Virus record (IMG/VR): IMGVR_UViG_3300042898_000203
Location: 1 to 32,054 of that record
Source: a virus
DNA: 32,054 nucleotides
Strand: one strand, 5' to 3'
The position numbers and the translations under genes are program-made. The notes under the pieces were generated by a model, which was given only the letters and a program-made list of their open reading frames with translations, ran no database searches and was not told the DNA's origin. This document shows positions 1 through 32,054 of the stretch, in pieces (the first letter of the stretch is position 1; each line of letters opens with the position of its first letter).

Positions 1-1
1 T

Positions 2-166
2 ACTAAGCAGTTCCACGAAACTCTTTCTGGTTGGCAGTTGTATCTGGATCAGAATCTTACTCACAACGAGTATCTTCAGTATAGTCTGACAGAGCAGGTT
101 GAGTTTCCTGCTATCGATCTGACCGAAGTTGATGCTACTGAGGAACTAAAACAGATTGTTGGATGA
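2..166 (+). CDS. 3' end of an unrecognised phage gene (partial)
   Basis: An open frame enters from the left edge and ends at the TGA at 164-166. The stop overlaps the ATG of the next gene in an ATGA junction, which is typical of translationally coupled genes in this phage. Only the last 54 residues are visible. They are acidic and rich in Leu, Gln and Glu, with no motif I recognise. Coupling to a glycosyltransferase suggests a role in glycan or surface modification, but that is only a neighbourhood argument. Confidence 0.6.
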   Translation, partial: TKQFHETLSGWQLYLDQNLTHNEYLQYSLTEQVEFPAIDLTEVDATEELKQIVG

Positions 167-864
167 ACAAATTTACAATAATCCATACCTACTATAACGA
201 CCGAACACTTCTCGAGACTCAAATCGAGAGGTGGAAGGTGTATAACACCCCGATCAAGATTATCCTAATCGACGATGGATCCCAAGAGGTTCCCGCCGAG
301 GAAGTCTTTCGGGGTGTTACATTTTCAGACAACATAGATCTTTCAGTATATAAAGTCACCAAGGATATTGGGTTCAATAGTCATGGTTGCCGCAATCTTG
401 GTGCTATGCTTGCCGATACTGAGTGGTTGTTGTTCTTGGACATCGATTACACACTTCAACCCTCCGAACTGCACAGATTACAAAAAGAAGAACTTGATCC
501 TCTGAAATTGTATGAGATTAATGCTCGCTACAAAGGTCGCGGCGATCCCTATGTTGCACTCAATCAGTTTGTTATCTCAAAGAAACTGTTTGTGGAATCT
601 GAGGGGTATGATGAATCGTGGGTTCCATTCCATTATGGTGATCGAGAATTCCTGGGCAGACTTGCTGATATAAGCGAAAAAGTAAATCTTGAGTGGGTAA
701 ATCTAACTTGTCGTCGTGGTGGTAGAAAAGGAATCATTGATGATACTGCTATCATTCCAGTATATGATGACGAGAAAATGGTATTCTATACCAGAAAATT
801 TGATCCAGATACAATAGAAAGAGTTCCATCTCGTATAAACTTCCCTTGGAAAAAAGTGTTTTAA
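163..864 (+). CDS. Family 2 (GT-A fold) glycosyltransferase
   Basis: The 233-residue product looks like a short GT2-type glycosyltransferase, which would transfer a sugar from a nucleotide-sugar donor. The N-terminus (FTIIHTYYNDRTLL) is the usual first strand of the GT-A Rossmann-like fold. IILIDDGSQ at residues 34-42 is the IDDGS signature that binds the nucleotide. LLFLDIDY near residues 90-97 is the metal-binding DxD-type motif. The protein has no membrane segment and is shorter than bacterial GT2 enzymes, so it may be a catalytic core only. The ATG overlaps the upstream stop and the TAA ends inside a possible late promoter. Likely roles are modification of phage or host surface glycans, or of phage DNA bases; the sequence does not decide between them. 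Confidence 0.8.
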   Translation: MNKFTIIHTYYNDRTLLETQIERWKVYNTPIKIILIDDGSQEVPAEEVFRGVTFSDNIDLSVYKVTKDIGFNSHGCRNLGAMLADTEWLLFLDIDYTLQPSELHRLQKEELDPLKLYEINARYKGRGDPYVALNQFVISKKLFVESEGYDESWVPFHYGDREFLGRLADISEKVNLEWVNLTCRRGGRKGIIDDTAIIPVYDDEKMVFYTRKFDPDTIERVPSRINFPWKKVF

Positions 865-870
865 TAAATA
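863..870 (+). promoter_or_regulatory. Possible late promoter (AATAAATA)
   Basis: This octamer differs from the T4 late box TATAAATA only at the first base and overlaps the stop codon of the glycosyltransferase. T4-type phages of aquatic bacteria tolerate any base at that position (NATAAATA). A start about 6 bases downstream would lie just before the structured interval 882-970. It could also be chance, because TAA stops in AT-rich context generate this string. Confidence 0.4.
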
Positions 871-875
871 CTAAT

Positions 876-970
876 GGTGATTGCCTACCGATTACCAACG
901 GTGTACCCGTAGTAAACACATTCTCTTAGCGAGAAAACATAGTAAAAGTCGGAGTAACGTAGGCATTTTT
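876..970 (+). ncRNA. Candidate small structured RNA or long-loop terminator
   Basis: This interval carries no convincing gene; the open frame crossing it belongs to the next gene, whose real start is at 1007. The 7-base segment at 882-888 (TGCCTAC) is the exact complement of 959-965 (GTAGGCA) and would close a domain of about 84 nt. Inside, TTCTC at 921-925 pairs with GAGAA at 931-935, and TTAC at 892-895 can extend the outer stem with GTAA at 954-957. The closing stem is followed directly by five T (966-970). A promoter-like box at 863-870 lies upstream. It does not fit the tRNA shape, since no T arm can be formed. Confidence 0.45.
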
Positions 971-972
971 AT

Positions 973-980
973 TATAAATA
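973..980 (+). promoter_or_regulatory. T4-type late promoter TATAAATA
   Basis: An exact match to the T4 late consensus recognised by a gp55-type sigma factor with the gp45 clamp. It lies 26 bases before the ATG at 1007, immediately after the T-run of the structured interval, and should drive the two head-targeted enzyme genes late in infection. Confidence 0.85.
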
Positions 981-1006
981 GAGAGATACTATTGAACGGG
1001 AATCCC

Positions 1007-1969
1007 ATGTTATCATTTACTCAATATCTCTCTGAAGCATCTATTAGGCAGGGTTTACCGCACCTGCATTCATCACCCACACCTGCAGGTGGTCAAACTC
1101 CCTCATTGTCTACGGATGAGTTCGAGAAAACCACTAAGGGTGGTAAAGTCCATATCCATCATGTAACTGAAAAGACCGATGGTCAAACGTTTAAGTTTGG
1201 GCACGATGAACAGGGATTCTACACTCAGCACTCAGGTTCTGGTAGCGATCGAATCAGAACTGGTGCAGGACATATTGAACGAGCAAAACGTAGAGCATCT
1301 GAGACTGGTAAGGAATATGATCCTACTGGTCCAACAGCAATGTCTAAGTTCCATGATGCTCTTCACTCAAACAGTGCACTACAAAATCATCTAGCGAAAC
1401 ATTACGAGAAGCACGGCGAAGTTGCTGTCAGCGGTGAAGCATTTAATCGCTCGCTCGCTCGTCCTGGAGACAAGAAAGATGAAGTGAAATTTGTTCACAC
1501 TTCCTATTCAACAAAGGGATTGGGTAAACAAGGTGCATTTATTATTCACTCTAGGATGCCAACGAATCAGCAACACGATCCTGAACACTTTAAGAACAAT
1601 TTGTCAGATGATAATATTAAATTCGATCATGATATTATTAAGCACACGCCATCACATGTCGATGTTAAAGATGAAGTAGCAGATTTTCATAAACTCGATC
1701 ATGGGTTGATTAATACCAGAACAGTTCCCAAGAACAAACAAGCAAAACTCGCCGAGATTGAAAAGTTTAATAACATCAAAAAGCGTGTCAGTGCTAAGGT
1801 TTCTACACACCTTGGAGAAAAGAAAATCAAGAACAAATTTGGATCTGGTACTGAGGGACTGGTTGTTCACCCATCAGACGCTAATCCAGAAGCGACTCGT
1901 TTCAAGGCAATCAATCCTAAATTCAAAGAAGCGAAGTCTTCATCTAATCTATCGTTTGGGAAAAAATAA
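1007..1969 (+). CDS. Ligase-like nucleotidyltransferase with capsid-targeting leader
   Basis: The start at 1007 is chosen because it gives the leader MLSFTQYLSEA, lies behind a late promoter, and GGGA at 998-1001 can serve as ribosome-binding site. An upstream in-frame start would run through the promoter. The leader matches the T4 capsid-targeting form (M-x-S/T-F/Y...LxE|A), cut by the gp21 protease after Glu10. The 320-residue body shows covalent nucleotidyltransferase (DNA/RNA ligase) motifs: K56-T-D-G as motif I (lysine that would carry AMP), E283-G-L-V-V-H as motif IV, and a lysine-rich FKAINPKF segment around 299-306 as motif V. His and Lys content is high. I infer an end-joining or nucleotidylating enzyme packaged into the head. 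It overlaps the next gene by one base (TAATG). Strict orthology to T4 Rnl or DNA ligase is not supported. Confidence 0.6.
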   Translation: MLSFTQYLSEASIRQGLPHLHSSPTPAGGQTPSLSTDEFEKTTKGGKVHIHHVTEKTDGQTFKFGHDEQGFYTQHSGSGSDRIRTGAGHIERAKRRASETGKEYDPTGPTAMSKFHDALHSNSALQNHLAKHYEKHGEVAVSGEAFNRSLARPGDKKDEVKFVHTSYSTKGLGKQGAFIIHSRMPTNQQHDPEHFKNNLSDDNIKFDHDIIKHTPSHVDVKDEVADFHKLDHGLINTRTVPKNKQAKLAEIEKFNNIKKRVSAKVSTHLGEKKIKNKFGSGTEGLVVHPSDANPEATRFKAINPKFKEAKSSSNLSFGKK

Positions 1970-3429
1970 TGAAAAGTTTTAAGTTCTTTCTAAACGAAGG
2001 TGGAAACATTAAAGTTGGTCCAAAGGGGCAAGAAACTTCTGCTGCTCCATTCCCAATTCAACATGATACCAGAGCAGCACGTAGAACAGATGTTCACACA
2101 GCGCTGAGTAAGATTCACGATGCGTTTCATAAAGAACATGGCGAGCATCTATTTGGTGCCGATAAAGAAAAACTAAAAACAGGTCATGTCTATTCAGGTT
2201 CTTCGCGTGATTTTATGGGAAACCATATTGACGACCACGAATTTGCCAGATATAAACCACATGTCGGCGATGTCGACGTTCAGGTCAGTCATGATCATAA
2301 AGACAAAATAGCATCAACTCTTGCAACAGGTAAAAAGTTTGGTAACTATACCGTCGCTGGAACTAAAAAGCACGGTAACGAAATCTCTGCAGTAATGCGC
2401 CACGAGAATGGTGAGCACCATCAATTTGATTTTGAGGGTGTTCATAATCCTGGATCTGAAACTGATAGGTTCCTTCATTCTTCTAGTTGGGAAGATACCA
2501 AAGCAGGTATTAAAGGTGTGCATCACAAGATGCTTATCAATGCAGCGGCAGGGTCAACGCATAAGTTTTCTATCTCACATGGTCTGCGTTCTAGATCAGA
2601 TGAAAATGATGTTGGTGTTCAGCATCCAGATGAGATATCGAAACAACTATTTGGTGCTACTGCAGACCACAAAAAGATTGATTCATTTAAGGGTGTGGCA
2701 GAATTAATCAAGAAGCATATTCCAAAGTCACAACACCAAGAAATATATGACAAATTTAAAGCAGGTGTTGCTACCAAGAAAGGTATGGACCACGGTTCTG
2801 CTCTTGAGCATCTGCGAACTCACCTTGGTGTTAGCGATCGTGCCAACGAGTCATACATTGAGGAAGAAGCAGAACAACATGCTCATGTAGCATTTATGGG
2901 TGCATCCCCTCATACACATATGGGTCATCATATTGATGTTGTTGGTGGAATGGGCGCTGGTAAGAAGCATGTTGGTTTGTCTGGTAAGTCAGATGTGTTT
3001 TCTGATAAAGAAAGAGAACATATTGCTAATAAACAGTCAAACGGTGCTGCTGAATTCAAGGTCGAAAAGTCTGCTGGTCAAACGGTAGGTCGTGCATTTC
3101 ATTCGTTGAGTGGTCCAAAGAAAGTATTACATCTTCACTTCGGACACGATCGTAAGGAAATGGCAGAGCGTTTAAAGAATTCGATTGAAACTGGAAAGAT
3201 TCCGGAACTGAATGGTGAGAAACCACATAGAGTAGAAATACACTACCCGAAAGATGAAAACCGTTCACACGGTATGTCAGGAACAAAGATGCGCAACGCA
3301 GCAGCATCGGGTGATGAAAAGACATACAAACACCACCTCGGTTCTAACTTCTCTGATGCAGAATCTAAAAGTATTATGGATCGATCAAGAGTTGGAATCC
3401 TCGCTGGTAAAGTCAAATTAAAAAGGTAA
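1969..3429 (+). CDS. Head-targeted fusion of two nucleotidyltransferase folds
   Basis: The 486-residue product starts with MKSFKFFLNEG, a second capsid-targeting leader with a LxE|G cleavage site after residue 10. The N-terminal half resembles a polymerase-beta-type nucleotidyltransferase: GSS at 77-79, the metal pair in G-D101-V-D103, and a third aspartate in QFDFEG (D154). The C-terminal half resembles the HxGH nucleotidylyltransferases common in T4-type phages: H-M-G-H near 315-318 and SGTKMR near 437-442, which stands where this superfamily has its ISSTxxR-type motif. The sequence between is His- and Lys-rich. Substrates are unknown; nucleotide transfer to RNA, protein or a small molecule are all possible. 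It is transcribed with the ligase-like gene, so the two probably act together or are packaged together. Confidence 0.6.
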   Translation: MKSFKFFLNEGGNIKVGPKGQETSAAPFPIQHDTRAARRTDVHTALSKIHDAFHKEHGEHLFGADKEKLKTGHVYSGSSRDFMGNHIDDHEFARYKPHVGDVDVQVSHDHKDKIASTLATGKKFGNYTVAGTKKHGNEISAVMRHENGEHHQFDFEGVHNPGSETDRFLHSSSWEDTKAGIKGVHHKMLINAAAGSTHKFSISHGLRSRSDENDVGVQHPDEISKQLFGATADHKKIDSFKGVAELIKKHIPKSQHQEIYDKFKAGVATKKGMDHGSALEHLRTHLGVSDRANESYIEEEAEQHAHVAFMGASPHTHMGHHIDVVGGMGAGKKHVGLSGKSDVFSDKEREHIANKQSNGAAEFKVEKSAGQTVGRAFHSLSGPKKVLHLHFGHDRKEMAERLKNSIETGKIPELNGEKPHRVEIHYPKDENRSHGMSGTKMRNAAASGDEKTYKHHLGSNFSDAESKSIMDRSRVGILAGKVKLKR

Positions 3430-3435
3430 TAACCC

Positions 3436-3687
3436 ATGGGCAAATTTCTAACATATCTTAAAGATATGATGTCAGAAAATGGCAATCCATCAACTAAGCG
3501 TATGATTGCTGTTGTTGCTACTATTCTTATTGCTATCGGTTTTATCGCGAATCTATTCTGGTCCTTCACAATTGAAGAGTTTATCTTCAACGGTGTAATG
3601 TATATTGTCATCGGTACTCTTGGTATTACTGGCGTAGAGAAGTTCGCTCCGAAGAAACCAACTAAGAAATCCGACGAAGAAGAATAA
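3436..3687 (+). CDS. Holin-like small membrane protein
   Basis: The 83-residue product has two hydrophobic helices (about 22-44 and 51-68), a charged N-terminus and a very acidic and lysine-rich tail (KKPTKKSDEEE). This is the layout of class II holins, which permeabilise the inner membrane to release endolysin. It sits 10 bases upstream of the spanin pair, which strengthens a lysis role. The start at 3436 follows the previous stop by 6 bases. The endolysin itself is 10 kb away beside another two-helix protein (13559-14014), so which of the two is the true holin is open. Confidence 0.6.
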   Translation: MGKFLTYLKDMMSENGNPSTKRMIAVVATILIAIGFIANLFWSFTIEEFIFNGVMYIVIGTLGITGVEKFAPKKPTKKSDEEE

Positions 3688-3697
3688 GGAATTAAAT

Positions 3698-4216
3698 ATG
3701 TTTGGTATGATCCCTCTCCCGTATAAATTATTAGCAGCAGCAGCACTCATTCTTGGAGTGTTTGTATATGGATATATGAAGGGATCTGCATATGCCGAAG
3801 CAGAACTTCAAAGATTCGCTGCAAAAAAGAGTGAACAGATTGCTGTCCTCGAAAAGAAAAATGCCGAAATCTCTGGTAAAGTTATTACCGAGTATGTTGA
3901 TAGAACTAATATAATCAAGGAAAAAGAATATGTATACCGCGATATCGCTACGAACGTTGTCCCTGCTCAGTTTGAGTTGTCTAATGGTTGGGTGTTCCTC
4001 CACGACACTAGTGCCACATCCAGTGATGCCGACCCCACCAGAAGTTCTGATGCGAGCCCCTCAGGAATTAAAGACAATGAAGCCCTCCTCACCATCTTCA
4101 ACAACTACTCCAGATGCGAGCAAAACGCCCAGCAACTGATCTCGCTACAAAAGTGGATTTCTGACAACAAGACAGCAATCGATGAGATGGCAAAGAAAGA
4201 GAAGAAAAAGAAGTAA
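3698..4216 (+). CDS. Rz: Rz-type i-spanin
   Basis: The 172-residue product has one N-terminal transmembrane helix (about 9-28), then a long charged coiled coil (about 34-75) and a Lys-rich C-terminus. That is the topology of Rz: anchored in the inner membrane with the rest in the periplasm. Rz pairs with the outer-membrane lipoprotein Rz1 to fuse the two membranes as the last step of lysis in Gram-negative hosts. The ribosome-binding site is AAGGA before the ATG. Rz1 is nested entirely inside this gene in another frame, which confirms the assignment. The stop overlaps the next ATG by one base. Confidence 0.8.
   Translation: MFGMIPLPYKLLAAAALILGVFVYGYMKGSAYAEAELQRFAAKKSEQIAVLEKKNAEISGKVITEYVDRTNIIKEKEYVYRDIATNVVPAQFELSNGWVFLHDTSATSSDADPTRSSDASPSGIKDNEALLTIFNNYSRCEQNAQQLISLQKWISDNKTAIDEMAKKEKKKK
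3930..4139 (+). CDS. Rz1: Rz1-type o-spanin lipoprotein, nested in Rz
   Basis: This 69-residue frame lies wholly within Rz, one frame over, with its own AAGGA at 3917-3921 eight bases before the ATG. The product has a signal peptide ending in the lipobox LMVGC, so Cys22 would be lipidated after signal peptidase II cleavage and the mature protein sent to the outer membrane. The 48-residue mature part is proline-rich (PHPVMPTPPEVLMRAP), and the P-x-PP-x-x-LM core is typical of Rz1. The embedded arrangement is the one seen in lambda. Confidence 0.85.
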   Translation: MYTAISLRTLSLLSLSCLMVGCSSTTLVPHPVMPTPPEVLMRAPQELKTMKPSSPSSTTTPDASKTPSN

Positions 4217-5307
4217 TGGCGTATAATCTTTTCCCAACATCAGAGCAAGATATTGATTCGGCTCTGAAAGGTCCAAAGCACACCCAAGTGTATCGCGATA
4301 ATTGTAAAGCAGTATTTAATTTTCTGCGTAAAAAATATCCGAAGATCGATACTCCGATTAATATCGATCCCGCTGTACCTAAAATAAATGTCGTCCGTGC
4401 TATAAAAGGTTCTCTTACCGAGCAGCAAATCTTAACTCAGTCTGGAGTTAAGCAACCATTTAAAGTAAAATTTGGAGACGGTTCCTCTGGCAACAGAGGT
4501 GCTAAAAATCGCGGCAATGCTTTCGAAGATCAATTTACCCAAGCATTAACCGACTGGCGCAGTGATCCCGAGTCTGCTGGTATGGATAGAATGATCCTAG
4601 AAGCCATCCAAGGTCTAGATAAAACGTATGGTATTGGACAAGGTTCTGATTTCAAGGTTGATCCAGTTGGTGGCGATAATACCAAAAGACCGTTGTCATT
4701 TATTAGTGGAATTAAATTGACTAATACCAAAGGAGTTGGTAACGATATTGGTGCTGCAGTAACTGATATTACTGTGACGTGGGAAGATAAGAATGCCATT
4801 CCACGGACATTATTTCTCAGTTTGAAATTTGCGAGCACTGTTACGTTCTTTAATGTTGGCGTTCAAACTATTCTTACCAAGAAAGAAATTCAATCAGGTT
4901 CAATTACAAATAAAAATGGTCGGGCACTACTGGATTTATTTAAGATTGACCATCAAAAATTCTGCGATATCTTTAATGGGACTGGTAAGGGTGAAGTTGT
5001 GCCAGTAGTTTCTCCTAATTTACTTGGATTAAAGACTCTACTGGAATCTGGTATTGGGCATGGATACCACGTTATCCATAAATTTCCTGGGAAAATTAAA
5101 TCATATAAAGTCGATGAAATCTATATGCGATCTGCCGCAAATGCTATGTCACAAACTATCTATTATGGTGGTAAAACTGGTAAGGGTAAAAGAATTGATA
5201 TTGTAATTGACAGTCCTAAGTATGAATTCAAATTAAACATACGAGATTCGATGGGGAAAGAAGGGTTTCCAAGTCGTTTGATGTGCGATTTTAAATACAA
5301 GCAGTAA
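4216..5307 (+). CDS. Conserved-looking phage protein of unknown function, possible nuclease fold
   Basis: I do not recognise this 363-residue protein with certainty. It has no signal peptide or membrane helix and mixed charge. The segment RGNAFEDQF near 97-105, the acidic VTDITVTWEDK near 182-192 and LSLKFAS near 200-206 follow one another in the order E...D...(S/E)xK, loosely like the PD-(D/E)xK nuclease superfamily. That reading is weak. It is coupled to Rz by a TAATG overlap and ends just before a late promoter, so it closes the lysis-linked unit. It may be a virion-associated protein instead. Confidence 0.55.
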   Translation: MAYNLFPTSEQDIDSALKGPKHTQVYRDNCKAVFNFLRKKYPKIDTPINIDPAVPKINVVRAIKGSLTEQQILTQSGVKQPFKVKFGDGSSGNRGAKNRGNAFEDQFTQALTDWRSDPESAGMDRMILEAIQGLDKTYGIGQGSDFKVDPVGGDNTKRPLSFISGIKLTNTKGVGNDIGAAVTDITVTWEDKNAIPRTLFLSLKFASTVTFFNVGVQTILTKKEIQSGSITNKNGRALLDLFKIDHQKFCDIFNGTGKGEVVPVVSPNLLGLKTLLESGIGHGYHVIHKFPGKIKSYKVDEIYMRSAANAMSQTIYYGGKTGKGKRIDIVIDSPKYEFKLNIRDSMGKEGFPSRLMCDFKYKQ

Positions 5308-5311
5308 TTAT

Positions 5312-5319
5312 TATAAATA
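5312..5319 (+). promoter_or_regulatory. T4-type late promoter TATAAATA
   Basis: An exact late consensus in the short gap after the stop at 5307, 28 bases before the ATG at 5348. A GGAGAG ribosome-binding site lies between. It should drive the run of head genes that follows. Confidence 0.85.
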
Positions 5320-5347
5320 TAGGAAACGACTGGAGAGTAACCCAAAC

Positions 5348-7774
5348 ATGAAAAATGATTCACCACCATGGCAAGAAGATCCTAAAAACCCGACTCGTCG
5401 ATCAGGCGAGAAGCGTAAGGATAAGTATGGCAACGAAATCAAGAACGTTGCCAAGCACCTCGCACGCAAGGCGATGAATACGGTTAAGGAAGCAGTCTTT
5501 AAGAATTATCCTAGAGATGGATTCCCAGAAGAGGGTGACTATGGTTATCATGCAAATCCTGGTCTGAAACCACAAGAGAGTGATTCAGATAAAGATATGG
5601 ATGTTGCATACAAGAAAGCAACCGAGCAAGAAGCTCGCAAACCATTGAATGCCAAGATTGTTGAACATGACAATTGTGGCACTCCAGACTGCTGCCAGAC
5701 ATGCGACACCGCAGATCTTGGAGAAGCATCAGCATTCGGAGATGCACGTAGAGACTTGCGTCGCGATTCAAAGGGACTTGCTCCAACTAAACGCGATGAA
5801 GATGACAGCGAATCAAAAGAAGATCCAGATGAAGATAAAACTCCTCACTTGGTATCGCAACTTTACAAAGCAGTCAGCATCAATAAAGCAGTTAAATTTA
5901 AGGATGGTAAGTCGCATACCATCGCACCGCACCATGCTAAGAAGTTTATCAATCAGTATCGTTCGCTTAAACCTGCAGATAAAGAAGAACTACAGAGCAA
6001 GGCACATGCCTCTCATGCAGAGTTTAAGAAAGCAATCAGCGAAGAACTCGTTGAGGACAATGATATGCCGAAAGGATTGCAAGATAGATCGCCTCGTGGC
6101 AGTGCTAGAGGAGCAATGGGTCGTGCTATCGCGAGAAAAGAACGTAACCTTACCAGAGCTCGTATGGATAGAGCAAAGAAGGCAGGTGCTAAACTGAAGA
6201 TGGATCCAGATACTGGAACACCTGATCACTTCACCGCTGCTCAAAGACGCAAAAAAGGTTTACCTGAAGAAACTAAACTTGACACCAAAGGTAATATGAA
6301 AGAAGCAGCAGCATACCAACCTTCTGCTGCATACCAAGCTTCTCGCAACGCCAATCCTTATGCTAAACAACACCAAGATTCTATTGACAGACGCAACGCC
6401 AGCATCAAACGATCTCGGGATGCTGTTGCAGAAAGGCAACGCAAGAAAGCAGAGGAACTGCGCAGTGGCCTAAAGACCGTCAAAGAAGAAGCAGAACTCG
6501 AAGAAGCGCATGGCATGTGGAAGGTAGACTTCCCCAAGCAACATGCTGGTAAAGCAGTCGCTGCTGGTTCGGTTCACGTTAAGGCGCAGAACACTGCTCA
6601 TGCTCACAAGGTTGCTGCTAAGAGAGTCGGTGTTGATCACAAGATGTTCAAGTCAAAGGTTACCAAGTCATCTATTCTTCCTGAAGAACTCGGCAAGAGC
6701 AACGAATGGGGAACTGATGCTCTGCGTCAGAAGTATGCGGCAGCGACTCCTGGACAAGAAGGTCTTGCTGCGAAAAAGATTCCGACATTCGATGCTCGTT
6801 ACGATGATGTCCCGACACGATATATTGGCGGTATTCAGAAAGAAGAAACTCTGTCAGAAATTTCTGCAAGGGGTGTTATTGCTCGCCAAGATTTTAAAGC
6901 AAAATTGCAAAAGGTTCTTTCGGATCCAAAGGCAATCGCCAGAGCAAAGAAAACTATTGCTAAGAAAAAGGCAGCAGAAGCAGATGTCCCTAAGAATCTG
7001 GTTCACCAACTACACAAGTCTCAGTCGATTAATGCCAAGGTAAAGTTCTATGATGGTAAAGAGCATGAAATTGCTTCCAACCACCACGACAAGTTTATGA
7101 ACAAGTACCACGGTCTGAAGTCATCGATCGAAAAAGAATCGTTGGTAAACCGTGCTCATAAGTCGCATGAAGAATTTTTAAAAGCGATCCACGAAGAATG
7201 GGCTGACTTTAGTCAGGAAAAACCTAACACTGATTCTATCAATCCTGCTAACTATCCTACTCCTCCAATGCATAATGACATGTTGGATTATAACAGCGAT
7301 GATCGTCATGATGAATATGATATGGTCGCAATCGAAAATGATGTTACTTCTGAAATCGAAAATGCTGAGTGGGCAGATCTGGTTGACTATTATGATTACG
7401 AAGATCTAAACTACGAAGATTCTGATGAGGATATCGCTGAAGGTATTACTCCCCAAGGTCGTCTGAAGAAGCGTTTTAATATGATGCGAACAAAGGGTCG
7501 CCGTAATCTTGCAAGAAACATGGCACTAAAGCGTGTTGCAACTCCTGATCGTATTAAGTCAAGATCCGTTCGTGCTGCTCGTAACATGGTTTACAGCAGA
7601 GTGCTTCGTGGTCGCGATCGTTCTTCACTATCTGCTTCTGAGAAGACAAGATTAGAGGGAATGGTAAAGCGCATGGCACCGATGGTCGGTAGACTTTCGA
7701 TTCGCCTTCAACAAAAAGAGCGCATGATCGATCGCAAAAGAATCAACAATAGAAACAAAAGAAAGAAAAAGTAA
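5348..7774 (+). CDS. Large prohead core or internal head polyprotein
   Basis: This 808-residue, strongly charged and low-complexity product has the features of a T4-type internal head or scaffold-core precursor: no hydrophobic core, many Lys/Glu/Ala stretches, and several sites fitting the gp21 protease rule LxE|A (for example DLGE|ASAF near 125 and ELEE|AHGM near 384). Two diverged copies of a domain of about 70 residues lie near 165-236 and 548-618 (each with a VKFxDGK centre). A Cys cluster (CGTPDCCQTCD) lies near 110-120. The last 110 residues are extremely Arg/Lys-rich, suiting DNA contact. The gene follows a late promoter and overlaps the next start by one base. I infer processing into several packaged peptides. 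Confidence 0.6.
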   Translation: MKNDSPPWQEDPKNPTRRSGEKRKDKYGNEIKNVAKHLARKAMNTVKEAVFKNYPRDGFPEEGDYGYHANPGLKPQESDSDKDMDVAYKKATEQEARKPLNAKIVEHDNCGTPDCCQTCDTADLGEASAFGDARRDLRRDSKGLAPTKRDEDDSESKEDPDEDKTPHLVSQLYKAVSINKAVKFKDGKSHTIAPHHAKKFINQYRSLKPADKEELQSKAHASHAEFKKAISEELVEDNDMPKGLQDRSPRGSARGAMGRAIARKERNLTRARMDRAKKAGAKLKMDPDTGTPDHFTAAQRRKKGLPEETKLDTKGNMKEAAAYQPSAAYQASRNANPYAKQHQDSIDRRNASIKRSRDAVAERQRKKAEELRSGLKTVKEEAELEEAHGMWKVDFPKQHAGKAVAAGSVHVKAQNTAHAHKVAAKRVGVDHKMFKSKVTKSSILPEELGKSNEWGTDALRQKYAAATPGQEGLAAKKIPTFDARYDDVPTRYIGGIQKEETLSEISARGVIARQDFKAKLQKVLSDPKAIARAKKTIAKKKAAEADVPKNLVHQLHKSQSINAKVKFYDGKEHEIASNHHDKFMNKYHGLKSSIEKESLVNRAHKSHEEFLKAIHEEWADFSQEKPNTDSINPANYPTPPMHNDMLDYNSDDRHDEYDMVAIENDVTSEIENAEWADLVDYYDYEDLNYEDSDEDIAEGITPQGRLKKRFNMMRTKGRRNLARNMALKRVATPDRIKSRSVRAARNMVYSRVLRGRDRSSLSASEKTRLEGMVKRMAPMVGRLSIRLQQKERMIDRKRINNRNKRKKK
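5842..6055 (+). repeat. Internal protein-domain repeat, copy 1
   Basis: It encodes the first of two related segments in the 808-residue head protein. It has the order HLVSQLYKA, VKFKDGKSHTI, HHAKKF, Y-x-S/G-L-K, then a SHAEFKKAI end. The counterpart at 6988-7200 keeps the same order. The copies are similar at the protein level but well diverged in DNA, so the duplication is old. Confidence 0.75.
6988..7200 (+). repeat. Internal protein-domain repeat, copy 2
   Basis: The second copy of the domain at 5842-6055, with matching landmarks NLVHQLHKS, VKFYDGKEHEI, HHDKF, YHGLKS and SHEEFLKAI. About 310 codons of unrelated charged sequence separate the two copies. Confidence 0.75.
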
Positions 7775-8145
7775 TGCATTCTTTCGCTGAATTTATTGCT
7801 GAAACAGAAAAAACAGGTTGCACTTGTTGGACTGGTTACAAACGTAAACCAGGAACTAAACCTTGTGCAAACGGTTCTTGTATTAAAGAAGCAGCGATTG
7901 ATGCCAAAGGACATAAGTCCTCTACTGGTGGTCTGACACAAAAGGGTCGCGATGCTTATAATGCTAAAGGTGGTAATCTACAAGCACCTGTAACTACTCC
8001 TCCTTCTAAGTTAAAGGCAGGTAGTAAGGCAGCAGGTCGTCGCAAGAGTTTCTGTGCTAGAATGTCTGGTGTAGAAGGTCCAATGAAAGATGAGAAGGGT
8101 CGTCCGACTCGCAAGGCATTAGCATTAAGAAAGTGGAATTGTTGA
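7774..8145 (+). CDS. Small Cys-containing basic head-associated protein (DUF6321-like)
   Basis: The 123-residue product begins MHSFAEFIAET, a third leader of the capsid-targeting form with an IxE|T cleavage point. A CTCW...C...C cluster follows at 17-36. The C-terminal half (GGLTQKGRDAYNAKGG, then GSKAAGRRKSFCARMSG and KGRPTRKALALRKWNC) matches what I remember as the DUF6321 family of phages; the family number is from memory. Conserved Cys and Arg/Lys suggest a small metal or nucleic-acid binding domain. It overlaps the upstream stop by one base and lies one base from the Dps-like gene. Confidence 0.7.
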   Translation: MHSFAEFIAETEKTGCTCWTGYKRKPGTKPCANGSCIKEAAIDAKGHKSSTGGLTQKGRDAYNAKGGNLQAPVTTPPSKLKAGSKAAGRRKSFCARMSGVEGPMKDEKGRPTRKALALRKWNC

Positions 8146-8146
8146 C

Positions 8147-8584
8147 ATGGACGAACTAGTGACATCAATGAAGATCGTACTCGCGAATACTTTCGCGATG
8201 TATTTCAAAGCACATGGGCATCACTGGAATGTAGAGGGTAAAGACTTCGCTCAGTTGCACGATTTCTTTGCCAATCTCTATCAGGAATTGTTCGCTGCTG
8301 CAGATGTTATCGCCGAACAGATTCGTGCATTAGATGACTATGCACCATATAATATGACTGAGTTGGCATCTACAACTACAGTTAAAGAGTCAAATATTTA
8401 CGGCGTTGATGTTTCGGGGATGGTTGCAGATCTTATCGATGCTAATGTTTCCGTAATTGAAGCATTAAATACGGCACATAAACTTGCTGATGCAGACGGT
8501 AATCGGGGTCTTGTAAATCTTATTGAAGAACGTCTAGATATTCATGCAAAACATGCGTGGATGCTACGAGCGACCTCAAAATAA
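8147..8584 (+). CDS. Dps-like ferritin (DNA-protecting iron-storage protein)
   Basis: The 145-residue protein fits the Dps branch of the ferritin superfamily, whose dodecamers oxidise Fe(II) with peroxide and can bind DNA. The ferroxidase residues are all present at Dps spacing: His26, His38, Asp53 and Glu57, within KAHGHHWNVEGKDF, LH and ADVIAEQI. Length is a little short of bacterial Dps (about 165), mainly because the N-terminal DNA-binding tail is almost absent. It sits between two head-protein genes, one base after a protein with a capsid leader, but has no leader itself. Likely roles are protecting DNA from iron and peroxide damage in the cell or virion; packaging is speculation. Confidence 0.8.
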   Translation: MDELVTSMKIVLANTFAMYFKAHGHHWNVEGKDFAQLHDFFANLYQELFAAADVIAEQIRALDDYAPYNMTELASTTTVKESNIYGVDVSGMVADLIDANVSVIEALNTAHKLADADGNRGLVNLIEERLDIHAKHAWMLRATSK

Positions 8585-8592
8585 TATAAATA
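8585..8592 (+). promoter_or_regulatory. T4-type late promoter TATAAATA
   Basis: An exact consensus directly after the Dps-like stop and 23 bases before the ATG at 8616, with GAGGA between as ribosome-binding site. Its position supports 8616 as the true start of the next gene, since any upstream start would run through it. Confidence 0.85.
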
Positions 8593-8615
8593 TAGAAAAG
8601 ATTAGAGGAATCACA

Positions 8616-10646
8616 ATGAGTCTAGAAAAAACAATCAGAGATACTGTCATTGCTGAATCGCACGATTTAGATGGTCGTCTTCAGCAACTAGTTCGCGCTG
8701 GTCTGATGCCAGCGAATACCATTCCGATTCTTCGCAAGGCAATTGTCAAGGTACAGGGTGGTATGACACTTCAGGGTGCTGAGCGTGATGTCATGGCAAA
8801 CTTCATTAACTCGATGATGTTTATTGTTCTTGGTGACGATGCCATCTTCAATCGTGCTCGTGCTGGTGCTAAAACTTATGCTACTGAAGCAAAAGAAAAG
8901 ACAGAGTATGACTACGAAGGTGACATGGCAATGGGTCAACTGAAGTCAATCATTGCTAACTCGCAACGTATGCATGATATGCTTTCTGATGACACCAACC
9001 TTCCTGAATGGGTTCAGTCGAAAATCACTCTCGCAGAAGATTACATCTCGACCGCCAGCAACTATATGCAAGGCGAGATGAGCGAAGAAACTATAAATGA
9101 ATATGCTGCATTAGCAGGAGTAGCAGGTAGAATGATTGCATCAAAACTTGCTAAAAACGCAGGTGCTGGTGTTGCTACTCGTGCCATCGCTGGTGCCGCT
9201 GGATCTGCCGCTGCATCATCTGCAGTAAAGAAGTTTTCGTCCACTAAAGAAACCAACGAAGAAACAATCGAAGAAAAGCGTGGACTGTGGGATAACATTC
9301 ATGCCAAGCGTAAGCGCATTAAGGGTGGTTCAGGTGAGCGTATGCGTAAACCTGGAAGCGAAGGCGCACCAACTGCTGCTGCACTAAAGGCATCTCAGAC
9401 TGAGGAAGTCGATCTCGAAGAAGCAACATATTTTGTTCACACTGCTAATAATGCACATCATGTCAACGAAAAAATTCCCACAGGGAAAAAAGATGCGATG
9501 GGTCAGGCATTGATGACATCAAAGGTTGTCAAGTCGTTTCCTTATGGAGACACCCAATCAAAGCAAACATCTCCTGACCAGCACAAGGCTGCACATGCTC
9601 ATGCCAAAAAACTGAATGCTGGTATGAAAGAAGAAATCGATCCGGATCTTGAAGCTGAACTGAAGGCGACTCGCGTGACAAAGAAGTCCATGGAAGATTC
9701 TAAGAAAACCCGCGAACGTGCTAGTGGCGTGAAAGAAGAAGCTGATTATTCTGAGAAGGGTGATGCTGAACGTATACGTAAGCGTCAAGAAGGATGGCAA
9801 AAAACATTCGATGCTGAGAAAGCAATGCAAAAAAAAGCAGCTGCTATTAAGCACGCTAATGAATTTCTAAAACGGTATAATAAAGAAGAAGTCGAATCAA
9901 TCGATGAACTTTCAAATAAAACTCTGATTAACTATAAAGACAAAGCATGGCGCGAGATTCGCGATGCAGATGATAACGATGATGACCGTCATTATAATAA
10001 GAGAATGAAAGGATACAAATCGGCATTGAGAGCTGACCAGCGCAATTTTCAACGCATTCACGGTAACCTTGTCAATGGTAAGTTTACCAAAGAAGAAGTC
10101 GAGAATATCGATGAGATCTCAAAGGATGCTGCATTGAAGTATCTCTCTGCAAATAAGAAAGACGATGTTAAGGCTCGTGAAACTGGCGATTATGACAGAA
10201 TGACCAAGCGTATGCGTGGGACCGATATCGCTGTTCGTAAGTATACAGCTAAGCCAGGTTCTAAATATGTTCGCGTTCCTGCTACAGAAGAAGTCGAGCA
10301 AGTCGATGAGATCTCGAAAGCAACTGCAGGTCGCTACATCAACAAAGCAAAAGACTCCATTGACACGACTTCTTGGAGGCAAGGATACAGAGAAGCTGGT
10401 GTTGGCAGTCCATCAGGTCGATTCGAAAAGAAGTTGTCGAAGCGTCATAAGGGTATTTCAATGGCAGTCAAGAAACTAACTAAAGAAGATATTGATGCAG
10501 TAAAGTCAATGAACGAGACATACAAGAACACGTTCGATGCTGCACTAGAACATTATAACATCAAGTCTCCCTCGGAACTTGGTGAAGAAAAGAGAAAAGA
10601 ATTTTTCAACCACGTAGATCAAGAATTTAAAAAGGGAGACAATTAA
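8616..10646 (+). CDS. Repeat-containing head core polyprotein
   Basis: The 676-residue product starts MSLEKTIRDTVIAES. The first 170 residues look helical and globular. An Ala/Gly-rich stretch near 170-205 could be membrane-active or a linker. The rest is charged and low-complexity. Three tandem units begin with E-E-V-E-x-[IV]-D-E-[LI]-S (from bases 9885, 10092 and 10287) and carry a Lys/Arg/Tyr-rich segment. Sites resembling the gp21 protease rule occur, for example DLEE|ATYF. This pattern is common in core proteins of aquatic T4-type phages and suggests a precursor cut into several internal peptides. The gene has its own late promoter and overlaps the next start by one base. Confidence 0.65.
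   Translation: MSLEKTIRDTVIAESHDLDGRLQQLVRAGLMPANTIPILRKAIVKVQGGMTLQGAERDVMANFINSMMFIVLGDDAIFNRARAGAKTYATEAKEKTEYDYEGDMAMGQLKSIIANSQRMHDMLSDDTNLPEWVQSKITLAEDYISTASNYMQGEMSEETINEYAALAGVAGRMIASKLAKNAGAGVATRAIAGAAGSAAASSAVKKFSSTKETNEETIEEKRGLWDNIHAKRKRIKGGSGERMRKPGSEGAPTAAALKASQTEEVDLEEATYFVHTANNAHHVNEKIPTGKKDAMGQALMTSKVVKSFPYGDTQSKQTSPDQHKAAHAHAKKLNAGMKEEIDPDLEAELKATRVTKKSMEDSKKTRERASGVKEEADYSEKGDAERIRKRQEGWQKTFDAEKAMQKKAAAIKHANEFLKRYNKEEVESIDELSNKTLINYKDKAWREIRDADDNDDDRHYNKRMKGYKSALRADQRNFQRIHGNLVNGKFTKEEVENIDEISKDAALKYLSANKKDDVKARETGDYDRMTKRMRGTDIAVRKYTAKPGSKYVRVPATEEVEQVDEISKATAGRYINKAKDSIDTTSWRQGYREAGVGSPSGRFEKKLSKRHKGISMAVKKLTKEDIDAVKSMNETYKNTFDAALEHYNIKSPSELGEEKRKEFFNHVDQEFKKGDN
9885..10490 (+). 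repeat. Three tandem coding repeats (EEVExxDE[LI]S units)
   Basis: Units begin at 9885, 10092 and 10287, about 207, 195 and 200 bases long. The shared DNA start is GAAGAAGTCGA. Each unit encodes a fixed acidic head ending in DE[LI]S, followed by a diverged basic helix. The acidic heads look like linker or protease sites between packaged peptides. Confidence 0.8.
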
Positions 10647-12199
10647 TGTCCGCATGGGGTAATAAAGACGATAAAACATCGGCAGGAACGGTAACTCTTA
10701 CTGCACCTGCTATCACATTCAATGGTGCAACTGGACATGCTGCTGGAGTATATACTTCTGCTGCACATCCATTCCAACTTGGTGATCCTGTAGATTATTC
10801 AGATGGCGGCGGCACTCAAGTAGTCGGTTTGACTGATGGTGACACATATTTTGTAACTAATGTTACTACCAATACTTTCAGTGTTGCAACAACGGAAGCA
10901 AATGCACTTCACAATTTTCCAACTATCATTGCCTCTACTGATGGCGTTGGTGCTTCACATACCTTCACACTAAGTCTAGATTACGGTCGTGCTACTCTAA
11001 CAGGTGACGGAACTAACTTCGATCCTGCTCTTGCAGTTGGTGATGTTGTTCGTGTAGGTGATCAGGAAATGATTGCTACTGCTGTTGCTAGTGACACAGT
11101 TGCTACGGTAATTAATGCGAATCCAGGATCAGTTCTTACTGTATTCTCTGCTCAAGAGTATACAATCAGCGAAAAACCAACATCTGTTGCTTCGGTTTCA
11201 ACAGCGAATTTCCAGTCAACTCAAGTCTTTGGTGTTGACAACACTGAAATCGCTGCTGGTGGTGACAATGTTGCCTCGGTTGCACTAATTCAAGGTGGCA
11301 CACGTTACCTCGAAGTTCCTGCAGTTACCTTCTCTGGTGGTGGGGGTTCTTCTGCTGCTGCAACTGCTTCCGTCTCAGGTGGATTAGTATCGGCAGTCGC
11401 AGTAACAAATACTGGTTCTTCATATGAAACTGTGCCAACTGTTGCTATTGCAAAACCAAAGCGCACTATTCTAACATCTGCTGTTACTATTGCTGAAGAG
11501 AAGTTTACTTATGCCACTCATGGTTTAGTTGCTGCGGAATCAGTTAAGTATTTCAATGGTGGTGGTGCTTCTGCTACTGGATTAGTTAATGATACTGCGT
11601 ATTTCGTATCCGCTCTAGGGTTTACAACTGGTCTGTTCCGTTTGGCTGCATCGGAGTCTGCTGCCGCTGGTCGTACTGCTCTTGCTGGTGTTGCTATCTC
11701 TGGTACTGCTGGTGAGTTTACTTGCACCGCAACAACTCTAGCAGCTGGTGATCGTATTAGAATTACTGGTACACTAGGTGGAACTGGTACTATTACTGAT
11801 TATGCAACAGGAACTATCTATACTGTTTCTGCTGTTACTGGTACTTCGCCATCCGTAACTGGTTTTACACTAACCACTGAAGCTGGAGGCGCACTCACAA
11901 CTACTGCTGGTACGCCTACTGGTCTAACATACACACCATTTACAATCGTTCTGATCTCGGGCACGGGTAACAATGCTCAGTACTTCGAAATCCAAGCATC
12001 TGCTGATCAAGCAACTGCAACTGCTGCTAAGGGTACTGGCGAAACTGGTACTTCTGCCGCTCACTCTGGTTGGGTGCTGCGTACAGTTGGAACTGGTGCT
12101 AACGCTGGTCGTGTGAAGCACGAAGTTCTTGTAGCACTCTCTAAGAATGCTATTGCATCCAGCGATGCTGCTGATGATATTGAATTCCCAGACGCATAA
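10646..12199 (+). CDS. Virion surface or decoration-type structural protein
   Basis: The 517-residue product is rich in Thr, Ala, Gly, Val and Ser, with few Lys, and is built of short beta-strand-like segments. It has repeated modules: T-x-V/Y-FV-T/S near DGDTYFVTNV and VNDTAYFVSAL, each preceded by a G-G-G motif (DYSDGGGTQV, KYFNGGGASA). Such composition is typical of head decoration, neck or fibre proteins, and the MSAWGNKDD opening resembles small virion proteins of marine T4-type phages. Its base use (GCT/ACT/GGT codons) differs from the Lys/Glu-rich core genes upstream. It lies in the same late unit; the exact virion location is unknown. Confidence 0.6.
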   Translation: MSAWGNKDDKTSAGTVTLTAPAITFNGATGHAAGVYTSAAHPFQLGDPVDYSDGGGTQVVGLTDGDTYFVTNVTTNTFSVATTEANALHNFPTIIASTDGVGASHTFTLSLDYGRATLTGDGTNFDPALAVGDVVRVGDQEMIATAVASDTVATVINANPGSVLTVFSAQEYTISEKPTSVASVSTANFQSTQVFGVDNTEIAAGGDNVASVALIQGGTRYLEVPAVTFSGGGGSSAAATASVSGGLVSAVAVTNTGSSYETVPTVAIAKPKRTILTSAVTIAEEKFTYATHGLVAAESVKYFNGGGASATGLVNDTAYFVSALGFTTGLFRLAASESAAAGRTALAGVAISGTAGEFTCTATTLAAGDRIRITGTLGGTGTITDYATGTIYTVSAVTGTSPSVTGFTLTTEAGGALTTTAGTPTGLTYTPFTIVLISGTGNNAQYFEIQASADQATATAAKGTGETGTSAAHSGWVLRTVGTGANAGRVKHEVLVALSKNAIASSDAADDIEFPDA

Positions 12200-12210
12200 G
12201 GCATTAGACA

Positions 12211-12663
12211 ATGGCAGATAGCAAACTTTCAGCATTGACAACAGCGTCATCGCTTGTTTCTACAGACTTGATGTATGTTGTTAAACCAGCAACATCACCA
12301 TATGATCACAAAGTAAGTATTGCTAATCTGTTTGGTGGTATTCCAGTTTCTGTGGTTTTAAACAGTAAACTGGTATTGAGTGGCACTACGCAGACTTTAA
12401 CGTCTGCGGGTGCTATCAATGCGACTGCTCTCATAACTAAAATCACTTCACCTGATGGACCTGGAACACTTACCATCGCAGATGGTGTAGAAGGTCAGGT
12501 TAAAGTTATTGCTATGATATCAAACAGTGGTGGGCACAACTTGACTATCAGTTCTAATATTGGACATAGTTCTATTGTGTTTAATTCAGCAGGTGATACT
12601 GCTAATTTGATTTATCTAAGTAGTAATTGGTATTTCCTCGGAGGCACGGCAACGGTATCATAA
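12211..12663 (+). CDS. Fibre or head-fibre type structural protein
   Basis: The 150-residue product begins ADSKLSALTTAS and continues SLVSTDLMYVV, an opening common in phage tail fibre and head fibre proteins. The remainder alternates Ser/Thr/Gly and hydrophobic residues (TLTSAGAINATALI, HNLTISSNIG), fitting a beta-helix or beta-sandwich ending in an aromatic tip (NWYFLGGTATVS). It follows the decoration-type gene by 11 bases and probably forms part of the same surface structure, perhaps receptor or capsule binding. Confidence 0.6.
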   Translation: MADSKLSALTTASSLVSTDLMYVVKPATSPYDHKVSIANLFGGIPVSVVLNSKLVLSGTTQTLTSAGAINATALITKITSPDGPGTLTIADGVEGQVKVIAMISNSGGHNLTISSNIGHSSIVFNSAGDTANLIYLSSNWYFLGGTATVS

Positions 12664-12664
12664 T

Positions 12665-13021
12665 ATGATTAATGAATTGAATGAAGAAACTTTTTTAATG
12701 TTCGCAATTAAACACTATGATAATCCTGGATGTACTGGTATTTCAGATTTACAGGAAGATTTGAAACGTTTTGTTTATCTCCGAAGATTATTAACACGAT
12801 ACGAAAATACTAATGTTCTAAACGAACGTCTTATTATAAATCATTTGTTGGTTCTATATAATGTGTTTAATCAAGCAGCGACAGATATGATAGTTTATAA
12901 ACTCTCCGATTTGATGCCTCTGATTAAACCATTTCTGGTATTTTTAAACCGAATGACCGATAGTGAGTTACCAGATGTTTTTATGGATCGCACGATCGTT
13001 AACAAGTTAAGAGGGATTTAA
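12665..13021 (+). CDS. Conserved small T4-type phage protein, unknown function
   Basis: The 118-residue helical protein (INELNEETFLMFAIKHYDN at the start, then LKRFVYLRRLLTRY) resembles a small protein I remember next to head genes in many aquatic T4-type phages, but no function is known to me. It has no membrane segment or catalytic motif. It ends in a one-base overlap with the next gene, with which it is usually paired, so the two may act as a complex. Confidence 0.6.
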   Translation: MINELNEETFLMFAIKHYDNPGCTGISDLQEDLKRFVYLRRLLTRYENTNVLNERLIINHLLVLYNVFNQAATDMIVYKLSDLMPLIKPFLVFLNRMTDSELPDVFMDRTIVNKLRGI

Positions 13022-13557
13022 TGGCAAGATTTGTCGATGCAATCATAACATATCGTATCTTACGTATGTTGACAACAGCATTTACTGATACTGATGCATA
13101 TCGTCTCGGTATTATTGATGCGCATGGCGCTGTCATTAAGAAAGAACAAGATCTCGCGACAGAAGAAGAAAGAGAATCATATACTCTTCTACACCGTATG
13201 GTTTTTAAGTTGAAGCGAATTATAGAAAAGGTTCCATTTGAAAATAAACGATTCCTGTCATTTGCTGCTGCTATAGCACTTGTTAAAGAAAACGCTGAGT
13301 ATGATGAAGACATTCTGGAAGAAATTTTTTATATGACAATGGAACAAGACGAAACTAAATCTCTCGCAGAACAATTGGAATCTGATACAATGTTGTCATT
13401 TAAAGAATATGTCGCCGAAGAAATGGGCGTCGGTGGCGGTGCTATTGCTGGTATCGGTATAAATAATCCAAGTATTCCAAACCAAGCGGAACCTGGAGTT
13501 TCAAAAGCTGCTCAGAAGAAGTGGCGCAAAAAGAATAAAATTATAAGAAGGAAATAA
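13021..13557 (+). CDS. Conserved T4-type phage protein with an internal leader-like motif
   Basis: The 178-residue protein has a helical N-terminal domain (ARFVDAIITYRILRML near 2-17, LLHRMVFKLKRIIEKVPF near 55-72), an acidic middle and a Gly/Pro-poor hinge into a basic tail (KKWRKKNKIIRRK). Near residue 127 it contains MLSFKEYVAEEM, closely like the capsid-targeting leaders MLSFTQYLSEA and MKSFKFFLNEG but placed internally. A following Gly-rich stretch (GVGGGAIAGIGINN) would be exposed if the site were cut. It is coupled to the previous gene. I infer a head-assembly role, with low certainty. Confidence 0.55.
   Translation: MARFVDAIITYRILRMLTTAFTDTDAYRLGIIDAHGAVIKKEQDLATEEERESYTLLHRMVFKLKRIIEKVPFENKRFLSFAAAIALVKENAEYDEDILEEIFYMTMEQDETKSLAEQLESDTMLSFKEYVAEEMGVGGGAIAGIGINNPSIPNQAEPGVSKAAQKKWRKKNKIIRRK
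13458..13465 (+). promoter_or_regulatory. Possible intragenic late promoter TATAAATA
   Basis: An exact octamer inside the end of the gene at 13021-13557, 93 bases before the start of the membrane protein at 13559. The distance is longer than at the other late promoters (23-33 bases), so it may be chance, but it would allow late transcription of the endolysin unit. Confidence 0.4.
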
Positions 13558-13558
13558 T

Positions 13559-14014
13559 ATGAAGGGATTATTAAACTTTGTTTCGGTATCGAAAGAAGTC
13601 AATACTCTAGAGGAACTAGAGATTGAAAAAGGCAAAGTCCAAATCATGATTATGAAGATGGCGGCGCTCACTTTGGGTTCCATTATGCTATCCGTTGTTG
13701 TAATGATGTTGATTGGGATGTTCATGCCAAATGATATCATTGATAACAATGAAATCTTCAAAATTATTGGTCCAGCATTCTCGATGATTGTCGGTGCATT
13801 TGTTGGCGCATTCGCTACGATGATGAATATGAAGGTTGCCGAATTCGATCCGAATGTCAAGGTTCAGGAACTCGGTAAGACAGACTATAAGCATCTCGCA
13901 GAAGCGCACACTGAACATGCCAAAGCAGAGTCGATCGAGGCAGATACTGAAATCAAACTGATGGCAGCGATCGATAAGTATAAAGACAGCGACGACGACT
14001 TCGGTCCATTTTAA
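13559..14014 (+). CDS. Two-helix membrane protein, second holin candidate
   Basis: The 151-residue protein has two long hydrophobic helices (about 33-55, Met-rich, and 67-92, Gly/Ala-rich), separated by a short acidic loop (PNDIIDNNE), with a charged C-terminal half of about 55 residues. Both ends are probably cytoplasmic. It starts one base after the previous stop and lies 10 bases before the endolysin, which makes a holin or lysis-timing role plausible. The large soluble C-terminus is unusual for a holin, so another membrane role remains possible. Confidence 0.55.
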   Translation: MKGLLNFVSVSKEVNTLEELEIEKGKVQIMIMKMAALTLGSIMLSVVVMMLIGMFMPNDIIDNNEIFKIIGPAFSMIVGAFVGAFATMMNMKVAEFDPNVKVQELGKTDYKHLAEAHTEHAKAESIEADTEIKLMAAIDKYKDSDDDFGPF

Positions 14015-14024
14015 GGGGTAATAT

Positions 14025-15209
14025 ATGACAAAACTAACTGAACATTTTGCCCTAGAGGAAATGACCGTCTCGCCAACCGCAAAGCGTCTTGGCATTCCTA
14101 ACACACCAACTGCTGAGCATATTGAGAACATGCGCTACTGTTGCGAAAAGATTCTCGAACCTGTTCGTGCTAAGTTTGGTCCAGTAACAATCAACTCCTC
14201 ATATCGTGCACCACTAGTCAATAAGGCAGTTGGTGGTTCGAAAACATCCCAGCACGTTAATGGTCAAGCAATTGACTTTGAAGTCAAGGGTGTTGACAAC
14301 AAGAAAGTTGCTGACTGGGTTGCTGATAATCTAGAGTTTGACCAAGTCATCCTAGAATTCTATGCTGCTGGTGACAAGAACTCTGGTTGGGTCCATGCTT
14401 CAATTAAGAAGGAAGGTGGAAACCGCAAGCAGCGTCTGGTTGCTACCAAGTCCAAGGCAGGTGGCACAAAGTATACTCCTGTTGCTGACTTCGATCCTTC
14501 AACTACAAGAGAAGCAGGTGCTCCTGTTGTTCAAGCAGCAAAGGTTGTCAAGGCAGCACCAAAGGCAGCACCAAAGGTAGCATCTACTGCTGGACTTGGT
14601 CCAATGGAAGCACTTCAAACTAAGTGTGGTATTACTGCTGATGGTAAGTGGGGACCAGGAACTTATGTAAGTGCCAAGGGTTACTACAAACTGTCATCTG
14701 CACAAGCTGCACACTTCTTTGGACAGTGTGCTCACGAGTCGGGCAACTTTAAGGTATTCTCGGAGAACCTAAACTACTCAGACAAGGGTCTGAATGGCAT
14801 CTTTAAAAAATACTTCCCAACAATCGCATCGACTGCTGGTTACGCTCGTAAACCAGAGAAGATTGCCAACAAGGTCTATGCTAATCGTATGGGCAATGGT
14901 CCAGAATCTTCAGGTGATGGGTATAAGTTCCGTGGTCGTGGACCAATTCAGTTAACTGGTAAGGACAACTATACTGCATTCTCGCAGTCGGTTGGTCGTC
15001 CTGATGTTCTAACCAATCCAGACATCGTTGCAACCGAACTGGCATTCGAATCAGCACTATGGTTCTTCAATAAGAACGGTCTGTTCGCAATCGCTGACAA
15101 GGGTGTTACCGATGCAGTTATAGGTCAGATTACTCGTCGTGTAAACGGTGGTACGCATGGTCTAGATGATCGTATTAAGAAAACAAAACAATTCGCAGCA
15201 TGGGGATAA
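14025..15209 (+). CDS. Two-domain endolysin: M15 peptidase plus GH19 glycosidase
   Basis: The 394-residue enzyme carries two lytic domains. Residues 1-130 form an M15-type (VanY/M15_3) zinc peptidase with the metal ligands His77 and Asp84 in SQHVNGQAIDF and His124 in WVHAS; it would cut peptide cross-links in peptidoglycan. An Ala/Lys/Pro linker lies near 168-188. The C-terminal domain is a GH19 (chitinase-like) muramidase: the catalytic glutamate in HESGNF near 236-241 and the YKFRGRGPIQLTG signature near 300-312. No signal peptide is present, so it needs a holin. Two lytic activities in one protein are less common than single-domain T4 lysozyme. RBS GGGG lies before the ATG. Confidence 0.9.
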   Translation: MTKLTEHFALEEMTVSPTAKRLGIPNTPTAEHIENMRYCCEKILEPVRAKFGPVTINSSYRAPLVNKAVGGSKTSQHVNGQAIDFEVKGVDNKKVADWVADNLEFDQVILEFYAAGDKNSGWVHASIKKEGGNRKQRLVATKSKAGGTKYTPVADFDPSTTREAGAPVVQAAKVVKAAPKAAPKVASTAGLGPMEALQTKCGITADGKWGPGTYVSAKGYYKLSSAQAAHFFGQCAHESGNFKVFSENLNYSDKGLNGIFKKYFPTIASTAGYARKPEKIANKVYANRMGNGPESSGDGYKFRGRGPIQLTGKDNYTAFSQSVGRPDVLTNPDIVATELAFESALWFFNKNGLFAIADKGVTDAVIGQITRRVNGGTHGLDDRIKKTKQFAAWG

Positions 15210-15214
15210 CAGAT

Positions 15215-15385
15215 ATGTTTAACAAAATTAAAGAACTCATCAAAACTCTATTCGGTTTTGCAGATACAAACAAAGATGGCAAAATAGACGTTGCTGAACT
15301 TACTGCCGTTGTCGACAAGGCAGAAGCAGAAGTAGCGATTGTCAAAAAAGTAGTCAAGAAAATCCGCAAACCAAAAGCAAAGTAA
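15215..15385 (+). CDS. Small single-EF-hand protein
   Basis: The preferred start at 15215 has GGGGA at a suitable distance; an in-frame ATG at 15200 overlaps the endolysin end and lacks a ribosome-binding site. The product (56 residues) has an N-terminal amphipathic helix and then a canonical calcium-binding loop DTNKDGKIDVAE, with Asp1, Asn3, Asp5, Lys7 backbone and Glu12 in place. A basic Lys-rich tail follows. A single EF-hand usually works as a dimer or docks on a partner. Its place directly after the endolysin and before a membrane-anchored coiled-coil protein suggests a cell-envelope or lysis accessory role, but no function is established. Confidence 0.7.
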   Translation: MFNKIKELIKTLFGFADTNKDGKIDVAELTAVVDKAEAEVAIVKKVVKKIRKPKAK

Positions 15386-15853
15386 ATGGCGGAGTTAGAA
15401 ACTAAAGTCGCAATTCTAGAGCACGACCTGAAACAAATGCAGGTCGTGTTCGCTCGTCTGGATACCGTAATAGAAAAGATGACCGATGTTTCTAACTCAA
15501 TCAATAAAATGCTTGCCGTGCACGATTTAAAACTAAGCGGACAAGAAAATGTAAATCAAGATCTCTACGATGCGATGGAAGTCCATCGTAGAGAATCAAC
15601 TGAAAACAATAAAGAACTTCACTCTCGCATCACAACTACAACGAGAGAACTCTCAGATAAAGTTGACCAAACTGAAGTTAAGATCATGACATCGATCAAA
15701 GAACTCAAAGAATCGATTGATAAAGAAGAAGAAAAAAACAAAAAACGTATTGACAATTTGGAAAAAACCAAGTATATTATGATTGGTGGTGGTATTGTTC
15801 TTGGTGCAATCATAACCAAGATACTTCCAATGATATTAAAGTTTTTTCAATAA
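15386..15853 (+). CDS. Tail-anchored coiled-coil membrane protein
   Basis: The 155-residue protein is a long heptad-rich coiled coil (about 1-125) ending in one hydrophobic helix (MIGGGIVLGAIITKILPMILKFF, about 131-153). The bulk is therefore cytoplasmic and anchored at the C-terminus. The layout recalls XhlA-type phage lysis accessory proteins, but no specific motif shows it. The ATG follows the EF-hand stop directly. It closes the unit that began with the two-helix protein and endolysin. Confidence 0.65.
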   Translation: MAELETKVAILEHDLKQMQVVFARLDTVIEKMTDVSNSINKMLAVHDLKLSGQENVNQDLYDAMEVHRRESTENNKELHSRITTTTRELSDKVDQTEVKIMTSIKELKESIDKEEEKNKKRIDNLEKTKYIMIGGGIVLGAIITKILPMILKFFQ

Positions 15854-15858
15854 ATCCC

Positions 15859-15887
15859 TTTACTTCCGCCCCATAATGGGGTATAAC
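15859..15887 (+). promoter_or_regulatory. Sigma70-like promoter before the primase
   Basis: TTTACT at 15859-15864 and TATAAC at 15882-15887 are separated by 17 bases, with GGGG just before the -10 box as at other early promoters here. CCCC at 15869-15872 and GGGG at 15878-15881 can form a small hairpin in the spacer. Transcription would start at about the ATG at 15894, giving a nearly leaderless message. Confidence 0.55.
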
Positions 15888-15893
15888 TATATT

Positions 15894-16925
15894 ATGAGTT
15901 TATATATTGACATCAAGTATCTCCATTCGATTTCATATCGACTAGAGAATTTCAAGAAGAAAACCCAAGATCTATTCAACTGCAGATGTCCAATCTGCGG
16001 CGACTCACAACGTAATAAGAGGAAGGCACGAGGATACTTCTATCGTGGTAAGAACGATCTGTATTACAAGTGCCATAAGTGTGGCGCGAGTCAACACTTT
16101 GGAACATTCCTCAAGAACTTTGATGCCACCCTCTACAGTCAATATGTCGTAGAACGATATGCAGATGGTGCTCACAACAAGACTTCTCATAAAACTGTAG
16201 AATCAGTTCTAAAGTTTGAAGAACCAAAGTTTACTAAGAAACCAGAACCTAAACTGCTCGACTCGATTATGGATCGACTTGATACGCTACCAGATGATCA
16301 TGAGGTAATTCAATATGTTACTGACCGCAAAATTCCTCGCGATGCTTTTGATAGGTTGTATTTCATTCCTAATGTTAAAGATGTCATACAGCTTAATGAC
16401 AAATATAAAAACTCGATCATTACATCTGAACCGAGACTCGCGATTCCTTTTTTTGATGGCGCTGGTAAACTCCTTGTTGTTAGCCTTCGCGGAATCAGAG
16501 GCGAGTCATTACGTTATATTAACATTAAGGTAGACGAAGATGCACCATCGATTTTCGGTCTGGATAGGGTCGATCCTACAAAAGAAATACTTGTTGTCGA
16601 AGGGCCCCTTGACTCCCTTTTTCTGGATAATTCTATCGCTTGTGCTGGAACGTCATTCGGAAAAATCGACCAACTTCCGTTACAAAAAGAAAAAATAACA
16701 ATTATTTTTGATAATCAACCAAAAAACCGAGAAGTCGGTAAGTTAATGAATAAGTATATTGATATGGGGTATAAGATGGTCATTTGGCCAGATGTTCCAG
16801 GAAAAGATATTAATGAAATGATTGAAAATGGATTGACTTCTGGTGAAATCCAGAGTATTATAAATGATAATACGTTTCAAGGACTATCAGCAAAGGCAAA
16901 GTATATGATGTGGAGGAAAGTATGA
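15894..16925 (+). CDS. 61: DNA primase, T4 gp61 type
   Basis: The 343-residue protein matches T4 gp61 (342 residues), which makes RNA primers for the lagging strand with the gp41 helicase. The N-terminal zinc ribbon is complete: C32-P-I-C35 and C60-H-K-C63. The TOPRIM catalytic fold is marked by the glutamate in VVEGPLDSLFLD near 233-244, then IIFDNQ near 266 and a WPDVPGKDINE segment that supplies the metal-binding aspartates. The start at 15894 (MSLYIDIKYL) is preferred over the ATG at 15876, which lies inside the promoter. The stop overlaps the next start (ATGA). An early promoter directly upstream fits replication timing. Confidence 0.9.
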   Translation: MSLYIDIKYLHSISYRLENFKKKTQDLFNCRCPICGDSQRNKRKARGYFYRGKNDLYYKCHKCGASQHFGTFLKNFDATLYSQYVVERYADGAHNKTSHKTVESVLKFEEPKFTKKPEPKLLDSIMDRLDTLPDDHEVIQYVTDRKIPRDAFDRLYFIPNVKDVIQLNDKYKNSIITSEPRLAIPFFDGAGKLLVVSLRGIRGESLRYINIKVDEDAPSIFGLDRVDPTKEILVVEGPLDSLFLDNSIACAGTSFGKIDQLPLQKEKITIIFDNQPKNREVGKLMNKYIDMGYKMVIWPDVPGKDINEMIENGLTSGEIQSIINDNTFQGLSAKAKYMMWRKV

Positions 16926-17188
16926 GCGAACTTGTCGCTAATGAATATGGCGTAGAACTCGCTCATTTTCGAATCACAAAGTTGCGTATTCATCGCACAG
17001 ACGGTAAGTGGTTGGTAGAGTATCGCCGCGAACCTCGCTGGTTGCTTGGTCTCGACCGCTGGTGGTGGTTCGATGATGGTACGTATATCGATTATGCCGA
17101 TGCATCTAATCGTGTAGATCATCTTCTGGGTGTTGGATATGTTAGTAGGGCACAGTTCCAAAAAGTCAAAGAATTTGAGGTTGAGTAA
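16922..17188 (+). CDS. Small protein of unknown function
   Basis: The 88-residue product starts at 16922, behind a strong GGAGG and overlapping the primase stop. It is rich in Trp and Arg (WLLGLDRWWWFDDGTY) with no membrane segment. The pattern of short strands suggests a small beta-rich domain. No family is recognised. It is coupled at both ends (ATGA and TAATG), so it is expressed with the primase. Confidence 0.6.
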   Translation: MSELVANEYGVELAHFRITKLRIHRTDGKWLVEYRREPRWLLGLDRWWWFDDGTYIDYADASNRVDHLLGVGYVSRAQFQKVKEFEVE

Positions 17189-17733
17189 TGCTATACACTG
17201 GGTCGGGAAATCTTCCACATCATATCTACTGCTGGGTAGACTCATCGTTCATTCGTAAGGGTGTAGAACCATATACCTTTGAACCCTGTGTTTGGTTTGC
17301 ATTGCATTCAAAACCTGGACACTCATGGGGGTGTCATATCATGCTTGAATGTGGTGCAGTCTACCGTGGTGTTCCTCCGCATGCTCTAGCATTTTCTGTA
17401 GACCCAGAACCAGCGTGGACTCTTGAAGATACACAGGTATGGGATTGTTATGGTGATCAGTTCTCAGTTATTCGTTATGATTATCTGAACAGTCAGCGAG
17501 CAGAGATTCGTAGTACTGGGGAGTTTGGTCGCTATCTGTTTACTGCCATTCCTATGAACGATGGTTACAGTATGCATCCTTCGCAGTCTAAGGAGTTTAT
17601 GTTTATAGAACTAGACAACGGCAGACTTTGTATTATGCCTACAAACGAGTTGAGATTTCATGATAAATCTTATACTGAAGGCGATTGGCCCACTAATATT
17701 AAATTGAATACAACATCATGGAGAGTTGAATGA
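17188..17733 (+). CDS. Phage protein of unknown function
   Basis: The 181-residue protein is rich in aromatic residues, His and Cys (HHIYCWVDSSFIRKG, PCVWFALHSKPGHSWGCHIML). It has no signal peptide and no catalytic motif I can name. The His/Cys content might bind a metal. It overlaps both neighbours and lies between primase and thyX, so a role in DNA or nucleotide metabolism is plausible but unproven. Confidence 0.6.
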   Translation: MLYTGSGNLPHHIYCWVDSSFIRKGVEPYTFEPCVWFALHSKPGHSWGCHIMLECGAVYRGVPPHALAFSVDPEPAWTLEDTQVWDCYGDQFSVIRYDYLNSQRAEIRSTGEFGRYLFTAIPMNDGYSMHPSQSKEFMFIELDNGRLCIMPTNELRFHDKSYTEGDWPTNIKLNTTSWRVE

Positions 17734-18434
17734 GCGAAGTAAATCTGATCGGACTTACAAAACCAAGTGCGTATACAGAATGTAGTACTGCCAATGAACT
17801 GGTTGCATGGGCAGCAAGAGTATCTAATCCGTCAAACCAGAACAGCACCGCAACAGCACCTAAACTGGTTCAGTATCTTATTAAGAACCAACACTGGTCA
17901 CCACTGGAGATGGTACATGTATCAATGGAAATTAAAACAACTCGTGACATCGCTAGGCAAATTCTTCGCCATCGATCCTTTTCGTTCCAAGAATTTTCAC
18001 AGAGATATGCAGACCCGACTACAGACCTTGGATTCGTCATTAGAGAAGCACGACTACAGGATACCAATAACCGACAAAACTCGGTGGAATTGGGATCCGA
18101 CGACAACGCATTGGCCGAAGAATGGGCAATGAGACAGGTAACTGCTACTGATGCTGCCTTAGATGCTTATGAGTGGGCGATTGAAAACGGTATCGCAAAG
18201 GAGCAGGCACGTGCTGTTCTGCCTGAAGGTAATACCGAATCAACTATCATCATGGCAGGTTCGCTGCGTTCGTGGGTTCACTACTGCCAGTTGCGTATGG
18301 ATAAAGCGACGCAGAAAGAACACCGTATCGTAGCAGAACAGTGCTGGACAATAATCGGTCAACACTTCCCCGATGTAATCAAGGCACTAGATGACATGAC
18401 AGCGTGGGCAGAGTTTGAAAGGAAACTTCCGTGA
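17730..18434 (+). CDS. thyX: FAD-dependent thymidylate synthase ThyX
   Basis: The 234-residue enzyme makes dTMP from dUMP using methylenetetrahydrofolate and FAD/NADPH. The diagnostic RHRx7S motif is exact: R80-H81-R82 through S90 in RHRSFSFQEFS, followed by QRYAD. The substrate-binding region PEGNTESTIIMAGSLRSWVHY lies near 169-189 and ends in the expected RSWxHY. It begins with an ATGA overlap and ends with GTGA, from which the next small gene starts. It feeds dTTP pools together with the ribonucleotide reductase genes downstream. Confidence 0.95.
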   Translation: MSEVNLIGLTKPSAYTECSTANELVAWAARVSNPSNQNSTATAPKLVQYLIKNQHWSPLEMVHVSMEIKTTRDIARQILRHRSFSFQEFSQRYADPTTDLGFVIREARLQDTNNRQNSVELGSDDNALAEEWAMRQVTATDAALDAYEWAIENGIAKEQARAVLPEGNTESTIIMAGSLRSWVHYCQLRMDKATQKEHRIVAEQCWTIIGQHFPDVIKALDDMTAWAEFERKLP

Positions 18435-18577
18435 TTAATTGGTTAGTATATAATAAAGATGATATTGTTGTTGCAGATGTTGAGTCTGAAGAAGAAGCAC
18501 TCGAAGTCGTAGAAGATCTTACGGAAGATCCGTGGTGGAAAGACGAAGCACCTTATAGAATAGAAATGTTACCATGA
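18431..18577 (+). CDS. Small acidic protein, GTG start
   Basis: This 48-codon frame starts with GTG at 18431, overlapping the thyX stop, and ends at 18577, overlapping the ATG of the next gene. The product begins INWLVYNKDD and is very acidic (ESEEEALEVVEDL, EDPWWKDEA). Perfect tiling between two coupled genes is the main evidence that it is real. The strongly negative surface recalls small phage anti-repair or DNA-mimic proteins, but there is no homology to support that. Confidence 0.6.
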   Translation: MINWLVYNKDDIVVADVESEEEALEVVEDLTEDPWWKDEAPYRIEMLP

Positions 18578-18765
18578 ATAGTCTAGAAAAAATATGGTCT
18601 CGAGCAACTGGTCATCTTATGGGTTCAACAGACGAAGATAGACCTGATGTTCCTATTCTTACAATACAAGAAGCACGTGTTGCGTTGTTTCTCAAAACAT
18701 TTTGGGTTGTGATACACATCGTTACGTGTTTTGTAATTATTACCAACACGATACGGCATTGGTAA
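18574..18765 (+). CDS. Small single-pass membrane protein
   Basis: The 63-residue product has a soluble N-terminal half (LEKIWSRATGHLMGSTDEDR) and one hydrophobic helix near 37-58 (VALFLKTFWVVIHIVTCFVI and on), ending RHW. The start overlaps the previous stop. Function is unknown; small membrane proteins in T4-type early regions often alter host transport or superinfection, which is no more than a precedent. Confidence 0.6.
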   Translation: MNSLEKIWSRATGHLMGSTDEDRPDVPILTIQEARVALFLKTFWVVIHIVTCFVIITNTIRHW

Positions 18766-18766
18766 T

Positions 18767-19312
18767 ATGACAACAGTTATAGTTAAGGAAAATGATGATG
18801 GTGAATTATATATAGAGCTTCCGCACGATCTATTGAAGACCCTTCACTGGGATGAAAACACAGAACTAATTTGGTCCGATCAACATGATGGATCTTGGGC
18901 ATTGACAAAGAAAGAAAATATTATGAATAACCAAAAAGACGTTACCGAATTTATGATTGCAGCAGATCAATATGTGGGCACAACTCCGCATCTAAATGAT
19001 GATAATATGGCGCAAGCAAACCTATATATTAATCTGATCGATGAAGAATACCGCGAACTTTGCGATGGTTTTCTTCGTCGTCATATTGGAGACATTGCTG
19101 ACGGTGGTGCCGACCTAGTTTGGGTTGTTCAAGGATTGTTTGCAACTCTTGGTATCAACTTTGAAGAGGTGTGGAAAGAAGTTCGTGCTTCTAACATGAG
19201 TAAGGTTTCTGATAATGGTAAGATTAAAAAGCGTGAGGATGGTAAGATTCTTAAACCAGAATCATATTTCAAACCAGACATCGAAAAAGTGTTGAAGGAA
19301 CAGGGACTATAA
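18767..19312 (+). CDS. AbrB/MazE-like domain fused to a MazG-like nucleotide pyrophosphohydrolase
   Basis: Residues 1-50 look like a swapped-hairpin AbrB/MazE DNA-binding domain (VIVKENDDGELYIELP, then LLKTLHWDENTELIW, then GSWALTKK). Residues about 53-181 look like a phage MazG-type all-alpha NTP pyrophosphohydrolase: DEEYRELCDGF supplies the ExxE-type metal ligands and GDIADGGADLVWVVQG the second set, followed by the characteristic SNMSKV...REDGK...SYFKPDI tail. MazG enzymes hydrolyse NTPs or (p)ppGpp-like nucleotides. An ATG inside the linker (about 18923) could make the enzyme alone. It abuts nrdA. In most phages these two domains are separate genes. Confidence 0.75.
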   Translation: MTTVIVKENDDGELYIELPHDLLKTLHWDENTELIWSDQHDGSWALTKKENIMNNQKDVTEFMIAADQYVGTTPHLNDDNMAQANLYINLIDEEYRELCDGFLRRHIGDIADGGADLVWVVQGLFATLGINFEEVWKEVRASNMSKVSDNGKIKKREDGKILKPESYFKPDIEKVLKEQGL

Positions 19313-21115
19313 ATGGCAAGAGAGAATTATCTGGATATTGAGATTGACTTATCACGGGACTCCCTGTTTGACAAACTAGGTATTCAGCGACTTCAAGAAT
19401 CATACATGAAGGACGACGAAACGTCTCCGCAGCATCGGTTCGCTTTTGTTTCAAAGACGTTCGGTTCTAATCCTGCACATGCGCAGCGTCTATACGAATA
19501 TGCATCAAAGCACTGGTTGTCATACGCGACTCCGATCCTCTCGTTTGGTCGGTCAAAGCGTGGTATGCCAATCAGTTGTTTCCTAAACTTCATTGATGAT
19601 ACTGCGGAGGGTCTAGTTGAAAATCTTTCAGAAACTAACTGGTTGTCTATGCTTGGTGGCGGCGTTGGTATTGGTTTTGGCATTCGCGCCGCAGATGATA
19701 AGTCTACTGGTGTTATGCCTCACCTTCGCACTTATGATGCTTCTAGTATGGCTTACCGTCAAGGTCGCACTCGTCGTGGTTCTTATGCTGCTTATCTGGA
19801 TATTTCTCACCCTGACATTGGGTTATTTCTAGAAATGCGCAAACCGACTGGTGATCCCAACATGCGTGCACTGAACCTGCACCATGGGGTTAACATCTCG
19901 GATGCATTTATGGAAATCGTCGAGCGTTGTATGACCGATAAGGATGCTGATGACAGTTGGGATCTTACTGATCCGAAGTCAGGTGAAATCCGCGATACAG
20001 TTTCAGCGAAAGATCTCTGGCAGAAAATTCTAGAACTGCGCATGATGACAGGTGAACCTTACCTGCACTTTATTGATGCGAGCAATCGTGCATTACCACA
20101 GTTCCAGAAGGATCTTGGTCTGAGAATTAATCAGTCGAACCTCTGCTCGGAAATTATTCTTCCGACGGATAGGAAGCGCACTGCTGTTTGCTGTCTCTCG
20201 TCAGTCAATCTAGAATACTATGATTCTTGGTCAAAAGATCCGTTGTTCCTCAAGGACATGGCAGAGATGCTAGACAACGTTCTTCAATACTTCATTGACA
20301 ATGCTCCTAAGCAGGTTGCTCGTGCGATCTATTCAGCAAAGCGTGAACGGTCTATTGGTATTGGTGCGCTTGGTTTCCATGCTTATCTTCAGCGCAAGGG
20401 TGTTGCGTGGGAGTCAGCAGTTGCCAAGGGTATTAATATGCGAGTGTTTAAGCACATCAAAACTCGTCTCGATACTGCTAATCTAGAACTCGGGACAGAA
20501 CGTGGTGAGGCACCTGATGCTGTTGGCACTGGTCGACGTTTCTCCCATATGCAGGCAATTGCTCCGAATGCATCTTCGTCAATTATTATGGGCAATACCA
20601 GTCCGTCGATTGAACCGTGGCGAGCAAATGCGTATCGTCAGGATACTCTATCAGGTTCATTTTTAAATAAGAATAAATATCTTGATGCGATTATTCTAGA
20701 AGAAGCAGCAATGGGCAGACCTTCTGGTTGGTATGATGAGGTTTGGTCCTCGATTATCGCCAACGATGGTTCGGTGCAGCATCTTACTTGGATGGACGAT
20801 ATTACTAAGGAAGTCTATAAGACCTCCATGGAAATTGACCAGCGTTGGGTTATTGAGCATGCAGCAGACAGACAGAAGTTTATTGATCAGGCACAGTCCC
20901 TCAATGTATTCTTCCGTCCTGATGCAAATATCAAGTATCTTCATGCTGTTCACTATCTTGCATGGAAGCAGGGTTTGAAGACGATGTATTACTGTCGTTC
21001 TGAAAAGATCGGTAAGGCAGATAAGGTATCAAAGCGCATTGAACGAGAAGTGATCAAGGAGATCGACTTCAAGGCAATGATTGAAGGCGACACTTGTGTT
21101 GCGTGCGAGGGGTAA
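19313..21115 (+). CDS. nrdA: Class I ribonucleotide reductase, large subunit
   Basis: The 600-residue protein reduces ribonucleotides to deoxyribonucleotides with NrdB. Catalytic residues are in place: the redox pair Cys89 (PISCF) and Cys293 (AVCCLSS), the active-site N276-L-C278-S-E280, the radical-relay Tyr559-Tyr560 (TMYYCRSEK) and the C-terminal shuttle cysteines 595 and 598 (TCVACEG). The N-terminal ATP-cone found in E. coli NrdA (761 residues) is missing, so dATP feedback inhibition through that domain should be absent. The start is one base after the MazG fusion. The gene order nrdA, glutaredoxin, small basic protein, nrdB forms one operon. Confidence 0.95.
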   Translation: MARENYLDIEIDLSRDSLFDKLGIQRLQESYMKDDETSPQHRFAFVSKTFGSNPAHAQRLYEYASKHWLSYATPILSFGRSKRGMPISCFLNFIDDTAEGLVENLSETNWLSMLGGGVGIGFGIRAADDKSTGVMPHLRTYDASSMAYRQGRTRRGSYAAYLDISHPDIGLFLEMRKPTGDPNMRALNLHHGVNISDAFMEIVERCMTDKDADDSWDLTDPKSGEIRDTVSAKDLWQKILELRMMTGEPYLHFIDASNRALPQFQKDLGLRINQSNLCSEIILPTDRKRTAVCCLSSVNLEYYDSWSKDPLFLKDMAEMLDNVLQYFIDNAPKQVARAIYSAKRERSIGIGALGFHAYLQRKGVAWESAVAKGINMRVFKHIKTRLDTANLELGTERGEAPDAVGTGRRFSHMQAIAPNASSSIIMGNTSPSIEPWRANAYRQDTLSGSFLNKNKYLDAIILEEAAMGRPSGWYDEVWSSIIANDGSVQHLTWMDDITKEVYKTSMEIDQRWVIEHAADRQKFIDQAQSLNVFFRPDANIKYLHAVHYLAWKQGLKTMYYCRSEKIGKADKVSKRIEREVIKEIDFKAMIEGDTCVACEG

Positions 21116-21118
21116 AAC

Positions 21119-21355
21119 ATGTCACAGTTTTTTGCAGAAATTTATACCAAACCAGATTGCCCGTATTGTGTACTGGCAAAAGAATTTATGACTGGTATGG
21201 AAATTCAGTATGTTGAAAGCGTGGTGGGTGAAGATGTATTATGGGAAGATGTAGTTGCCGCAGTTCCTGGGATAACAACAGTTCCGCAAATTTGGATTAA
21301 TGGACATCACGTCGGTGGTTATGATGATCTAATCAAATGGGCGGGGAGTAATTAA
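21119..21355 (+). CDS. Glutaredoxin
   Basis: The 78-residue protein is a compact glutaredoxin: KPDCPYC with Cys14 and Cys17 as the redox pair, TTVPQIWI as the cis-proline loop, and GGYDDL for glutathione binding. It would re-reduce the C-terminal cysteines of NrdA, so the position between nrdA and nrdB fits. The stop overlaps the next start by one base (TAATG). Confidence 0.9.
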   Translation: MSQFFAEIYTKPDCPYCVLAKEFMTGMEIQYVESVVGEDVLWEDVVAAVPGITTVPQIWINGHHVGGYDDLIKWAGSN

Positions 21356-21513
21356 TGGCAAAAGGTTCAAAGTCCAACGGGACAATAAAAAACACTATCA
21401 ATAATACCTATAAGAAAGGTACTAGTATTGGTAATGGTAAAATTAAAACAAGCACAATGAATAAGCGCAAAAAGCAAAATTTTAAGAAGTATAGGGGTCA
21501 GGGAAATCCATGA
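21355..21513 (+). CDS. Small very basic protein between glutaredoxin and nrdB
   Basis: The 52-residue product (AKGSKSNGTIKN at the start, then MNKRKKQNFKKYRGQG) is Lys/Asn-rich and highly basic with no acidic residue, suggesting nucleic-acid binding. It starts in a TAATG overlap with a GGGGAG ribosome-binding site and its TGA overlaps the nrdB ATG, so both ends tile exactly. No family is recognised. Confidence 0.65.
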   Translation: MAKGSKSNGTIKNTINNTYKKGTSIGNGKIKTSTMNKRKKQNFKKYRGQGNP

Positions 21514-22484
21514 CATTAATGAGTGAAAGATCGTATTTCAAACCGTTTAACTATCCATGGGCATACGACGCATGGTTGAAGCACGAACAGTCACACTGGT
21601 TACACACCGAAGTACCGATGGTAGAAGATGTCAATGACTGGAAGAAACGTCTAACTGATAATGAAAGACTTTTCTTAACAAACATTTTTCGTTTCTTTAC
21701 CCAAGGCGATATCGATGTTGCTGGTGGTTATGTTAAGAACTATCTGCCATATTTCCCACAACCTGAAGTTCGTATGATGTTGATGGGATTTGCGGCACGG
21801 GAGGCATTACATGTTGCAGCGTATTCTCACCTCATTGAAACTCTTGGTATGCCAGAAACAACGTATCAGGAATTCCTTGAATACGACTCAATGCGAGCAA
21901 AGCACGACTACTTTATGGATTTGTCGAACACAAATGGCACACCTGAATCAGTCGCGACCAATATCGCAGCGTTTAGTGCGTTCACTGAAGGTATGCAATT
22001 GTTCTCATCCTTCATTATGCTCCTCAACTTCCCTCGTCACGGAAAAATGAAGGGAATGGGTCAGATCGTTACTTGGTCAATCGTTGATGAAACGATGCAT
22101 GCCGAGTCGATGATTAAACTGTTCCGCACATATGTTGAAGAAAATAGAGAACTCTGGAATGATGAACTAAAGGGACAGATCTACACTATCGCAGAGAAGA
22201 TGGTGGAACTAGAAGACAAGTTTATTGATCTCTCATTCGAGATGGGTGAGATGCAAGATCTTACATCTGCTGATGTTAAGAAGTATATCCGCTATATCTG
22301 CGATCGTCGACTGATTAGTCTTGGACTCAAGGGTATCTTTAAGGTCAAGAAGAATCCTCTGCCGTGGGTTGAGGAAATGATCAATGCTCCGACACATACT
22401 AACTTCTTTGAAAATCGTGCCACCGACTATGCTAAGGGTGCGCTATCAGGTAAATGGGATGATGTCTGGGGCGTAGCAGCATAA
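21510..22484 (+). CDS. nrdB: Class I ribonucleotide reductase, small (radical) subunit
   Basis: The 324-residue protein is the ferritin-like beta subunit that houses the metal centre and tyrosyl radical. Ligands can be followed: Asp67 (TQGDIDVA), E98-A-L-H101 with the radical tyrosine at Tyr105 (REALHVAAY), Glu160 (FTEGMQLF), and E194-T-M-H197 (VDETMHAES). The start at 21510 has AGGGA upstream; a second ATG at 21519 is also possible. It pairs with the upstream nrdA. Confidence 0.95.
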   Translation: MTLMSERSYFKPFNYPWAYDAWLKHEQSHWLHTEVPMVEDVNDWKKRLTDNERLFLTNIFRFFTQGDIDVAGGYVKNYLPYFPQPEVRMMLMGFAAREALHVAAYSHLIETLGMPETTYQEFLEYDSMRAKHDYFMDLSNTNGTPESVATNIAAFSAFTEGMQLFSSFIMLLNFPRHGKMKGMGQIVTWSIVDETMHAESMIKLFRTYVEENRELWNDELKGQIYTIAEKMVELEDKFIDLSFEMGEMQDLTSADVKKYIRYICDRRLISLGLKGIFKVKKNPLPWVEEMINAPTHTNFFENRATDYAKGALSGKWDDVWGVAA

Positions 22485-22508
22485 AATTTAACCGAGAAAG
22501 GCACTAAC

Positions 22509-22811
22509 ATGGCTAAGAAAGTAACAATTACATATACAAGAGAAGATCTAGATACTCCATGGTATTGGCAAGTACTAAATGAGTCGGGATCATCCGCACA
22601 TACAAATTTTATAACAGAAAATAGTGATAAAATCGAACAAAATGCATATTTTGCTGCACAGGGATACAAAAATATTGTAACTCTTACATTTACTGATCAA
22701 CAAATCCATGACGAGTGGGCGGCGGACGTCAAAACAAATCTCGCTCCTGAATATACTCAATATTGTGAAAACAATAACATCACTACTGAGATTGTAACAG
22801 AAGATATTTAA
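22509..22811 (+). CDS. Small protein of unknown function
   Basis: The 100-residue product (AKKVTITYTREDLDTPWYW at the start) looks like a small alpha/beta domain with alternating strands and an acidic C-terminus. It has no catalytic motif or membrane helix. A GAGAAAGG ribosome-binding site precedes the ATG. It stops right before the zinc-ribbon gene, so the two are co-translated. Confidence 0.6.
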   Translation: MAKKVTITYTREDLDTPWYWQVLNESGSSAHTNFITENSDKIEQNAYFAAQGYKNIVTLTFTDQQIHDEWAADVKTNLAPEYTQYCENNNITTEIVTEDI

Positions 22812-22970
22812 ATGGATAATGAAGAATACGAATGCACCAGTTGCAATGCTCTATTCTTTGTAGATCATGATATGGATCACAAATATTATAGAGTATTACA
22901 CTGCCCTTTCTGTGGAGAGGGTATTGAGCAAGAAGAATATGATTTCGACACGGATCATGAAGGCGAATAA
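22812..22970 (+). CDS. Small zinc-ribbon protein
   Basis: A 52-codon frame that begins directly after the previous stop. The product has two CxxC knuckles, Cys8-Cys11 (ECTSCN) and Cys31-Cys34 (HCPFCG), spaced as in a zinc ribbon, and an acidic tail. Such small ribbons in T4-type phages often bind RNA polymerase or nucleic acids; that role is inference. Its TAA lies within the possible late promoter that serves the GIY-YIG gene. Confidence 0.7.
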   Translation: MDNEEYECTSCNALFFVDHDMDHKYYRVLHCPFCGEGIEQEEYDFDTDHEGE

Positions 22971-22973
22971 ATA
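22966..22973 (+). promoter_or_regulatory. Possible late promoter (AATAAATA) before the GIY-YIG gene
   Basis: The octamer AATAAATA overlaps the zinc-ribbon stop and ends one base before a hairpin. T4 late start sites fall about 6 bases after the box, here around 22979, inside the 5' arm of that hairpin. Confidence 0.55.
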
Positions 22974-22991
22974 GTCTACTGCGGAGTAGAC
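22974..22991 (+). promoter_or_regulatory. Hairpin hiding the ribosome-binding site of the GIY-YIG gene
   Basis: GTCTACT at 22974-22980 pairs perfectly with AGTAGAC at 22985-22991 around a GCGG loop. The Shine-Dalgarno GGAG (22983-22986) lies in the loop and 3' arm, nine bases before the ATG at 22996. Read-through messages would fold it shut. A message begun at the late promoter would lack most of the 5' arm and leave the site open. Confidence 0.6.
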
Positions 22992-22995
22992 ATTT

Positions 22996-23346
22996 ATGAT
23001 AGTTAAGAAACCGAGAAAACTGCCGTTGCCGAAGAAGGTGCATAGAGTATATTGCACTTACTTCGACGACGGCAAATTTTATATTGGATATTCATGTAAG
23101 ACAGAGAAACTGTTCGAAAAATATTTCGGCAGTTCCACTTATGTGACCAATTATTTGGGTGAGATGCGTAAGGAAGTTGTCGCGGAGTATGCCAGCAAAG
23201 CGCATGCCAAGGCAGTTGAACACCTGCTACAGTGGGAGTATCGATTCGACGAACGATGCATAAATGATATGTGGAACGTTCGCTTACGATTGTCTCATTT
23301 GAAAACGTTACAACTTCCTGAATGGAGACCTGGATGCTTTTCATAG
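22996..23346 (+). CDS. GIY-YIG family endonuclease (free-standing homing type)
   Basis: The 116-residue protein has a compact GIY-YIG nuclease domain: the first tyrosine motif in RVYCTY (17-22), KFYIGYS at 27-33, an FGSS turn at 44-47 as in SegE-type enzymes, and a candidate catalytic glutamate in KAVEHLL (Glu75). The arginine seen after YIG in many members is replaced by Lys/Glu-containing sequence. No separate DNA-binding domain follows, so it is close to the minimal nuclease. It probably spreads between phage genomes by cutting a neighbouring locus. Expression seems controlled by the hairpin and late promoter just upstream. Confidence 0.75.
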   Translation: MIVKKPRKLPLPKKVHRVYCTYFDDGKFYIGYSCKTEKLFEKYFGSSTYVTNYLGEMRKEVVAEYASKAHAKAVEHLLQWEYRFDERCINDMWNVRLRLSHLKTLQLPEWRPGCFS

Positions 23347-24305
23347 CACTATTAATACTGGCAGCACTGGCGATTACGTCGGTTGCTGGTTACTTTTCAA
23401 TTCTTGGGTTGATGGCGATTTTCCCAGCATCTCCCATTGCTGTTGCAGCAATGGGTGGGTCACTAGAATTTGCCAAACTCATAACTGCTAGTTGGGTGTA
23501 TCGAAATTGGTCCACTGCCAACAAATTATTGAAGTCTTACTTTGTGATCGCAATCGTGGTATTGTCTTTCATCACAAGTATGGGTGTGTTTGGTTATCTA
23601 AGTCGAGCGCACATTGAGCACACCACGGTAGGTGGTTCGGCACAACTGAAGATTGAACAACTCGAGAGCAAAAAACAATCAGCAGAGAGGAGACTGAAGA
23701 ATGCGCAAACATCTTTGGACACTTTGGACAGACTCACTACTGCGGAGGATGTCCTTGATGCTAACTTCATTCGAAACAGACAGAAAAGGGAACGAGCGTC
23801 CCTTAATAAAGAAATTGAACAGGCGGTTACAAACATTGAGACTATTGAGACTGATCTCATTCCGCTCAAAACTGAAAATCTTAAACTCGAAGCAGAAGTA
23901 GGTCCGATCAAATATATCGCAGAACTGTTCTACGGGAGTGGCGATAATGCTACTGTCGACAAAGCAGTGCGCATGATGATCATAACTCTTATCTTTGTGT
24001 TCGATCCTCTGGCAATTCTTTTGGTCGTCGCTGCAAATATTTCAATTTTAGGCTTGACAAAGAAAGAAGAAACGGGTATAGTAGAATATGATGTGGTTGA
24101 TGTGGTAGAATCAACTCCACCTGTTAGTAAACCAAAGGTAAAACCAACAAAGAAGAAAACTGAAGTGGTGGTAGAAAACCCAACAGATTTTTTCACTATG
24201 GAAAAACATATGTCTACCCACGATATACCCGCACCAGATCCTCCCAGAAAATCTTGGAGAGATGGTAAAGTTGAAATTGATAAAACCAATATTAGGAGAA
24301 TGTGA
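23334..24305 (+). CDS. Multi-pass membrane protein with central coiled coil
   Basis: The start at 23334 is preferred because GGAG at 23324-23327 is well placed; an in-frame ATG at 23322 lies on that ribosome-binding site. The 323-residue protein has about three hydrophobic helices in the first 100 residues (LFIALLILAALAITSVAGYF and two more), a charged coiled coil about 105-190, another hydrophobic pair near 215-240, and a Pro/Lys-rich cytoplasmic tail. It belongs to no family I can name. The start overlaps the GIY-YIG end. A strong promoter inside its 3' part serves downstream genes. Confidence 0.65.
   Translation: MLFIALLILAALAITSVAGYFSILGLMAIFPASPIAVAAMGGSLEFAKLITASWVYRNWSTANKLLKSYFVIAIVVLSFITSMGVFGYLSRAHIEHTTVGGSAQLKIEQLESKKQSAERRLKNAQTSLDTLDRLTTAEDVLDANFIRNRQKRERASLNKEIEQAVTNIETIETDLIPLKTENLKLEAEVGPIKYIAELFYGSGDNATVDKAVRMMIITLIFVFDPLAILLVVAANISILGLTKKEETGIVEYDVVDVVESTPPVSKPKVKPTKKKTEVVVENPTDFFTMEKHMSTHDIPAPDPPRKSWRDGKVEIDKTNIRRM
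24055..24083 (+). promoter_or_regulatory. Sigma70-like early promoter inside the membrane protein gene
   Basis: TTGACA at 24055-24060 and TATAGT at 24078-24083 with exactly 17 bases between, and GGG directly before the -10 box. It would drive the DUF2693-like gene at 24308 independently of the late genes upstream. Confidence 0.75.
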
Positions 24306-24307
24306 TT

Positions 24308-24559
24308 ATGGAAATCGACCGTGAAATGCTCGTAAAGAACCTGAAGAAGATGGACGCTGAAGTGACGTTCACAAAACGCAATGGGGATGTTCGAGTTATT
24401 CGATGCACTCTGCAGGAAACTGTATTGCCAAAGAAAACTACTAGTGCCGCTGAAGGTAAGGTATCGAACCCTGATGCTCTGCCTGTCTGGGATACCGAAA
24501 ACGCAGGATGGCGTTCGTTCAGGTATGACTCAATTACGAATGTGAAATTTATAGCTTGA
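24308..24559 (+). CDS. DUF2693-like small protein (SH3-type fold)
   Basis: The 83-residue product has a strand-rich layout and a tail close to the DUF2693 family of phage proteins as I remember it: EVTFTKRNGDVRVIRCTL in the first half, then NPDALPVWDTENAGWRSFR. That family is thought to form a small SH3-like barrel; its function is unknown. The start at 24308 has AGGAGA eight bases upstream, while a GTG at 24302 is too close to it. The stop lies within the -35 box of the next promoter. Confidence 0.7.
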   Translation: MEIDREMLVKNLKKMDAEVTFTKRNGDVRVIRCTLQETVLPKKTTSAAEGKVSNPDALPVWDTENAGWRSFRYDSITNVKFIA

Positions 24560-24584
24560 CTTTTCCACGGAAACGGGGTATAGT
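24556..24584 (+). promoter_or_regulatory. Sigma70-like early promoter
   Basis: TTGACT at 24556-24561 and TATAGT at 24579-24584, spacing 17, with GGGG before the -10 box. It overlaps the stop of the previous gene and lies 28 bases before the ATG at 24612, with GAGGTGA as ribosome-binding site. Confidence 0.85.
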
Positions 24585-24611
24585 AATTTATAAATTGAAT
24601 GAGGTGACCAG

Positions 24612-25739
24612 ATGTATAAACTGAAAGTTCCTATTGCTGATTCTAAGATGATGGGTGTAGAACCAATCTGGTCTACAGAGTATGAACCCACGAACTATCA
24701 GTCAGAATATGGTAATGCATTGAATTGGTATAACTTTATTGTTGACCAGAAAGATTGTCGTGCCTTTCTCTTTGACTGGTTCAAGGAAGATAAGGATAAA
24801 CTGAAGACTCTCAGTAAAATTCCTGACAAATTGCTTCCTCGGACTTATGCTAATTCTGCTCGTATTGCTATGCGTGGGTTCCCTCTCAGTGAACGGGATA
24901 AGTCTCGTATCTGGGATAAGGTAGAAGAAACTGTCAACAAGCGCATCAAACTCGATGATGAAGATGTTGCTGTTGCAGCAACACCCATCGAAAAGGTTGT
25001 CAAGAAACCTCTAATCGCCAGCATCTATATCGCTTCTCATGTCAATGATGAGATCGAGAATCTTCTTATCGGCGAAGATGTAAAGAACATTCCTCAGATC
25101 CTCATGCCATATCGTATGGCAGATAAGCACTATCTTGAGTGTGTTGAAAAGATTGAACCAATTCTTGCAGAGTTTGCTGAATTGGTTGAGGTTCGTCGTT
25201 TGCCCAAGGGTCAACTGACTGACATGCAGTTGCAGTTGCTTGAAGGTTATGCGCACCTAACAGGTATGACGAAAATCAAAAGCATCATCAAGTTGCTCGA
25301 ATCTTACATTACTTCACTCAAGAAGTCTTATGTCAGCAAGCAGGTTGCTAAGGTTCGTAAGAAGAAACCAAAGGATATGACCAAACTGGTCAGGAACATC
25401 AAGTTCCAACCCGAAGATCCTACTCTTGGAATTACCAGCATCGATCCCATTAATCTGTTAAACTGTAGTGAAATTTGGACGTTCGATACTAAGACTCGTA
25501 AGTTGAATAAGTACTACAGTCCAGTTGGTGGGGGCATCACTGTTAAGGGTGCATCACTTGTAGGATATGAAGAATCAATGTCCAGTTGTAAGTTGCTTCG
25601 TAAACCAGAGACGCAAGTAAAAGAATTTACTGGTCTTACGAAAAATGGCTTGACAAAATGGTATTCTTCAGTTAAAAGTAAGTCTGCTCCTGTGCGTGCA
25701 CGACTTACCCCTACGACTCTGATTTTGAAAGTGTTTTAA
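24612..25739 (+). CDS. Early phage protein of unknown function
   Basis: The 375-residue product has no membrane segment. The N-terminal part (WSTEYEPTNYQSEYGNALNW) is acidic and aromatic, the middle is helical with a Lys-rich patch (VRKKKPKDMTKLVRNIKF near 252-269), and the C-terminus is strand-rich and basic. I remember similar proteins in aquatic T4-type phages but no function. It has its own strong early promoter and heads an operon leading to RNase H, so a role in DNA metabolism or host takeover is likely but undefined. Confidence 0.6.
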   Translation: MYKLKVPIADSKMMGVEPIWSTEYEPTNYQSEYGNALNWYNFIVDQKDCRAFLFDWFKEDKDKLKTLSKIPDKLLPRTYANSARIAMRGFPLSERDKSRIWDKVEETVNKRIKLDDEDVAVAATPIEKVVKKPLIASIYIASHVNDEIENLLIGEDVKNIPQILMPYRMADKHYLECVEKIEPILAEFAELVEVRRLPKGQLTDMQLQLLEGYAHLTGMTKIKSIIKLLESYITSLKKSYVSKQVAKVRKKKPKDMTKLVRNIKFQPEDPTLGITSIDPINLLNCSEIWTFDTKTRKLNKYYSPVGGGITVKGASLVGYEESMSSCKLLRKPETQVKEFTGLTKNGLTKWYSSVKSKSAPVRARLTPTTLILKVF

Positions 25740-26086
25740 TGAGTGATAATGATAATGTGACTTTTCTTAATCCGAAGAAAAAAGCAGAAGACCCAAATCC
25801 AGACAAGGAATCTCTCTCGTACTTTCTAGAGGGGATTGATGAGTATAGTTCGTACCAAGATGCCGAACGTGCTGGTAAAGCAGTTATGGCAGGAATTACC
25901 AAGGTGTGCACTGAGAAGTTTGGTATTACACACCATGAAAGTTTCTATGCTGATGCAGCAGTGGTTTCTGTTTTGGTATACGGCATGTTCTTGCGTCAAC
26001 GTGGGATGGATACTCCGGAAACACTTATGTTAACTGATATTCGTAATGCGCTTGATACAACGTTAAATGATGGGAATGAAACGTGA
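25739..26086 (+). CDS. Small protein of unknown function
   Basis: The 115-residue protein has a charged N-terminal segment (FLNPKKKAEDPNPDKE) and a helical remainder (AERAGKAVMAGITKVCTEKFG). No motif is recognised. It overlaps the previous stop by one base and the RNase H GTG start by four, so all three are translated together. Confidence 0.6.
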   Translation: MSDNDNVTFLNPKKKAEDPNPDKESLSYFLEGIDEYSSYQDAERAGKAVMAGITKVCTEKFGITHHESFYADAAVVSVLVYGMFLRQRGMDTPETLMLTDIRNALDTTLNDGNET

Positions 26087-26964
26087 TTGTTGTAGATTAT
26101 AACCAGACTGCGATCAGTAGTCTAATGGTAAATTTGGGAGGTCGTCGAGACGTTGAGGTAAATGTTCCTCTAGTTCGGCACATGATTATTAATGCACTTC
26201 GGTCATACCGAAAGAAGTTTGGTCCTGAGTTCGGTGAAATGGTTATTGCATGTGACAACCGTCACTATTGGCGTCGTCAGTATTTCCCGAACTACAAGGC
26301 AAACCGTAAAAAGTCTCGTGCCGATAGTGGTTTCGATTGGAACTCTATCTTCGAAGCACTGCATCTTGTTCGTGCTGAACTTGCTGAACACTTTCCATAT
26401 GCTGTAATCGATGTTGATGGTGCAGAGGCAGATGATGTCATCGCAGTTCTCGCCGAGTATAGTCAGACCATGAATACCGATGGTCTCATACCCAGCGCTG
26501 AACCCTTTCTTGTTCTGTCAGGCGACCATGACTTTAATCAGTTGCAGAAGTGGAGCAACGTTAAGCAGTATGCTCCTGTTCAGAAGAAGTTTATTAAGTT
26601 GGCGGAAACTCCTGAAGCAGTTCTAATGGAGCATATTATCATGGGCGATAAGGGCGATGGTGTTCCCAATATTCTGTCGGGCGATGATACCTTCGTCAAT
26701 GGTGATCGTCAGCGTCCTATTCGTAAGGATGCTCTTGCACTTTGGAAAACTCAGAAACCCGAAGACTTCATCACCAATGATGAAATGTGGCGCAATTTCC
26801 AGCGCAACCGCGAACTGGTTGATCTGTCGCGCATTCCTGAGGAGATCAAGGAAAGTATTATAGATAACTATGAGATGCAGAAACAGGGCGATCGCTCTGG
26901 TCTTTTGAATTATTTTATCGCGAATCGTATGACACAATTGATTGAGTTGGTTGATGAGTTCTAA
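26083..26964 (+). CDS. rnh: RNase H / 5'-3' exonuclease, T4 type
   Basis: The 293-residue enzyme belongs to the FEN1/T4 RNase H family, which removes RNA primers and adjacent DNA on the lagging strand. Acidic metal-binding clusters are visible: D5 in MIVVDYN, CDNRHYWRRQYFPNYKANRKK near 64-84 (the arch and basic region), DVDGAEADDVIAVL near 106-119, and LSGDHDFNQL near 145-154. GDKGDGVPNI near 188-197 is the helix-hairpin-helix DNA clamp. The start codon is GTG, overlapping the previous stop. T4 Rnh is 305 residues. It pairs functionally with the primase at 15894. Confidence 0.9.
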   Translation: MIVVDYNQTAISSLMVNLGGRRDVEVNVPLVRHMIINALRSYRKKFGPEFGEMVIACDNRHYWRRQYFPNYKANRKKSRADSGFDWNSIFEALHLVRAELAEHFPYAVIDVDGAEADDVIAVLAEYSQTMNTDGLIPSAEPFLVLSGDHDFNQLQKWSNVKQYAPVQKKFIKLAETPEAVLMEHIIMGDKGDGVPNILSGDDTFVNGDRQRPIRKDALALWKTQKPEDFITNDEMWRNFQRNRELVDLSRIPEEIKESIIDNYEMQKQGDRSGLLNYFIANRMTQLIELVDEF

Positions 26965-27376
26965 TCGTATAGGTATTACCGCAAGTTGTTTTGATCTGTT
27001 TCATGCAGGTCATGTTCTCATGTTGCAGGAAGCAAAGGAACAGTGTGATCGTTTAGTCGTAGCACTGCAAACTGATCCCACAATCGACCGACCAGAGAAG
27101 AACAAACCTGTCCAGTCAGTGTTCGAACGGTGGGTTCAGTTGGAAGGTTGTAAGTATGTCGATCAGATTATTCCATACACGACCGAAGAAGATCTTCTGA
27201 ACATACTAAAGTCATATGATTGGGATGTTCGCATTATTGGGCAGGAATATTTCGGTAAGAATTTTACAGGCAGCGATCTGCAGATGGAAATCTACTATAA
27301 TTCTCGCCGACACGATTTTAGTACCACAAATCTACGAAAGAAAATTGAAAATGGCAACAGTACCAAAGAAATTTAG
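26954..27376 (+). CDS. Cytidylyltransferase-like (TagD type) nucleotidyltransferase
   Basis: The 140-residue protein resembles glycerol-3-phosphate cytidylyltransferases: the HxGH site in FDLFHAGH (His17-His20), VVALQTDPTID, a helix with ERWVQLEGCKYVD, and a C-terminal TTNLRKKI that fits the usual STxLR-type motif (S/T-S/T-x-[IL]-R). Such enzymes form CDP-activated alcohols for lipid, teichoic acid or sugar pathways. The ATG at 26954 overlaps the end of rnh; an upstream TTG in the same frame is less likely. It may act with the sulfotransferase and glycosyltransferase on surface molecules, but the substrate is unknown. Confidence 0.8.
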   Translation: MSSNRIGITASCFDLFHAGHVLMLQEAKEQCDRLVVALQTDPTIDRPEKNKPVQSVFERWVQLEGCKYVDQIIPYTTEEDLLNILKSYDWDVRIIGQEYFGKNFTGSDLQMEIYYNSRRHDFSTTNLRKKIENGNSTKEI

Positions 27377-27848
27377 GCAGATCAACGAGGCTCTTGACTG
27401 GGCAGTTGAAGCGAAAACAACCGAAGAACTCTCTACACGTGTTCGTGCAATCTCAGTCGGCAACTCTATTCTTATGCGATTTGTCGCGTGGGGTGTTGGT
27501 TACGAGCAGGGTCCATGGAATCTACCAGAAGGTAAGACTCCTTTTAAGGATGAGGGTCTCCCAGAAAATATGGGCGATACTACCATTACACAGGAATTCC
27601 GTCGCATTCTAACTCTACTACCAGAAGGTAGTGCTGCAGCGGTTGCGCAATGGCGTCGTGAAGAAATTTGGATGCAGATCTGTCAGGGTGTAGTCACAAC
27701 TGAGGCAGAACTTCTCGATCTTGTTAAGGATCAGAAACTACTTGAGAAGTATCCCACGCTGGCGACTGTTCTAGAATCCTTTCTTCCTGGATGGAAGGCA
27801 CCTGAGGTTAAGAAGTTGTCACGATCAAAAAAGTCTTTGGTGAACTAA
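27351..27848 (+). CDS. Conserved T4-type phage protein, unknown function
   Basis: The real start is taken as 27351 (ATVPKKFRQINEALDWAV), because the upstream part of the frame overlaps the cytidylyltransferase in another frame. The 165-residue product is helical, with a Trp-rich centre (FVAWGVGYEQGPWNLPEG) and a basic tail. I recall similar proteins beginning with P-K-K and INEALDW in other T4-type phages, where the function is unknown. It overlaps the previous gene by 26 bases and lies 9 bases before the sulfotransferase. Confidence 0.65.
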   Translation: MATVPKKFRQINEALDWAVEAKTTEELSTRVRAISVGNSILMRFVAWGVGYEQGPWNLPEGKTPFKDEGLPENMGDTTITQEFRRILTLLPEGSAAAVAQWRREEIWMQICQGVVTTEAELLDLVKDQKLLEKYPTLATVLESFLPGWKAPEVKKLSRSKKSLVN

Positions 27849-27857
27849 GATTCACAT

Positions 27858-28841
27858 ATGAAAAACTTTCTACTGTATTTCGGAAACGCGAGAGCAGGCA
27901 GCACGTGGTTGCATGGGGAATTAAGCAGAAGAACTGATTGTAATTTCCCACAAAAAGAGATTTTCATCTTCCAAGATTTCAATCCAGTTCCAGGACCAGA
28001 AGGTTTTGATAAAACAAAATACTTCGAGAACATGGCACAATTAGTAAATGTTGATGGTATTCGGTTAACTGGTGATCTTACACCATCAAATGAAAACGCT
28101 ACAAAAGAACAACTCCGCTGGTTTAAACAGAATGCGGATAATGTTGGTTTAAACGTTCTACCCACCATGACATTAAGGGATCCAATCTCACAAGTCATAT
28201 CATATACAATGATGAGGATGTCAACAAAAAAATTCTTAGAAACCAATTCTATGGGTGAAATTAAATCTTGGTATATAAATCAATTGGTAAACAATACTCC
28301 AGGTGTCATTCCAGAATCAGTAACAGAAATATTGAATTCAGGAAAACCTGGATTTGAGGAGAGTCTGCTTTCGTGGAGAGAAACAATAGAAAATGTTACT
28401 GAAGTATTTGGGAAATTACATTTAAATTTCTATGAAACAATGTTCACGAATGAATCTATATCCAACCTATTTTTATATTTAGAATTACCAGACTATATTC
28501 CGCCGAGTTCTTCTAAGGATGCTGTAAAGATAAAAGATTTCCCAGTTTTAAACGAGAGTCAAATTACAGAATTGTTTACACTGTATCCGTTTAAGCAGGA
28601 AGATTATGATTATGCAGTTTCTCGATTTGGTAAAGAAATTATTGATCGTATATGGACATCCTCTGATGAAATGAATTTTTCTCGTAAAGTTTGGAGTTTT
28701 GGTAAACATCCAGAATTTAGTGATGATGAAAAACATGAGTTATATGAAAAGTATCCATTTATGCGTGAAAACTATGACTTCGCAGTTTCGCGTTTCGGTG
28801 AAGAATTTATAAACAGCATATGGTGGAACCCATATAAATAA
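27858..28841 (+). CDS. Sulfotransferase-family enzyme
   Basis: The 327-residue protein looks like a PAPS-dependent sulfotransferase. GNARAGSTWLH at 9-19 fits the 5'-phosphosulfate loop, and LRDPISQVISY near 106-116 fits the 3'-phosphate site (R and S). The C-terminus holds two copies of a unit of about 45 residues: YPFKQEDYDYAVSRFGKE and YPFMRENYDFAVSRFGEE, each ending in a Trp. Codon use is noticeably richer in A and T (ATA, TTA, AAA, GAA) than in its neighbours, suggesting recent acquisition. The likely target is a surface carbohydrate. The stop lies inside a late promoter. Confidence 0.75.
   Translation: MKNFLLYFGNARAGSTWLHGELSRRTDCNFPQKEIFIFQDFNPVPGPEGFDKTKYFENMAQLVNVDGIRLTGDLTPSNENATKEQLRWFKQNADNVGLNVLPTMTLRDPISQVISYTMMRMSTKKFLETNSMGEIKSWYINQLVNNTPGVIPESVTEILNSGKPGFEESLLSWRETIENVTEVFGKLHLNFYETMFTNESISNLFLYLELPDYIPPSSSKDAVKIKDFPVLNESQITELFTLYPFKQEDYDYAVSRFGKEIIDRIWTSSDEMNFSRKVWSFGKHPEFSDDEKHELYEKYPFMRENYDFAVSRFGEEFINSIWWNPYK
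28834..28841 (+). promoter_or_regulatory. T4-type late promoter TATAAATA
   Basis: An exact octamer formed by the last codons and stop of the sulfotransferase gene, 32 bases before the speD ATG, with AGGAAGGGA as ribosome-binding site between. Confidence 0.75.
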
Positions 28842-28873
28842 ATCTTTCCGACACCTCCTAGGAAGGGACAACT

Positions 28874-29284
28874 ATGGGGAAAATTCTTGAACACAAGCAT
28901 CTGATTATCAGAGCGCAATTAAACAATCCGCCGAAGTGCGCAGAAGCAATTCAGGATTGGATGAAAACACTGGTTTCCAAAATTGGTATGAAAATACTGA
29001 TGGGACCATATGCGATCTACTCGGATATGGAAGGTAATCGTGGGTTGACTGCAGTTACCATTATTGAAACGAGTCACATTGCTATGCATGTATGGGATGA
29101 AGTCGAACCTGCATTGATGCAACTTGATGTCTATACGTGTTCAACCCTGAATACGAAGGATGTCTTCCAGGCGTTACAGGAATTTGACCCAAATCATGTT
29201 GAGTTTAAATACATTGATCGTGAGCATGATCTGACATTGATTGATAAAGGCATTGTAAATGAGGTTCTACCTCTTTCAACATAA
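28874..29284 (+). CDS. speD: S-adenosylmethionine decarboxylase proenzyme
   Basis: The 136-residue protein matches the small bacterial/archaeal SpeD, a pyruvoyl enzyme that makes decarboxylated SAM for spermidine synthesis. Key residues: Ser67 (future pyruvoyl), His68 and His72 in TSHIAMH, and Cys89 in DVYTCS. The residue before the processing serine is Thr66, where most bacterial enzymes have Glu (ESHIS), so cleavage would be Thr-Ser. Spermidine could neutralise packaged phage DNA. It has a late promoter and overlaps the next gene by 26 bases. Confidence 0.85.
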   Translation: MGKILEHKHLIIRAQLNNPPKCAEAIQDWMKTLVSKIGMKILMGPYAIYSDMEGNRGLTAVTIIETSHIAMHVWDEVEPALMQLDVYTCSTLNTKDVFQALQEFDPNHVEFKYIDREHDLTLIDKGIVNEVLPLST

Positions 29285-29753
29285 GACGGAACTGTGGATC
29301 GTAAAAGATCCAACCATCGTTCCAAAACCTCGCGAATTGATTCTGCAAACGACCAACATCGAACTAATTCGCGCTACTGCATCCAAACAGCAAAAGATCT
29401 CTAAAGTTGTTGACAAGGTAACTCGTCAACGCAATAAATGGCATACTCCAGAAGGCAGGGAAAAAATTGCCGAGGCAAAGATGGGTGATAAAAACCCAAA
29501 TGCCAAGGGATTGTCAGATGAGCATCGGTCAAAGATCAGTAGGACGATGAAGGGAACTCGTCGTGGTGAGAACAATCCGATGTATAATCGGAGACACTCA
29601 TACGAGACTCGACGCAAGATGAGTCTTATGCAAAGTATGCGTGTGCGAAGGTGGTGTGTTGAACCAAGCGGTAAGACGCATCTGGTTGACCCACGGTCTT
29701 TCAGTCTACCGAGTGGATGGTTCTGGGGAAGAAATTACGACCCATACAAATAA
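29259..29753 (+). CDS. NUMOD3-containing DNA-binding protein
   Basis: The 164-residue protein has two NUMOD3-type modules of homing nucleases: KMGDKNPNAKGLSDEHRSKIS near 74-94 and GENNPMYNRRHSYETRRKMS near 103-122, each G-x-x-N-P followed by a short basic helix. An N-terminal domain (LWIVKDPTIVPKPRELILQT) and a C-terminal WCVEPSGKTHLVDP domain flank them. No nuclease active site (GIY-YIG or HNH) is seen, so it is either a free DNA-binding protein or the remnant of a homing endonuclease. It starts inside the end of speD. Its last codons (DPYK and stop) recall those of the sulfotransferase (NPYK and stop). Confidence 0.75.
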   Translation: MRFYLFQHKTELWIVKDPTIVPKPRELILQTTNIELIRATASKQQKISKVVDKVTRQRNKWHTPEGREKIAEAKMGDKNPNAKGLSDEHRSKISRTMKGTRRGENNPMYNRRHSYETRRKMSLMQSMRVRRWCVEPSGKTHLVDPRSFSLPSGWFWGRNYDPYK

Positions 29754-29767
29754 ATCATAAAAAAGAC

Positions 29768-29796
29768 TTGACTTTATCTTAAATAAAGCGTATATT
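29768..29796 (+). promoter_or_regulatory. Sigma70-like early promoter before the GapR-like gene
   Basis: TTGACT at 29768-29773 and TATATT at 29791-29796 with 17 bases between. The 56 bases from the -10 box to the ATG at 29853 hold the leader; no strong hairpin is evident there. Confidence 0.85.
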
Positions 29797-29852
29797 GGGT
29801 TTCTAAGTTACGTTGCCGCCATCGGGCATCCATTTTAACAAGAAAGTTTATT

Positions 29853-30089
29853 ATGACAGATATTATTGCAGTTGACAAACTTCGCCTTTTCATTGAGCGC
29901 ATCGAACGTATCGAAGCAGATCTTGATGCTAGGAAGGCAGACCGTAAGGAAGTCTATTCCGAGTTGAAGGGTGACGGTTTCGACACCAAGGCAACTCGCC
30001 AGATTATTCGCCTCCGTAAGAAGGAAGCGCATATTCGACAGGAAGAGGATATGATTCTTGAGACATATCGTACTGCGATTGGTCTTTGA
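29853..30089 (+). CDS. GapR-like (DUF2312/UPF0335) nucleoid-associated protein
   Basis: The 78-residue protein closely follows the DUF2312 pattern: LRLFIERIERIEADLDARKAD, then EVYSELKGDGFDTKATRQII, then RLRKKEAHIRQEEDMILETY and a short Ala-Ile-Gly-Leu end. GapR of Caulobacter forms a helical clamp around overtwisted DNA and aids replication and gyrase action. The family is characteristic of Alphaproteobacteria, which is the best host clue in the window. A phage copy under an early promoter could reorganise host or phage DNA. It lies directly before the tRNA array. Confidence 0.85.
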   Translation: MTDIIAVDKLRLFIERIERIEADLDARKADRKEVYSELKGDGFDTKATRQIIRLRKKEAHIRQEEDMILETYRTAIGL

Positions 30090-30095
30090 AATTTA

Positions 30096-30183
<88 letters not shown>

Positions 30184-30188
30184 ATTAT

Positions 30189-30264
30189 AGACGAGTAGCT
30201 CAATGGTTAGAGCCGACCGCTCATAACGGTTTGGTTGGGGGTTCGAGTCCCTCCTTGTCTACCA
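30189..30264 (+). tRNA. tRNA with CAU anticodon (Met or Ile2)
   Basis: The acceptor AGACGAG pairs with CTTGTCT (one G-U), discriminator A, encoded CCA. The anticodon loop CTCATAA gives CAU. The A1-U72 pair argues against an initiator. A lysidine-modified Ile (AUA) tRNA is common in phages, so elongator Met versus Ile2 is not settled here. Confidence 0.9.
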
Positions 30265-30269
30265 GTTTC

Positions 30270-30345
30270 GGGTTCTTAGCTCAGTCGGTAGAGCAACTGA
30301 CTTTTAATCAGTAGGTCGCTGGTTCGAACCCAGCAGAACCCACCA
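30270..30345 (+). tRNA. tRNA-Lys (anticodon UUU)
   Basis: GGGTTCT pairs with AGAACCC; anticodon arm ACTGA-CTTTTAA-TCAGT reads UUU; T arm CTGG-TTCGAAC-CCAG; discriminator A and encoded CCA. All arms are intact. Confidence 0.95.
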
Positions 30346-30347
30346 AT

Positions 30348-30406
30348 AAGGGGTTGCTACCTAATAAGCACGCGAGGGATCACGGTTAGCCCCTCAACCT
30401 TTTTTT
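30348..30406 (+). terminator. Structured terminator or short RNA after tRNA-Lys
   Basis: AAGGGGTTG at 30348-30356 can pair with CAACCTTTT at 30395-30403 (two G-U pairs), and inside it GCTACC at 30356-30361 with GGTTAGC at 30384-30390 (one bulged T). The 3' arm merges into seven T (30400-30406). It probably ends the tRNA transcript; the complex loop leaves room for a stable RNA of about 60 nt. Confidence 0.5.
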
Positions 30407-30422
30407 AACCAAGGAAAATATT

Positions 30423-30623
30423 ATGAATATCAAGACTTTTATGGCACTCGCAGTTGTAGCACTCACTGCTGCATGTTCTCCTGCTGCAGAACCACAATCG
30501 GCAGCAGAAGCTGCTGGTCCAGCGGCAGACGAAGCACTTGCTACTGCTAATGCTGCTGCGACTGAAGCAAAGAATGCTGATGTGACTGCACCAGAATTAT
30601 CACGAATGTCAGATTCGCGATAA
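30423..30623 (+). CDS. Small lipoprotein within the tRNA array
   Basis: The 66-residue product has a signal peptide (NIKTFMALAVVALTAAC) with lipobox LTAAC, so Cys19 should be lipidated and the mature 48 residues anchored in a membrane facing the periplasm. The mature part is almost only Ala, Glu, Pro, Asp and Thr, with no fold visible. AAGGA precedes the ATG. It lacks the Pro-rich core of an o-spanin. Phage lipoproteins of this type may block receptors or superinfection; that is a precedent, not evidence. The tRNA-Cys gene begins four bases after the stop. Confidence 0.7.
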   Translation: MNIKTFMALAVVALTAACSPAAEPQSAAEAAGPAADEALATANAAATEAKNADVTAPELSRMSDSR

Positions 30624-30627
30624 TTAT

Positions 30628-30705
30628 GTGACGGTGGCAGAGCGGACCAATGCAACGGATTGCAAATCCGTAAAACCGTGGGTTCGAATCCCACCCGTCA
30701 CTCCA
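30628..30705 (+). tRNA. tRNA-Cys (anticodon GCA)
   Basis: GTGACGG pairs with CCGTCAC; anticodon arm ACGGA-TTGCAAA-TCCGT reads GCA; discriminator U, as expected for Cys identity; CCA is encoded. Confidence 0.93.
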
Positions 30706-30708
30706 ACT

Positions 30709-30749
30709 AATTCCCGATACTTTTACTTTTCGAAAGTATTGGGAATTTT
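30709..30749 (+). terminator. Long hairpin between tRNA-Cys and tRNA-Leu
   Basis: A 15-bp stem (30709-30723 with 30733-30747, one G-U pair, nine-base loop) is followed by a short T-run (30746-30749). It fits an intrinsic terminator, or a processing barrier separating two tRNAs. It is nearly symmetric, so it could act in both directions. Confidence 0.65.
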
Positions 30750-30750
30750 A

Positions 30751-30832
30751 GGGCACGTGGCGAAATGGTAAACGCACGAGACTTAAAATCTCGCACTTCG
30801 GTTTGTTGGTTCGAGTCCGACCGTGCCCACCA
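30751..30832 (+). tRNA. tRNA-Leu (anticodon UAA)
   Basis: GGGCACG pairs with CGTGCCC; anticodon arm CGAGA-CTTAAAA-TCTCG reads UAA; a variable arm with a TTCG turn follows; discriminator A and encoded CCA. Seven T (30833-30839) come directly after the CCA and may end transcription. Confidence 0.93.
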
Positions 30833-30860
30833 TTTTTTTCAAATAATCTAAAATTAGGGC

Positions 30861-30889
30861 TTGACTTTTATCACATTATAGGGTATATT
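30861..30889 (+). promoter_or_regulatory. Sigma70-like early promoter inside the tRNA array
   Basis: TTGACT at 30861-30866 and TATATT at 30884-30889, spacing 17, with GGG before the -10 box. It restarts transcription for the gene at 30921 and the following tRNAs. Confidence 0.85.
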
Positions 30890-30920
30890 GGAATATAAGA
30901 TGTGAAAAGGAACTTTGATT

Positions 30921-31319
30921 ATGTTTACTCTTTCTGATATTGATGCCCAGTTTCCTAAAACTCATGATGGTTCGGTTTTCTCCGACCTTCATAAGGATGT
31001 GTACGGGTTTCGCCCTCGTGGCGTTACCTTCGAGTCTCTCGAAGACTTCGACGCTGAATATGAGCGTCTGGTAGTCCGTCTTGGCGAACAGCAGGACGAA
31101 GAAAAGATCGCTCAGGATCGTAACTTCGCCGAGTTCGTTTGCCGTGTGGACGGTATCATGGGTTTGGTCAAGAACTGCTTTGATAATGCGGCAGCAGTCG
31201 CCATTATCGCTGAGGCAGAAGGCATTAATGATGAAGAAATGCGCTTCTATGGTTGGGAATCTCTTGAGTATCGTCTCGATCTCAAGTTTGGTTCTATCAA
31301 GAAGTGGTTGGAAGAATAA
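30921..31319 (+). CDS. Conserved phage protein of unknown function
   Basis: The 132-residue acidic protein starts at the ATG at 30921, with AAGGA at a suitable distance; an upstream in-frame TTG is unlikely. The segment FSDLHKDVYGFRPRGV near 21-36 recurs in unrelated phages as I remember it, usually among small early genes. The remainder is helical and acidic. No catalytic motif is seen. It has its own early promoter and is followed by tRNA-Thr, so it shares a transcript with tRNAs. Confidence 0.65.
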   Translation: MFTLSDIDAQFPKTHDGSVFSDLHKDVYGFRPRGVTFESLEDFDAEYERLVVRLGEQQDEEKIAQDRNFAEFVCRVDGIMGLVKNCFDNAAAVAIIAEAEGINDEEMRFYGWESLEYRLDLKFGSIKKWLEE

Positions 31320-31329
31320 ATAAGTTTTC

Positions 31330-31405
<76 letters not shown>

Positions 31406-31406
31406 T

Positions 31407-31482
31407 TCCGCGATAGCTCAGTTGGTAGAGCGTCTGACTGTTAATCAGAATGTCCTTGGTTCGAGTCCAAGTCGTGGAGCCA
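31407..31482 (+). tRNA. tRNA-Asn (anticodon GUU)
   Basis: TCCGCGA pairs with TCGTGGA; anticodon arm TCTGA-CTGTTAA-TCAGA reads GUU; U1-A72 with discriminator G fits Asn identity; CCA is encoded. It lies one base after tRNA-Thr. Confidence 0.95.
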
Positions 31483-31510
31483 GTTTATAGTTTTGTAACA
31501 AGGATATAGT

Positions 31511-31780
31511 ATGACTAATATTTCGACTCCGTTTAGTAAGTTTGATAATCTCCGTTTTGCAGAGAATAGGTTGGTATCTCTTAAGATGTATAGTCCTGAG
31601 AGTTCTGAGACTAAGCGACATAATTTTATTGTGAAAGATCTTCAGTCTAAATTGACTGCCACTGAATTGTCTGAATATTATGACAACAAGAATCTAGTAT
31701 TGACAGCGGCAGATCGTGAAAAAGAACGAATCGCGATGATCAAGCAAATGAATGAAAATCGAGATAAACCAAGTATTTAA
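31511..31780 (+). CDS. Small protein of unknown function
   Basis: The 89-residue product is hydrophilic and mostly helical (FDNLRFAENRLVSLKMYS, ADREKERIAMIKQMNEN). AAGGATA lies before the ATG. No family is recognised. It sits between tRNA-Asn and tRNA-Ala and probably shares their transcript. Confidence 0.6.
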   Translation: MTNISTPFSKFDNLRFAENRLVSLKMYSPESSETKRHNFIVKDLQSKLTATELSEYYDNKNLVLTAADREKERIAMIKQMNENRDKPSI

Positions 31781-31786
31781 AAGTTT

Positions 31787-31862
31787 GGGGAATTAGCTCA
31801 TTCGGTAGAGCGTCTGCCTTGCACGCAGAAGGTGAACGGTTCGATCCCGTTATTCTCCACCA
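31787..31862 (+). tRNA. tRNA-Ala (anticodon UGC)
   Basis: GGGGAAT pairs with ATTCTCC (one G-U); anticodon arm TCTGC-CTTGCAC-GCAGA reads UGC; discriminator A and encoded CCA. The acceptor has G3-U70, the classic alanine identity pair. Confidence 0.95.
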
Positions 31863-31867
31863 ATATA

Positions 31868-31979
31868 GACCACCTATGCTGAACCCGTGAAGGGATAGAA
31901 AACACGGTTGCAACCGTATTGTTTATCTGGGAAGATTGCAACGTCGCGAAGTAAGCAATCAAGGCACACTTAGGTGGTC
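31868..31979 (+). ncRNA. Candidate stable structured RNA between tRNA-Ala and tRNA-Leu
   Basis: This gene-free interval is closed by a perfect 9-bp stem: GACCACCTA at 31868-31876 with TAGGTGGTC at 31971-31979. Inside, CCGTG at 31885-31889 pairs with CACGG at 31903-31907, the palindrome ACGGTTGCAACCGT at 31904-31917 offers an alternative fold, and GATTGC at 31934-31939 pairs with GCAATC at 31954-31959. It has no start codon with ribosome-binding site, and no T or anticodon arm. T4 encodes two stable RNAs (C and D) beside its tRNAs, so a similar stable RNA is plausible here. Confidence 0.6.
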
Positions 31980-31989
31980 ACTCTTTTAT

Positions 31990-32054
31990 GCGCCTATGGT
32001 GGAATTGGTAGACACGCTGGTTTTAGGTACCAGTGCGAAAGCGTGGGGGTTCGA
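31990..32054 (+). tRNA. tRNA-Leu (anticodon UAG), cut by the window end
   Basis: The acceptor begins GCGCCTA; D arm and anticodon arm CTGGT-TTTAGGT-ACCAG give UAG; a long variable arm (TGCGAAAGCG) follows; the sequence ends in the T loop (GGGGTTCGA). The 3' acceptor strand lies outside the window. Confidence 0.85.

Follow-up and report, generated by a model that had tools for sequence, protein, structure and literature searches.

A small structured non-coding RNA of 112 nt, whose family is not in Rfam, lies in the tRNA array of T4-like phages of uncultured aquatic bacteria. In this covarying RNA family, the tips of the two arms carry palindromes, which have been maintained independently of each other. 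Judging from sequence comparison, we give somewhat better than an even chance to the explanation that the RNA is made with the tRNAs and would self-associate through these tips, arm A with arm A and arm B with arm B.

The element and its genomic setting

The DNA analysed (the window) is a stretch of 32,054 nucleotides from an IMG/VR virus record, the final 2 kb of which are taken up by a tRNA array belonging to a T4-like phage. At 15876-16925 it encodes a DNA primase whose nearest counterparts, at 38-42% identity, are those of Pelagibacter phage Mosig, Methylophilales phage Melnitz and cyanophages. The original prediction had described a structured RNA closed by a perfect 9-bp stem, with internal stems, occupying a gene-free interval between two tRNAs, and this description has been borne out. 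No ORF of at least 60 aa lies over 31868-31979, so that the element does not qualify as protein-coding; it starts 5 nt 3' of a tRNA-Ala(UGC), and a tRNA-Leu begins 10 nt 3' of its end. The minimum free energy (MFE) of the 112 nt is -36.1 kcal/mol, compared with a mean of -25.7 in 200 dinucleotide shuffles (z -2.8), an equally low energy being reached by 3 of the 200. The internal stems form two arms on the closing stem, and the parts of the RNA are as follows:

31868-31979, plus strand: whole RNA element; fold z -2.8, 37 distinct relatives, family-model score 120.6 bits (by construction)
31868-31876, plus strand: closing stem P1, 5' strand GACCACCUA; pair probability 0.96-1.00, both-side changes in relatives at 4 of the 8 pairs counted
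31971-31979, plus strand: closing stem P1, 3' strand UAGGUGGUC; same basis as the 5' strand
31877-31880, plus strand: P1b, 5' strand UGCU, partner GGCA at 31963-31966; G-C becomes A-U in L043, and the first pair is absent from 6 sequences
31879-31885, plus strand: core strand CUGAACC; invariant in A1, its conservation being ascertained through the search patterns
31884-31931, plus strand: arm A, with a CCC...GGG base and a variable cassette hairpin; three types, absent in L257
31908-31913, plus strand: apical palindrome of arm A, UUGCAA; UCGCGA, UUCGAA and UACGUA also in relatives
31929-31934, plus strand: inter-arm core strand GGGAAG; conserved in A1, first G replaced by A in L226-L228
31934-31960, plus strand: arm B, GAUUGC...GCAAUC; outer stem in 11 different compensated versions
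31944-31949, plus strand: apical palindrome of arm B, UCGCGA; UCCGGA, CUGCAG, GCCGGC and CCCGGG in relatives, CCCGGA in one
31961-31970, plus strand: 3' core strand AAGGCACACU; nearly invariant in A1, ascertained through the search patterns
31787-31862, plus strand: tRNA-Ala(UGC), upstream neighbour at 5 nt; same neighbour in 51 of 59 copies
31990-32054, plus strand: tRNA-Leu, downstream neighbour, cut by the window end; complete as tRNA-Leu(tag) in the near-identical relative L006

As had been anticipated for tmRNA, 6S RNA, RNase P and known ribozymes, no known family accounts for the element. At the gathering threshold of Rfam 15, tRNA is the sole family matching the window, and at E<=10 the element itself has no match, GOLLD, ROOL, OLE and pRNA included; neither ARAGORN nor Rfam identifies it as a tRNA or tmRNA. 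A likeness to 5S rRNA in length and closing helix was dropped, since Rfam gives no match at E<=10. In the literature searched, outside which most subscription papers and preprints lie, no description of this RNA was found.

Two further parts of the original prediction fared less well. The complementarity proposed to underlie two competing folds, between CCGTG (31885-31889) and CACGG (31903-31907), is present, but the competing helix has a probability of 0.0, is 6.5 kcal/mol worse and is kept by one of 37 relatives. A riboswitch or any two-state switch needs two conserved, mutually exclusive helices, and this interpretation was abandoned. The analogy with the stable RNAs C and D of T4 stands as far as position is concerned, these being likewise non-coding RNAs of no known function within a T4-like tRNA cluster. 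Common membership was rejected, however: the family model finds nothing in the rnaC/rnaD stretch (L181) at E<=5, and the best match in the whole T4 genome is weak (105641-105726, E 0.44) and falls outside that stretch.

Relatives, position and covariation

In IMG/VR uncultured viral contigs, 59 copies were found, corresponding to 37 distinct sequences. They were collected by exact-pattern scans with the core motifs (CUGAACC, GGGAAGA and TCAAGG.ACACT), widened stepwise, and then filtered for at least 7 of 8 closing-stem pairs; the conservation of the core strands and of the closing stem is thus partly built in. The loops and arms, as well as the type of each closing-stem pair, lay outside the patterns that yielded most copies, and the arm B loop was included in one pattern only. 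The 50,697 cultured-phage records contained no copies, and blastn gave no relatives of substance either there or among 72,556 plasmids. Two pattern matches in prokaryote genome contigs (L267 and L268), which have neither the family core nor the arm layout, were discarded as chance. Whole-record searches of 14 viral records showed one full-length copy in each, with a single extra weak match beside the full copy in the L126 record (G005:C1:44081-44225, 18.9 bits, E 0.009).

tRNA-Ala(UGC) lies next to the element on its upstream side in 51 of the 59 copies, and the gap to the upstream tRNA measures 5 nt in 43 copies and 6 nt in six more (49/59). Downstream, the next tRNA, mostly tRNA-Leu(UAG) or tRNA-Phe(GAA), follows after 4-14 nt in 50 of the 53 copies that have one in reach. 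This fixed spacing points to a single transcript with the tRNAs and to excision by the same machinery; the RNA is thus probably transcribed with the array and then cut out of it.

The structure was assigned by hand and counted on a MAFFT alignment of 35 sequences, arm B being parsed by script. The RNAalifold consensus from the raw alignment was poor, as MAFFT misplaces the gaps of arm B and mixes the types of arm A, and it was rejected. The 34 proposed pairs are standard in 93.6% of cases, against 33-42% when the partner is slid; 80 cells are changed on both sides, against 21 in shuffles, and 16 pairs show such changes in this alignment. The covariation score reaches 0.272, compared with 0.137 in shuffles and 0.05-0.07 in the slid versions. 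Thus, among other variants, the closing stem GACCACCU/AGGUGGUC becomes GGCUUCCU/AGGAAGCC, and the 11 compensated versions of the arm B outer stem include GAUUGC/GCAAUC, GAUACA/UGUAUC and GAUCGAA/UUCGAUC. Because the 37 distinct relatives retain the closing stem through both-side changes, the fold is not a product of chance; with this stem conserved and no known family matched, the two findings that could have overturned the proposed RNA did not arise.

Arm A exists in three types, and type III has an extra small hairpin, in most cases with a GNRA tetraloop (GUAA, GCAA, GAAA or GGAA) at its tip. Arm A cassettes that are identical or nearly so (near-identical in L013, L059, L091 and L206; in L183, L189 and L204) are joined to differing versions of arm B and of the closing stem, so that the arms recombine as modules within a 112-nt RNA. 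In L257, arm A has been lost.

Palindromic tips and the case for self-association

The apical hexamer of arm A is palindromic in all 36 distinct elements that have this arm: UUGCAA (31), UCGCGA (2), UUCGAA (2) and UACGUA (1). In arm B it is palindromic in 36 of 37, with UCCGGA (27), UCGCGA (5), CUGCAG (2), GCCGGC (1) and CCCGGG (1); the exception, CCCGGA (1), retains the palindromic CCGG. Control hairpins with 6-bp stems from the same contigs have a palindromic central tetramer in 162 of 2,923 cases (5.5%), at similar rates for loops of 4, 6 and 8 nt (55/1003, 54/982 and 53/938, respectively). The five derived central tetramers (CGCG, UCGA and ACGU in arm A; CGCG and UGCA in arm B) are all palindromic, for which the expectation at 5.5% each is about 5e-7 if they are independent, something that is not fully known; in arm A UUGCAA dominates, and its three derived palindromes occur in five distinct elements that are not all independent. 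In the MFE folds, 32 of the 36 arm A elements have the hexamer centred on their apical loop; in type II (L013, L059, L091 and L206) UUGCAA does not form the apical loop, and for arm B of L057 a 3-nt loop is obtained.

In both arms the central dinucleotide swaps between GC and CG. Adjacent bases cannot pair within one chain, so that this switch argues for pairing between molecules, and the same reasoning has been applied to the intermolecular symmetric kissing loops of OLE and GOLLD (PMC12286853). Furthermore, the loop type of A does not track that of B, the two being freely combined across elements, and a single heterotypic contact between A and B is therefore unsupported. In the self-association that we favour, a three-way core (CUGAACC / GGGAAG / CAAGGCACACU) on the 9-bp closing stem would carry the two arms, and the 6-nt palindrome of each tip would find a pairing partner only in the corresponding loop of a different copy. 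The two different two-fold kissing contacts, A-A and B-B, could then produce dimers, chains or closed rings, and the assembly might serve phage translation or tRNA biology during infection. As in ROOL and GOLLD, rings or shells can be closed by monomers with two different two-fold contacts. Counting against self-association are the folds of type II arm A, the existence of L257 without this arm, the weakness of the UUGCAA self-duplex (-4.5 kcal/mol) and the fact that UUGCAA also complements 5-6 nt of the tRNA-Ala(UGC) anticodon loop in most copies.

This last property underlies a quite unlikely alternative, in which arm A forms a kissing contact with the anticodon loop of the tRNA-Ala(UGC) next to it and the RNA acts as a tRNA sensor, chaperone or decoy. 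The frequent presence of that tRNA upstream agrees with it. Nevertheless, five distinct elements (L054, L055, L057, L058 and L186) retain tRNA-Ala(UGC) while their loops (UCGCGA, UUCGAA and UACGUA) fit it by just 2-3 nt and remain palindromes, and L001, L002, L019, L122 and L216 carry UUGCAA with no tRNA-Ala in the fetched flank; moreover, arm B is left unexplained. The five deviating elements weaken the kiss as sole explanation, and it may be an additional contact in the majority (UUGCAA) type. A stable monomer that binds a protein or the ribosome, with palindromes that are of little importance or recognised by a dimeric protein, is unlikely but deserves more credit: the invariant core strands resemble a binding site, L257 persists without arm A, and palindromes alone do not prove dimers. 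A protein site would be expected to conserve sequence, however, whereas two separate loops change theirs and keep self-complementarity.

It is very unlikely that the element merely serves the processing, spacing or attenuation of the tRNA transcript and is functionless once excised. The fixed spacing to the tRNAs on both sides would fit such a role, as would a weak terminator-like match at 31904-31917, but for a spacer or a processing hairpin there is no need of a core that is invariant, of two arms that covary and of palindromic tips that can be swapped. As for attenuation, the three terminator-like matches found are within expectation (shuffled mean 2.0), and the tail ATTGTTTATC has no clean T run. 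Finally, the cassette-like swaps of arms between lineages show that recombination is active here, which is in keeping with a palindromic site at the DNA level (protein binding, recombination or cruciform) and an incidental RNA fold; the G-U pairs, the covarying closing stem and the GNRA-capped hairpin of type III indicate RNA instead, and make this explanation barely credible.

Among known systems, the closest parallel to the self-association proposed here is offered by ROOL and GOLLD, non-coding phage and prophage RNAs with no known function, often encoded close to tRNA islands, which form homo-oligomers with symmetric kissing loops, as seen by cryo-EM and with palindrome switching as evidence (PMC12286853). 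The element is likewise phage-borne, adjoins tRNAs and has symmetric loop palindromes that covary between copies. In contrast, both RNAs greatly exceed the 112 nt of the element (GOLLD is often longer than 800 nt), there is no sequence or Rfam match, and the oligomer is predicted here, where those of ROOL and GOLLD have been solved. OLE RNA dimerizes via a symmetric kissing loop with a palindromic tetranucleotide and switches between palindromes (PMC12286853). The loop palindromes of the element also switch identity, but OLE is an RNA of about 600 nt from Gram-positive bacteria, with protein partners, and its Rfam model does not match the element. The pRNA of phi29, also from a phage, is about as long as the element and likewise has two arms and a closing helix. 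It assembles into a ring through loop-loop contacts (PMC7357161); these pair two different loops (AACC/GGUU) head to tail, whereas each loop of the element would pair with itself, and again no Rfam match exists. A 6-nt palindromic loop, like those of the element, also self-pairs in the HIV-1 DIS and in oskar (PMC7357161), although there it forms one contact, within a genomic RNA or an mRNA of unrelated structure.

In nature, RNA homo-oligomers are rare; those known from phages, ROOL and GOLLD, are large RNAs without known function. If self-association is correct, the present family, roughly one-seventh the size of GOLLD, located in the same kind of genomic surroundings and with two swappable palindromic tips, would suggest that tRNA-carrying phages resort to self-assembling RNA as a recurring strategy. 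That this 112-nt RNA, with two orthogonal self-complementary tips, is the smallest known natural RNA-only assembly, forming closed rings or cages from phage tRNA operons and having evolved independently of ROOL and GOLLD, is a tentative idea that we think rather doubtful. The size of the RNA is suited to synthesis, mutagenesis, NMR, SAXS and crystallography, making the function of phage RNA assemblies easier to test.

Other features of the array and the phage genome

The tRNA array contains several additional features. Between tRNA-Cys and tRNA-Leu, a very stable hairpin (30706-30748, z -6.9), followed by a short T run only, is possibly a terminator or a processing element. Promoter-like sites are abundant in 29700-32054 (17 versus 3.9 expected), two of them being near-identical (29768-29796 and 30861-30889, TTGACT-17-TATATT), and are probably phage promoters. 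A 66-aa ORF inside the array (30423-30623) has a lipoprotein-like signal sequence and gave no match in a Pfam search, and a NUMOD3 protein with a homing-endonuclease-type motif (29259-29753, 3e-13) adjoins the array.

Elsewhere in the window, a ferritin-like, Dps-type protein is encoded amid phage genes (8147-8584, Pfam Ferritin, 8e-23), and an S-adenosylmethionine decarboxylase (28874-29284, Pfam AdoMet_dc, 1e-14) represents an auxiliary gene that also occurs in cyanophages. Finally, the array of the relative L057 includes a tRNA with anticodon CUA (4739-4812), called tRNA-Pyl by ARAGORN, which is a possible amber suppressor.
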